Virus record (IMG/VR): IMGVR_UViG_3300038701_002226
Span: 1-41,910 of that record
Direction: 5' to 3' (one strand)
DNA length: 41,910 bases
Source of the DNA: a virus
The notes beneath the pieces are model-generated. The model had not been told where the DNA came from, did no database searches, and worked only from the letters and a program-made list of their open reading frames with translations. The translations under genes were made by a program, and so were the position numbers. Shown here piece by piece: positions 1 through 41,910 of the stretch; within the stretch, counting starts at the first letter, position 1, and the number at the start of each line of letters is the position of its first letter.

Positions 1-558
1 AGCAAATGCTGGCAACTGGCTAACGGAGCTATTTATGACGAAGACAGAAAAACACACTTCGTCCATAAAGCCAAAATAGACAGGCTTAAGCTAATTTACG
101 ACGGTATGAATGGCGGTTCATTGTTAGTAGGTTACTGGTTTCATTCAGACTTAGAGGCCATTAAAGAGGCTTTTAACACAAAAGAATATGCCGAAGATCA
201 CGTAGAGTATATCGAATCAGGCGTATCCAGCGAAGAAAGTGCTCGAATACAGGCAGACTTTAACTCAGGAAAGTGTCGCCTTTTGTTTGGCCAAATAAGT
301 AAAATAAGTCGAGGACTGAACTTGCAACATCACTGCAACCACCTGGTCCTGTTCAGCCAAATATTCGATCTGGACCACTACAATCAGATCATAGGTCGTC
401 TGGATCGAACGGGACAAAAGAAACATGTTTTTGTGCATCATTTAGTTGCTAAAGACACTGTAGACGAGGCTATGATAAAAATGCTACACAGTAAAACTAA
501 GACCCAAAAGAGACTGTTGGACTATCTAGCAGAATACAGGGAGGACAAGAACCTTTGA
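1..558 (+). CDS. SNF2-like DNA helicase, C-terminal part (continues from 40889)
   Basis: This is the C-terminal half of a superfamily 2 helicase whose N-terminal half is at 40889-41910. The two ends of the window overlap, so the gene is interrupted only by where the circle was opened. The frame is open from base 1. The motif SKISRGLNLQ fits helicase motif V, and QIIGRLDRTGQ is the motif VI arginine-finger signature typical of SNF2/RapA-type proteins. Joined across the overlap the protein is about 483 residues, a usual size for phage helicases of this type. It probably acts in DNA replication or recombination beside the polymerase and nuclease genes just upstream. Family recognition is firm; the exact role is inferred. 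Confidence 0.9.
   Translation, partial: SKCWQLANGAIYDEDRKTHFVHKAKIDRLKLIYDGMNGGSLLVGYWFHSDLEAIKEAFNTKEYAEDHVEYIESGVSSEESARIQADFNSGKCRLLFGQISKISRGLNLQHHCNHLVLFSQIFDLDHYNQIIGRLDRTGQKKHVFVHHLVAKDTVDEAMIKMLHSKTKTQKRLLDYLAEYREDKNL
3..126. repeat. terminal overlap, left copy (same as 41785-41908)
   Basis: Bases 3-126 equal 41785-41908 without mismatch; the outermost one or two bases at either end differ. The helicase frame is continuous through the overlap. The simplest reading is a circular or circularly permuted genome assembled with a leftover overlap of about one k-mer. Confidence 0.92.
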
Positions 559-740
559 AGTACTATTACTACCAATTCAACAATAAAAATCACGAGACAA
601 TTGAAGGTGCTTTTGCTGCTTTGTGCGAGTCAAAAGGCCTTAAAGATCAGGAGATATATCAATGTAAAACACGCAGAAAAGATCAAAACACGCTTGAATT
701 AATTTATAAATTTGGAACAATACTAAGAATAAACAAATAA
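555..740 (+). CDS. small hypothetical protein (TTG start)
   Basis: This encodes a 61-residue protein of unknown function beginning MKYYYYQFNN. The start is TTG at 555, overlapping the helicase TGA stop, with AGGGAGG about nine bases upstream. It is coupled to the helicase and followed 11 bases later by the GroES gene. The protein is polar and basic at its centre (KTRRKD), with no signal peptide or membrane segment. No family was recognised. Confidence 0.7.
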   Translation: MKYYYYQFNNKNHETIEGAFAALCESKGLKDQEIYQCKTRRKDQNTLELIYKFGTILRINK

Positions 741-751
741 AGGAGTATCTC

Positions 752-1057
752 ATGGATGAACAAGTATGCGAAGTAGTACCAAAAGGCGGGCGTATCGTCG
801 TCGAATTGGCTAAAGAAGAGGTAACAGCCTCAGGGATTGTTTTGGTTGACTCCGCTCAGGAGAAACCTCAGCACGGGAAAATACTGGCCGTAAGTCCTCC
901 TTGGAAGGACCCTAAAACGGGAGCGAGCCTTCTTACAGAGTTCGAGGTTGGTGATACTGTAATATTTGCTAAGTACGGAGGTACTTCGTACAAACTAAAA
1001 GACGGACGAGAAGTTTCTATTATGCGAGAAACAGATGTTTTGGGAGTAATACTGTAG
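752..1057 (+). CDS. groES: GroES-like co-chaperonin
   Basis: This 101-residue protein matches the Cpn10 fold in length and layout: an N-terminal strand with GGRIVVE, a mobile-loop region at residues 21-38 containing the GroEL-contacting tripeptide I29-V30-L31, then GKILAVSP, FEVGDTVIF and a C-terminal MRETDVLGVIL strand. By analogy with T4 gp31 and other phage Cpn10s it would cap host GroEL during folding of phage proteins, most likely the capsid protein; that substrate is inferred. No GroEL is encoded here. The start ATG has AAGGAG about nine bases upstream, and the stop overlaps the GTG start of the next gene. Confidence 0.92.
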   Translation: MDEQVCEVVPKGGRIVVELAKEEVTASGIVLVDSAQEKPQHGKILAVSPPWKDPKTGASLLTEFEVGDTVIFAKYGGTSYKLKDGREVSIMRETDVLGVIL

Positions 1058-1212
1058 TGTACGACAGAATACTACAAATCCAGTTTTACACCGAAAAAGG
1101 CAGCGACCAGATAAAAATGTCACAAAAAGTTGACGGGTTCTCAGTTTTGGAAATTGTCGGTCTATTGGAAAAAGCAAAAATGGAAGTACTAAACAAAAGC
1201 AAAGAGGATTAA
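1057..1212 (+). CDS. small hypothetical protein (GTG start)
   Basis: This encodes a 51-residue protein beginning MYDRILQIQF. The start codon GTG shares its first G with the GroES stop codon TAG, and GGGAG lies about ten bases upstream, so translational coupling is likely. The frame is open to TAA at 1210-1212, two bases before the next start. The C-terminal half (VLEIVGLLEKAKMEVLN) looks like an amphipathic helix. No family was recognised. The tight packing between two credible genes supports it being real. Confidence 0.7.
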   Translation: MYDRILQIQFYTEKGSDQIKMSQKVDGFSVLEIVGLLEKAKMEVLNKSKED

Positions 1213-1214
1213 AA

Positions 1215-1490
1215 ATGCAAGTAAATTTCAAATTTCAAAACGGTGAGCAGGTAAGAGACGTTGTCACAGGATTCACAGGAATTGTTGAGTGTTCTTCTGT
1301 ATGGTTGAACGGGTGTAAACGATACGCTGTCCAACCCGCAATGACTAAAGGAGACTCAAAACGTCCTGAAAGTGTGTACATGGATGAGCAACAACTAATA
1401 TCTGTTAGTCGAGGCGTTATTGACAATGTCACACCACAGAACAACGGAGGACCGTCTTCCACGGTGTCGAAAAAAGAACGAGGATATTGA
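1215..1490 (+). CDS. conserved small phage protein (LNGCxRYAVQP family)
   Basis: This encodes 91 residues beginning MQVNFKFQNG. The segment GEQVRDVVTGFTGIV followed by LNGCKRYAVQPA and VYMDEQQL resembles a widespread small phage protein family with the pattern G-x-x-V-x-D-x-x-T-G-F-x-G-x-V. It looks like a compact beta-barrel, possibly KOW or Tudor-like. No biochemical function is known to me. The start lies two bases after the previous stop and uses AAAGAGG upstream. The last 20 residues are polar and probably disordered. Confidence 0.75.
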   Translation: MQVNFKFQNGEQVRDVVTGFTGIVECSSVWLNGCKRYAVQPAMTKGDSKRPESVYMDEQQLISVSRGVIDNVTPQNNGGPSSTVSKKERGY

Positions 1491-1494
1491 TCTA

Positions 1495-1749
1495 ATGATT
1501 GTCTTAACAAAAGAACAATACATCAAAACCGTCTTAACATTAATGAGGGACTGTAAAAAGTCTCTCATTATTTGCAAAGAAGTTGTTCATGTTTTGACGA
1601 AAGGGGAAAAAGTCTGCTGGGTCCGTCTAACAGCCCAAGGGGGTGTTACTATCACGTATATTTTTTTAGACCGTAACGGAACCTTGATCGAAGAAGTATG
1701 CTCTGAAAAAGACTGCTCTTATGTCTTCATCATCGAACCAGATGTGTGA
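1495..1749 (+). CDS. small hypothetical protein
   Basis: This encodes 84 residues beginning MIVLTKEQYIKTV. I chose the ATG at 1495 over a further upstream ATG because it follows the previous stop by four bases and has GAGG upstream, while the upstream extension overlaps the preceding gene and has unlikely composition. The protein alternates hydrophobic strands with charged turns (CWVRLTAQGGVTITYIFLD), suggesting a small beta-rich fold. Function is unknown. Its 3' end overlaps the convergent endolysin gene by 20 bases, with no terminator between them. Confidence 0.6.
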   Translation: MIVLTKEQYIKTVLTLMRDCKKSLIICKEVVHVLTKGEKVCWVRLTAQGGVTITYIFLDRNGTLIEEVCSEKDCSYVFIIEPDV

Positions 1750-2236
1750 CCGCAGAGTTGGTTATCAAAGACTTAAGCAAATCCTTGTCTAAGTAGTCAG
1801 GATCAGTTTTAAAAGGGTTTAAATCAGAGTGAAAATAGTAAGGAAGTCCCAAGGAATCCATATTTGAAGCAAGTATAAGGTACTGCTCATACTGATATTG
1901 GTCCTTAATAGTCTTGTTTGCGTCTCTTAAGACCTCAAAACCTACTGATTTCTTATTAAATCCACGGCAGTGATGAAAAAACACGTCCTTAGAATCGATC
2001 CTCGTGTCCGTTGGTTTGAACTCCACAAGCTCTGTAGCCGTTATAATGAAGTCGGCAGACACTTTGTAGTCATTTTCTTCTATAAATTTTATACATCCTT
2101 CTTCTGATTTAAACGCTAAAGACCATTGTCCTCGGCTATTTAATGCTCTTCCCCTGTGGTGATGCGTCAAACAATGCACCACAACAAATTCAGGTGTTCG
2201 TTTAGATTTTGTATAATGTTTTGTGTACTTTATCAT
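1730..2236 (-). CDS. endolysin: N-acetylmuramoyl-L-alanine amidase (Amidase_2)
   Basis: This 168-residue protein would cut the bond between muramic acid and L-alanine in peptidoglycan at lysis. It follows the Amidase_2/PGRP layout of T7 lysozyme: FVVVHC with zinc-ligand candidate H21, a VSADFIIT strand, HHCRG, KKSVGFEV matching the family SIGIE motif, and HSDLNPFKTDPDYL supplying candidate ligands H136 and D145 with conserved K143. There is no signal peptide, so export would depend on the adjacent holin. It is the last gene of the minus-strand late unit, and its ATG overlaps the holin stop as ATGA. The family is divergent but the key residues are present. Confidence 0.85.
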   Translation of the reverse strand: MIKYTKHYTKSKRTPEFVVVHCLTHHHRGRALNSRGQWSLAFKSEEGCIKFIEENDYKVSADFIITATELVEFKPTDTRIDSKDVFFHHCRGFNKKSVGFEVLRDANKTIKDQYQYEQYLILASNMDSLGLPYYFHSDLNPFKTDPDYLDKDLLKSLITNSAVTHLVR

Positions 2237-2445
2237 GGGGATAACCCGTCCTGACGCTTTATGAACTTTTGTGCAGCTGTAGCCATTACTATGGTTGCTG
2301 TAAACCCGTAGTACAGCGAGGACGCTATCTCACTTGAAGGTGTGAGCAGGGTAACAACCACCCAAACAGACATCTTAAGAGACATCCACTTACATAACAG
2401 GGCCACAAAACGTTCCTTAAGTTGTTCCGAAGGTATTTTTTTCAT
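2233..2445 (-). CDS. putative holin
   Basis: This 70-residue membrane protein sits directly upstream of the endolysin with a 4-base ATGA overlap. It has a charged N-terminus (MKKIPSEQLKERF), two hydrophobic stretches around residues 22-37 and 43-58, and a basic, polar C-terminus (KFIKRQDG). This is the usual layout of a small two-segment holin that opens the inner membrane for the endolysin. Assignment rests on size, topology and position, because holins are poorly conserved. The 69-codon frame further upstream is an alternative holin or an antiholin. Confidence 0.7.
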   Translation of the reverse strand: MKKIPSEQLKERFVALLCKWMSLKMSVWVVVTLLTPSSEIASSLYYGFTATIVMATAAQKFIKRQDGLSP

Positions 2446-2978
2446 AGAACCGCCAATAAAAGTGTTAAACTGATTAAGAATATTTCTTCATTCGCTCCTA
2501 AATACCCGTCTTTTTCTACAACCACTTCTCTGTATCTGATAGTATCTCGTCGAAATATCTCGACCTTTTCACTTTTTATAAGCAAATCAAAATTAAACGA
2601 GTCCACTGGCAATGTTGAAAAGGCCTTCACTGTCAGATTATGCGTTGCAGAACTGTCTTTAAAAGTAGACACAACAACAGGATCAGGGGACACTAACGGT
2701 ATCTCTTCCAACTTTGGTGCGGGTATAGGACTTGATGTGTAGCTTATACTGCTGCTTATACTGCTGCTTATACTGCTGCTTATACTGCTGCTTATACTGC
2801 TGCTTTTTATTGTGTTTGTGGTCTTTGTAACTTCTTCTGTTTTATTGGTGTCTACGGAAAAAGTATGGCTTATAGTCTCCGTTTTTTCCTTCTTACTGGA
2901 AGGTTTAAAAAACTCTGTGTAGTGTAGACCAAACCCGAAGACAACGCCAAGCAAAAAGAACGTGAATTTCTCTTTCAT
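2442..2978 (-). CDS. putative spanin-like lysis protein with SSIS repeats
   Basis: This 178-residue protein starts at MKEKFTFFLLG, where the ATG overlaps the preceding stop as ATGA and has AGAGG upstream. Residues 5-22 form an N-terminal signal-anchor-like segment. A Ser/Thr-rich middle follows, containing five tandem SSIS units encoded by a perfect 12-bp repeat (2742-2801), then Pro-rich sequence, a beta-rich domain, and a hydrophobic C-terminus (IFLISLTLLLAVL). Two membrane-prone ends joined by a flexible periplasmic linker, inside the lysis cassette, suggest a spanin-type function joining or disrupting the envelope. No sequence family was recognised, so the role is inferred from layout and neighbours. 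Confidence 0.55.
   Translation of the reverse strand: MKEKFTFFLLGVVFGFGLHYTEFFKPSSKKEKTETISHTFSVDTNKTEEVTKTTNTIKSSSISSSISSSISSSISSSISYTSSPIPAPKLEEIPLVSPDPVVVSTFKDSSATHNLTVKAFSTLPVDSFNFDLLIKSEKVEIFRRDTIRYREVVVEKDGYLGANEEIFLISLTLLLAVL
2742..2805 (-). repeat. 12-bp tandem repeat inside the spanin-like gene
   Basis: The unit GCTTATACTGCT (plus strand) occurs five times without mismatch at 2742, 2754, 2766, 2778 and 2790, followed by a partial copy. On the coding strand each unit reads AGCAGTATAAGC and encodes Ser-Ser-Ile-Ser. Perfect identity points to recent slippage expansion, and copy number could vary without a frame change. Confidence 0.95.
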
Positions 2979-3175
2979 TTCTTTATGCCTCTTCTTTTGT
3001 TGCGTATATCGTAACCGTAATTTATACAAATAAGCACAAGTGATATAAGTCCTAACATCCCCGTCGTATCCGCCAAAAAATCTCTGTACGTGTACGCACT
3101 CGCACTAACGGCAATACCACTAACAGCCTTTATTGTATCCATCATAAAATCCTTTAAATTAACAGTCTTAATCAT
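2975..3175 (-). CDS. small membrane protein, second holin or antiholin candidate
   Basis: This encodes about 66 residues beginning MIKTVNLKDFM. I chose the ATG at 3175 because AGGTG lies six bases upstream; a GTG at 3184 immediately after the previous stop is the alternative. One clear hydrophobic helix (GMLGLISLVLICIN) is preceded by a weaker one (AVSGIAVSASAY), and the tail is strongly basic (RNKRRGIKK). It overlaps the spanin-like gene by four bases and heads the lysis cassette. Size and topology fit a holin, so this phage may carry a holin and antiholin pair. Confidence 0.6.
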   Translation of the reverse strand: MIKTVNLKDFMMDTIKAVSGIAVSASAYTYRDFLADTTGMLGLISLVLICINYGYDIRNKRRGIKK

Positions 3176-3184
3176 TTCTAACAC

Positions 3185-4552
3185 CTAACTTACTTCTGTG
3201 TAATATCCTTTGAACTCAAACTCTCCTTCATGTACTTGACGAGAATTGTCCGTCATATCAGAGGTGATTACTTTTGTGGTTAATGCGTTCGATTCGGGCG
3301 TGTCGCCTAACGTAACAGTTGCAGTACTTATACCACCTGTATAATCCGTACCAAAATCAGTATCCGATGTTGCGGGCATACGCCCTTTGCCTCGATTTAC
3401 AACGTTGTTACCTGCTACGTCTATTTCTTTATTACTAGCTTTGGCAGGAATTACCTCAGAACCAGATACGTTGAATCCGTTACGATTCACATAAGACCAA
3501 AAAATATCGTTGTCTGTGACCCTAGATGCTCCGACTAAGCTGCCTGTTGTTCCGGCTACACCCCGTATATTCGTCCCAGATTCTTCTGAAAAATCCCAAA
3601 AATTAAACAAACTAGACGGCAATGTACCGTTATTCTGAAACGCCGTTATCTCTGCTGACGACAACGCTTTATTAGCAATCAAATGATGACACGATTTAGC
3701 TCCAAGTCGTAAAGTGCTCGACGAATCCCAGAAGTTATCTCTTCGATATATGTGAAACGCGATAGGGTCTGCGACATTGGCATTTAAAGAGTTCACAGTT
3801 CCATCGAGACTTTTTGTACCTATTGTTATATCGTGATCAGAATCTTGTATAAGTTTTAAAACGTTGTCTTTAAAAGTAAACCCTACCCACGTCCACGTGT
3901 CATTTGCAATAGCCTCATCTGCCCAGTAGTATTTCGTAGTCTCAGAGGAGACTGTCCCGTCACCGCTAATTAAAACTCTTATCTTTCCTGCATTTAATCT
4001 TATATCAAACACTCGTCGGTCATTAAAATAATCTCCCAAAGAAACGATAACACCTGTATCATCGGCATTAACTTTAACAAGTGATAGCACAGTCAGCTCA
4101 TTGCGATCTTCTCCGCCTAGACCTGTTGTAAAGTTATCGAAAGCGTAGTCACCTTCGGCAAAAGAAATCACGCTACCTGCTCGCATATTATGCGTTGCGG
4201 ATGTAGATAAATCTATTACGTCCGTATTTTGAGCGTTTATTTGACCGTTCACGAAAAACTTATACAAGGCTCCGCCTACTACATCAGCATTTGCTACTAA
4301 CCAGTCTTCTTTTTCTTTGAAAGAATCTCCTGTACCTAACGACTCCACCATTGAATTATAGTCCTCGAAACCCAGACCTCGGTAGGCCGCTCGCCAAGCG
4401 TCTATGTACGAAGTATTCTCCGACGCATATAGCTCTTTGCAATACAGGTTGAAAGCGTCTACTAGAGAAACAGTGTTGGGGTACTTGGCTCTGAGGGCAT
4501 CTTCTGGTCTTGTCGGCCTGTATTGACCATACTTTAAATGTCTTTTTTGCAT
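3185..4552 (-). CDS. tail fibre or receptor-binding protein with LamG/ConA-like domain
   Basis: This 455-residue protein has a short N-terminal region (residues 1-100) followed by a jelly-roll domain of the laminin-G/concanavalin-A type, about residues 120-320. Indicators are SVISFAEGDYAFDNFTTG, the TWVGFTFKDNVLKLIQD strand typical of LamG folds, and HHLIANKALSSAEITAFQNNG, the closing segment seen in many LamG proteins. The C-terminal 130 residues look beta-rich. As the last structural gene before the lysis cassette it probably contacts the host surface. Start is one base after the upstream stop. The sugar or receptor cannot be deduced. Confidence 0.7.
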   Translation of the reverse strand: MQKRHLKYGQYRPTRPEDALRAKYPNTVSLVDAFNLYCKELYASENTSYIDAWRAAYRGLGFEDYNSMVESLGTGDSFKEKEDWLVANADVVGGALYKFFVNGQINAQNTDVIDLSTSATHNMRAGSVISFAEGDYAFDNFTTGLGGEDRNELTVLSLVKVNADDTGVIVSLGDYFNDRRVFDIRLNAGKIRVLISGDGTVSSETTKYYWADEAIANDTWTWVGFTFKDNVLKLIQDSDHDITIGTKSLDGTVNSLNANVADPIAFHIYRRDNFWDSSSTLRLGAKSCHHLIANKALSSAEITAFQNNGTLPSSLFNFWDFSEESGTNIRGVAGTTGSLVGASRVTDNDIFWSYVNRNGFNVSGSEVIPAKASNKEIDVAGNNVVNRGKGRMPATSDTDFGTDYTGGISTATVTLGDTPESNALTTKVITSDMTDNSRQVHEGEFEFKGYYTEVS

Positions 4553-4553
4553 T

Positions 4554-5456
4554 TTAAGATACTTTCCAAATTCTTAATTTTCTGAACCCGCCAAATGCCC
4601 AGTCGGCATTTACAGGCATTTCTAAATATATGTTGTGGACACCTGTTGTGAAAGAAACTTCTAACCTGTGTCTTAACTTGTCGGTAGACAACAATGTCGT
4701 TGAGTGTACTGTAGTTCCTGACCTGAATTTCAAAGTTATCTGAGACATTGGGTTTGACGAGCCGAAAAATTCCTCATAAGTAACTAAATAGGTGGTATTA
4801 TCCTCCACGTAAAGACCAAGGTCTAAATAAGCGGTGTGACTTGTGCTGTCAAACTCCCACGCAATAAACTCAGAAGGAATACTGGCGCTGTCGAAATTTA
4901 AACCTCCGCCTAACGTGTAATTTGCGTTGTCGTACAGCCTTGCTTTTAAGTCTGCTGTCAAAACATCTTCCAAGTCGTTTGAGTATCCGAGCGAATTGCT
5001 GTCTTTTCTGGCGTTCATTCTTAATCGACAAACAGAATGTGTACTGTTTTCTAGATTTATCTTTTTGAATGACAGGATGTTTACCTCCACATACATGGAG
5101 GGCAATAAAAACACGTCTGGGTACACTCTTATATAACTCTTATCCGAATGGCCTACCACCTCTTCTAAGATATAGTTGACTCCTCGCACAGGTAACGAAG
5201 GTCGGGCAAACCCGCCTTGAATGTCTAGGGAGGTATTCGTAACGTAAAAATCCACCACAAATTGTTTGTCCACTCTGCCTGTAGCCGCCAAATCTTGGTT
5301 TATTGAGCCGTTTTTCAGTATTGTTGACTCAAAACCGAAATCATAATGTAATTTACTGTATAACTCAACCAAAGGGTAGGCCTGACTGTGAAACTCTTCC
5401 CACACACCGTTTACCGAGTACTCAAGCACAAAATTCTTACCTGTTCCGTAAACCAT
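4554..5456 (-). CDS. distal tail or baseplate structural protein
   Basis: This encodes 300 residues starting at MVYGTGKNFVLEYSV. The ATG at 5456 overlaps the previous TGA (TGATG) and has GAAGGAA upstream; a longer start at 5477 has its GGAGA too close to be likely. The protein is beta-rich, with a C-terminal half resembling a carbohydrate-binding sandwich (AYLDLGLYVEDNTTYLVTYEEF, VHNIYLEMPVNADWAFGGFRKLRIWKV). No specific family was recognised. Its place between the tape-measure-adjacent tail gene and the LamG fibre supports a tail-tip role. Confidence 0.6.
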   Translation of the reverse strand: MVYGTGKNFVLEYSVNGVWEEFHSQAYPLVELYSKLHYDFGFESTILKNGSINQDLAATGRVDKQFVVDFYVTNTSLDIQGGFARPSLPVRGVNYILEEVVGHSDKSYIRVYPDVFLLPSMYVEVNILSFKKINLENSTHSVCRLRMNARKDSNSLGYSNDLEDVLTADLKARLYDNANYTLGGGLNFDSASIPSEFIAWEFDSTSHTAYLDLGLYVEDNTTYLVTYEEFFGSSNPMSQITLKFRSGTTVHSTTLLSTDKLRHRLEVSFTTGVHNIYLEMPVNADWAFGGFRKLRIWKVS

Positions 5457-6970
5457 CAGTAATTTCCTTCCGAACATTCTCCGACTTTAAGACTGCTTAT
5501 TTTGATGATACCGTTTTCTGATGTGTTTGGGGCTACGGAGACCTCTACGTCATCCCAGTCCACGTCCTCGGTCAACACACTACTAACAAGAAGATGAAAC
5601 CCTGCGGAATCTATTTCTGCTATTATTAGAGCATTTTTACCCATCGCTGTGTTATCCACAGTCACAACGACCGACCCTAATGCTTCTTCGAAATCCGCCA
5701 CCACTACCTCGATATACACCCTAGAGCCTTCATTTGCCTTTGTGTACCCTGAGGTGTCTAAATCAACAACAACACTGCCTAAAGGAGCTGCTGTGAACTC
5801 AATACTTACTCTGTTTTCAGGGTACGTCTCCCTTAAAACAGTTGCTAATGAAGGAACCCACCCCGACAAATCCGACGAAAAATCAGAATTTGTTACAGCA
5901 TTGTATAGCTTTATTTTATCCATAGCGTCGGGCTTAGAAGGCAGTACCGTCAACTCCCCTGAGAAATTCAACAAATTTTCCGACGAGTTCAGATTTTTTA
6001 AGTCTATTGTTCCGTATGAAAAGCACTTACTGAAATCGGCTACCAAGATAACGCCACCGTCTTTTTTAATCTCTTTGGTGGGGGTCACCCCTTCTTGATG
6101 TACGAGAACCCCAAAACTGGTGTCTCCTATAGAAGTTCTCAAAGGGTTTAAGTTCTGAAACGACACAACAGGAGCCTTAAAAGCAAATGACCTTTTACTT
6201 AGTTTTATACCTGAAGCCAACTCTGAAAAAACACCTCCTCCTGAGGAGTAGTTTGTTTTAGATACTATCTGATAAAGTGCTTTGATAACAGCATTCATTC
6301 TTTTATTTACGGATAAAGAACCCGTCCCTTCCTCGGCTCTTACGGTCACAACTTCGTATACGGGCGTCCCTGCAACAGAGTAACCTGTACGCCTAACATA
6401 CTTTCGTACCTTTGTCCTGACATAAAAGGTCTTGGTGTCCGAGGACGAGGAGAAGGTTAAGGTAAAATAACCGTCATTGTCTTCGTCACCCACACTGTAG
6501 AAATTAACCAAAAACTTTAAATCTTCAAACTTTGCCGTTGCTTTTATTTCGCTGTACTCCATACAATCCAAACTATCGAATCCTTGTATAGGTGCGGTGC
6601 AGTCAAAAGAAGTCTCGTCTAAAACCTCAGAAGCTTTTAAGAACCCTGTGTTAAACTCTTCCCTTATTACGTTTTCCACTTGTGCTGTGATGTCGTTTTT
6701 GTTCGACAAATCAACCAGAAGCTCTTGAAGGTCCGTTGTCGTTTTTACGGGTATTTTTGTCGTGAAATTATTGAAAGGCCTGTAACCGATATTTAACAAA
6801 TCACTTATGTTGTCTGTTGTTAAAGGGATGGACTTTATAACGTCCTCTCCTGTCCCTGTATACACAAAAGGGTTGTTAATATGATAAATAAAATTATTTA
6901 AATTAACTTCTCTTAACGGGTATATTGAGAAAACAAGTTTCGGAAAAGAAGGAACCACATGAGCACCCAT
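5456..6970 (-). CDS. distal tail protein with C-terminal CBM-like module
   Basis: This encodes 504 residues beginning MGAHVVPSFPKLVF. It is the gene after the tape measure, the slot usually held by distal tail or tail-tip hub proteins, and its ATG overlaps the tape-measure stop. Residues about 370-490 (NSDFSSDLSGW through DSAGFHLLV) match the general pattern of carbohydrate-binding beta-sandwich modules: N-x-D-F near the start, Trp, then paired strands. The N-terminal 350 residues are unrecognised and beta-rich. The role in tail-tip assembly is inferred from position. Confidence 0.6.
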   Translation of the reverse strand: MGAHVVPSFPKLVFSIYPLREVNLNNFIYHINNPFVYTGTGEDVIKSIPLTTDNISDLLNIGYRPFNNFTTKIPVKTTTDLQELLVDLSNKNDITAQVENVIREEFNTGFLKASEVLDETSFDCTAPIQGFDSLDCMEYSEIKATAKFEDLKFLVNFYSVGDEDNDGYFTLTFSSSSDTKTFYVRTKVRKYVRRTGYSVAGTPVYEVVTVRAEEGTGSLSVNKRMNAVIKALYQIVSKTNYSSGGGVFSELASGIKLSKRSFAFKAPVVSFQNLNPLRTSIGDTSFGVLVHQEGVTPTKEIKKDGGVILVADFSKCFSYGTIDLKNLNSSENLLNFSGELTVLPSKPDAMDKIKLYNAVTNSDFSSDLSGWVPSLATVLRETYPENRVSIEFTAAPLGSVVVDLDTSGYTKANEGSRVYIEVVVADFEEALGSVVVTVDNTAMGKNALIIAEIDSAGFHLLVSSVLTEDVDWDDVEVSVAPNTSENGIIKISSLKVGECSEGNY

Positions 6971-9237
6971 TACGCTGTTACTCCTATTAAAGTGTCTAAT
7001 TTCTCATTGGTTCTGTAAACGGCATTTACAAGTCTTTTGTTGTAATCGTTTCTTGAGTCCGTTATTGACGCTCTTCTGGACATGTTTTCCATACTTTCTT
7101 GGTCGTTCGACAAACCTGCATTTATACCAGAATAACTGGAAGAAGACGAAGACGAGCCTTTCGACCCGAATCTTAAGGACTCAATTGCAGCCACTTGTGC
7201 GAATCCTGTTGATGCCACAGCGGCTACCTGCGCCCACATTGTCACAGGGTCCGTTATCCTTAAGGCATTTGTTATACCTGTGTAGGTGTTAATAAGGGCC
7301 TGACCTATGCCCAATGCTTTAGACACCTCAAACCAAGATTTAGATTTGTTTGCAAATACGTCTGTTATTTTTTTAAAAGAGTTCATGTACGACTCAGTCA
7401 CTTGGTAATCAATTGTTTTTCTAGCATCCGCATAATCGATGTGATTCTGCTTCATTTGGTTTAATCTGTCTTGAGACCCTTCAAGGGTTCTTTTTTCTAT
7501 TTTTGCTTTTTGTACTTCGTACAACTCGTCAAGTTTTATACGATCTCTTACGGCTTTTTCGTAATCATTCAACTCGAACCTTAAGTAAGGGTTGGCATAC
7601 ACACTCACAGTATTTGCTTTAGTTGTTTCTGCATAGGCTTCTTTAAGAAGTTTCAAATACCGTTTTGTGGCCTCAATTAACTTCTCTCTTTCAGCTAACT
7701 TAGCAGCCTCATTGTCTCGTATAACACCGTCCGAATATACTTCTTCTTGTATTGAAACCAAATGACGCTCTCGAACATCTAAGAGTCGCTTCATAGACTC
7801 GATTTCGTTGTTTAAAGCAACGGCCCCTTCATCTCTAAGAACGTTTACTTTCTTAGTGTTTTCAAATAATTCCTTTTGTGAAGGAGACACCTCTTGTGAT
7901 CGAAGTTTTTGTTGTTGTTCTTCTAGCTCAAGAAGTGCTTTTGAAACTACTAGCTCCTTGGCCTTCAAAAATGCAGCTCTTTTAGCGTCCTCAAAGGCTT
8001 GTTTTTGTACCTGCGATCTGCTTAAACTTCCGTCTTTTTTGTGTAATCTGTCTTCTCTATCCGAAACCGTAAGGTCCGACCCACCGATAACTTTTATCTC
8101 GCTTATCAAGTTGTCTTTATTTCTTCTCAGTTCCTCTAAAGCTTCGTTTACTTGTTCTATCGTGGATTCGTAGGCAACTCTCCCAAGATTAGAAAGATCA
8201 CTCTTAAGTCTTCCGCCTTTAAGTATTTCGTTTATATTTGTTTCAAACTGCTTTCCGAATTGTACTCCGTATCCTGCCAATACTTTTTCAGTCTCTTCTG
8301 ATATAGCTTTTTCAAACTCAGAAAAAGTATTCTTTCCCGATCTCTTGTCTAAGAAGGAGTTTATTTTGTCCATTATGACAGAAACGTCTTTTAAGGTTCC
8401 TCTCCAAACATCAGTAATACCTGAAATTTCTGAGAAAGAGGCGATCATCAAAGAAAACTTATCGGAAGTTACTTGCTCTAAACCTGCAATGGTTTCCGCT
8501 TGTTTTTCTAGTAAGTTGTGGAACTTTCCGCCTTCTTGAGTCATGGCCGCTAGAGCCGCTCTTACTTCCTCGAAAGACGGTTTAATCCCTTTAAACATGT
8601 CTTCTTTCACACGAGCAGCGGTTTTGCCCATTTGCTTTGCAAGTTCGTCCAATAAAGGCACACCTGCCTCGGCAAACTGTCTAAGCTCTTGTCCTGTAAG
8701 TTGTGCGGCTGTTTTTACCTGACCAAACGCAAGCATTAAACGGTTTAGCTTGTCTTTACCTACACCCGAAGCAATATTACCTAATGTAAGAATATCTTGT
8801 TTAATGTTTTTTACGGATATACCAAAAGCTAAAAGTCTTTCAGCACCTTCAAACGAGTCGTACAAAGAAATAGGCGTGGAGGTAGCAATGTCTTTTAGGG
8901 AACCGAGTAAAGAATCTCCAATACCGTCTGAGCCTGTTATAGCCCTAAACGAAACCACACGCTGCTCCAGAAAGGAGAAGTCCTTTATAAAAAACCGCAA
9001 CGCTTGTTGAGCTCTTTCAAACCCTTTTCTAAGTAGTTCGGTAGCTTGGTTCAATTCTGTAAAAGTTGTAGAGGTTTTCTGAGCTTCTGAGTTTACTTTA
9101 GCTAAACCGCCTTTACCTGAGGACCCTCCTCCTAAACCTTCCATAGCTTTTCGGAGTTTTGCAAGGTCTTCTAAAGCCTTTTCCAGTTTGGTTTCGGCTT
9201 CTATCACCACTTTTCTATTCGTTACAGATTTAGCCAT
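6970..9237 (-). CDS. tail tape measure protein
   Basis: This 755-residue protein sets tail length and occupies the tube lumen. Residues about 70-260 match the conserved tape-measure N-terminal domain (TIGR02675-like): DIATSTPISLYDSFEGAERL, LGNIASGVG, LAFGQVKTAAQLTGQELRQF, AEAGVPLLDELAKQMGK. The middle is long alpha-helical coiled coil rich in Glu, Lys and Arg. The C-terminus has the usual hydrophobic helix (KALGIGQALINTYTGITNAL, VTMWAQVAAVAS) and a Gly/Ser-rich tail. At 1.5 angstrom per residue it would predict a tail near 110 nm; that is a rule-of-thumb estimate. It lies downstream of the frameshifted chaperone gene, the standard siphovirus order. Confidence 0.93.
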   Translation of the reverse strand: MAKSVTNRKVVIEAETKLEKALEDLAKLRKAMEGLGGGSSGKGGLAKVNSEAQKTSTTFTELNQATELLRKGFERAQQALRFFIKDFSFLEQRVVSFRAITGSDGIGDSLLGSLKDIATSTPISLYDSFEGAERLLAFGISVKNIKQDILTLGNIASGVGKDKLNRLMLAFGQVKTAAQLTGQELRQFAEAGVPLLDELAKQMGKTAARVKEDMFKGIKPSFEEVRAALAAMTQEGGKFHNLLEKQAETIAGLEQVTSDKFSLMIASFSEISGITDVWRGTLKDVSVIMDKINSFLDKRSGKNTFSEFEKAISEETEKVLAGYGVQFGKQFETNINEILKGGRLKSDLSNLGRVAYESTIEQVNEALEELRRNKDNLISEIKVIGGSDLTVSDREDRLHKKDGSLSRSQVQKQAFEDAKRAAFLKAKELVVSKALLELEEQQQKLRSQEVSPSQKELFENTKKVNVLRDEGAVALNNEIESMKRLLDVRERHLVSIQEEVYSDGVIRDNEAAKLAEREKLIEATKRYLKLLKEAYAETTKANTVSVYANPYLRFELNDYEKAVRDRIKLDELYEVQKAKIEKRTLEGSQDRLNQMKQNHIDYADARKTIDYQVTESYMNSFKKITDVFANKSKSWFEVSKALGIGQALINTYTGITNALRITDPVTMWAQVAAVASTGFAQVAAIESLRFGSKGSSSSSSSYSGINAGLSNDQESMENMSRRASITDSRNDYNKRLVNAVYRTNEKLDTLIGVTA

Positions 9238-9239
9238 AG

Positions 9240-9925
9240 CTACGTTATCCTTGGAGGAACTCCGTATATTTTCAACGCTAATTCCTTTTCTAATTTTGAG
9301 GAAATGTCATTAATTGTTTGCAAAGACTCATTTCTGTAAAAATATAACATATCTTTAGTGCAAGCACCAGACACAAAGTAACACAACTTTAGCATTTCTT
9401 CGTAACGGTGCTCAGGAGAAAAAGAGAGTTGTTCTTTTAACTTGGACTCCCTTTCGTCTAATTCAAGTATTATAGGGACCTTTGCTAATTCTTCATCCCC
9501 TTGAAGCGCAAAAAAACTTCGTTCAATGCCTCAAGAATTTGGGTCCCCGTAAGTTTTTTAATGTCCTTTTCCGTAAAAGACGCTTCGGTAGCTATCTCAA
9601 GAACAGACTTGTACAAAGGATCAGGCTCACCAAAAACTATTTCAGTTCTTTTTTTCTTTAGTTGGCCCATTTTTTCGTCTTGCAGACATGCGCTGTCTGC
9701 GTCCATATAAAAACGAACCAAAGAATCATTTTCAGAAGCCGTTAATTTCCTCTTCTCGCTGTTTTTCTTTTCCAACATTTGAATAACTTTAAGATTAGGA
9801 AGGGAACGCATAATTTGTATGCGTCTGGACTCTATTGCAGCGTCTAAAATAACTATATCCGAGAGGAGAATGTGCATCTGCGGAGTGTCTATCAACGCTT
9901 TAAAAGGTATTTTTTCTGTTTTCAT
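9240..9925 (-). CDS. tail assembly chaperone GT fusion (-1 frameshift product)
   Basis: This is a predicted 228-residue fusion made when ribosomes slip back one base on TTTTTTG within the G gene. After Leu139 (TTG at 9511-9509) the -1 frame continues A-L-Q-G-D-E-E-L and stays open for 89 codons to TAG at 9242-9240, two bases before the tape-measure ATG. The extension has no credible start of its own and fills an otherwise empty 245-bp gap. Such G/GT pairs coat the tape measure during tail assembly in lambda and many long-tailed phages. A weak CTTC/GAAG hairpin follows the slip site. Existence is inferred from sequence and gene order. Confidence 0.82.
9485..9925 (-). CDS. tail assembly chaperone, G-like (zero-frame product)
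   Basis: This 146-residue helical, charged protein lies immediately upstream of the tape measure. Its position, size and the slippery sequence near its 3' end identify it as the short chaperone of a G/GT pair. It begins MKTEKIPFKALID and ends KGMKN. The segment SVLEIATEASFTEKDIKKLTG is a typical helical stretch. The start ATG is preceded by AGCAAGGAATAAAA, one of several AGCAAGGA leaders in this genome. It has no recognised enzymatic motif. Confidence 0.8.
   Translation of the reverse strand: MKTEKIPFKALIDTPQMHILLSDIVILDAAIESRRIQIMRSLPNLKVIQMLEKKNSEKRKLTASENDSLVRFYMDADSACLQDEKMGQLKKKRTEIVFGEPDPLYKSVLEIATEASFTEKDIKKLTGTQILEALNEVFLRFKGMKN
9509..9515 (-). promoter_or_regulatory. -1 ribosomal frameshift site T TTT TTG
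   Basis: On the minus strand the zero-frame codons read GTT TTT TTG, giving the heptamer T_TTT_TTG, a valid X_XXY_YYZ slippery site. It lies eight codons before the zero-frame stop, and the -1 frame then stays open for 89 codons to just before the tape-measure gene. Confidence 0.82.
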
Positions 9926-9951
9926 TTTTATTCCTTGCTGTTAATTGTTTG

Positions 9952-11241
9952 TTACCACATTGCGTAGCCTAATTTGTGTAAATTCATCGACTGATTTCCT
10001 GACTCGTAAGAAGCCGAGACATTTATGTAATCGGTAGAGTCCCCTGCTGTGTTTGCGTTGTTAAATGTTATTGTCTTTCCAGAATCGTTTATCTCGGATT
10101 GTATTATTCCCATGGTCTTGTTCACGTAGTAGAGATTCTCCTGACTGAAATCAAGCAATATTATCCGCTCTGATCTTAGTGTAAAATCTTCGCCTACAAT
10201 TGTTAGAGTATGTTCTTTATCGTTTGCCGTTCCAGCGGTAGAGAACCACCGCACTCTTATTTCATTCGTTCCTTTAAGCTGTACGTAAAACCCGTCGTAA
10301 TCCTCCCCTTCATTCGCTCTAAATCTAAACACCGTTGCGTAATCGTCTTCTGCGTTGTCGTTCCATGTCATATCCATGAAAACCATCCCGTACTTAGAAC
10401 TTGATGCTATAGGCGTAAGTGCAGACTCTCTTAATATTGCAGGATTTACTCCGTCTAATGTATAATATCCTTTTGGGTTATACGAAGGGCCGTCGTCGGC
10501 AACTAACAACACAGAATTGTCGTGATTATGTAGTTGGCCTCCACCTGCTTGACCTAGATGGGAGGTATTCTTCCAATCCCAGAAGACAGGCAGTATTCCT
10601 CTTAGCTGGTACACTAAGTCTATCGTAACTGTAGACGACAGTATTGAGGCCACAACACTTCGTATTAACGAAGTGTATTCCCAAGCATCGTCACCAATAA
10701 ACATTCGAACGTTTTCCATGACGTAGTCTTGCATACGGTTATACGAATCGCTCACAGAAGCTTCAAATTTTATTCTTGTTACGTCGTTGCTCGTAACATC
10801 GACCGAGGCTTTTATTTGTGCATAATGAAGAATGGAGAAACATTCCACAGACTTTGCCGTCATTAGGGATGATATGTCAACTGTAGTTGTATCGATACCC
10901 AGTGAATTAAAAGACTTAAGATCAATAACAACCACATGAAGGCCTGTTTGGTCCATAATATCCTGACACTCTTCGACAGTAAAAGGAGATACAACCGTTC
11001 CTTCCACTTTAGCGATGCCTTCCAGTATCTTGGTCGCTCCTGTGTGTATTACAACAGAATTACCTGAGTCTACGCCTGTCTTCACCGTTTTGTGTTCGAA
11101 AACACCCAACAATTTCAACTTCTCTGCCTCTACGGAACAAGGGTAGTAATAGTCGTCTTTGTGTACTACTGCCAATATAGCTTTTGCTGATGTTATCACA
11201 GAGGAATCGAGTCGAGAACCTCTAAAAAGTTTTTCAGACAC
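9952..11241 (-). CDS. tail tube paralogue with C-terminal lectin-like domain
   Basis: This 429-residue protein starts at GTG with AGGA upstream. Its first 180 residues align along their length with the neighbouring 189-residue tail tube protein: both share the DSS-(V/L)-x-x-SAKA pattern near residue 12, a VxxHTG segment near residue 65, and a matching segment before a conserved acidic-aromatic region. The remaining 230 residues form an extra domain with a ConA-like jelly-roll look (YGMVFMDMTW, YDGFYVQLKG, IRVRWFSTAG). It is therefore probably a second tail-tube subunit or cap that displays a carbohydrate-binding domain. The paralogy is visible by eye; its place in the virion is inferred. Confidence 0.65.
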   Translation of the reverse strand: MSEKLFRGSRLDSSVITSAKAILAVVHKDDYYYPCSVEAEKLKLLGVFEHKTVKTGVDSGNSVVIHTGATKILEGIAKVEGTVVSPFTVEECQDIMDQTGLHVVVIDLKSFNSLGIDTTTVDISSLMTAKSVECFSILHYAQIKASVDVTSNDVTRIKFEASVSDSYNRMQDYVMENVRMFIGDDAWEYTSLIRSVVASILSSTVTIDLVYQLRGILPVFWDWKNTSHLGQAGGGQLHNHDNSVLLVADDGPSYNPKGYYTLDGVNPAILRESALTPIASSSKYGMVFMDMTWNDNAEDDYATVFRFRANEGEDYDGFYVQLKGTNEIRVRWFSTAGTANDKEHTLTIVGEDFTLRSERIILLDFSQENLYYVNKTMGIIQSEINDSGKTITFNNANTAGDSTDYINVSASYESGNQSMNLHKLGYAMW

Positions 11242-11253
11242 TTAATATCCTAA

Positions 11254-11823
11254 CTATGCGGAGATACTTACCGCAATATACTCACCAATACCGTCAATAA
11301 GTTTGTCCATATCATTTTTCTTGAAGTTCATAGCAATTTTCTGAACTTGCCCGAAAGTTCTTTCGATCTTAGGATTACAAGATACATCGGCAACGATGTA
11401 ATAAACATCCCCTGCCACCAAATCATCCGAAGCCCCGAGTCCTGCCGTAGATACTCCTGCAAGAGCACGAGGGTCACAAACAATAAGGCCTAAACGAGTA
11501 TCTATCAACTCCTGAATAACAGCCAAAGACAGCTCTTGAAGAATAACAATGTCCGTCATGTTCTCGTAGGTCACAGGTTTTTCGGAGCCTGTGTGTAATT
11601 TAACAGATTCGGATACATTGAAACCAACCTTTGTTTGGCCGCTCTCTTGGTAGCCCAACCGAAGAATTTTGTTTGCTCCTGTAACTGCAAATGATGTTAT
11701 CATGCCGTTACTGTCATAGCCTATAGCTATTCCTGCGTCGTCCATATCAAACAACAACACTTCTGCCTTTGCAGACTTAACCAAAGACGAGTCTGGGGCC
11801 TTACCCGTAAACAAAGAAAACAT
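11254..11823 (-). CDS. major tail tube protein
   Basis: This 189-residue protein begins MFSLFTGKAPDSS and sits between the tail terminator and the chaperones, the usual place for the major tail protein. Predicted strands and size fit the tail-tube fold. AAGGAGAG upstream is a strong ribosome binding site, as expected for an abundant virion protein. The next gene is a longer paralogue. The shared N-terminal segment and position support the call; no catalytic motif is expected. Confidence 0.75.
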   Translation of the reverse strand: MFSLFTGKAPDSSLVKSAKAEVLLFDMDDAGIAIGYDSNGMITSFAVTGANKILRLGYQESGQTKVGFNVSESVKLHTGSEKPVTYENMTDIVILQELSLAVIQELIDTRLGLIVCDPRALAGVSTAGLGASDDLVAGDVYYIVADVSCNPKIERTFGQVQKIAMNFKKNDMDKLIDGIGEYIAVSISA

Positions 11824-11835
11824 GTTCTCTCCTTT

Positions 11836-12333
11836 TTAGGAAGTTGTGAAAAAACTTCCTTCGTTATCAAATTCAACTGCAAACACCACAATGGTGTCTA
11901 AAACTTTCAAATCAGAGTACGCACCGATAGGTGTGTCTGCGACGTATTTCTTACCTCTTAACCAACTACCGTAAGGCGGAGGTCCAGTAAGTCTTTCTGA
12001 CCTTAAATTTACGAAATCATCATGCAAATATGCAACTTTAATTTCACGCTCTTTTTCAATGTCTGTGTCTTTGCCGCTTGCCGTAAAAACAGCATAAATG
12101 TTTAAGGTAAATGCAAAGGCTCCTACAATATTTTCGTCGTCGGAGTACTCGTCCGTATTGTCGTTTTCGTCCCTGTAGATGTAATACTGATCTCCTTTAG
12201 GAGGTCGGTTAGTGTCCAAAACTCTAGGGTGTGTTACATGAACGTTTGTTTCCGCGTACCTTTCAGGATACGTTTCAATCAACAACTCTCTTAGTCTGTT
12301 CATTATACGGGTTATTTTAGGTTCTACGGCCAT
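11836..12333 (-). CDS. tail terminator or tail completion protein
   Basis: This 165-residue protein begins MAVEPKITRIMNRL, with GGAGG eight bases upstream of the ATG. An N-terminal helix (IMNRLRELLIETYPERY) precedes alternating strands, including GAFAFTLNIYAVF and DTIVVFAVEFD, the alpha/beta layout of tail terminators that cap the tube and join it to the head. Its place between the gp10-like gene and the tail tube gene fits the standard siphovirus order. Direct sequence motifs are weak, so the call leans on synteny. Confidence 0.65.
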   Translation of the reverse strand: MAVEPKITRIMNRLRELLIETYPERYAETNVHVTHPRVLDTNRPPKGDQYYIYRDENDNTDEYSDDENIVGAFAFTLNIYAVFTASGKDTDIEKEREIKVAYLHDDFVNLRSERLTGPPPYGSWLRGKKYVADTPIGAYSDLKVLDTIVVFAVEFDNEGSFFTTS

Positions 12334-12336
12334 TTC

Positions 12337-12822
12337 TTATTTACCTCCAAGCATGTTTACGTACTTGTCTGCAAAGTGCCCTAACAATTTTTCAGAGGCG
12401 TGGTGGTAGAAGAAAGGGAATCTTCCGTCTAACTTTCCGCCTTCGCTTACTTCGTGGAAGTAAGGATAGCTAAATCCTGATCTCGGATTTGCTGCTTTGG
12501 TTCCAAAAGTAAGCTTAACACCTGTCCTAGACACCTGCAAATCAAAAACAGAATCCTCTGTAGGAGAACCTTTCGCAACACCTCTTAATGAGGCCTTCAG
12601 TTTTCCTGATGCCACTCTTAGGTGTTTCCCTGTATTCTTCTTTTTGTAGTGAGGTGCTGTGGGACTCCAACCTGACCTTTTTTGCATGTTCTTTTGAGCC
12701 TCTAAAGATACTTTCTTAGCAAACTCAACAAGAACCTTCTGGCTGTACGGAACAAGACTTTTTTCCAAATTTTTTATATGGTTTTTTGTCTTGGTTAGTC
12801 CCCTCATCCTGAACTTTATCAT
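12337..12822 (-). CDS. HK97 gp10-like head-tail joining protein
   Basis: This 161-residue protein starts with a helical region (HIKNLEKSLVPYSQKVLVEFAKKVSLEAQKN is helix-forming and charged), then a basic loop and a C-terminal part with FGTKAANPRSGFSYPYFHEV, matching the HK97 gp10 family pattern of G-T-x(n)-Y-(A/P)-x-x-x-E/H. Family members contribute to the head-tail neck. The start overlaps the upstream stop as TAATGA and has AAAGGAT nearby. The gene order around it is typical. Confidence 0.75.
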   Translation of the reverse strand: MIKFRMRGLTKTKNHIKNLEKSLVPYSQKVLVEFAKKVSLEAQKNMQKRSGWSPTAPHYKKKNTGKHLRVASGKLKASLRGVAKGSPTEDSVFDLQVSRTGVKLTFGTKAANPRSGFSYPYFHEVSEGGKLDGRFPFFYHHASEKLLGHFADKYVNMLGGK

Positions 12823-13385
12823 TAAGAAATCCTTTGTGGCCTGTAAGGAGACAAAATACCTTTTATTCTTTTTAGTGTTTCCAAGGTGTCAAAATCAAGA
12901 TCGACCCCGTTTGTAGACTTAGACAATAGATTAAAGGTGTTTAAAATAGTTTCGTCGCTGTTTTCTGGTGAGTTCATGTGCGAGTAGTAAAACTTACACA
13001 GCTCTAAACAAGCCAACTTTATGTCCGAAGGCACTGTGAAGTACCCATGGGTATACACTACCACAACCCCTCGTCTAGCCGTTCTCCAACCACTCATATT
13101 GTAAACGATACCTGTGCTTGCATCAAACACATAGTCTTCGGTAACTGTTAAAACAGCTCCGTTTATTGTTATAGAAGTTAAAGCTATGACAGGAAACTTC
13201 TTAAGGATAAGGGTATCCCTAAACTCGTCATGTATTTCTGTACTTGATGCGGACTCTATTTCACGTCCCAAGTACTTCTTAACCAACGAATCCACCCTGC
13301 CCACTAAGGACGTTATCAGCGTATCGTTATCTTTGCTGACTACTGCTTGATATTCTTTAAATTCGCTTACTGTTATTAATGACAT
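12822..13385 (-). CDS. head-tail connector (phage gp6-like adaptor)
   Basis: This 187-residue protein starts MSLITVSEFKEYQAV and contains LVGRVDSLVKKYLGREIE, the helix typical of gp6-like head-tail adaptors, then IHDEFRDTLILKKFPVIALTSI and VVYTHGYF followed by DIKLACLELCKFYY. These match the family pattern in which the adaptor binds the portal ring. The start has no close Shine-Dalgarno: AAGGA lies 25 bases upstream, beyond a perfect hairpin that would bring it to about nine bases when folded. Confidence 0.82.
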   Translation of the reverse strand: MSLITVSEFKEYQAVVSKDNDTLITSLVGRVDSLVKKYLGREIESASSTEIHDEFRDTLILKKFPVIALTSITINGAVLTVTEDYVFDASTGIVYNMSGWRTARRGVVVVYTHGYFTVPSDIKLACLELCKFYYSHMNSPENSDETILNTFNLLSKSTNGVDLDFDTLETLKRIKGILSPYRPQRIS

Positions 13386-13393
13386 AATAAAAA

Positions 13394-13411
13394 ACGAGGC
13401 AATTGCCTCGT
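13394..13411 (-). terminator. hairpin with T-run before the connector gene
   Basis: ACGAGGCAATTGCCTCGT is a perfect 18-bp palindrome followed on the minus strand by TTTTTATT, the form of a Rho-independent terminator. It lies between the capsid-side genes and the tail genes and could lower expression of the latter. It also sits exactly between an AAGGA (13411-13415) and the ATG at 13385, so it may shorten the effective spacing to the start codon. Both roles are inferred. Confidence 0.7.
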
Positions 13412-13430
13412 CCTTACATTTTAGTTTTCG

Positions 13431-14033
13431 TTAATTTTCCAAAGGATCATCGTCGTCAAGTGGGTCTGTATCGTCAGTGACGGGCTTATCACCACCAGTA
13501 TCACCTTCTGGAAAACCCGATTCTCCTGCAACAAGACCTTCTGAACCGTCACTGGTTGGTTCATCTTCCACCACCACTTCTTCTTGGTTTTTGTACGTAA
13601 CGTCCTCAAACATTCTTGTTTCTTCGTCGTACACGAACTTGCGTTTATGTATTTTTTCGTAAAAAACGATAAGATCGTCAGGTGTCACATCCTCTATCTT
13701 ATCCACCTTCGGAAAAACATAGAACATGTGTTTGTTACTATCATATATGTCTTTATTTACAGACATAACCAACAAGTTTGAAGGATACTCCAGATGCCCG
13801 AATGCTATAGGCTGTCCTTCAAGGACAGTCTTTATTTTCTCAGGCTCAGACGCCGTAGCGGGGACAGAAACCTTCGTTTCCTTAGGTTCCTTAAGTCCGC
13901 TTGGTAGTCCTTCGTAGTTGTATTTATGTGCTTGGTGTGTCGCAGGATATTTGCTCTTGCTTCTACGGTCATACACGACCTCTCCTGATCCTTCACCAAT
14001 GTACGCAACAATTTTTCTTGGTTTTTCTGCCAT
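13431..14033 (-). CDS. hypothetical virion-region protein with acidic tail
   Basis: This 200-residue protein lies between the major capsid and connector genes. It begins MAEKPRKIVAYIGEGSG and has AGGAGTG upstream. The first 140 residues contain strand-rich sequence (FYVFPKVDKIEDVTPDDLIVFYEKI); the last 50 are Gly/Asp/Glu/Pro-rich and probably disordered, ending in DDDDPLEN. The position suits a head decoration or head completion protein, but I recognise no family. The acidic tail is distinctive. Confidence 0.55.
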   Translation of the reverse strand: MAEKPRKIVAYIGEGSGEVVYDRRSKSKYPATHQAHKYNYEGLPSGLKEPKETKVSVPATASEPEKIKTVLEGQPIAFGHLEYPSNLLVMSVNKDIYDSNKHMFYVFPKVDKIEDVTPDDLIVFYEKIHKRKFVYDEETRMFEDVTYKNQEEVVVEDEPTSDGSEGLVAGESGFPEGDTGGDKPVTDDTDPLDDDDPLEN

Positions 14034-14058
14034 AAGGCACTCCTAAAGTTTTCTGTTA

Positions 14059-15480
14059 TTAACCAAGATTATATAGACGACCTGCTGCCACCTCAGTCAC
14101 GGCATTGTTTTTAAGCCATAGTCGTTGAGAGATAACTTTAGTTATGATCTGTGTTAAAGGATCTCGATCCTCTTCAACCATTAAAGAGTCGTTCATATAT
14201 AAATCCCATACTTGGTGTTTTATAAGAAGTATAGTGGATTTCACGTTGTTACTTGGAGTCGCCGTGTCATAAACACCTGTAGCGTTTCCTCGGTGTAGGT
14301 GTTCAGACAGGTAAATCTTACGTCCGTCAACTTTACCAAGAGACCCTTTTAAGATCGTTGCGTTGTCGTTAAACTTGTCCGCAGTTACCACTTCGTCTAA
14401 GTTCATCATCTTAACAAACCCATGAGCCTCTGCTAAGAAAGAGCAACGAGAAGGATCAACCCCTGCTGCGCCCATAGGGGCGTAAATACTGCGCATTTTA
14501 CCTAAAGTAAGCTCAGCGGCAGAAATATCTAATCCTGCGCTACCTGCTTTTGCAGCCGCCATAAACCCGTTCCATTTGTTTACCAAAGACTGGGTAACCA
14601 AGTTACCGCCAGAATAAAGGTCTGTAAGGGTTGTTGTACCGTTTATGTATGCGTACTCTTTGGCTTGTTCAAGGGAGTACACCAAATCACGCAAAAGTAA
14701 ATTCATGGCGTCAAGGTAAGAATCTTCAAAAGCCTCGTAAGAACCTGTGGTGTAACCCATAGCTTTTGTAAGGCTGATTACGTCTGCCCCAGAGGTTAAA
14801 GTACTTGCAGCAGAAGGAGACGCTTTCTCGTTCACACCTTGGATACCGTTGGCTAACCAGTGGTTCGCCGCTCCGCCTTCAAACATAGTACCCATTTTCT
14901 TAGGTATGGATATATTGTGGCCTGTGACCTTACGAACATCAAGAAGCTTTCCTTCTACCGACAAAGGCATACGATAAAGCTCTTTAATGTCTTTCAAATA
15001 CTCAGTAGCCATCCACTCTGCAATAGAGCCTGACGTACCTGTATCAATAACAGTCGCAAATTTTTGGTTGAGTTTCCTCGATGTCTGAGAAAGTTTGAAC
15101 TGTTTCTCAACATGTTTCTTAAACCGAGGACCTAAATCCTTCATAACCATCCCTGCGAAAGACTTTTCGTCTTCGAGGTTTACGTTTCGTATGGTTTTTC
15201 CAGATTCGAACATGATGTCCCGCATCATAGCGGCCCCAAGAAGGGCTTTTTCTTCAAAACCTTCCTCAGACATTACTGCTGTCTGGTTATACTCAGACAT
15301 AGATTGTTCAAGTTGTACATATTTGTCTTGAAGAGCTTCGGACTGTGTTGCCATACGAGCGTCAAACTCAGCTTTCAGTTCTTCAACATCGTACGATTCT
15401 TTGAACGCTTTTTGATCGTTCTTCATTTGTGCGATGGAGTTCTTAAGTTCTTCCAAACTCTCTTTTACTTGTTCATCCAT
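14059..15480 (-). CDS. major capsid protein, HK97 fold
   Basis: This 473-residue protein forms the icosahedral shell. Residues 1-90 are a helical coiled coil with repeated acidic and basic residues, the delta or scaffolding domain usually removed by the prohead protease. From about residue 95 onward the sequence fits the phage capsid family: GTSGSIAEWMATEYLKDI, NISIPKKMGTMFEGGAANHW, TLTSGADVISLTKAMGYTTG, YINGTTTLTDLYSG and a C-terminal TILLIKHQVWDLYMND. It follows the protease gene, as in HK97. GroES at 752 may assist its folding. Size including the delta domain is normal. Confidence 0.9.
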   Translation of the reverse strand: MDEQVKESLEELKNSIAQMKNDQKAFKESYDVEELKAEFDARMATQSEALQDKYVQLEQSMSEYNQTAVMSEEGFEEKALLGAAMMRDIMFESGKTIRNVNLEDEKSFAGMVMKDLGPRFKKHVEKQFKLSQTSRKLNQKFATVIDTGTSGSIAEWMATEYLKDIKELYRMPLSVEGKLLDVRKVTGHNISIPKKMGTMFEGGAANHWLANGIQGVNEKASPSAASTLTSGADVISLTKAMGYTTGSYEAFEDSYLDAMNLLLRDLVYSLEQAKEYAYINGTTTLTDLYSGGNLVTQSLVNKWNGFMAAAKAGSAGLDISAAELTLGKMRSIYAPMGAAGVDPSRCSFLAEAHGFVKMMNLDEVVTADKFNDNATILKGSLGKVDGRKIYLSEHLHRGNATGVYDTATPSNNVKSTILLIKHQVWDLYMNDSLMVEEDRDPLTQIITKVISQRLWLKNNAVTEVAAGRLYNLG

Positions 15481-15508
15481 TTTAGGATACCTCTTATGTT
15501 AGGTTTAA

Positions 15509-16279
15509 TTACGTTTTAAATAAGGCGCTTATCTCTTTTAGACTGTCTAGAAGTTCCTTCTTATGAACTTCGTCAGCAGGCTTAACAAAAGTACCTTTCC
15601 CAAAAGATACCAGTTCCTTGGTTAGTTTGTCAATATCTTTTTTAAACTCTTCTCGAATACTTTCTGTTGCTTTTTTTAGTTGATCCTGAAACGAAGTGAA
15701 CAAGAAGTTGTTAGGGAATAATGTGTCGATACTTTCTTGAGAGAATTTCCCTGCAACAGCTTGGGAAAACTGTTCTGAGTACTTTGTTATTTTTGCGTCT
15801 TTGTTTGCTTGTGTCCATCCTGCAAGAACAGACCACTCGGACATTCTGGCCTTAAACACGTCGTACTCGCCCTTTCCTCCGTCTCTTTCCTTCATATTCT
15901 CCCAAGAGAATCCTATAGTAAAGCTAGTACAATTTATTATCCCTTCGCTCATCATCGTTCGGATGTCTTGAACAAAAGGAACAGACGAGTAAGCGCCTTT
16001 TCCGATAAGAAGATTCTTCTTGCCTCGGCTTACTTTCTTTGAGCCTAAACTTAACGCAATAGGTTTAGTAAGGTCGTGGTACGCAAATATCGCCCCTTTT
16101 GTGTCGTGATCTTTGGTGTCTAGTGACTCCATGTCCACAAAAAGTCCGTGACTTGTTTTACCGTCAGAGGCCACTACAGCGACTAACTCATTGTCTTTAG
16201 CGGCCCCGAACTCGGATAAAATCTCTTCATTAAACGCCAGTTCTTCTCCTGTGTCTAACTTTGCTGTTTGTTCATCCAT
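15509..16279 (-). CDS. prohead maturation protease (HK97 type)
   Basis: This 256-residue serine protease would cleave the capsid delta domain during prohead maturation. The candidate catalytic histidine is in FAYHDLTKPIALS and the serine in INCTSFTIGFSWE, matching the S78 herpes-protease-like pattern of His then (T/M)SFxxGF. Genes on both sides (portal and capsid) confirm the slot. I chose the ATG at 16279 (MDEQTAKLDTGEEL), which follows the portal stop by one base and has AAGGGA upstream; the longer frame overlaps the portal gene. A helical C-terminal region after residue 170 is typical of proteases of this type. Confidence 0.82.
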   Translation of the reverse strand: MDEQTAKLDTGEELAFNEEILSEFGAAKDNELVAVVASDGKTSHGLFVDMESLDTKDHDTKGAIFAYHDLTKPIALSLGSKKVSRGKKNLLIGKGAYSSVPFVQDIRTMMSEGIINCTSFTIGFSWENMKERDGGKGEYDVFKARMSEWSVLAGWTQANKDAKITKYSEQFSQAVAGKFSQESIDTLFPNNFLFTSFQDQLKKATESIREEFKKDIDKLTKELVSFGKGTFVKPADEVHKKELLDSLKEISALFKT

Positions 16280-16280
16280 T

Positions 16281-17564
16281 TTATTTTTTCCCTTTCTTAT
16301 CCTGAATCTGCTTGTCCTCTTCGATGGCAATCTTCTGTTCAGGTTTTGGTAATTGGTAAAAGTAAAGACTTCCTCTTGTTAGATCAGAAGGAAGACCTAA
16401 AGGTACTCTGTACTCATCGACCGTTATTGCGCCGTCAATAAACAGTTTAGACAAATATCCTGCCTGTTTAAAGGCGTCTTTCTGCAAAGTAGGTACTTTA
16501 CTAAAGTCTGTCCTGTATTTCACACCTGCTTGATCTACAAGCTCCGTGTACATTGCGTCAAACTTGGCCGTTTCAGACATAAGGTCTTCGTAATAGGACT
16601 TCATATACTCCGTCACGTTGGACCTGTTTACGTTCTTAGAGTCAACTAACGCAGGATGTACCCCAAGACTCTTTAAAACTCCGCCTTCGGCCTTGTCAAT
16701 CGTTTCCAAGTAACTGGATTCCTGAGGACTATACCCTATAGGAGCAAACGTTGCTCCTCTGTCTCCTTTGAATATCTTTCCCGCTCTGCGAACTCCTGCC
16801 AAAGACTCGTCGATCTGTTCTGCCCATCTTTCAAACTCCTCTTCGCCTAGTTCTTCGTCGGTCGTTACGGCCATAGAACCTGATGCTGCGTTGTCAAAAT
16901 AGTTAATATTATACCCCATGGCCTTCAAAAGAACCTTAAGCTCGCTTCTACAGGAGTTCAAAGGACTATGGGCCAAGATATAATCTTCTGGATCTGGTTC
17001 GTACATACGTCTGATAGAGTCCGAGTTCAGTACTTGCCGAACGTTCCCTGCGTAATCGTCTATTTCATAATGATCGATAAGCCTGTTGCCTTTTTGAACA
17101 ATATAAAACATTGACGGAATAATAGGGTAAACAGACTTTATAGGGTTGCCTTTAACACCTGTGGGTACTTCTACAATCATTTGACCGTGAATACCTTTGT
17201 ACATCCACAAAAGGTTTTTTAATGCCTGACCGTTCATGTACGGGTTTGGGTTAGTCAGCCAACCGTATCTCACATCCCCTGTAGCATTAACAGGTGTTTC
17301 GTTACCCGTTGGACCTACCTTAACAAGCTTGTACGGCAACGAAGACAAGTCTCCCGCTACACGGTTCACACCTATTCTAACACATTTAAGCTTCTTGTAC
17401 ATCCCAGACAGCTCCACAGGGTCAAACCCTCTGGCTGTCGATTCATCCTCTATAGTCGGATTAAACGTACCGTGCTTCACACTTCTGCCGCCTTTTCTTG
17501 GGGTCGACTCCCATTGGACAATCGACCCTACACGGTGAAGAATTTTCTTTGCAAATTTATACAT
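16281..17564 (-). CDS. portal protein (HK97 family)
   Basis: This 427-residue protein forms the dodecameric ring through which DNA is packaged. Diagnostic segments are VRIGVNRVAGDLSSLPYKLV, WLTNPNPYMNGQALKNLLW, a DYILAHSPLNSCRSEL region, GATFAPIGYSPQESSYLETI and VLKSLGVHPALVD followed by NVTEYMKSYYEDL. All match HK97-type portals. I chose the ATG at 17564 (MYKFAKKILHRVG) with GGAG upstream, 28 bases after the terminase stop; the frame extends to 17618 but would overlap the terminase. The Lys-rich C-terminus is normal. Confidence 0.88.
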   Translation of the reverse strand: MYKFAKKILHRVGSIVQWESTPRKGGRSVKHGTFNPTIEDESTARGFDPVELSGMYKKLKCVRIGVNRVAGDLSSLPYKLVKVGPTGNETPVNATGDVRYGWLTNPNPYMNGQALKNLLWMYKGIHGQMIVEVPTGVKGNPIKSVYPIIPSMFYIVQKGNRLIDHYEIDDYAGNVRQVLNSDSIRRMYEPDPEDYILAHSPLNSCRSELKVLLKAMGYNINYFDNAASGSMAVTTDEELGEEEFERWAEQIDESLAGVRRAGKIFKGDRGATFAPIGYSPQESSYLETIDKAEGGVLKSLGVHPALVDSKNVNRSNVTEYMKSYYEDLMSETAKFDAMYTELVDQAGVKYRTDFSKVPTLQKDAFKQAGYLSKLFIDGAITVDEYRVPLGLPSDLTRGSLYFYQLPKPEQKIAIEEDKQIQDKKGKK

Positions 17565-17592
17565 ACGTGATGGCTCCAGTTCAGTTCTAATT

Positions 17593-19008
17593 TTAACCAG
17601 TGCGTGACAGAGAAGCAAGATTAAACTTTGCGCTGTCTCCTATTCCCGACACACTAAAGTTCCCTGCTCCTCTAAGCTTTCTTAAGGCCTTCAAGAACCA
17701 GTATATCAGAGCATCGGAGCAGTGGTCGTCTGTTTCAATAAGTTCGTCCAAGTACTCGTTCTCGCTACCTTTGACAGGCTTCATACCAAGGTCTAATATC
17801 TCCAGAGCGGCGTTCTCGCAGTCAGGGTGGATAATTATTTCGTAGGTGTTCAAGTTACCCACTACGTCTACCTTGTACGACTTCTCCTTAGAGCCTCGTT
17901 TCTTTTTAACAGGTTTGACAGTTCCAACACCGCCTGACTCAAGGTAATTCTCATTAAACTCGATAATGTTTTCAGGTCTGGCAGAGTCCGCAGACGCCGA
18001 CTTAAGGTGTGGCATACTCTTCGCCACCTTCTTTGCGAACGGGCCTACACGAACACCTCTAACATACACCTCATCAAATATGTATATTCTGCGACGCTTC
18101 TTGTCCAACCCTAGTTTAAGAATAACGTTCGGATCAATATAACCCCAATCGAGTCCTTCACCTACATAAAAACACTGATGGTACGCAAGGTCTTTGTTAA
18201 ATCTCTGAACACGGGCAGACTCATAAGCCAATTTGCCTGTTTGACCCCACATAGCCAATGCATAAACATTGTACTTCATCGGATTCGTCTTCTTAAAGTT
18301 CTCCAGTACTCTAACAGAATCCTTATCAAGAAAAGGGTTATCCAAATAAGTGGACTTCTTGAACGCAAAATCAAGGTACTTGGCATTTTCTGGGTGGAAG
18401 AAGTGTTTATACAGCCAGTTGTTCTTAGATATAGGGTTGAACGTGAGGATAAGCTTATTCGGACGAGCACCAACAGGCGGCTTAAGCCTAGCACGAATGT
18501 CTAACTGCTCGAAGTCGTCCTGATTCAGCTCGGTGGCTTCCTCGATCCAGACCGAGTTCACATCCGTCGATTTGATCTTCTCAGGATCATCCACCCCACG
18601 GAACAGTATCTCGTTACCGTTTATAATAAGGTTCTTATCCGTCTTATTCTCATCATAATGTATGTCGTACTTGTTACACAACTCTTTAACCAAAGCGTAG
18701 CAAGATGTCTTCAAAGACTGGCTTGTCTTACGAATAACATACCATCTTTGACCTGAACATCGCTGCCATTCCTGTGTTACCAAATATTGCGCAACAGTAT
18801 AAGACTTTCCTGAACCACCGCCACCGTAAAGTATCTCAACACGGGCCTTTTTCCCGCCTTCTACAGGTGTTTTGTTCTCTTCATCGAGGAAGTCCCAGTT
18901 GTGTTCGCACACGTCCAACACCAAGTCGTCGCTTGAATAGGACTCCTTAACGTCAATCGCACTTGTAAAAACCGTGAGGTCGTTCATATAACTTATAGAG
19001 CTTATCAC
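17593..19008 (-). CDS. terL: terminase large subunit
   Basis: This 471-residue DNA-packaging motor has an N-terminal ATPase with Walker A GGGGSGKS (residues 62-69), Walker B VWIEEA and the coupling region ILTFNPIS, and a C-terminal RNase H-like nuclease with acidic residues in VGEGLDWGY, SASADSARPE and DDHCSDALIYW. It resembles the Terminase_3/PBSX-type group. The start is GTG at 19008, sharing a base with the small-terminase TAG, with AGGAG about ten bases upstream. Length is normal for the family. Confidence 0.93.
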   Translation of the reverse strand: MISSISYMNDLTVFTSAIDVKESYSSDDLVLDVCEHNWDFLDEENKTPVEGGKKARVEILYGGGGSGKSYTVAQYLVTQEWQRCSGQRWYVIRKTSQSLKTSCYALVKELCNKYDIHYDENKTDKNLIINGNEILFRGVDDPEKIKSTDVNSVWIEEATELNQDDFEQLDIRARLKPPVGARPNKLILTFNPISKNNWLYKHFFHPENAKYLDFAFKKSTYLDNPFLDKDSVRVLENFKKTNPMKYNVYALAMWGQTGKLAYESARVQRFNKDLAYHQCFYVGEGLDWGYIDPNVILKLGLDKKRRRIYIFDEVYVRGVRVGPFAKKVAKSMPHLKSASADSARPENIIEFNENYLESGGVGTVKPVKKKRGSKEKSYKVDVVGNLNTYEIIIHPDCENAALEILDLGMKPVKGSENEYLDELIETDDHCSDALIYWFLKALRKLRGAGNFSVSGIGDSAKFNLASLSRTG

Positions 19009-19799
19009 TACCCTTGCTCCTGTTTCTTCTTCTCACGGCTGTGTCGGTTTATTATGACCCGTCTCTTCTCTTTTTGAAGAACCTTAAGCTCTGACTGGTC
19101 TTTAAACCCTGCAAAGTTCTGTAGAACCTTCATAACCCCTATAGGATTCTTCATGTACGGGTCCTGTAGCGTAGCAGAGCCTTGAGCCAACACAAGGTTA
19201 GTAAAAAAGTCCTTCACATCCTTAATTTGCCCTTCGGTTTCGTACTCTACCCACTCCCATGTAGGGACTCCAATAACAGCACAAAACTCAGGAACGGATA
19301 TATGGTACCGAACACCCAACTTATCTGCACAAAGCTTCTTGTACTTAAGATATTTTTCTGCACAATCCCTGAGGTACGCTGCGTTCTGCATAGCCAAAGG
19401 CTTTCTGCCCCATATCTTGTCGGATATTTTGTTTTTAATCTCTTCTGGCGCATCTTTGTCGTACAAAACAAGCAAATTAAACTCATCCTCGTACTGCTTT
19501 TCTAACTTGTCGCCTAAAGGTCTTGATACCAACACCTCAGTCTTAGGGTCACTGTGAGCCTCAAAAACCATCCCAAGACTTATATCAGAAACATTCTTTT
19601 GCCTTAGGAATATGTAAGTGTCTAACAAACACTCTCTTAATTCTTCGTTTACTTCTTTATTTAATCTTAAGGCCACTATGTTGTTGCCTCCAGAAGCTAC
19701 CTTTGTTTCGATGAACCCTATAAGCTCTTTGTCTTGTTCATCAAGGCTCTCTATCAGTTCTTCCATCGACTGATTACTTGATTTCCCTACTGTTGACAT
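19008..19799 (-). CDS. terS: putative terminase small subunit
   Basis: This 263-residue protein lies immediately upstream of the large terminase and overlaps it. Its second half contains VRYHISVPEFCAVIGVPTWEWVEYETEG, a helix-turn-helix-like segment, then IGVMKVLQNFAGFKDQSELKVL, which resembles the C-terminal helices of P22 gp3-type DNA recognition subunits (Lkn-x-x-G pattern). The C-terminus is very basic (KEKRRVIINRHSREKKK). The protein would recognise the packaging site. Its N-terminal 120 residues are unusual and unrecognised. The start has AAGGAG about eleven bases upstream. The call rests on position plus weak similarity. Confidence 0.7.
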   Translation of the reverse strand: MSTVGKSSNQSMEELIESLDEQDKELIGFIETKVASGGNNIVALRLNKEVNEELRECLLDTYIFLRQKNVSDISLGMVFEAHSDPKTEVLVSRPLGDKLEKQYEDEFNLLVLYDKDAPEEIKNKISDKIWGRKPLAMQNAAYLRDCAEKYLKYKKLCADKLGVRYHISVPEFCAVIGVPTWEWVEYETEGQIKDVKDFFTNLVLAQGSATLQDPYMKNPIGVMKVLQNFAGFKDQSELKVLQKEKRRVIINRHSREKKKQEQG

Positions 19800-19881
19800 C
19801 GTATAAAATCTCCTTTAACTTACTCTTGTGCTGATCAGTGACTTATTGATTTAGGTCCATTGTTATTCACTCCTTGCTGCG

Positions 19882-19899
19882 AGCCCCTTTATTGGGGCT
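19882..19899. other. hairpin AGCCCC/GGGGCT in the terminase leader
   Basis: A perfect 6-bp stem (AGCCCC, loop TTTATT, GGGGCT) lies in the 129-bp gap between the small gene at 19929-20159 and the small terminase. On the minus strand no T-run follows; on the plus strand TTGTTGCGTTTT follows at some distance. It could be an attenuator of the late operon or a weak terminator for plus-strand transcripts. A minus-strand AGCAAGGAG sits just beside it (19871-19879) but precedes only an 11-codon GTG frame. Confidence 0.45.
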
Positions 19900-19928
19900 T
19901 GTTGCGTTTTAAAACCCTACGATTTCCA

Positions 19929-20159
19929 TTACTCGTACTCCTTTACCTTTAAAATAAATTTCTCAGCGTCCGTTCTAGAATACCTGACGTACTTTTGAAG
20001 AAGATGTGCCTTACTTGCGCATGTAGTTACAGAGGTGTAAAAATTTCCTTTGTAACAGGTACGTTCCTCTAAGCAATTTTCATTGGTTTTTCCGTCAACA
20101 CCCATTAAAATCACTACCTGAACATCGTTGTCCAACTTAAAAGTCTTTGAAAACTTCAT
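19929..20159 (-). CDS. small hypothetical protein, first gene of the late unit
   Basis: This encodes 76 residues beginning MKFSKTFKLDND, with AGGAG seven bases upstream. It is the first gene downstream of a candidate minus-strand promoter (20186-20214) and lies upstream of the terminase genes. The protein ends with SRTDAEKFILKVKEYE, a likely helix after beta-rich sequence. It shows faint similarity in layout to the plus-strand protein at 21547-21795 (both have K-x-x-x-L-x-N near the start and a Y-x-x-x-D-A motif near the end). Function is unknown. Confidence 0.65.
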   Translation of the reverse strand: MKFSKTFKLDNDVQVVILMGVDGKTNENCLEERTCYKGNFYTSVTTCASKAHLLQKYVRYSRTDAEKFILKVKEYE

Positions 20160-20185
20160 AAAATCTCCTATGTCTGCTTAATCCT

Positions 20186-20214
20186 AATATACCCATTTTA
20201 TTGAAACCAAACAA
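20186..20214 (-). promoter_or_regulatory. candidate late promoter
   Basis: Read on the minus strand this is TTGTTT, a 17-base spacer and TATATT, ending about 26 bases before the ATG at 20159. It resembles a sigma-70 site and points into the whole structural operon. It was identified by eye only. Confidence 0.5.
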
Positions 20215-20462
20215 ATTCTGAAACCAAAAGCTGCTTTAAATTGCCTTAAGTTGTTGTTTTTATTGAAGTTACCCTGCACACACCTATTGAAAAATCGGCT
20301 GTATATCTCTTGTGCCAAGACCTCGCCCATTAGATTCGGTAAAAACGAATACTTACTTTTATAAGTAAACCTAATAAGCCAAGGCAACCTCAAGCCAAAC
20401 GAGCAATTTAATAAATTACACGTAGCCTAAAGCCGCCTAAAGCCGCCTGAATCAACCTAAAA

Positions 20463-20554
20463 TTGATTAAATCAGCCCTAAGGGTATGGCAGTTACTTTA
20501 AGTTGATTAAATCAGCCTTATGCTGCCTTATGCTGCTTTAAATTGATTATATCA
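20463..20554. repeat. TTGATTA units at 40-bp spacing
   Basis: TTGATTAAATCAGCC occurs at 20463-20477 and 20503-20517, and a variant TTGATTATATCA at 20543-20554. The starts are exactly 40 bp apart. Two CCTTATGCTG 10-mers fill the second interval. The core TGATTAAATCA is nearly palindromic. These look like regularly phased protein-binding sites. Confidence 0.7.
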
Positions 20555-20563
20555 TATATAATC
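20545..20563. repeat. AT-rich inverted repeat
   Basis: GATTATAT-CAT-ATATAATC is a perfect 8-bp inverted repeat with a 3-bp centre. It overlaps the third TTGATTA unit. It could be an operator or part of a DNA-unwinding element. Confidence 0.6.
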
Positions 20564-20617
20564 TGATTCAATCCGCTTTTGATTAGTTCAAGCCACCTTT
20601 TGCAATTGGTGTGATTT

Positions 20618-20653
20618 TGTTCCATTTTGGTACATGTGTTCCATTTTGGAACA
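20618..20653. promoter_or_regulatory. pair of palindromic operator-like sites
   Basis: TGTTCCA-TTT-TGGTACA (20618-20634) is followed by TGTTCCA-TTT-TGGAACA (20637-20653). The second is a perfect 7-bp inverted repeat and the first differs at one base. Their centres are 19 bp apart, close to two helical turns, so two dimers could bind the same face of the DNA. Confidence 0.65.
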
Positions 20654-20659
20654 TTTATC

Positions 20660-21080
20660 TGCACATACCCCTTGCACACACCCTAAAATCAATTTGAATT
20701 TGATTCATTTTACTTGGAGTCAATGATACCAACCTCAAGCGGCTTTGGAGGGGTTGAGAAATGACAACAACTACTCAAGGTCATTTTAGGCAAAATAGGG
20801 TGTGGCAGGGGGGTATGTGCAAGCTAAGTTGTTGTTTTTATTAGTCGGTGCACTAGGGGGGTAGTAAAATAGTATAAAACTATTATTTTTTTTTTCTTGA
20901 GTGTCGGCAGAATCAAGCATTTTAAAAACTTTTGAGGCAATTCTAGAGGGTATGTGCAGCTTGAGGCGCACCAACGCTTTGCAGCCTTGCTTAAAGTCGC
21001 CTAAGTCGTTAAAAGTCGCTTAGAATCGCTTCTTGCAACGTTTCACGGCAAAATAGGGTATGTGCAGCAGGGTATGTGCA
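20660..21080. repeat. iteron-like GGGTATGTGCA repeats
   Basis: The 11-mer GGGTATGTGCA is found in direct orientation at 20811-20821, 20948-20958, 21056-21066 and 21070-21080 and inverted at 20660-20670. One-mismatch inverted copies lie at 20673-20683 and near 20275-20285. Two copies are preceded by GGCAAAATAGGGT. The inverted copies are on the left and the direct copies on the right, giving a roughly symmetric array as seen in iteron-type origins. Confidence 0.7.
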
Positions 21081-21117
21081 GGTAGTTAAATTATTTTTTT
21101 ATTATGCAAAATAAAAC

Positions 21118-21145
21118 TTGCATTGATCAATTTAGGGCTTAAATT
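21118..21145 (+). promoter_or_regulatory. candidate early promoter
   Basis: TTGCAT (21118-21123), a 16-base spacer and TAAATT (21140-21145) lie about 37 bases before the first early gene at 21182 and directly after the last iteron copies, so a protein bound to the iterons could influence it. Match to sigma-70 consensus is moderate. Confidence 0.4.
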
Positions 21146-21181
21146 ACTCGTGTTAATAATAATCAAATAAAGGCGCTAGTA

Positions 21182-21364
21182 ATGCTTAAAGATTTAATTC
21201 TCACGGAAAAAACAGTATTCGGCAATGACTTAGTCTACCCTTCATGCGAGCAAAGCATTAAGATAGCTAAATTATTGGGTGTAAAGAGTTTCAATTCGGC
21301 TCAATTATTACAATTAAAGTCGATTGGTTTTGTTTTAAACATTCACAACAAAAAGGCGGTGTAA
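21182..21364 (+). CDS. small hypothetical protein, first early gene
   Basis: This encodes 60 residues beginning MLKDLILTEKTVFG. It is the first gene of the plus-strand accessory run and is preceded by AAAGG about ten bases before the ATG. The middle segment (SCEQSIKIAKLLGVKSFNSAQLLQLKSIGF) could form two or three helices, and a small DNA-binding role is conceivable but unsupported. Its stop TAA is followed one base later by the next gene. No family was recognised. Confidence 0.6.
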   Translation: MLKDLILTEKTVFGNDLVYPSCEQSIKIAKLLGVKSFNSAQLLQLKSIGFVLNIHNKKAV

Positions 21365-21365
21365 G

Positions 21366-21545
21366 ATGAATTATTTGTGTAGAGCATACAACGGCGGATG
21401 CTCTACATGGGTTGTTGAACCGTTTGATCCTTGCGTTGCTTGGCATCACGACGAATTTCAAGGAACCAAAGCACAGTGCGAACAATACGCACTAGATGAA
21501 GAATACGGAAGAACGCCAATTGCGGGAGGTTTTGAGGATGTGTAA
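21366..21545 (+). CDS. small Cys/Trp-rich hypothetical protein
   Basis: This encodes 59 residues beginning MNYLCRAYNGGCSTWVV, open to TAA at 21543-21545. Four cysteines (two in the first 12 residues) and two His side by side (AWHHDEF) could bind metal, though spacing is not a standard finger. The leader GGTGTAAGATG is almost repeated at the next gene (GTGTAAGATG). Neighbour genes abut with one-base gaps on both sides, which supports it. No family was recognised. Confidence 0.6.
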   Translation: MNYLCRAYNGGCSTWVVEPFDPCVAWHHDEFQGTKAQCEQYALDEEYGRTPIAGGFEDV

Positions 21546-21546
21546 G

Positions 21547-21795
21547 ATGGATTTACAACGCAATGATTTTTTTACTAAAACAACGCTGACAAATGAGCGT
21601 GGCGACATTTCTTTGCTTTTGGGCACTTCAAAGACTGAGAATGGAAATAGAAATAGAGCGTTTACGTGTTTGGCGTCTCATGCGGACTTGGACATAGTTT
21701 CAGAACCGAAGCATTTTTTCAGTTACGAAGACGCTTTAACATATGTGAACAAGTTTTCAATAAAATTTGATCTTAAGCGAGAAAGCGAGATTTAA
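21547..21795 (+). CDS. small hypothetical protein with ESEI tail
   Basis: This encodes 82 residues beginning MDLQRNDFFTKTTL. I chose the ATG at 21547 because its GTGTAAGATG context mirrors the gene before; an in-frame ATG at 21538 with GGGAGG upstream would add three residues. The protein is probably alpha/beta (ISLLLGTSKTENG, HFFSYEDALTYVNKF). The C-terminal ESEI is encoded by the first copy of the recurrent GAAAGCGAG motif. Function is unknown. Confidence 0.62.
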   Translation: MDLQRNDFFTKTTLTNERGDISLLLGTSKTENGNRNRAFTCLASHADLDIVSEPKHFFSYEDALTYVNKFSIKFDLKRESEI

Positions 21796-21796
21796 A

Positions 21797-22108
21797 ATGA
21801 ACGATTTCACGACTGCATTTAGCAACCATCACGCCAAATTTAAGAGCGGCGTTTTAAGCGATCTATGGCACGTTTTAGAACGTTATGAAGATCGTTCCGA
21901 AGGCACGGCGGCGTTTACGGTGTGCCTTGTTGGTGATAAGTACATTCTAGGCGTTTGTGATCAAGGGCAAAAAGGTTACACAAATACTAATTTAGAATTT
22001 ATCGCAACGAGCTACGAAGACTGCCGAAAAATGGTAGCGGAATTGAACAAAGATTTTTTCGGTTTGGATGCCCTTCAAGCGGCTAAAATCGTAGCAAGCA
22101 CACTTTAG
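21797..22108 (+). CDS. DLWHVLE-family small protein, copy 1
   Basis: This encodes 103 residues beginning MNDFTTAFSNHHAKF. It is clearly paralogous to the protein at 27445-27789: both have F-x(3)-H-x-x-KF, DLWHVLE, a central strand before VC, a GY-x-x-T-x-L-x-F segment, SYE, MN/LN-x-x-FF-x-L and a final IV-x-ST. Function of this pair is unknown. The start is seven bases after the motif GAAAGCGAG, with no better Shine-Dalgarno. Confidence 0.72.
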   Translation: MNDFTTAFSNHHAKFKSGVLSDLWHVLERYEDRSEGTAAFTVCLVGDKYILGVCDQGQKGYTNTNLEFIATSYEDCRKMVAELNKDFFGLDALQAAKIVASTL

Positions 22109-22125
22109 AGAAAGCGAGAATTGAG

Positions 22126-22752
22126 ATGAATAACAACGATATTATAATAAGCTTGGACTGCGGCATATACGAAGGGTTTCAAGTAACTTTAAGTGCTTGT
22201 ATAGAGCACGAACCGTTAGAAAATGCTTTCCCTGATATTCCTTTTCCTGATTTTAAAGACTTGTGCCGTAAAATAGAAAGCAATGAACTTATGTACTTTA
22301 CGGCTCAAGTAACAGTGAGCCGACAGGGGATTGTTATAGGTTCTGATCATTTGGGCGGTTGTGTATACAAAGACTTAGAAGACTTTCGGGACAATAGCGG
22401 GTGTTATGAAGATATGCGAGAACAAGCGATAAAAACAGCATACGACACGATAGAACAGATACAAAAACCGATCAAAGAAATACCTGTTTGCTTCTTTAGA
22501 GAAAAAGAGCCTGACTCAATTTTAGCTGTCTTTGTGGATTCGTTATTCTACCGTGATTCAGATAGAATCTATGATTGCTATTCATTTATAGGGCAGCACT
22601 CAACTTGTACACGAGAATACTTGGAAATGTCTTGTGTTTTGGCAAGTAAAAGCGAGTATAAGGACCTATTAGAGCATCTTAAAAGTATTTACGAAGCCGA
22701 AGGATTACGAGTATTGCAACAGACGGAAACTTTAGAGAAAGCGAGTGAATAA
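22126..22752 (+). CDS. hypothetical protein with EKASE tail
   Basis: This encodes 208 residues beginning MNNNDIIISLDCG. The N-terminal half contains a possible beta-sheet region ending in VTVSRQGIVIGSDHLGGCVYKDLEDF; the C-terminal half is more helical (SEYKDLLEHLKSIYEAEGLRVLQQ). Seven cysteines are scattered without a clear metal-binding pattern. The start is seven bases after a GAAAGCGAG copy, and another copy overlaps its 3' end. I recognise no family. Confidence 0.68.
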   Translation: MNNNDIIISLDCGIYEGFQVTLSACIEHEPLENAFPDIPFPDFKDLCRKIESNELMYFTAQVTVSRQGIVIGSDHLGGCVYKDLEDFRDNSGCYEDMREQAIKTAYDTIEQIQKPIKEIPVCFFREKEPDSILAVFVDSLFYRDSDRIYDCYSFIGQHSTCTREYLEMSCVLASKSEYKDLLEHLKSIYEAEGLRVLQQTETLEKASE

Positions 22753-22753
22753 A

Positions 22754-23425
22754 ATGTTTAACAACTTATTTAAAAAATACAAAAAAGAACAACGCAAGAG
22801 ACAAAAAAACCTTTTGACTTTTGAAGACGTTACAAGCAACGAAGTAAAAAACCTGCCACCTTACTTAAGACAATACGTGCCTATATCCTCAAAAAACAAG
22901 GTATTTACGTCTTGTAGTGCTTTGAAATGTTATTTAAAAAATCGTATCAAAACAGTTTTTCAAAGAGACATTGAAGCAATTGAGAAAAGGCTCAAAGAGT
23001 TAAGTACATACCAAAACAAAGACTTTCCCAAACAATTCACTATTGTAATTGAGTATAAACGAAACAGGACTTGGGGATACAACCCTACGGCGTCCGTATT
23101 TGTGGTAGGGGAAGGGGAAGGGGATTATTCAAGTGGTTCTATTGGCGGTTGTGGTTACGACAAAGAAAGCACCGCATTCGCACAAGTTGCTAATCAAATA
23201 CAAGGCATAAAGTATTTGCTTTACAAAGAAGCAAATAGACTGAAAAACAAAAACAAGAAATTGTCTGAAATATTTGGGTACGGTTCAGGGTACGGCGTTT
23301 TCCCCTCGTTTAGTGGTGGAGTGGGTACGAGTTGTTATTATAGTATATTTGAAAAAATAGGTTATAAAATGACTAAAACGGCGTCTACTTCGTCTTTAGA
23401 CGTGTACACAATAAGCAAAATATAA
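22754..23425 (+). CDS. conserved phage protein with GCGYDKESTA motif
   Basis: This encodes 223 residues beginning MFNNLFKKYKKEQRKRQK. The segment NRTWGYNPTASVFV followed by IGGCGYDKESTAFAQVANQ is the signature of a widespread phage and plasmid hypothetical family in which a W-G-x-N-P-x-A strand precedes G-C-G-Y-D-K-x-S-(T/S)-A. No function is established for it to my knowledge. The N-terminus is strongly basic. I chose the ATG at 22754, eight bases after a GAAAGCGAG copy; an in-frame GTG nine bases earlier overlaps that motif. Confidence 0.72.
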   Translation: MFNNLFKKYKKEQRKRQKNLLTFEDVTSNEVKNLPPYLRQYVPISSKNKVFTSCSALKCYLKNRIKTVFQRDIEAIEKRLKELSTYQNKDFPKQFTIVIEYKRNRTWGYNPTASVFVVGEGEGDYSSGSIGGCGYDKESTAFAQVANQIQGIKYLLYKEANRLKNKNKKLSEIFGYGSGYGVFPSFSGGVGTSCYYSIFEKIGYKMTKTASTSSLDVYTISKI

Positions 23426-23453
23426 AAACAAAGAAAGCGAGCTAGCTAGTAAA

Positions 23454-24521
23454 ATGAGAACAAAAGGATTCAAAACAAGCGACGTCTGCCATATGTTCGC
23501 AAATCAAACACAAGACGAAGCATACAGTAATAGCGTATATTTCCACAAAGATAACGGAGGTTCAACTATTTTTAGTTACGGTCGCCATTTTCCGATGGCG
23601 CACATTTTGAAAAATGGGTTGCTTGTTGTGAATTGTGAAAGATACTCGCCTACAACGTCAGAACATCAAAGTATTTTGCATAACGCATCTTCAAACTTAA
23701 CCAAAGTTATTGTAAAACAAATGGTATACCAAAGCTTATTTGACAATATATCTAAAAGCAAAAAAGAACTGAAAGCTTTTAGAAACAATACAGCCGACGT
23801 AGGCGAAAAGGTTATTGAGCAAACGGAGAAGCGGTTAAAGTCTGCTAAATTGGAGCTTAAGCGAGTGCACCGAACAAACATCGAGTACTATTTGGAAATG
23901 ATTCGCACCTTCATTGCCAAACAACAAAGAGCCCGCATAATTAATTATGTGGATGATATTTACAGCTATATAAACCGTTTAAGAAGATACACTACAATAT
24001 TCAACTGTGAATCTCTTGTGCCTGAAAAAATACGGGGTTTGAGTTTGAACAGTGATTTGAACACTGTTTTGGAAGCGTTTGGCGTGAATGCCAAAGAAAT
24101 TATAGAAAAGTTTATCGAAAAAGTGGACAAACAACGTCAAGCATCAGAGCAAGCCCGAAAGAAAAAAGAGGTCAAGAATCTTGAAATAATCAATAAATGG
24201 AAAGCGGGGGATTTCGTTTATTGTTTGGCGTACACAGGTTTTTCTTATCTTCGCACCCACGGCGGAGAAGTACAAACAAGCCAAGGTATAAGGCTTAGTA
24301 CGGAACAAGCCAAAAAGGTGTATTTATTTGTTTCTAAAATTTGGGAACAAAATAAAACGTGGGTAACAAGCGGCAAAGGATTTGAAATAAAAACCCTTGA
24401 CCGCCCATGGAAATTACATTCGGTAACTCATGAACTAGTTACCGCAGGATGCCACCGAATCAAGAGGCAAGAAATAGAAGAATTTGCTTTGAAAATGGGT
24501 TGGAGCAAACAAACAAAATAA
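23454..24521 (+). CDS. conserved phage protein with YSYGxHFP-like motif
   Basis: This encodes 355 residues beginning MRTKGFKTSDVCHMFANQ. The pattern SVYFHKDNGGSTIFSYGRHFPMAHIL followed by RYSPTTSEHQS recalls a common family of phage and plasmid hypothetical proteins with F-x-x-G-x-T-I-Y-S-Y-G-x-H-F-P and Y-S-x-T-T-x-x-H. A long helical middle (residues 95-250, rich in Lys/Arg/Glu) and a C-terminal domain with THELVTAGCHRIKRQEIEEF follow. Its biochemical role is unknown. The start lies 12 bases after a GAAAGCGAG copy, the widest spacing seen. It is the largest gene of the accessory block. Confidence 0.75.
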   Translation: MRTKGFKTSDVCHMFANQTQDEAYSNSVYFHKDNGGSTIFSYGRHFPMAHILKNGLLVVNCERYSPTTSEHQSILHNASSNLTKVIVKQMVYQSLFDNISKSKKELKAFRNNTADVGEKVIEQTEKRLKSAKLELKRVHRTNIEYYLEMIRTFIAKQQRARIINYVDDIYSYINRLRRYTTIFNCESLVPEKIRGLSLNSDLNTVLEAFGVNAKEIIEKFIEKVDKQRQASEQARKKKEVKNLEIINKWKAGDFVYCLAYTGFSYLRTHGGEVQTSQGIRLSTEQAKKVYLFVSKIWEQNKTWVTSGKGFEIKTLDRPWKLHSVTHELVTAGCHRIKRQEIEEFALKMGWSKQTK

Positions 24522-24562
24522 ACTAGGTACGTGAAGACGTGCCTAGAAAGGTGAAAACCAAA

Positions 24563-25099
24563 ATGAACAAAGAACAACACAACTACGACGAATCCAACCG
24601 ATTGATTGCCGAGTTCATGGGTTGGGAAAGTAATAAATACGACAATCTACCCGACAGAGTACATAAAATAACTGATTATGTAGAGAGAGGGTTACCCTTA
24701 AAACAATGTGATTATCATAAATCATGGAATTTGTTAATGCCAGTTGCAAAGGCTTGTTTAGAACAAGATTCAGAGCTTGAAGGGTGGAGCGACTTATGCG
24801 AAGCTTTAACACACGTAGACATAGAGTTTGTTTACAAGGCGATACTTGTTTTTTTGAGATCTTACAACGCTCAAAAAACAGAAATGAGCCCTTCTTGTTT
24901 GTACTATGTTGCCGCTTTCGCAGGTATAAAGGACGGAAAAGAACAACAATATTTTAAAGTGTATGAAATTATTTTAGACGTGCCAAAGTTGTGGTTTACG
25001 TTTTCTACGGACAAAACAATAAGCAATTCTGAGATTGTTTCTAAAAAGTTGGTGGAAAAAGGCTTCGGAAATCGAAAATATAAGTTAGTAGAGCTTTAA
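24563..25099 (+). CDS. FMG/YHxSW-family phage protein, copy 1
   Basis: This encodes 178 residues beginning MNKEQHNYDESNRLIAEFMG. The pair of motifs NRLIAEFMGW and YHKSWNLLMPVAKAC identifies a common but uncharacterised phage protein family. I chose the ATG at 24563 with AAAGGTG eight bases upstream, rather than an in-frame GTG at 24539. The C-terminal part (NSEIVSKKLVEKGFG) is helical. A shorter relative with degenerate motifs is at 26167-26547. This gene is not preceded by GAAAGCGAG. Confidence 0.7.
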   Translation: MNKEQHNYDESNRLIAEFMGWESNKYDNLPDRVHKITDYVERGLPLKQCDYHKSWNLLMPVAKACLEQDSELEGWSDLCEALTHVDIEFVYKAILVFLRSYNAQKTEMSPSCLYYVAAFAGIKDGKEQQYFKVYEIILDVPKLWFTFSTDKTISNSEIVSKKLVEKGFGNRKYKLVEL

Positions 25100-25115
25100 C
25101 GAAAAGGTCAACCCT

Positions 25116-25331
25116 ATGCTATACATTCAAGAAACAACTAAAATATACTCAAGGATGCCCCGCAAGCTAAAGAAAAAGTTTAAAAAATTTATAGGCAAGG
25201 CGACCCATAGGGCTTTGAAAGAGTGGCAAAGAAGATACCCGAAGCACCAAAGATACGAGTGGCATACTATTGAGAGCTCCGAAAGTCTTAGGAACTTTTT
25301 AGAGAACCGAGAGGCAAAAAATGACAAGTAA
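25116..25331 (+). CDS. small basic protein
   Basis: This encodes 71 residues beginning MLYIQETTKIYSRMPRK. About a third of the residues are Lys or Arg, so it may bind nucleic acid. AAAAGGTC lies about eight bases before the ATG. Its end overlaps the next gene by 11 bases. I recognise no family. Confidence 0.6.
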   Translation: MLYIQETTKIYSRMPRKLKKKFKKFIGKATHRALKEWQRRYPKHQRYEWHTIESSESLRNFLENREAKNDK

Positions 25332-25437
25332 AATGAAACAAGTACGAGAAGCATTTGCCCAATTTTATGCCGCATCAGGTTGCGGATGTTGTGGAAACCA
25401 TTCCGAAAGGAAAAAGCATCATGCGAAAAAAGCGTAG
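25321..25437 (+). CDS. Cys-rich mini-protein (SGCGCCGN)
   Basis: This encodes 38 residues beginning MTSKMKQVREAF, with an internal in-frame ATG at 25333. The motif SGCGCCGNHSERKKHHAKKA holds three cysteines and three histidines in a compact basic tail and could bind zinc. Similar very short GCxCC proteins occur in other phages, with no known function. It overlaps its neighbours on both sides (25331 and 25421), which is normal for this dense region. Confidence 0.5.
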   Translation: MTSKMKQVREAFAQFYAASGCGCCGNHSERKKHHAKKA

Positions 25438-25555
25438 AATGCGAGTTTGGAAACCATTGGAGCACGAACATTTAAGAACATTGAGACTATTTAAAGTGTG
25501 CCTTGTTATGTCGTTCGTGTGTTTGTTAATCGTTATTGTTTTTGGAGCAATTTAA
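25421..25555 (+). CDS. small single-pass membrane protein
   Basis: This encodes 44 residues beginning MRKKRRMRVW, with GAAAGGAA upstream of the ATG at 25421. A strongly basic N-terminus is followed by one transmembrane helix (VCLVMSFVCLLIVIVFGAI) at the very C-terminus, predicting N-in orientation. The larger open frame starting at 25355 overlaps the gene before in another frame and is unlikely. Function is unknown. Confidence 0.55.
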   Translation: MRKKRRMRVWKPLEHEHLRTLRLFKVCLVMSFVCLLIVIVFGAI

Positions 25556-25556
25556 A

Positions 25557-25748
25557 ATGAAAGTATGGGAATGTGAAATAGAATTTTCTGACGGGTTTCG
25601 AGACGTTGGGCTTGTTTGCGAGAATGACGAAACACCTGAGGGTTACGATGAAACAAGTTTTATTTGGTACGGACTGAACCCTGAAACGCACGTGGAAAGC
25701 GAAGGGGACGAATTTAAGATACTAAGCTACCGTTTGGTAAACGAATAA
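25557..25748 (+). CDS. small acidic hypothetical protein
   Basis: This encodes 63 residues beginning MKVWECEIEFSDGF. TTTGGAG lies nine bases upstream of the ATG at 25557, one base after the previous stop. The sequence suggests a small beta-sheet fold (ECEIEFSDGFRDVGLVCEN) and a net negative charge. No family was recognised. Confidence 0.6.
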   Translation: MKVWECEIEFSDGFRDVGLVCENDETPEGYDETSFIWYGLNPETHVESEGDEFKILSYRLVNE

Positions 25749-25770
25749 GCAAAAGAAAGCGAGATTTAAA

Positions 25771-26166
25771 ATGAGTGTAAAAGTATACATGGAAAGCGAT
25801 ACGCATTCCGAATTAGTGGCAGTTTTTGACACCGAAGAGCTGTTCATGTTGTGTTTGCCTGTCATTGAGAAAGAAGCAGCAAAAGACCTTATGATCATAG
25901 TTGACGTAGTGGATGAAGATTTTGAGATCATAACATCTACGGATGAAGCAAAAGAGTACTTAAATAAAAAAGGATATGTGACAGAGACCATGTGGTCAAA
26001 GTACGACATTCAAGATAATTACGAGAACGTGTCAGACGAAAAAGCTTTGGAAATATTAAACGGTGTTCTTAGGGACGAATATGTAGTGGGTGAGACGTTG
26101 GCGTCTATACGCCATATTTGCGAGGATGATTTGGGCTTGATACCAAAAGAAAGCGAGAACGAATAA
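25771..26166 (+). CDS. acidic hypothetical protein with KESENE tail
   Basis: This encodes 131 residues beginning MSVKVYMESDTHSE. It is acidic; the C-terminal half (NYENVSDEKALEILNGVL) resembles helix-rich segments seen in several small phage proteins. The start is seven bases after GAAAGCGAG with the same ATTTAAA linker found before the gene at 21797. Another GAAAGCGAG overlaps its 3' end and encodes the final ESE. Function is unknown. Confidence 0.67.
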   Translation: MSVKVYMESDTHSELVAVFDTEELFMLCLPVIEKEAAKDLMIIVDVVDEDFEIITSTDEAKEYLNKKGYVTETMWSKYDIQDNYENVSDEKALEILNGVLRDEYVVGETLASIRHICEDDLGLIPKESENE

Positions 26167-26547
26167 ATGACTAAAGAATTTTACAAATTATTTACGGAAT
26201 TTATGGGTTATGGAAGAGTCAGGAAGCTTATCCCTTCAGGAACGCCTGCATCCACAGGCGTTGTCACATTGAAAGCCCTTTACTATTCAAAAGAAGATGC
26301 GGTCAAGGATTTAGAGTATTACCAAGACAGATTCAAAACATCTTTCGAACTGCACGAGTATATAATACCTTTTGATAGTTCTTTCGATGCTTTGATTCCT
26401 GTTGTCAAGAAGATAGGTGAGGACACATCTGACTTGGATATGAGGGACTTGGAACGGCTCTCATCTGCTTTGAGTAAACTTGAGATCAGACCCCTGTATT
26501 TAGAATGTTTAAGATTAATAGCTAAGATTAAGGGTGTAACAACGTAA
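26167..26547 (+). CDS. FMG-family phage protein, degenerate copy
   Basis: This encodes 126 residues beginning MTKEFYKLFTEFMGYG. LFTEFMGY and FDSSFDALIPVVKKI align with LIAEFMGW and YHKSWNLLMPVAKAC of the protein at 24563-25099, so the two are paralogues, but the YHxSW core is altered here. The start ATG overlaps the previous stop by none and is nine bases after a GAAAGCGAG copy. Function is unknown. Confidence 0.67.
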   Translation: MTKEFYKLFTEFMGYGRVRKLIPSGTPASTGVVTLKALYYSKEDAVKDLEYYQDRFKTSFELHEYIIPFDSSFDALIPVVKKIGEDTSDLDMRDLERLSSALSKLEIRPLYLECLRLIAKIKGVTT

Positions 26548-26562
26548 ACAAAAACAATTTCA

Positions 26563-26652
26563 GCGGCGATTGGATAGGCAGAATGAGACTACGATTTACT
26601 AGCGTCTATGTCTTGCTCTAGTCCGCCTTGGGTTCGATTCCCTTGCGCCGCT
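26563..26652 (+). ncRNA. tRNA-like element, 90 nt
   Basis: The ends GCGGCG (26563-26568) and CGCCGC pair as a 6-bp acceptor-like stem. GGGTTCGATTCCC near the 3' end reads as a T-arm with a standard TTCGATT loop but only three strong stem pairs. No ordinary D-arm or 5-bp anticodon arm can be drawn. Instead GGATAG pairs with CTA-G-TCC and GCA with TGC, continuing inward to AGAC/GTCT, giving one long bulged rod. It may be a degenerate tRNA, a tRNA mimic, or a tRNA with unusual folding. No CCA is encoded. It occupies an otherwise gene-free gap of 134 bases. Confidence 0.5.
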
Positions 26653-26681
26653 TTTGAGACAAATAAATAAGAAAGCGAGAA

Positions 26682-26858
26682 ATGAAAATGGTTTTTAGAA
26701 GCTTGTACTTAAGAGATTTGAAGACAAACGAGTGGCGTTTTTATTCGAGAGTAACTGCCGCTATGTTAAACGCCCGAAGCATAATCACAAGAGATCAAGT
26801 ACGTATAGGAAGCGGATCATTGCATCAGACACGATGGTTTGTAAACATGTTTGCATAG
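26682..26858 (+). CDS. small ORF, probable N-terminal part of a frame-broken gene
   Basis: This encodes 58 residues beginning MKMVFRSLYLRDL, placed after GAAAGCGAG (a second in-frame ATG at 26688 restores the usual eight-base spacing). It ends at TAG inside the hexapeptide-repeat gene that follows in another frame. The segment IITRDQVRIGSGS looks like the first turn of a beta-helix, so this frame and the next may once have formed one protein, now separated by an indel. A genuine short gene is the alternative. Confidence 0.45.
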   Translation: MKMVFRSLYLRDLKTNEWRFYSRVTAAMLNARSIITRDQVRIGSGSLHQTRWFVNMFA

Positions 26859-27271
26859 GAGACGGTGTAAATATAGGTGAGGATGTGGTTGTTGACAGTT
26901 ACGCACAAATTGGCAGTTACGCACAAATTAGCAATTCTGTAAAAATTCAAAAGAATGCGTTTATCGAAAGCTGTTGTTGTGTTGAGGACAACATAAATCG
27001 CTACAGGTACAAATACGACGCAAACGCCTCAGGATACGATTCGGGAGGGGATTTTATAATTCGGTTAGGTTGTTCTAAGTATTCAAGGGACTGGTGGGAA
27101 GACAACTTTTGGAACAACATCCATGAGTTCCCTGATGACCCTAAAAACCCTGATTCTATACTTCGTCTTGCTGTGTTTAACCATATTTGCATGGAAGAGG
27201 ACAAACGAAACGGCGTAAAATTTGTTCAGAAAGTATTCATAGGAAAACAAACCAAAGAAAGCGAGAAATAA
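26834..27271 (+). CDS. hexapeptide-repeat (left-handed beta-helix) protein
   Basis: This encodes 145 residues from the ATG at 26834; the same frame is open to a GTG at 26732, but the extra 34 residues look non-coding. CIGDGVNIGEDVVVDSYAQ followed by IGSYAQISNSVKI is an I-G-x-x-(V/A)-x hexapeptide repeat as in left-handed beta-helix transferases. The C-terminal half is unrelated and rich in Trp and Asp (DWWEDNFWNNIHEF). No catalytic His typical of acyltransferases is obvious. It lacks its own good ribosome binding site, consistent with being the distal part of a frame-broken gene. It ends in ESEK. Confidence 0.55.
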   Translation: MVCKHVCIGDGVNIGEDVVVDSYAQIGSYAQISNSVKIQKNAFIESCCCVEDNINRYRYKYDANASGYDSGGDFIIRLGCSKYSRDWWEDNFWNNIHEFPDDPKNPDSILRLAVFNHICMEEDKRNGVKFVQKVFIGKQTKESEK

Positions 27272-27272
27272 C

Positions 27273-27443
27273 ACGGCAACAAAAGAACAAACACAAACGA
27301 CCAAGACAGCTAAGGAAATAGTTGAGGACTTGAGGTACTTATTTGGCAAGATAAACTGGGGTAAATCCAATTTAGACGCCAAAGCTATAACCGTGATGAA
27401 CGAAATAACCAAGGACATCCTAAAACTGGAAAGCGAGAAATAA
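27273..27443 (+). CDS. conserved small phage protein with apparent ACG start
   Basis: This frame encodes 56 residues (T/M)-A-T-K-E-Q, then KEIVEDLRYLFGKINW and LDAKAITVMNEI, ending LESEK. The ELRYxFGKINxG and LDAKAxxxMN pattern is one I recognise from other phage hypothetical proteins, so the frame is very likely real. It lies seven bases after GAAAGCGAG, and the next gene has the same context (AGAAATAACATGGCAACAAAAG) with ATG; here the codon is ACG. No ATG, GTG or TTG exists between the upstream in-frame stop and this point. It either uses a rare ACG start or has lost its start by a T to C change. Confidence 0.6.
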   Translation, partial: TATKEQTQTTKTAKEIVEDLRYLFGKINWGKSNLDAKAITVMNEITKDILKLESEK

Positions 27444-27444
27444 C

Positions 27445-27789
27445 ATGGCAACAAAAGTAAAAGTAAAAGTAAAAGCAAAAGACAGATTTCTAGAAACATT
27501 TAGAAAGCACAGAGAAAAATTTGTAACCCGAATATACGTAGCAAAAGATTTATGGCATGTTCTAGAAACGTGGGAGAAAGACAAAAACACGTGTTTCACA
27601 GCGGCTACGATAAAAAACAAGCAACGACTTGTAGTTTGTTATAAGGATTCAGCAGGATACCACGACACTCAACTGGTGTTCAAAACTGAAAGCTATGAGG
27701 AAGCACTAGAGATTTGTCGAGACATGAACGAAATGTTTTTCTCTTTAAGCAACGAGAAGGCTCAAAGCATCGTTTCAAGCACTATGTAA
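27445..27789 (+). CDS. DLWHVLE-family small protein, copy 2
   Basis: This encodes 114 residues beginning MATKVKVKVKAKDRF. After a basic N-terminal extension it aligns throughout with the protein at 21797-22108: KHREKF, DLWHVLETWE, LVVCYKDSAGYHDTQLVF, SYEEALEICRDMNEMFFSL and IVSSTM. Both copies start seven bases after GAAAGCGAG. A strong terminator follows 4 bases after the stop, marking the end of this accessory transcript. Function is unknown. Confidence 0.75.
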   Translation: MATKVKVKVKAKDRFLETFRKHREKFVTRIYVAKDLWHVLETWEKDKNTCFTAATIKNKQRLVVCYKDSAGYHDTQLVFKTESYEEALEICRDMNEMFFSLSNEKAQSIVSSTM

Positions 27790-27793
27790 AACA

Positions 27794-27819
27794 AAAAACC
27801 CCTAATTAAAGGGGTTTTT
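27794..27819 (+). terminator. Rho-independent terminator
   Basis: AAAAACCCC (27794-27802), an 8-base loop and GGGGTTTTT (27811-27819) form a 9-bp stem ending in a T-run, immediately after the gene at 27445-27789. Confidence 0.88.
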
Positions 27820-27895
27820 CTGGAGAGAGCGAGTAATCCTAGAAAGCGCAAACCATTTAAGAACTGTTTAAAAGCTACAACAAAATAAGAGCAAA

Positions 27896-27918
27896 AGCAA
27901 GGAGGATATATGAAGTAG
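27896..27918 (+). other. strong ribosome binding site followed by a two-codon ORF
   Basis: AGCAAGGAGGATAT is followed by ATG AAG TAG at 27910-27918. Spacing from the Shine-Dalgarno core is ideal but the ORF codes only Met-Lys. Reading past the TAG meets a second TAG five codons later. It may be a leader or regulatory minigene, or the remnant of a deleted gene. Confidence 0.5.
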
Positions 27919-27934
27919 CCGAAAAAAGAGTAGC

Positions 27935-28020
27935 AGCCCGCATATTTTGTTAATTTTACAGCGCACCTGTTTTCATTTTTCTGAAAAAGGTCTAAGGTTG
28001 AAAACCCTGTTTAGCGGGCT
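27935..28020 (+). ncRNA. candidate structured RNA (three-way junction)
   Basis: AGCCCGC (27935-27941) pairs with GCGGGCT (28014-28020) as a closing stem. Inside, ACCT-G-TTTTC pairs with GAAAA-AGGT (27965-27991), and GGTTGAAAACC forms a short hairpin close behind. Together they make a plausible three-way junction in a 255-base gene-free stretch between a terminator and the membrane-protein gene at 28075. It could be a small RNA or a leader element. I match it to no known riboswitch class. Confidence 0.45.
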
Positions 28021-28074
28021 TGTTATCTCTGGATTTTTGATAAACAACAAACGGTTTAAAGAGAGAACGGAAAC

Positions 28075-28389
28075 ATGAAAACAATAAAAAAGTTATTGTC
28101 ACTTTTATTAAGAACAACGGCGGTGGTTCTGTACTTTGCAACAGTTATCTACTGCTTTTCTGACGCAGGATTCGGGGGGACAGCCTTAATGGAGACCACA
28201 GGAAACAATATGTATTACCACACAGATTTTGGTTCGTTTTACGGGATAGTTTTAGGAGTATTTTGGTTATTGACCTCGACATTGGTTATTACAGTAACGT
28301 GTTGCTTACTTGTGTTTGTAATCGGATCAGCCGTCCCCTGTTACTTAATGGACGGTATCAAGTATTTAATCGAAGGAGAGGACAAATAA
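28075..28389 (+). CDS. small multi-pass membrane protein
   Basis: This encodes 104 residues beginning MKTIKKLLSLLLRTTA. Two hydrophobic segments are clear, at about residues 13-27 and 59-90; the second is long enough for two helices or one helix and a re-entrant stretch. The loop between contains GFGGTALMETTGNNMYYHTDF. It has a basic N-terminus and acidic C-terminus. ACGGAA lies six bases before the ATG. It follows the candidate structured RNA and precedes the methyltransferase gene by three bases. Function is unknown. Confidence 0.65.
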   Translation: MKTIKKLLSLLLRTTAVVLYFATVIYCFSDAGFGGTALMETTGNNMYYHTDFGSFYGIVLGVFWLLTSTLVITVTCCLLVFVIGSAVPCYLMDGIKYLIEGEDK

Positions 28390-28392
28390 GAC

Positions 28393-28839
28393 ATGAAGCA
28401 AGGATATTTCGGCATTGGTTGCCAAAACATGAAAACAAACCACAACTACGGCACATTATTTAGAACGGCACAGGTTATGGGAGCGGACTTCCTTTTCTTG
28501 ATAGGCCCGAGATTCAAAAGACAAGCAAGCGACACGATGAAAAGTTGGAGACACTTACCTGTTTTCCAGTACACAGATTTTTCGGACTTTCAGAAACATC
28601 GACCGTTTGATTGTAAGCTTATAGGGGTAGAGTTAGAGACTAACGCAACGGAATTAAAAGACTTCGTACATCCTAAGCAAGCCTGTTATCTGCTCGGAGC
28701 AGAGGACAATGGATTAACAAAAGAAGCATTAGTTCATTGTGATGAGATTGTCTTCTTACCAACTGAAAGAAGCTTAAATGTGAGCGTGGCGGGTTCAATC
28801 GTTATATACGACAGAATAGTAAAACAAAACTTTAAATAA
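28393..28839 (+). CDS. SPOUT (TrmH/TrmL-like) RNA 2'-O-methyltransferase
   Basis: This 148-residue protein carries the three conserved SpoU/TrmH motifs: motif 1 in NYGTLFRTAQVMGAD (here G-T-L-F-R-T-A), motif 2 in CYLLGAEDNGLTKEAL, and motif 3 in LPTERSLNVSVAGSIVIYDR. The fold forms a trefoil knot that binds S-adenosylmethionine. It methylates a ribose 2'-OH in tRNA or rRNA. Its minimal length, without extra RNA-binding domains, is close to TrmL, which modifies position 34 of some tRNAs; that substrate is only an inference. GGAGAGG lies upstream. Confidence 0.88.
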   Translation: MKQGYFGIGCQNMKTNHNYGTLFRTAQVMGADFLFLIGPRFKRQASDTMKSWRHLPVFQYTDFSDFQKHRPFDCKLIGVELETNATELKDFVHPKQACYLLGAEDNGLTKEALVHCDEIVFLPTERSLNVSVAGSIVIYDRIVKQNFK

Positions 28840-28845
28840 TAATAT

Positions 28846-28875
28846 TTGACATGAACAGTAATTCGTGTGTATAAT
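28846..28875 (+). promoter_or_regulatory. consensus sigma-70 promoter
   Basis: TTGACA (28846-28851), an 18-base spacer and TATAAT (28870-28875) match the -35 and -10 consensus exactly. It begins right after the methyltransferase stop and drives the gene at 28907 and those following. Confidence 0.85.
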
Positions 28876-28906
28876 AGGATGCAACTAGCAAGGAGCATAA
28901 GAATAA

Positions 28907-29080
28907 ATGACAACACAGTATAAAGAACCAAGACTAGGCAAGTCAAAGAACGATTCAAAATGTAAATTCTGTGGCAATACGATACACAAGTTTGAGGAAT
29001 GTGTAATAATTCCTCGTGAGAAAAAAGTAGCGCACACACCTTGTTACCACAAATCAGGAGGAAAGAATCTTGAACAGTAA
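28907..29080 (+). CDS. small zinc-ribbon-like protein
   Basis: This encodes 57 residues beginning MTTQYKEPRLGKSK. A KCKFCGNTI knuckle is followed by EECVIIP and then HTPCYHKSGG, giving CxxC plus further Cys and His residues suited to binding zinc. Such small proteins often bind nucleic acid or RNA polymerase; no partner is evident. It is the first gene after a perfect sigma-70 promoter, and its leader includes AGCAAGGAG 11 bases before the ATG. Confidence 0.68.
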   Translation: MTTQYKEPRLGKSKNDSKCKFCGNTIHKFEECVIIPREKKVAHTPCYHKSGGKNLEQ

Positions 29081-29276
29081 ACCGTTAATAACATACGACG
29101 AAATCAGAGAGCGGTCAGGAAATGTACGCACACACTCCTCAGGACAATTGTTGAACGCATCCTCTGAGTTGATTTATTTTGCTTTTAACCAACCTGAAGT
29201 TCGTTTTCGCCAAAACACCTTGTGGCCTTCTCAGACGAACCCCAAATCTTTGTTATTAGGAGTTGCCAGTGATTAA
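29070..29276 (+). CDS. small hypothetical protein (TTG start)
   Basis: This encodes 68 residues beginning MNSKPLITYDEIRERSG. The TTG start is preceded by AGGAGG at good spacing and overlaps the zinc-ribbon gene by 11 bases. A helix may cover SGQLLNASSELIYFAF. No family was recognised. Its stop overlaps the GTG of the next gene. Confidence 0.6.
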   Translation: MNSKPLITYDEIRERSGNVRTHSSGQLLNASSELIYFAFNQPEVRFRQNTLWPSQTNPKSLLLGVASD

Positions 29277-29820
29277 GATTTTCTCAATACAACCATTAGT
29301 TCCTTCTATTACGAACAAGACACACGCAGCTTTCGTTAACTCGTGCATCGACAAGCGATACGCCATAGAAGCAAAAAAAACACATCAGACGCTTGTTTTC
29401 AAGGTTGACCGCAGACCTGTGGAAACACAGGAGCAACTGGACACCGCTTTAGATTTTTTACGAAGCGTAAATTTAGTTGAAAGAACAAAAACACAGGAAG
29501 AGTTGGACGATTTAGCTGAGTACTACAACAAACTGTTGAACACCTCTCGGCACGGTTGTGAAATGATTGAAGTAACAACATACAACGACGATAAGAGCCA
29601 AGAAATTGTTTTCTATCCCTCACAACTAAACATCGAACAACTATGTGAAATAGGGTCGACAGAGGCAAAAAGTCTGATCGTTCGTAAAGACAAACTAACA
29701 GCAAAAGACCTAGTCAAGCTTGGAGACGAATTATGCAACGGTACTATTTTTCATTCGGAGACGACCACAATCACACAATTAATGGGATTGATCTGGACAA
29801 AAATTGCCTTTTGGAAGTAG
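29269..29820 (+). CDS. hypothetical protein
   Basis: This encodes 183 residues from GTG at 29269, with TAGGAG about nine bases upstream; an in-frame TTG at 29263 is the alternative. The middle is helical and acidic (LDTALDFLRSVNLVERTKTQEELDDLAEYYNKL reads as two helices), and a C-terminal part (SLIVRKDKLTAKDLVKLGDEL) also looks helical. Its last 88 bases overlap the next gene in another frame, so the 3' part evolves under two constraints. No family was recognised. Confidence 0.6.
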   Translation: MIKIFSIQPLVPSITNKTHAAFVNSCIDKRYAIEAKKTHQTLVFKVDRRPVETQEQLDTALDFLRSVNLVERTKTQEELDDLAEYYNKLLNTSRHGCEMIEVTTYNDDKSQEIVFYPSQLNIEQLCEIGSTEAKSLIVRKDKLTAKDLVKLGDELCNGTIFHSETTTITQLMGLIWTKIAFWK

Positions 29821-29981
29821 AAGCACCTGATTTAGCACGGGCTAGGGTTGATGTTTTTGACTCGCCATTGGGCGCTAAGTGGGCTTTTTGTTACACGGAG
29901 TTGGAAGCAAAAGGTATAAGAGTAAAATACTCCTTGCGTATTGTGCAAGGGAAAGAAATCGGAATTGGAGAACAACCGTGA
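29733..29981 (+). CDS. YYFxFG-family small phage protein
   Basis: This encodes 82 residues beginning MQRYYFSFGDDHNH. The pattern YYFSFG, LEVEAPDLARARVDVFDSPLG and WAFCYTELEAKG belongs to a recurrent small phage family in which a Y-Y-F-x-F-G start is followed by an AR motif and a W-A-x-x-Y-T-E segment. Function is unknown. GGAG lies seven bases before the ATG. The gene overlaps the previous one by 88 bases. Confidence 0.7.
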   Translation: MQRYYFSFGDDHNHTINGIDLDKNCLLEVEAPDLARARVDVFDSPLGAKWAFCYTELEAKGIRVKYSLRIVQGKEIGIGEQP

Positions 29982-30283
29982 AAAAATACCAACCTAAAGA
30001 ACAACCTAAAAAATCGTGGGCAGCAGAACACATAGAGCACTCCTTTCTTGGCAGCATGTTAGTTGCGGTAGACACAACCACTGGTAAAAGAATATGTGCG
30101 CTGCTTGGCTTTGGCAGAAGAGTATACCCTTATGCGGGAGCCAAAGAGACCTTAGAGCTTGAAGGCTATGACCCGAGCGAGAACTATACCCAGTGGACAC
30201 AAGCAGGTTCCTACACACTAGAGGACGTAGTGACAGCTAAAGTAATTTCCTCAGAATATTTAAACCAAGAAAGCGAGAAATAA
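29978..30283 (+). CDS. hypothetical protein with QESEK tail
   Basis: This encodes 101 residues from GTG at 29978, which overlaps the preceding TGA as GTGA and has TTGGAG upstream. I reject the longer upstream extension because it lies out of frame within the gene before. The protein begins MKKYQPKEQPKKSW; the central part is GFGRRVYPYAGAKETLELEGYD. The final ESEK is encoded by a GAAAGCGAG copy. Function is unknown. Confidence 0.65.
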   Translation: MKKYQPKEQPKKSWAAEHIEHSFLGSMLVAVDTTTGKRICALLGFGRRVYPYAGAKETLELEGYDPSENYTQWTQAGSYTLEDVVTAKVISSEYLNQESEK

Positions 30284-30284
30284 A

Positions 30285-30578
30285 ATGAAACAGTTAAAAA
30301 TCCTAAAGCTAAAAGAACAAGGGGTTAAAGAAATATTCAAAAGAGCCGAGGCGTCGTTTGACCACCATGTAGAGTACCCTACGATTTTCCCAAATTATTG
30401 GGTCGCCCCTAAGGATGTTTTCTCAGGCTACGACCAAGTAATAGTGGAGATAGAGGAACACACAAGCCAAACCAGAACAGACATCACCACAACAGCCGTT
30501 TTCAACATAGAGACGTACGACGACCTGATGGTTCGGTTAGTAAAACAAACCATCACACCTAAAAACAAAGGCAACTAA
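30285..30578 (+). CDS. hypothetical protein
   Basis: This encodes 97 residues beginning MKQLKILKLKEQG. The start is seven bases after the last GAAAGCGAG copy in the genome. The centre, VIVEIEEHTSQTRTDITTTAVFNIETYDDL, reads as a beta hairpin, with a short basic tail. No family was recognised. Confidence 0.65.
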   Translation: MKQLKILKLKEQGVKEIFKRAEASFDHHVEYPTIFPNYWVAPKDVFSGYDQVIVEIEEHTSQTRTDITTTAVFNIETYDDLMVRLVKQTITPKNKGN

Positions 30579-30590
30579 AAGCACAGATAT

Positions 30591-31034
30591 ATGTTGGCAG
30601 AAATAGCGGAAAAGCTTCTTGAAGATTTGAATAACCACGAGTTAAAAGTTGTGCTTGTTCCTGCGCCTGACCCTCAACACACCAACCACTTTATTCGAGC
30701 AGTAGAGTGGGAGAATGTTCCTTGGTATAAGCAGCTCTTCTCAGAACTGGGTTACATACACAGACCTCGATTTGCGGCAGGGCTTGAAAAAATACGAAAC
30801 AATGCGCCGGCACAACTAGTCTGGGATAAGATAGCCCTTGAGTTTTGTCAAAGGTGCTTAAAGGAAGGATTTGAACGTTATGACTGCTTTGAAGAACCAA
30901 AGATTCGTGTTTGCGAACAGTGCGGAAAAGAAACCTGTGAGTGGTTCGGAGAACAAGCCGTGCTATGTAAGTGCTGCCTCAATGAACAGCTTGCAGAGAA
31001 TGGCAAAAGAGATGGAGATCGCAGCGACCAGTAG
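30591..31034 (+). CDS. hypothetical protein with C-terminal Cys cluster
   Basis: This encodes 147 residues beginning MLAEIAEKLLEDLNNH. A helical N-terminal part is followed by residues 104-130 with VCEQCGKETCEWFGE and LCKCCLNEQ, which pair two CxxC knuckles plus extra Cys and so probably bind zinc. ALEFCQRCLKEGF adds another CxxC pair upstream. No clear Shine-Dalgarno precedes the ATG. The partner or substrate is unknown. It overlaps the next short gene. Confidence 0.62.
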   Translation: MLAEIAEKLLEDLNNHELKVVLVPAPDPQHTNHFIRAVEWENVPWYKQLFSELGYIHRPRFAAGLEKIRNNAPAQLVWDKIALEFCQRCLKEGFERYDCFEEPKIRVCEQCGKETCEWFGEQAVLCKCCLNEQLAENGKRDGDRSDQ

Positions 31035-31167
31035 CGAAGCTTTGTCTCGTGTGTTTGAGACGATACAACCCGAAGCAAGCAGAAAACTAAAGATACAAAC
31101 AACAAACCTCAGAGCCTTTTCAGCCGAGTTGAGAATGCTTAATCATTTTAACAGCAAAGAAGGATAA
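30982..31167 (+). CDS. small helical hypothetical protein
   Basis: This encodes about 61 residues beginning MNSLQRMAKEMEI. The frame is open further upstream, but that part lies within the Cys-cluster gene and looks like its shadow. ATGs at 30982, 31000 and 31009 are all possible and none has a strong ribosome binding site, so the start is uncertain. The sequence is nearly all helical (SEALSRVFETIQPEASRKL, LRAFSAELRMLNHF). Function is unknown. Confidence 0.45.
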   Translation: MNSLQRMAKEMEIAATSSEALSRVFETIQPEASRKLKIQTTNLRAFSAELRMLNHFNSKEG

Positions 31168-31170
31168 ATA

Positions 31171-31590
31171 ATGAAAACACTTATCACACTATTAATCTTG
31201 TTAATAAGCTCTTGTGAGCTTGTGACAGGAACAACGTACCAAGACCGAGTAAACGTGCCTCATATTGTCACAATAACCGCAGACCTTGTCGGCAAGGACC
31301 TGCCCCCGTACAAGCTGATTGTCAACTACACAGTCGACAGCCTAGAGTCGTATTACGCAGAAGTTTATTCGGATAAGCCGTCCATCACGTATAAATACAC
31401 GACTAAAGGCCACATAAAGTCGTTTGTAGTGGATTCAGCGGTGGTTATAAACCAAACAACTCTGTTGAAAGATACTAAATGGTCTTTAAGGGTAACAAAC
31501 ACGGCACAGCCTGTGCCTACACGAGTTATAGTTAATCAGTTTAAAGCGGATGTCGTGTCTATGTGGTATCACAGCGACGGGAGGTTTTAA
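31171..31590 (+). CDS. predicted lipoprotein
   Basis: This encodes 139 residues with an N-terminal lipoprotein signal: basic start, hydrophobic run LITLLILL, then the lipobox ISSC, so Cys15 would be lipidated. The mature part is a single beta-rich domain (HIVTITADLVGKDL, YKLIVNYTVDSL, VTNTAQPVPTRVIVNQF). Small phage lipoproteins made early often block superinfection (for example T5 Llp), while those made late can be outer-membrane spanins. Its early-region location favours the first, which is inference. GAAGGA lies eight bases before the ATG. Confidence 0.68.
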   Translation: MKTLITLLILLISSCELVTGTTYQDRVNVPHIVTITADLVGKDLPPYKLIVNYTVDSLESYYAEVYSDKPSITYKYTTKGHIKSFVVDSAVVINQTTLLKDTKWSLRVTNTAQPVPTRVIVNQFKADVVSMWYHSDGRF

Positions 31591-32099
31591 TGAACCTTAT
31601 TGATCTTATTATCAAAAAAGTAAAAGAAGTAGAAACATCAGGTAAGTTGGAAGAGATAATTGAGAAACATGTAGTTGATTGCTTAGAAAACATCGTGGAA
31701 GATTCGTTTCGATGGAGTGGGGAAGCTAAGAAAAAAGACGAAGAGGCCCGTAAAAAAGCCCAAGAAGACTTGGACAAGGCGAACAAAAAACGTCAGGAAG
31801 AAAAAGCCAAGGCGGACGCAAAGTTAGCTAAGGAAAAGAAAAAACGGGAAGACGCTGAGAAAGCCTTGAAGAAAATCGAGGACGACAAAAAAGCCAAAGC
31901 AGCGGAAGCTCTTCGATTAGAACAGGAAAACCTTAAAAAAGGAGATTCCGAGAAGGCTCAAGACTTTATCAAAGACTTAGAAGCTTTGAAGACGAAGTAC
32001 GAGTTTAAATCAGGAACATACCGAGCAAAACAAGGCTATGTTACGGCGCTGATAAACAACGCAATAGCAGCGTTAGAAGGGAAAAACAATGTTTTCTAA
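31590..32099 (+). CDS. coiled-coil hypothetical protein
   Basis: This encodes 169 residues from the ATG at 31590, which overlaps the lipoprotein stop (TAATG) and follows GGGAGG. Residues about 45-115 are a highly charged Lys/Glu/Ala coiled coil resembling TolA-like helices. The ends are more regular: an N-terminal NLIDLIIKKVKEVETSGKL and a C-terminal YRAKQGYVTALINNAIAALEG. Similar coiled-coil proteins occur in many phages without known function. Confidence 0.65.
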   Translation: MNLIDLIIKKVKEVETSGKLEEIIEKHVVDCLENIVEDSFRWSGEAKKKDEEARKKAQEDLDKANKKRQEEKAKADAKLAKEKKKREDAEKALKKIEDDKKAKAAEALRLEQENLKKGDSEKAQDFIKDLEALKTKYEFKSGTYRAKQGYVTALINNAIAALEGKNNVF

Positions 32100-32907
32100 G
32101 GTAGAAAAACATTTATACTGTGTTGTGGGCGAATGGTTAAGCAGTATACATGACATAAAATTGTCTACTGATTTAATACAAAACGAATTGTTTTATATTT
32201 CAGGTGGATGTATCCCTTCGTTGCTTTTGGGTGACGGTGTAAATGATTACGACATATTCCTTGCGGATGAGAGAACCCGTGACCGAGTTGTTACGTATTA
32301 CGAAGAGAAATACAAAAAAGATTTTGACGACCATTTTTTTAAGAAAACTCCTTTAGTAACACATTTAACAACAGAAAACGCAATAACACACGAAATAAAT
32401 GGTCAAAAAATACAAATAATAACAAGGTTCTTTGGCGATCCTTCAACAGTTCACAAAACATTTGATTTTGAGCATTGTAAACCAGTTTATTGGTACGGTA
32501 AAAATAAAAAGCTTAAAATAACGAAGGCTATTGCAGAGGCAATACTTAACAAACAAGTATTGTACAGCCCCTCTCAGTTCCCTTTAAACAGTCTCATGCG
32601 GTTAAGCAAACTTCTATTTAAAGGTTGGTGGATACAACCCGATACTTTTTTGACACTTCTTAAGGAAGCCGTACACACAGATTTCAGCGACCTCTCCAAA
32701 GTTCAAGAAGACTTAAAAGGGTTTTCAGCAGCTTACAATATAGAGTGGGTGGTTGTTGATTACTTGAAAACGGCATACTTAGAATTAAGTGAGGGGCACC
32801 ACGACCTAAAAACAAAAGAAGAATGCTTAAGAAATAGCCCCTATATATACGAAAATATACAAGAAATCTTCGGTTTAGACAATAACTGGAAACCAAAAAA
32901 CACATAA
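32089..32907 (+). CDS. nucleotidyltransferase superfamily protein (pol beta-like)
   Basis: This encodes 272 residues. ISGGCIPSLLLGDGVNDYDIFL at residues 37-58 carries the GG and DxD (D53, D55) signature of pol beta-type nucleotidyltransferases such as CCA-adding enzymes. A third acidic residue may lie in the strand QKIQIITRFFGD. FDFEHCKPVYW is a segment shared by phage members of this family. Substrate is unknown; tRNA or another nucleic acid is possible. The ATG overlaps the previous gene by 11 bases and has AGAAGGGA upstream. The role is inferred. Confidence 0.7.
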   Translation: MFSKVEKHLYCVVGEWLSSIHDIKLSTDLIQNELFYISGGCIPSLLLGDGVNDYDIFLADERTRDRVVTYYEEKYKKDFDDHFFKKTPLVTHLTTENAITHEINGQKIQIITRFFGDPSTVHKTFDFEHCKPVYWYGKNKKLKITKAIAEAILNKQVLYSPSQFPLNSLMRLSKLLFKGWWIQPDTFLTLLKEAVHTDFSDLSKVQEDLKGFSAAYNIEWVVVDYLKTAYLELSEGHHDLKTKEECLRNSPYIYENIQEIFGLDNNWKPKNT

Positions 32908-32920
32908 GGAGGATAAAACG

Positions 32921-33343
32921 ATGTTTTCTAAAATAAAACTAAAAGTATCTTACAGATACCACAAGAACATTAAAGTACCTTTTGTCCGTTGGTACTACAA
33001 AACAAAACGACAAATTGTTTTAAAAGCTCGCTCGTTTCACCTCGTTTTCAAGTCATACGACCAAAGATTTCTCTATCGGGTTCGTGTATGGGAAGAACGA
33101 TCTAAACGCACAATAAACCCTTCAAGACTGATGGGAACACCACGGAACAAAGGAGTTAATCAAGACTACAAACGAGCCTCGATAGCCGCCAAGAAACTTG
33201 GTGTCTCTTTAAGCCATCCGAAAAACTGGACAAACTCAAGTCTAAAAGAAGTACGTAAATGGGCCTCGTTCTATTTGTACAAAAAAGACAGAAAAAAGAA
33301 ATTCATCGACAAACTGAAAAGAGTGAAAAATGTGTTTAAGTAG
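32921..33343 (+). CDS. highly basic hypothetical protein
   Basis: This encodes 140 residues beginning MFSKIKLKVSYRYHKN, with AAGGAGG at ideal spacing. Roughly 30 percent of residues are Lys or Arg, spread along the protein, plus many aromatic residues, so nucleic-acid binding is likely. The first four codons are nearly the same as those of the previous gene. No family was recognised. Confidence 0.65.
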   Translation: MFSKIKLKVSYRYHKNIKVPFVRWYYKTKRQIVLKARSFHLVFKSYDQRFLYRVRVWEERSKRTINPSRLMGTPRNKGVNQDYKRASIAAKKLGVSLSHPKNWTNSSLKEVRKWASFYLYKKDRKKKFIDKLKRVKNVFK

Positions 33344-33704
33344 ATCATATAAAATCCGAACATTTCTTGTGTTCCTGTTAATGATTACGTGGAGTGAGAT
33401 GCTTTCTGAGTACCCTTTTGCTGAAAATCTTGCTACGTTTATTATGTGGGTGGTTGTTCCTGTTTTAATAGTGTACAACACTTTATTAAGCACTATACCA
33501 TCCAGAAGAGCGAAAGAAAGTTTTTTAGAACCAGACGGGCGATTAAAACCTGCTTGGTCACTTCTCATAATAATTGACATGGTTCTTCTGGTCGTGGTTG
33601 CAGGACTAGGGTTGTTTTGGTACGCCGTGTATTACTTATTTGTTATTCTGTTTACTTGGTTTGTTTTTGGCGGGTTTTTGCATTCGTATCAAGAAGGGAG
33701 CTAA
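33330..33704 (+). CDS. multi-pass membrane protein
   Basis: This encodes 124 residues beginning MCLSRSYKIRTFLVFL. Three to four hydrophobic helices are visible: about residues 11-22, 36-52, 76-95 and 98-117, with a charged loop (SRRAKESFLEPDGRLKPA) in the middle. The start overlaps the preceding gene by 14 bases. Function is unknown; membrane proteins in this place can alter host envelope physiology or block other phages. Confidence 0.62.
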   Translation: MCLSRSYKIRTFLVFLLMITWSEMLSEYPFAENLATFIMWVVVPVLIVYNTLLSTIPSRRAKESFLEPDGRLKPAWSLLIIIDMVLLVVVAGLGLFWYAVYYLFVILFTWFVFGGFLHSYQEGS

Positions 33705-33705
33705 T

Positions 33706-34299
33706 ATGAAGTATATTATTTACGGACACAGCCTTGCGGGAAAAACACGGCTTCAAAAAAGACTTCGTGGGATGGGTTTCACTGCTGTTGTTTCGCACAC
33801 CACCCGAAGGAAAAGAAAAGGCGAAGTCAATGGAAACGATTACTTCTTTGTAGAACCTGCGGAATTTGCTATAATGTCGGTCAAAGGCGATTTCATGGAA
33901 ACAGCAACACACCAAGACACGGACGGAGAAGAGTATTGCTACGGCATGACTCATGAACAATGGGATAAATCGGACATTGTAGTATTGAATGCCCCAGGTG
34001 TTATGAACATTCCTGTGAGTAAATTAAGCAGGCTAGTAACAATAAAAATGACGTGCGACAGGGAGGAAGCGCTGTCTCGTCTTGAAAAACGGGGAATGCC
34101 TGCTGAGGGAGGTGTTGAAGGAATGTGGGCCAGAATCGACAGAGAAGAAAAAGAAATACTTAAGTTGGAAGACAAGTACCCTTTTGTACCTTCTATAACA
34201 ATAAGTTGTCGTAAAGGCCTTACAACCGTCAGATTCAAGCAAGCTGTTTTTGTTTCTGTCGCCCAAATGTTTAAAGGTATTTACAATATTCGCCTTTAG
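33706..34299 (+). CDS. guanylate-kinase-like P-loop protein
   Basis: This encodes 197 residues from the ATG at 33706, with AAGGGAG upstream. The P-loop is GHSLAGKT (residues 7-14), and VVSHTTRRKRKGEVNGNDYFFV matches the GMP-binding signature S-H-T-T-R-x-x-R-x-G-E-x-x-G-x-D-Y-x-F-V of guanylate kinases. ARIDREEKE fits the distal helix. It probably phosphorylates GMP/dGMP to supply nucleotides, though the LAG in place of the usual GAG loop and an insertion after residue 110 leave room for another NMP. A non-enzymatic relative cannot be excluded. Confidence 0.82.
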   Translation: MKYIIYGHSLAGKTRLQKRLRGMGFTAVVSHTTRRKRKGEVNGNDYFFVEPAEFAIMSVKGDFMETATHQDTDGEEYCYGMTHEQWDKSDIVVLNAPGVMNIPVSKLSRLVTIKMTCDREEALSRLEKRGMPAEGGVEGMWARIDREEKEILKLEDKYPFVPSITISCRKGLTTVRFKQAVFVSVAQMFKGIYNIRL

Positions 34300-34317
34300 T
34301 GTTCTTCAGCACTAAAG
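34294..34317 (+). other. hairpin after the kinase gene
   Basis: CTTTAGTG, an 8-base loop and CACTAAAG form a perfect 8-bp stem that overlaps the kinase stop codon. No T-run follows (TGATAAGG), so it may be an RNA processing or stability element and not a terminator. Confidence 0.5.
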
Positions 34318-34356
34318 TGATAAGGACTAAAAACAACAAGCAAAAAGAGGTCTTAA

Positions 34357-34641
34357 ATGGAAAAAGAGCAGAAACCGACGAAAATAAATTTGAGTGAGGC
34401 CATGGATAGAGCGATAATGATTGCTCAAAGAGCCTCTAAACTCACAACGGAGTTAAGAGACCTTAAGCGTAAGCACAACCTTGTATGTAGGAAACTAGCA
34501 AAACTGGAAACAGAACAACTAAGAGAGGCAAAAACACCTAAAGGTGTGTCGAAAATAAAAGGCAAATACACGCTAACAGACAAGTTGCTGTATGCTTCCT
34601 TATCGTTGAACATTGTTTTAAGTTTATCCCTCATTTTCTAG
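34357..34641 (+). CDS. coiled-coil protein with C-terminal membrane anchor
   Basis: This encodes 94 residues beginning MEKEQKPTKINLSEA. Residues 15-58 form a charged coiled coil and the last 18 (LLYASLSLNIVLSLSLIF) a transmembrane segment, so the protein is probably tail-anchored in the inner membrane with the coil in the cytoplasm. AGAGGTC precedes the ATG. It ends six bases before the primase-helicase gene, so it could anchor replication to the membrane; this is speculative. Confidence 0.6.
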   Translation: MEKEQKPTKINLSEAMDRAIMIAQRASKLTTELRDLKRKHNLVCRKLAKLETEQLREAKTPKGVSKIKGKYTLTDKLLYASLSLNIVLSLSLIF

Positions 34642-34647
34642 GAAGCT

Positions 34648-36810
34648 ATGCAAACAGATAAAGAATTTTACAGTAGGTATGGCCTGCCTTTTGAAGATTG
34701 TCCTAAACTTGGGATTGAGTTCTTAACGGGGGTAGAGACAGGCAGAATTGCTTCTCACTACCACGCCGTACCTTCAATGCTTATAAAGTACCCGAACATT
34801 GACGGTACTTTCAGCACCTTTCATCGCATTCGATACACTGATCTTTATGCTATCCGAAAGTTAATATCAAAATCAATGTCAGGGTTTCAGCCCAAGGCCG
34901 ACAGTAAGAAAATAATGAGGTACCATCAACCCTCTGGAGAAGAACCAAGGCTCTATTTCTCTAACTACCTTAAATGGGATTTAGTGGTAGACAATCCTGA
35001 CGTGCCTTTGATTCTAACAGAAGGAGAAATGAAGGGAAACGCTGCGTGTAAGTACGGCATCCCTACTATTCCGATGGGCGGGGTCTGGAACTGGGCGTCA
35101 AAAACCAAAGAGGCGATAGACGACTTTAAGTTGATTATTTGGAAAAACAGGAAAGTAATCATCTTATTTGACTCTGATGTTGCTTCAAATCCGAAGGTCA
35201 AAAAAGCCTTGTACAGCCTTTGCGAATACTTAACTAATCAAGGTGCAAAGGTATTTCACGGAGGTGTGTGGCACGAAGACTTGGATTTGGACCCAACAAT
35301 AAAATTAGGCATAGACGACTACTTGATGAAGTACGGGAAAGAATCTTTTAACGAGTTTTTAAAGTCGTCTCATATCCAGTCTTACGACAAAGCGGCAAAA
35401 CTACACAAGTTCAACAGTCAGTTTTCGTACATACGCAGGAAAAAGTACATTCTGGAACACAAAACAAACGACATGATTAAACCGTCTGATTTCACAAATC
35501 ACTACGTGTCGAACCAGTACATGCTTATCCCTAAAGACCCTTTAGACCCTAAGTCAAAATTGGTACGAAAAAAAGTAGCCAATGAATGGATAGGGTGGGA
35601 GCAGCGATCAGAGCTCGAAGACATCACTTACGCCCCAGAGCAGCCTGAGATAATCGACGGAAAGTACTTCAACTACTGGAAAGGATGGGCCGTAGAACCT
35701 GTTGAGGGAGATGTAAGCAACTGGCACAGGTACATGGAACATATTTTTGGACCAAACAACGTGGACGACAGAGCGTACTTTGAAGATTGGCTTTGTTATC
35801 AAATGCAACACGCAGGCGAAAAATTATACACGGCCGTTGTCTTTTGGTCCCCAGAGAACGGTTCAGGGAAATCCATTTTGGGTACAATACTGGGAGCTAT
35901 CTTCGGTACGAAGACACCCAAAACTCCGTGGGGAAACTATGCGGTAATCGAAGATAAAGACTTAAAATCGGACTACAACGGCCATTTGGCCCACACTCAG
36001 TTTATCATGGGTGACGAGATAATGGCCTCTACAGGAAATATCCGCAAAGAAGCTGATGCCATTAAACGAATAATCACAGCAGAGATTCACACAGTAAATG
36101 AGAAATACAAACCGCAATACACTACAGAAGTTGTTGCCAATCTTTTTTTCACGTCAAACCACCCTGACGCTTTCTATTTAGACGAGCACGACAGGCGGTT
36201 CTTTATTTGGCGTGTTCGGGGAGGTATTTTAGATGTTCATTTTGCCACAAAAATTTTGGATCCGTGGTGTAAATCAAAAGAAGGAGCAGGTGCTTTGTTT
36301 CACTACTTTTTAAACAGAAAAATAAGCAAGGACTTTAACCCTAAAGGCCGTGCGAGAGAAACGGAAGACCGAGACATGATGATCGAAGCCCACAAATCAG
36401 CCGTTGAGGTTTGGGTCAGTGATCTTGCTTTGGCTATACAACAAGGAGACGAAGAGTGGCTGGAAGGCAATCTTAAGTATCTTGAAGAAACAATAAAATC
36501 CGACCTTCTTACAGGGAAAGATTTGTTCCTTATATGCCCCGAGGTAGGGTCGGGCAGCACTCAAACCAATGTAAAACTGACCACGTTCTCAGGAAAACTG
36601 GCAAGCGCCAAACTACCCAAACTTGGCGAGGCATCCAACAAAAACAACCAAGTATCCCTTGGCAAAGAAGGAAGGCACAGGTTCTACACAGTGAGAAATC
36701 ACGAAAAATGGGACAGGGCATCACCAGAGGAGATCAGGGCTTACTTAGAAGAACAAATAAAAAACGGACAGTGTCTACTAAAAGAAGGCTTCGGATCACA
36801 ATTTAATTAA
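34648..36810 (+). CDS. primase-helicase (Toprim-like DUF3854 plus SF3 helicase)
   Basis: This 720-residue protein would prime and unwind DNA for phage replication. The N-terminal part has a Toprim-like core: LILTEGEMKGNAACKYGIP near residue 124 (catalytic Glu) and VIILFDSDV near 174 (DxD). The C-terminal helicase has Walker A SPENGSGKS near residue 402, Walker B-like QFIMGDEIM, and sensor-like LFFTSNHPDAFYLDEHDRRF, as in SF3/DUF5906 proteins. There is no CHC2-type zinc finger at the N-terminus. AGGAAG precedes the ATG. Domain assignment is confident. Confidence 0.88.
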   Translation: MQTDKEFYSRYGLPFEDCPKLGIEFLTGVETGRIASHYHAVPSMLIKYPNIDGTFSTFHRIRYTDLYAIRKLISKSMSGFQPKADSKKIMRYHQPSGEEPRLYFSNYLKWDLVVDNPDVPLILTEGEMKGNAACKYGIPTIPMGGVWNWASKTKEAIDDFKLIIWKNRKVIILFDSDVASNPKVKKALYSLCEYLTNQGAKVFHGGVWHEDLDLDPTIKLGIDDYLMKYGKESFNEFLKSSHIQSYDKAAKLHKFNSQFSYIRRKKYILEHKTNDMIKPSDFTNHYVSNQYMLIPKDPLDPKSKLVRKKVANEWIGWEQRSELEDITYAPEQPEIIDGKYFNYWKGWAVEPVEGDVSNWHRYMEHIFGPNNVDDRAYFEDWLCYQMQHAGEKLYTAVVFWSPENGSGKSILGTILGAIFGTKTPKTPWGNYAVIEDKDLKSDYNGHLAHTQFIMGDEIMASTGNIRKEADAIKRIITAEIHTVNEKYKPQYTTEVVANLFFTSNHPDAFYLDEHDRRFFIWRVRGGILDVHFATKILDPWCKSKEGAGALFHYFLNRKISKDFNPKGRARETEDRDMMIEAHKSAVEVWVSDLALAIQQGDEEWLEGNLKYLEETIKSDLLTGKDLFLICPEVGSGSTQTNVKLTTFSGKLASAKLPKLGEASNKNNQVSLGKEGRHRFYTVRNHEKWDRASPEEIRAYLEEQIKNGQCLLKEGFGSQFN

Positions 36811-36818
36811 AAAATTAA

Positions 36819-36846
36819 TTGACTAAATAAAATAAAGTATTAAATT
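36819..36846 (+). promoter_or_regulatory. candidate promoter upstream of the polymerase operon
   Basis: TTGACT (36819-36824), a 16-base spacer and TAAATT (36841-36846) lie in a very AT-rich gap. The transcript would carry the AGCAAGGAG leader of the gene at 36873. Match to sigma-70 is moderate. Confidence 0.5.
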
Positions 36847-36872
36847 ATCAAATCAAACAGCAAGGAGTTCTC

Positions 36873-37397
36873 ATGAACACAGAAGATCAAGAACAAATCG
36901 AAGCAACAGCGCCGTCAAAACCTGTAGGTATCCGCATAAGCGAGACAAAAAAACGGGTAGATGAGGTGGCTCTGCTAAAAAAGAAACGGGACGCAGAAAT
37001 AGCTGCAATGCCTATTTCTTTACAAATCCAGAACGAGCTTTTAGATATTGAGCAAGAGAAGGAGTTCCTGCTTAAGTATCTAAAAGACAACTCTATACCC
37101 TCAATGGCAGGAGTTGACGGGGGAAAGATTAAGATCAACGCCACGGATCAAATTTCCGTTACCAGTTGGACCGAGTGCTACAAGTACATATCACTACGTC
37201 TTCTTAAGAACTTAGGAGTGTCCGACGAAGAAGCCGTTTTCATGGTAGTTAATTGCGATCCTCTAAAACTACAAGAGCCCTTCACACTACTTAAAAAAAC
37301 AATTAACTCAGACACTTACAAAGTACTGAAGGAAGCCCAAGAAGTTCCTGCGTTCTTAAGAGTGTTTGTTCAAGAAAAACTAATCTTAACTAAATAA
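36873..37397 (+). CDS. hypothetical replication-region protein
   Basis: This encodes 174 residues beginning MNTEDQEQIEATAP. A disordered N-terminus is followed by helical sequence (SLQIQNELLDIEQEKEFLLKYL) and a C-terminal helical domain (YKYISLRLLKNLGVSDEEAVFMV). No family was recognised. Its place at the head of the polymerase operon, right after a promoter and AGCAAGGAG, suggests a role in replication. That is inferred. Confidence 0.62.
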   Translation: MNTEDQEQIEATAPSKPVGIRISETKKRVDEVALLKKKRDAEIAAMPISLQIQNELLDIEQEKEFLLKYLKDNSIPSMAGVDGGKIKINATDQISVTSWTECYKYISLRLLKNLGVSDEEAVFMVVNCDPLKLQEPFTLLKKTINSDTYKVLKEAQEVPAFLRVFVQEKLILTK

Positions 37398-37408
37398 GGA
37401 AAAAACAA

Positions 37409-38302
37409 ATGTCAAAAACAAATAAGCCCAAAAAAGATGATGCCGTAGAAGTTATTACGGACGCACAACTTCCTGCCGAGGCCGACGGATTCCCAATGGG
37501 TTTAGACCCAGAGTTTCTTGCCGCTGCTTCGGAAGCAGGTTCAGAACAAGGTATAGACGATATTGCGGACGCAGGTCTCTCATACATAACGTTGGACAAA
37601 GACTCAGGCGATTTCAAATACCGCCAAGAAGCTTTAGGCGAGAAAGATTTTCATGTGGTTGTGTTGGACTACGCAGTAGAACGGCGATGGTTCAAGGACA
37701 AATTCAAAAAAGACGTAATAAAGTCGCCTGATTGCTTCGCCGTCGGAACGGACAAAACACTCAAGGGAGACATGAAGGCCAGTGCTCGTTCAACAAGCAT
37801 TCAATTCGACGGTCCTTGTAAAGACTGCCCTCTAGGCGTGTTTGACGGTGATTGTATGCCTTATTTAAGACTGTTGGCGTATAAAGTAACAGTTGCAGTA
37901 AACAAATCAACAAACAGATTTCAAGCGAACACGTACCATTCGGATCAGCTTGTGATCCTTCGAGTTGCCCCTGCGTCTATGAAGTTTTGGAACAACTTTG
38001 TTAAACAGTTCCTAAAACGACGGGATGACAAAGGCAACAAGTTCAGCTTTCCGACCTATGCTTTTATTATCAAAGTATCTGCGGTGCAGTCGGACCCTGA
38101 ATCCACTAATTATTACTGGTCTTTTAAAGCAGAGAGCTACGTTGACAAGAAAATTCTTGAGCAATCAAAACTTCGTCGTGTTGAAGTAGCAGAAGCGATA
38201 ACTCAGGAATATAACTTGAACTCAGAAGCACCTAAACAGCAAATGAGCGCCGAGGAACAAGAGTTATCTGATGAGATGGCCGACAACTTAATGAAAGACT
38301 AA
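37409..38302 (+). CDS. putative single-stranded DNA-binding protein
   Basis: This encodes 297 residues beginning MSKTNKPKKDDAVEV. The pattern SPDCFAVGTDKTLKG, then CKDCPLGVF and GDCMPYLRLLAYKV resembles a phage family near polymerase genes that has spaced cysteines followed by strands; I infer zinc binding and an OB-like fold. The C-terminal 40 residues are acidic (EEQELSDEMADNLMKD), as in ssDNA-binding proteins that recruit partners. It lies between a replication-region gene and the polymerase. The SSB role is inference from pattern and position. Confidence 0.6.
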   Translation: MSKTNKPKKDDAVEVITDAQLPAEADGFPMGLDPEFLAAASEAGSEQGIDDIADAGLSYITLDKDSGDFKYRQEALGEKDFHVVVLDYAVERRWFKDKFKKDVIKSPDCFAVGTDKTLKGDMKASARSTSIQFDGPCKDCPLGVFDGDCMPYLRLLAYKVTVAVNKSTNRFQANTYHSDQLVILRVAPASMKFWNNFVKQFLKRRDDKGNKFSFPTYAFIIKVSAVQSDPESTNYYWSFKAESYVDKKILEQSKLRRVEVAEAITQEYNLNSEAPKQQMSAEEQELSDEMADNLMKD

Positions 38303-38304
38303 AT

Positions 38305-38634
38305 ATGAAAATCCTGACAGAAATTGAAGAAGCTGTAGCCAAAGAAACCGTGGACACCCAAAAAATAGAGCAGGCGCTAAAAAGTTGGCGAACACTAAAC
38401 ACCAGTCTAAAAGACAACAAGTTTGGTGTTATGGAGCTTCGATTAATGGTTGCCCACGAATTAAACAACAAAAATCGACCCGATATGTTGAAGCGTGTAG
38501 TTACAGCTCACAATACTGTTTATGGGAATTTGCTAGGGGCCGCTGTAAAAACGGCCTCTGTGGACATGGCTCAGAAGAAATCTATCGACACTTTAAGCAA
38601 GAACCAAAACGCAGTATACCAATCAGTCGAATAA
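38305..38634 (+). CDS. small helical protein of the replication operon
   Basis: This encodes 109 residues beginning MKILTEIEEAVAKETV. Almost all of it is predicted to be helical, with the segment MELRLMVAHELNNKNRPDM in the centre. It starts three bases after the preceding gene and lacks a strong Shine-Dalgarno, so coupling is likely. No family was recognised. Confidence 0.6.
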   Translation: MKILTEIEEAVAKETVDTQKIEQALKSWRTLNTSLKDNKFGVMELRLMVAHELNNKNRPDMLKRVVTAHNTVYGNLLGAAVKTASVDMAQKKSIDTLSKNQNAVYQSVE

Positions 38635-38662
38635 ACAACTAACAATCCGCAGCAAGGACATT

Positions 38663-40621
38663 ATGTTTTTAGACCCCGACAAAGAAGAACTCTATATCGG
38701 ATTTGATATAGAGTCACTTCCGATCACAGATAAACAACCCTACCCAAAACCTGTTGCTTTTTCTACGTACACGTACATAGAATTAACGGAACAGAAAAAA
38801 GAGTCTTACGTTTACGAAGACGTAGAACAAGAACTGGCCAAACTTTACGATCATTGCGAAGAGACAGGCTCTATCCTTGTAGGCCACAACCTGTCTTATG
38901 ACTTCACCTGTATTAAACACCATTTTGGTATTGATTTCTTTCAGTTGGATTACGAAGACACTATGACTTTAGCTTGGCTTGTCAACCCTGAACTCAACCC
39001 TGATTACGGGGAACTTAAGCTTAAGAATCTAAGCCATAAATGGTGTCAAATTCCTCCTGACGAAGAGGAGGAAATCAAGCACTGGTTGTTCAACAACCAA
39101 GAGTCCTTCTATGAAAAGTACCTCAACGACACCAAAGGAGGAGACCCTTTTTTCAAGCTAGAACCAAAAGACACGAGAACTAAGAAAAAAGGCGACCTAA
39201 TAAGGCGCAAACTGACTTGGTCAGGTTGGGGCGGGTTTCTTTGTGAAGCACCTCTGGAACTTCTCAAGCCTTACGCTATAGGGGATTCATACAGGACATA
39301 CACTCTGTTTATGCACATTGTGAAGAAGACCCACCTTAAGAACGATGATCTAGTGTCCTCGATACGTAAAACATACCTTCGTGAGCTTAGACTTCAAGAG
39401 CTTCTTGCTAGACGAACATTAAAAGGTATTCGTTTGGACGTGGCTCAAATGAAGGAAGACAAACAGGTAATTGAGGAGTGGGTTAAAGTACTTTGGGCTG
39501 ACCTTTCTGATCTCCTAGGAATTACGGCTATATCTCAAAAACAACTCATTCCTGCTTTGTTACGCACAGGAGTTGTTAAAAAGTACAGCGACTTCAAAAT
39601 AGCAGGAAACAAAAACAGAGACGACCAAGGAAGACTCTACCCGTCTATATCGGCGGAAGCTCTTGAACTGGCTTCCGACCACGTTGTTATGAAAGACCTT
39701 ATTCTATACCAAAGGCTTAAAAAATTCAAATCTACGTATATTAACAATTGGTTGGACAGACTAGACGGTGACCGCATACACATGAGTTTCTTCACTTTAT
39801 TAAACACAGGAAGAATTTCCGCAGGAAATTTGAGCAACATTCCCAAACGAAAAGCTAAGGAAGTTATAAAATGTTCGCCTAAATACGCCCATATGCAGGT
39901 CCCAAGAGTTCGTAAATACATCCTTCCTGACAGTGACGACCATGTGCTAGTTGTGATGGATTACGCAGCTCAGGAAATAAGACAACTGGCCCACTTTCTT
40001 AAACCGAATACAAGACTTCCTCAAGAGTTTATCAACAACCCAAGGGTGGACATACACCAAAGGACAGTGGATATTTTCAGGGATTCTTTTGGTTTACACG
40101 TTGTTCGTGACGACTCCAAAGCAATTAACTTTGGCATTGTTTACGGGTTAGGTTTACCCGCACTCGCCAAAAAAATGAAGCGATCACTAGCAGAGGCCTC
40201 AAGGTTTCTTGATACCTATTACGAAACTTTCACAGGAGTCAAAACACTTATAAAAACCGTAAAAAATATTGTTGAGGGTGGCGGTTTTATCCGAACAATA
40301 GGTAAACGAAAATTTTATCTAAGAGACACCCGTGCCTATAAGTATATGAACTACCTCATACAAGGATCGTCGTCTGATCAAACAAAAGCAGCTATTGTCA
40401 AACACGGAACAGTTGAAGAAAACGGAAGATTCAAAAAAGACACAGAGTATGTGAATGATTTCCTCATGCCTTTGCACGATGAAGGCGTTTTTTCAATACC
40501 GAAGTCAAGGTTGCACAGGTCCATGGTTTGGGCTAGGAATTGTATGGAACACTGCGGTTTAGAATCCATTATCCCCTTTAAAGTTGACATAGAAATAAGG
40601 AAACACAACTATGACAGGTAA
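38663..40621 (+). CDS. family A DNA polymerase with 3'-5' exonuclease
   Basis: This 652-residue replicative polymerase has an N-terminal proofreading domain: GFDIESLP (D15, E17) as ExoI, LVGHNLSYDF as ExoII and YAIGDSYRTYTLF as ExoIII. The polymerase core carries motif A VMDYAAQEIRQLAHF, motif B RDDSKAINFGIVYGLG, and motif C MPLHDEGVFSIP. The catalytic acids of motifs A and C are intact. The length is close to T7 DNA polymerase. There is no 5'-3' exonuclease domain. The start is preceded by AGCAAGGACATT. Confidence 0.93.
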   Translation: MFLDPDKEELYIGFDIESLPITDKQPYPKPVAFSTYTYIELTEQKKESYVYEDVEQELAKLYDHCEETGSILVGHNLSYDFTCIKHHFGIDFFQLDYEDTMTLAWLVNPELNPDYGELKLKNLSHKWCQIPPDEEEEIKHWLFNNQESFYEKYLNDTKGGDPFFKLEPKDTRTKKKGDLIRRKLTWSGWGGFLCEAPLELLKPYAIGDSYRTYTLFMHIVKKTHLKNDDLVSSIRKTYLRELRLQELLARRTLKGIRLDVAQMKEDKQVIEEWVKVLWADLSDLLGITAISQKQLIPALLRTGVVKKYSDFKIAGNKNRDDQGRLYPSISAEALELASDHVVMKDLILYQRLKKFKSTYINNWLDRLDGDRIHMSFFTLLNTGRISAGNLSNIPKRKAKEVIKCSPKYAHMQVPRVRKYILPDSDDHVLVVMDYAAQEIRQLAHFLKPNTRLPQEFINNPRVDIHQRTVDIFRDSFGLHVVRDDSKAINFGIVYGLGLPALAKKMKRSLAEASRFLDTYYETFTGVKTLIKTVKNIVEGGGFIRTIGKRKFYLRDTRAYKYMNYLIQGSSSDQTKAAIVKHGTVEENGRFKKDTEYVNDFLMPLHDEGVFSIPKSRLHRSMVWARNCMEHCGLESIIPFKVDIEIRKHNYDR

Positions 40622-40946
40622 GAAAATCCGTGAAGGAATATTCAAATTCTGTAAGGAAAAAGGAATTCCGCACTTTAACTCAACAACTCCTAGCAGCCGA
40701 GGCGAGCCTGACACAAAATACTTACTCAAAGGAGGACTCAGGAAAGCCGCTGTTTGGGTTTATATTGAGATAAAAGGGGACGGAGACAGGCTTTCGCCGC
40801 ACCAAAAAGACCGAATAACCCTTTACAGATCGTATGGACAACCAACATACGTGGTACAATCAATCAAAGAAGGAACGGACATACTAGAATGGTATCTAAC
40901 ACACAAAACACCTTACCCCCACTATTTGAAGGACAGCGAAAAATAG
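40611..40946 (+). CDS. VRR-NUC domain nuclease
   Basis: This 111-residue protein contains the VRR-NUC (PD-(D/E)XK superfamily) core: SRGEPDTKYLL supplies the PD, VYIEIKGDGDRLSPHQKDRI supplies the ExK catalytic pair and the conserved LSPxQ, and YGQPTYVVQSIKEG closes the fold. Phage members act as branched-DNA or Holliday-junction nucleases. The ATG overlaps the polymerase stop by 11 bases, and the helicase gene begins inside its 3' end. It ends in DSEK. Confidence 0.88.
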   Translation: MTGKKIREGIFKFCKEKGIPHFNSTTPSSRGEPDTKYLLKGGLRKAAVWVYIEIKGDGDRLSPHQKDRITLYRSYGQPTYVVQSIKEGTDILEWYLTHKTPYPHYLKDSEK

Positions 40947-41910
40947 TAAAGGAAGGACTACAACACCAAGGTCGATTAATACTGGCCGATCTTGGTTCAG
41001 GAAAAACACGGGCTATGTTAGAGATAATAAAGTACCGCAAGCATCTAGGACATCTTAAGGCCCCTGTTATGGTTTTATCTACTAAAGAAATCGTAGCAGG
41101 AACATGGCCTACGGACATCCCCAAATGGACGCCTGAATTGTCTTTTACAAGCTTAGTCGGCTTAAGTCCTCGTGATCGTGAAGAGGCAAGTTACGACCCA
41201 ACAGACATCCATTTGCTAAACATTGACACGGTTCCGTTGAACTGGTTCTTCGACAAGGTTACAGACACCTACAACCTGACAAAGAAACTTCCGTACAGCA
41301 TGATTGTTTTAGACGAATCTACGCTGATAAAAAACACGGTCAACTCTAAGCGATGGAAGGTTATGAAGCAACTGGCAACTCTTTTCTGGAAAGAAGGAGC
41401 TTATTTATATGCTATGACGGCTGAACCCGCTCCAAACGGCCTGCTCAACATGTTTCCTCAGGTAACATTTGTGCGTCCTGACGGTGAAGCATTTGGCACA
41501 CATCACCCAACAACATTTAAGTCTATGTTTTGCTACCCTGACCCAAGAATACCCTATAAGTTTCATGTCAGGGATGATATGGTAGACGTACTTTACGAAC
41601 GTATTGCAAGAGTGTCTACACGGGTAAAACTGGACGCAAACCACACGAAAGGACATACGAAAAACATTGTTCCTGTGGTTCTTCCTCCTAAAGTGAGGGA
41701 TCAATACAAAGACATGCAGAAGAAATTCTTCTTGGAAATCGACGGCCAAAAAATAACAGCGGTACAGGCAGCAGCTAAGATGGCCAAATGCTGGCAACTG
41801 GCTAACGGAGCTATTTATGACGAAGACAGAAAAACACACTTCGTCCATAAAGCCAAAATAGACAGGCTTAAGCTAATTTACGACGGTATGAATGGCGGTT
41901 CATTGTTACT
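40889..41910 (+). CDS. SNF2-like DNA helicase, N-terminal part (continues at 1-558)
   Basis: The frame from the ATG at 40889 stays open to the window end and matches the frame at 1-558 across the 124-base overlap. Walker A is LADLGSGKT (residues 32-40), Walker B is MIVLDES, and YLYAMTAEPAPNG fits motif III. These place it in the SNF2-related branch of superfamily 2. The gene overlaps the VRR-NUC gene by 58 bases. GAAGGAA lies upstream but with wide spacing, so translation may be coupled. SNF2-VRR-NUC gene pairs are common in phage replication modules. Confidence 0.9.
   Translation, partial: MVSNTQNTLPPLFEGQRKIVKEGLQHQGRLILADLGSGKTRAMLEIIKYRKHLGHLKAPVMVLSTKEIVAGTWPTDIPKWTPELSFTSLVGLSPRDREEASYDPTDIHLLNIDTVPLNWFFDKVTDTYNLTKKLPYSMIVLDESTLIKNTVNSKRWKVMKQLATLFWKEGAYLYAMTAEPAPNGLLNMFPQVTFVRPDGEAFGTHHPTTFKSMFCYPDPRIPYKFHVRDDMVDVLYERIARVSTRVKLDANHTKGHTKNIVPVVLPPKVRDQYKDMQKKFFLEIDGQKITAVQAAAKMAKCWQLANGAIYDEDRKTHFVHKAKIDRLKLIYDGMNGGSLL
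41785..41908. repeat. terminal overlap, right copy (same as 3-126)
   Basis: This is the second copy of the 124-base end overlap. Joining the copies gives a unit of about 41,782 bp. A true short direct terminal repeat cannot be ruled out from sequence alone, but a physical end in the middle of a helicase gene would be unusual. Confidence 0.92.

Follow-up and report, generated by a model that had tools for sequence, protein, structure and literature searches.

The question raised by this phage genome is where its DNA replication begins, and whether the one large non-coding gap between its divergent transcription units serves as the origin, as a packaging site, as a transcriptional control element, or as more than one of these. 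The window, that is, the whole stretch of DNA analyzed here, is a virus contig of 41,910 bases, whose ends (window positions 1-125 and 41786-41908) overlap by ~122 bp within an SF2 helicase gene; the map is therefore very likely complete and circular, with a length of ~41.8 kb. Both transcription units start at the gap (20160-21181, 1,022 bp). The leftward, late unit begins with a 76-aa ORF and a 263-aa ORF, followed by the large terminase gene (TerL, 17593-19008, minus strand), which is the first recognized gene of this unit, and then by portal, head, and tail genes; a possible small terminase gene, proposed from position alone and without a family match, is located at 19008-19799 (minus strand). 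The rightward, early unit starts at 21182 (plus strand) with small unknown genes and also encodes guanylate kinase-like, primase-helicase, PolA (38663-40621), resolvase-like, and SF2 helicase products. The guanylate kinase-like gene (33640-34299) is located directly 5' of the primase-helicase gene, and the early unit ends with a gene for a GroES-like co-chaperonin (752-1057). Near the end of the tail genes, a perfect 12-bp tandem repeat (GCTTATACTGCT, 5.3 copies, 2742-2805) is likely a coding repeat.

The first-pass annotation had described the region as free of genes and located between the late and early units, which proved correct: the gap contains only short ORFs, with TerL on the minus strand on one side and the early genes on the plus strand on the other. 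It is the only large gap of the genome and holds the whole array of short repeats (iterons) described below. A 285-bp gap at 27790-28074 contains no iterons and has a terminator-like hairpin (AACCCCTAATTAAAGGGGTTTTT, 27795-27825), likely an intrinsic terminator that splits the early unit. An Rfam scan of the large gap yielded nothing above the gathering score and one chance-level match to mir-375, a tRNA search of the gap found none, and RNA folding of the gap gave no significant fold.

All copies of GGGTATGTGCA reported in the first pass, five exact and two near ones, lie within the gap, and no other site of the window scores as high in a PWM scan; the arrangement reported for them, with inverted copies on the left and direct copies on the right, was also observed. 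On the minus strand, an exact copy at 20660-20670 forms a tandem pair, at 13-bp spacing, with a one-mismatch copy at 20673-20683, and the outermost copy, AGGTGTGTGCA at 20275-20285, has two mismatches. On the plus strand, exact copies are located at 20811-20821, 20948-20958, 21056-21066, and 21070-21080, the last two forming the second tight tandem pair, at 14-bp spacing. A degenerate half-copy, AGGGTGTGGCA (20797-20807, plus strand), precedes the iteron at 20811 and belongs to a 26-nt inverted repeat (81%; 20660-20685 versus 20796-20821, 110 nt apart) that joins the innermost iteron pairs. The sequence GGCAAAATAGGGT, which had been seen to precede two of the copies, leads into iteron clusters at 20789-20801 and 21047-21059 (both plus strand), and these are its only exact occurrences in the whole window. 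When up to two mismatches were allowed, GGGTATGTGCA had 14 matches in the window versus 5.8 expected, a number reached in none of 100 shuffles. Furthermore, when the sequence of the 1,022-bp gap was shuffled 5,000 times with a Markov model, only 4 shuffles had any 11-mer, low-complexity words included, at least five times.

The gap also contains a 10-bp phased array, two 18-bp IHF-like copies, and tandem palindromes, which go beyond the earlier description. The helically phased array of 10-bp units (consensus ~CYGCYTWAAK; 20421-20610, plus strand) has the highest period-10 score of the genome (z ~12; 12.3, the sd across the genome being 1.2 and the second-highest score 5.4), with lags of 10, 20, 30, and 40 all prominent, and its AT-rich dinucleotides have a period of 9.9 bp that is the strongest in the genome. 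A smaller set of like units, TCGCYTAAAG, is found at 20985-21035 (plus strand). Two identical copies of the 18-bp element TAAGTTGTTGTTTTTATT are located at 20247-20264 and 20825-20842 (both plus strand), the latter just 3' of the iteron at 20811-20821, and each has one mismatch to the IHF consensus. Two tandem 17-bp palindromes, TGTTCCATTTTGG[A/T]ACAT (TGTTCCATTTTGGAACA), 19 bp apart at 20618-20654, look like operators of the dimeric-repressor type; the whole window holds no further match to them with two or fewer mismatches. With the phased 10-bp array, the 18-mers, and the tandem palindromes all in one gap, this therefore appears to be a composite control region rather than a simple iteron array.

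For the origin, the first pass had found no recognizable initiator and had proposed that an uncharacterized one might be present among the small early genes. The first statement was mistaken and the second is not needed, given the 720-aa product of the gene at 34648-36810 (plus strand), a candidate initiator that combines a DnaG-type primase (DUF3854, TOPRIM-like, E 3e-17) and an SF3 helicase (DUF5906) with a C-terminal probable winged helix. In the predicted structure (pLDDT 90), residues 1-320 match the DnaG fold (Z 13-15), and residues 247-685 match SF3 helicases, namely those of NrS-1 (Z 26.7), the SaPI5 primase-helicase (Z 18.7), PriRep1 with dsDNA (Z 14.2), and papillomavirus E1 (Z 13). 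The C-terminal 150 residues, when modelled alone (pLDDT 84), have a winged-helix-like order of elements, and their best structural matches are mostly winged-helix proteins, all of them weak (Z < 5). The origin-binding domain of P4 alpha was absent among the matches listed for this domain, which is no evidence against a likeness. No RepA-type initiator was recognized among the scanned genes.

As modelled, the protein would share its architecture with the initiator alpha of phage P4, the winged helix at its end being a probable one. P4 alpha is a TOPRIM primase-helicase whose winged helix binds the repeats of the origin (PMC4234260); here, as in P4 with its ori and crr repeats, one protein would combine a DnaG-type (TOPRIM) primase with an SF3 helicase and a DNA-binding part at the C terminus, and short repeats occur in the replicon (PMC4234260). 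However, the repeat sequence differs from that of P4, the winged helix is weakly supported here, and the present genome belongs to a complete tailed phage that itself encodes a PolA. The self-loading helicases SaPI Pri-Rep and SCCmec Cch2 share the D5/SF3-type helicase fold, as in SaPI5, and it has been reported that SaPI Rep and SCC Cch2 bind the iterons via the C-terminal domain of the helicase (PMC7581432). In contrast to the present phage, with its array 13.5 kb upstream of the gene and its DnaG-type primase, those systems have the origin just downstream of the helicase gene and an AEP-type primase. The closest solved SF3 part, in sequence and in fold, is that of the NrS-1 primase-helicase, whose N-terminal part, in contrast, is an AEP PrimPol. 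Stenotrophomonas phage AXL3, Pseudoxanthomonas phage PW916, and phage ctUtU524 have a ~33% identical primase-helicase, a PolA, and divergent terminase and replication genes, but their primase-helicase gene adjoins the point of divergence. Bacterial iteron plasmid origins also combine several short repeats, direct and inverted, with IHF-like sites and AT-rich segments, unlike the present gap in that the latter comes with neither a RepA-type initiator among the scanned genes nor DnaA boxes.

No DNA-level relatives were found among named phages and plasmids, single-protein searches with the genes flanking the gap returned none, a TerL search gave one distant locus, and no phage close enough for alignment of the gap was found by DNA, protein, or pattern searches. 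Exact-pattern scans of viral contigs for the iteron pair and for GGCAAAATAGGGTATGTGCA likewise had no match. A search with the primase-helicase matched 219 related stretches in one viral collection. The comparison set comprised 80 loci from the primase-helicase alignment (~30-35% identity), with ~25 whole records read, and gaps of at least 250 bp upstream of the primase-helicase gene were compared, with repeat families scored against shuffles. Over-represented short repeats were present in 11 of 31 enzyme-upstream gaps and in 3 of 56 other gaps (Fisher P = 0.0005), one of the latter three being a coding pentapeptide repeat. Apparent arrays in three related phages were rejected as coding sequence of pentapeptide-repeat-like genes, located ~3.3 kb 3' of the primase-helicase gene (L160 3738-4505; L096 13510-13971; L145 ~9300-10500).

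The repeat differs from phage to phage (ATCTGAAACGG in G011, CCCTTACGSC in G007, AAGGCAACWGGCAACT in G029, AATTCGGA in L026, AATGCAC in G023, and ACCATATC in G026), and because iteron sequences differ among phages, GGGTATGTGCA itself has no support from conservation. Common to the arrays of the relatives are inversion and tandem pairing at 7-10 bp, and their centre is often AT-rich. Within a clade whose enzymes are ~70-80% identical, a TGTAGC core persists while the remaining gap is unalignable; over nine loci, this hexamer occurs 27 times in ~10.6 kb upstream versus 11 times in ~37 kb elsewhere. Inverted sets of TGTAGC iterons are found upstream of the primase-helicase gene in L045, L055, L060, L065, L078, L008, L012, and L041, and they flank AT-rich DNA in L045, L065, and L078. 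Arrays are not universal, since AXL3, PW916, and ctUtU524 have none in the equivalent gap.

An element CTAAGTNNTTGATTTATAAG, whose core TAAGTNNTTGAT contains the IHF consensus, recurs beside the iterons of the relatives, and TAAGTNNTTGAT is enriched upstream of their primase-helicase gene (10 versus 3, P = 9e-6, with loci that are not all independent). No other site in the window matches a PWM derived from the relatives as well as the two TAAGTTGTTGTTTTTATT copies do, although 3 of 12 shuffles contained similar or higher scores. The possibility that CTAAGTNNTTGATTTATAAG is specific to this type of origin was discarded, as it occurs in many phages in varied non-coding contexts; it is a widespread element that fits the IHF consensus and is, on its own, weak evidence for an origin. 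The motif CTAAGTNNTTGATYTATAA was found in at least 120 stretches of viral contigs, with 70 of 85 examined matches (80 contigs, L162-L241) being non-coding and with terminase, RNA polymerase, VapE-primase, and other genes as neighbours; it contains the IHF consensus, yet extends beyond it and is less variable.

The best single reading of the gap is still a replication origin, as had been proposed for the array before, here of the iteron type and served by the phage's own primase-helicase; we consider the chance that this reading is correct to be about even. In such an origin, GGGTATGTGCA would be the binding site of the primase-helicase, which may bind the paired, inverted sites via its C-terminal domain and assemble as rings on the two sides. 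The rings would then open a neighbouring AT-rich segment, either the one at 20840-20929 (70-75% AT, with an AT hairpin and a T10 run), a possible unwinding element, or the one at 21080-21199 (68-77% AT, 3' of the last iteron pair), which could be an unwinding element or the zone of the early promoter, and the enzyme would prime both forks for PolA. The IHF-like elements by the iterons and the 10-bp phased DNA may bend or wrap this complex. This reading is supported by the non-random array and its confinement to the gap, by the presence of a candidate initiator, by the arrays upstream of the enzyme gene in relatives, and by the enrichment of the IHF-consensus element there. The array of G023 adds to this support: it adjoins the primase-helicase gene and lysis genes rather than the terminase, and with a lysis unit as its neighbour, the array therefore follows the enzyme. 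Against the origin stand the distance of 13.5 kb between enzyme gene and array, which are adjacent in the relatives, and the composition of the 110 bp between the innermost inverted sites, which at 55-63% AT are not AT-rich. The gap also has no cluster of DnaA boxes, whose matches are at chance level, and no exact IHF consensus, and the lack of arrays in AXL3, PW916, and ctUtU524, the missing conservation support for GGGTATGTGCA, the low Z scores of the winged-helix matches, and the shuffles that equal the IHF-like PWM scores also count against it. The cumulative GC skew, which had been suggested as a check, does have its minimum at ~20.5 kb, but transcription diverges at the same place, so that it does not discriminate.

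In the relatives, the arrays usually have the enzyme gene on one side and, on the other, a divergent unit with a terminase or with an antiterminator and a terminase, and origin and packaging functions are therefore confounded in the comparison. The gap could be a packaging site (pac or cos), with the repeats, the 10-bp array in particular, being bound and bent or wrapped by the small terminase ahead of cutting by the large terminase. The gap is directly upstream of the terminase unit, and a DNA-wrapping "nucleosome model" for the small terminase has been discussed, although it was reviewed as unsupported so far (PMC9611059). Furthermore, the pattern (GCYTWAARYN)3 was found in 20 other viral contigs (L282-L301), where all 21 matches are non-coding and a large terminase gene is located ~0.6-1.5 kb from the array in 13 of the 20. 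Of these 13, 11 are closely similar loci that belong to a single family, the other two being L291 and L294, so that the link to the terminase extends over ~4 lineages, the window being the fourth, and short contigs and the one large family weaken the statistics. In the other 7 contigs, no terminase is present in the fragment. The array of L291 is very long, with near-identical units, and in L293 an SF3 primase is found near the 10-bp unit. The 10-bp array was rejected as a trait common to primase-helicase phages, since all enzyme-upstream gaps examined had period-10 scores of 3.7 or less, compared with 12.3 here. G043, which has a related terminase, carries eleven copies of ACCASTTTTTG in a 1.4-kb gap just 5' of the small terminase gene; in L161 (~11870-13300, equal to L002 4300-5710), the 1.4-kb gap has eleven ACCASTTTTTG copies in both orientations 5' of a small and a large terminase gene. 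A packaging site would account for the 10-bp array more readily than for the inverted GGGTATGTGCA copies, and the iterons of G023 adjoin no terminase; on balance, we regard it as a rather unlikely explanation of the gap. It is more doubtful still that the gap acts as a combined replication-packaging switch, in which GGGTATGTGCA would load the primase-helicase and a small-terminase ring would wrap the 19-unit 10-bp array with one subunit per helical turn.

Control of transcription, in which GGGTATGTGCA would be the site of a phage regulator or antiterminator, read along both divergent units, and the palindromes at 20618-20654 would be repressor operators, is likewise unlikely in our estimation. 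Each GGGTATGTGCA copy does read in the direction of the unit on its side, the two tandem palindromes resemble operators, and in two relatives the divergent late unit beside the array has an antiterminator-like gene (phrog_6386) as its first gene. However, the copies and the start of the early genes are separated by as much as 370 bp, the first leftward ORF is 115-520 bp away, no comparable copy of GGGTATGTGCA precedes other genes, and in the gap, promoter-like matches are at chance level and neither a terminator-like site nor an RNA fold was found. It is very improbable that the 11-mers are a functionless relic or a by-product of local duplication. The pair at 21056 and 21070 and the two GGCAAAATAGGGT copies do show recent local duplication, but the copies are spread over 800 bp in both orientations and have identical 11-bp cores between diverged flanks, unlike the product of simple duplication, and comparable arrays occur in relatives. 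An origin, a packaging site, and transcription control may also coexist within this one kilobase.

If the gap is an origin used by the primase-helicase, the two would make up an initiator-origin pair for the phages with DUF3854-DUF5906 primase-helicases, a large group that is mostly uncultured. The survey predicts the positions of origins in phages with this enzyme, and predicts that the C-terminal domain of each enzyme has co-evolved with its own iteron. How the small terminase recognizes DNA is a key question that is still unanswered (PMC9611059), and the 10-bp phased arrays 5' of terminase genes offer a specific DNA substrate for it. If the replication-packaging switch proves to be true, it would give the disputed "nucleosome model" a counterpart at the sequence level, recurring in several unrelated phages.

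Follow-up and report, generated by a model that had tools for sequence, protein, structure and literature searches.

A nine-base start-associated motif in a virus genome and in unrelated phages, possibly read as a bulged, extended Shine-Dalgarno sequence

Why should one nonamer stand at ten gene junctions of a single viral genome, each time close to the position of a ribosome-binding site (RBS)? A first-pass annotation of a 41,910-base virus record (below, the window, i.e. the whole stretch of DNA analysed) had noted ten copies of GAAAGCGAG on the plus strand, in place of a Shine-Dalgarno (SD) sequence, and both the coordinates and the strand proved exact throughout (Table 1). When the nonamer was counted on both strands against shuffled controls, as that annotation had proposed, dinucleotide shuffles yielded a mean of 0.27 copies (maximum 3) versus the ten seen, and a second-order Markov model placed it first among the over-represented 9-mers of the window (10 vs. 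0.32). The minus strand carried no copy at all, no further exact copy was present in the window beyond the ten junction sites, and copies with one mismatch were few; measured against the refuting conditions that the annotation had named, these results favour a genuine junction signal.

The window comprises an entire virus record, with genes for tape-measure, portal, terminase, primase and DNA polymerase, while ARAGORN found no tRNA genes in it. Megablast, as well as queries with the terminase, the primase and the pair of paralogues listed in Table 1, returned no close relatives, and the phage collection contained none. Nine proteins from the block of small genes gave weak tblastn matches in Tenacibaculum phage Gundel_1 and Erythrobacter phage XM05, and the motif was absent before the matching genes of both.

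Several other features of the genome were recorded along the way. A GroES-like co-chaperonin is encoded at 752–1057 (PF00166, E 4e-20), and the open reading frame (ORF) at 2442–3029 contains a small tandem repeat (2745–2801, minus strand), in which AGCAGTATA recurs five times with a period of 12 bases. The long gap between divergent gene blocks contains, at 20660–21080, five exact copies and one single-mismatch copy of GGGTATGTGCA in both orientations, which are possibly operator or origin repeats. Within the block of small genes lie a SpoU-type RNA methyltransferase (28393–28839; PF00588, E 5e-25) and a tRNA-like stretch (26553–26655; GCGGCG...GGGTTCGATTCCC...CGCCGC) that received no ARAGORN call and only a short, chance-level tmRNA match in Rfam. 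A hexapeptide-repeat (LbH) protein is apparently split over two frames there (26682–26858 and 26732–27271), which points to a frameshift, either genuine or introduced during assembly.

Table 1. Copies of the nonamer in the window and the reading frames associated with them (gaps in bases)
Feature	Position	Strand	Upstream context	Downstream start (gap)	Remarks
Copy 1	21781..21789	+	Codes ESE(I, stop) of gene ending at 21795	ATG 21797 (7)	
Copy 2	22110..22118	+	Beyond upstream gene (stop at 22108)	ATG 22126 (7)	
Copy 3	22737..22745	+	Other frame of upstream gene (LEKASE, stop)	ATG 22754 (8)	
Copy 4	23433..23441	+	Beyond upstream gene	ATG 23454 (12)	
Copy 5	25755..25763	+	Beyond upstream gene	ATG 25771 (7)	Nonamer plus 12 flanking bases in common with copy 1
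Copy 6	26149..26157	+	Codes ESE(NE, stop)	ATG 26167 (9)	
Copy 7	26671..26679	+	No upstream gene covers the site	In-frame ATGs 26682 (2) and 26688 (8)	
Copy 8	27257..27265	+	Codes ESEK, stop	ACG 27273 where ATG expected (7)	
Copy 9	27429..27437	+	Codes ESEK, stop	ATG 27445 (7)	29-base junction in common with copy 8, one mismatch
Copy 10	30269..30277	+	Codes ESEK, stop	ATG 30285 (7)	
103-aa gene behind copy 1	21797..22108	+			Paralogue of 27445–27789, 36% over 102 aa
114-aa gene behind copy 9	27445..27789	+			Paralogue of 21797–22108
56-aa open frame behind copy 8	27273..27443	+		ACG where the twin junction (27445) has ATG	

The motif is tied to starts of translation by its spacing. Nine of the ten copies were followed by an ATG at SD distance, so that the annotated start codon behind every copy held with one exception: the copy at 27257, in a duplicated junction, precedes an ACG, and the frame behind it has lost its start codon or else begins at a non-standard one. 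A gap of seven bases had been given for six copies and was recovered at six, counting the one before the ACG; overall, gaps ranged from 7 to 12, and the copy at 26671 departs from this if the nearer of its two in-frame ATGs is used (2 rather than 8). The claim that genes elsewhere employ AAGGAG-type sites was broadly correct, namely for 31–41 kb, and sites of SD type are interspersed with copies of the motif at 28–30 kb as well.

How, then, does the nonamer relate to the SD itself? It had been thought to have only GAG in common with it, which turned out to be wrong. Without its C, AGAAAGCGAG becomes AGAAAGGAG, the exact complement of CUCCUUUCU, a sequence that forms the extended 16S rRNA 3′ terminus of many bacteria; AGAAAG-C-GAG thereby equals an extended SD plus one extra C. 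In Neisseria meningitidis, the 16S 3′ end was mapped to CCUCCUUUCU or CCUCCUUUCUA (PMC6288834). With the former as an assumed tail (the host's may differ) and the C bulged, the RNAduplex energies of the ten motif sites ran from –8.8 to –11.4 kcal/mol, and eight of them fell between –9.5 and –10.0 kcal/mol. Random stretches averaged –4.1 kcal/mol, and canonical SDs of the window mostly ranged from –5 to –11 kcal/mol (one reached –14.8), making the bulged duplex as stable as most of them. The E. coli tail, which terminates in CUUA where Bacillus subtilis has CUUUCU, gave the motif sites only –4.1 to –6.6 kcal/mol. The motif accordingly resembles a canonical SD in position, spacing, GAG register and, after removal of one base, complementarity to the 16S tail 5–10 bases from the start. 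It differs in that each window copy leaves one C unpaired inside the GGAG core, precluding contiguous pairing with CCUCC, in that the CUUUC end of the tail would be required, and in being restricted to some phages.

Taken together, it is likely that the motif is a start-associated sequence with a role in translation, and the earlier suggestion of an unusual ribosome entry signal gains support from the extended-SD match and from the stability of the bulged duplex with the CCUCCUUUCU tail. With modest confidence, we consider that it probably works as a bulged, extended SD. GAAAG (usually AGAAAG) would then pair with CUUUC(U) at the 3′ terminus of the host 16S rRNA, presumably a CUUUCU terminus; the C would be extruded on the ribosome, and GAG(G), at its normal spacing from the start, would pair with the neighbouring (C)CUC core, serving small genes that may be expressed early. 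Among the arguments against this reading, a bulge costs energy where an unbulged SD would be simpler, and the window shows no variation of the C, which a bulged position would permit.

Viral contigs other than the window allowed the extra base to be examined at a larger number of sites. Among 171 deduplicated viral loci, with ascertained sites masked and association scored against the ATG of an ORF (the contigs themselves having been picked partly by the motif), canonical AAAGGAG lay before an ORF ATG in 205 of 460 cases. Sites in which a C or T separates the adjacent Gs of AAAGGAG gave start-linked fractions of 30/73 (AAAGCGAG) and 32/72 (AAAGTGAG), as opposed to 3/89 for C (AAAGGCAG) and 12/71 for T (AAAGGTAG) when the extra base was shifted by one place. 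Substitutions within the GGAG core left 4–22% of sites linked to starts, mostly 10% or fewer. Bulged sites showed the same start spacing as canonical ones, and 88% of them were immediately preceded by G (20% for canonical sites), as would be expected if the CUUUC end must pair in compensation.

At non-coding sites of the selected contigs, the extra base was A in 8, C in 15, G in 1 and T in 10 cases. A strict pyrimidine rule, which might have served as proof of pairing with a G, was weakened by this occurrence of A and by the fact that AGC and AGT both encode serine. Most coding copies read GAA-AGY-GAG, and their serine codon AGY accounts for part of the preference for C or T.

Use of the bulged form is not widespread. 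In a random set of 118 viral contigs, AAAG(C/T)GAG occupied an RBS position in none of 26 (C) and one of 14 (T) instances, and little or no start use of it was apparent in Anaerococcus, Ruminococcus and Phyllobacterium, 400 kb having been scanned for each (Ruminococcus, 3/18 for C and 3/10 for T). A general tolerance of ribosomes for bulged SDs is ruled out by these sets, which point instead to a habit of some phages and not of bacterial ribosomes generally. Across 149 Bacillota and 190 alphaproteobacterial genomes, GAAAGYGAGG (the next base being fixed as G) mostly preceded an ATG zero to three times per genome, and no lineage with heavy use was seen among them.

Which phages share the habit? 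A pattern scan of viral contigs returned 88 loci, many with a single match; single-copy matches were not counted, since the A and T variants together were at least as common. Some contigs carried several copies, mostly directly before an ATG. Five whole records, from unrelated contigs, contained 7, 8, 7, 5 and 5 sites of GAAAG(C/T)GAG followed by ATG (G078, G065, G250, G008 and G006, respectively), mostly close together among small genes, and the reversed pattern used as a control scored zero in each of them. The only gene families that the motif-bearing contigs have in common with the window are GroES, terminase, a kinase-like protein and DNA polymerase. For GroES, homologues in several other viral contigs had GAAAGCGAG directly before the gene.

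With the C form as a short query, phages of the ocean bacterium Pelagibacter were the top matches. Start-linked sites were found in the cultured pelagiphages HTVC204P (three, with starts at 1229, 1367 and 1555) and HTVC034P, HTVC203P, HTVC100P and Skadi-5 (one each), HTVC100P having an additional A form. An 18-nt junction, GAAAGCGAGGAATAAATG, is identical in the latter four phages and recurs with one added A as the first copy of HTVC204P, and the genes behind these junctions look unrelated in sequence. The motif encodes an upstream ESEE end in HTVC204P, HTVC034P and Skadi-5 and is non-coding in HTVC203P and HTVC100P. Two of the HTVC204P genes were also located behind the motif in a metagenomic contig (L011). 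Like the other motif-bearing phages, pelagiphages use ordinary SDs too. A literature search with the 9-mer gave no phage-RBS paper by title among the matches listed, and a search combining pelagiphage with Shine-Dalgarno found no paper.

The nearest known relatives of the motif are the start-associated sequences (SAS) of Cluster K mycobacteriophages and Cluster EF Microbacterium phages. The Cluster K SAS is a 13-bp element, GGGATAGGAGCCC, with an intact AGGAG core and 11–19 copies per genome, is rare in the host, and is often adjoined by an inverted-repeat extended element (ESAS) (Pope et al. 2011, PMC3203893). In common with it, our motif is short, asymmetric and conserved beyond the need of pairing, and stands in near-identical copies at the RBS position before unrelated genes, in a single orientation relative to transcription (the SAS, mostly so). 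Here, however, the element spans 9–10 bp and its SD core is interrupted by C or U (AG-C-GAG in the window). Ten copies and a conserved motif at the RBS position likewise recall the Cluster EF SAS, which differs in its consensus GGGAAAGGACCCC with a continuous AAGGA, its upstream extended element and its hosts (PMC7302621). As the motif has neither a continuous AGGAG core nor an extended inverted repeat (one weak palindrome near one site was all that the window offered), it was not filed as an SAS. Another comparison concerns phage operators. Cluster A mycobacteriophages possess stoperators, which act on transcription through a repressor. These, too, are repeated short asymmetric sites, of 13 bp (PMC3203893), from which the motif differs by a spacing tied to start codons, as for translation.

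Conservation beyond what an SD needs, including that of the unpaired C, could also point to an operator: GAAAGYGAG at the RBS would be bound by a small RNA or by an RNA-binding protein of phage or host, and the small genes would be co-regulated, up or down. The same over-conservation argument was made for the SAS (PMC3203893), and the clustering of motif-bearing genes would suit an operator. We nevertheless regard it as unlikely: no candidate regulator was common to the motif-bearing contigs and the window, no fold, hairpin or inverted repeat was common to the sites of the window, and C and T forms alternate within one genome in other contigs.

Somewhat more doubtful still is the idea, favoured by the first-pass annotation, that the repeats are mainly homology linkers for the exchange or duplication of small cassettes, with ribosome binding secondary. 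Some copying of junctions did occur. At least eight further flanking bases were in common in four of the 45 pairs of window sites (0.02 expected), one of these pairs being 27257 and 27429 with their duplicated junction of 29 bases, and the pelagiphages have a near-identical junction before unrelated genes. Paralogous pairs bordered by the motif had been cited in support; the block contains one, the genes at 21797 and 27445, and no others. Most sites of the window, by contrast, have nothing in common outside the 9-mer, and a linker leaves the SD-like spacing and the GAAAG extension unexplained. Nine bases are shorter than known recombinases require, and so short a stretch alone is not known to support homologous recombination. 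The flank-sharing pairs and the paralogues thus indicate that some copies spread with their flanks, most carrying the 9-mer alone.

With similar reserve, one may imagine GAAAGYGAG as a private initiation code of unrelated phages, whose small genes would be translated differently from those of the host by means of a dedicated factor or modified ribosomes; we consider this improbable. Very unlikely is a host whose anti-SD has gained a G (CCUCGCUUU) and matches the motif exactly, which would make it a plain SD read by unusual ribosomes and would mean that the host 16S 3′ end is not CCUCCUUUC. The added G would pair with C and U, the main bases at the extra position, but no such tail was detected in 84,980 species (a weak scan, its control pattern having caught 16S ends in 2 of 20 genomes), the same phages use ordinary SDs as well, and a survey of 20,648 16S ends reported no variant anti-SD with a perfectly matching variant SD (PMC6107228).

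The overlap of the motif with coding sequence raises a last alternative. The annotation had it encode the ESE tails of upstream proteins, which applies to five window copies; at 22737 the upstream gene uses a different frame (KASE), and the remaining four copies fall beyond the upstream ORF. In viral contigs, the ESE frame accounted for 90 of 103 coding copies, a figure inflated by the search pattern, and for 35 of 49 after masking. C-terminal ESE was spelled GAAAG(C/T)GAG in 31 of 35 cases, i.e. by just two of 24 possible codon spellings, compared with 15 of 145 internal ESE occurrences, and this bias argues for selection on nucleotides. That the motif is a protein artefact, a favoured acidic Glu-Ser-Glu tail of small proteins happening to overlap the next start, is hardly credible despite the prevalence of the ESE frame, given that this spelling contrast largely refutes protein-level selection of the tails and that five of the ten window copies either lie outside coding sequence or are read in a different frame.

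Small genes of several unrelated phages carry the motif, often in a compact module where it also supplies the final ESE codons of the upstream gene and where a stop and then the ATG of the next gene come behind it. On our reading, selection on its nucleotides maintains the motif, and duplication or exchange of small genes sometimes carries it along together with its flanks. If bulged pairing holds, GAAAGCGAG should be favoured by a CUUUCU tail over the E. coli tail, with GAAAGTGAG, GAAAGAGAG and GAAAGGAG as comparators, and the presence of the motif among small genes of cultured pelagiphages provides known host–phage pairs in which a laboratory test is possible. The motif would then add another example, from unrelated phages, to the start-associated sequences left unexplained in 2011. 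Should the bulged pairing prove real, gene finders that rely on a continuous SD would miss a class of phage starts, and the accepted rules of SD pairing would need an exception.
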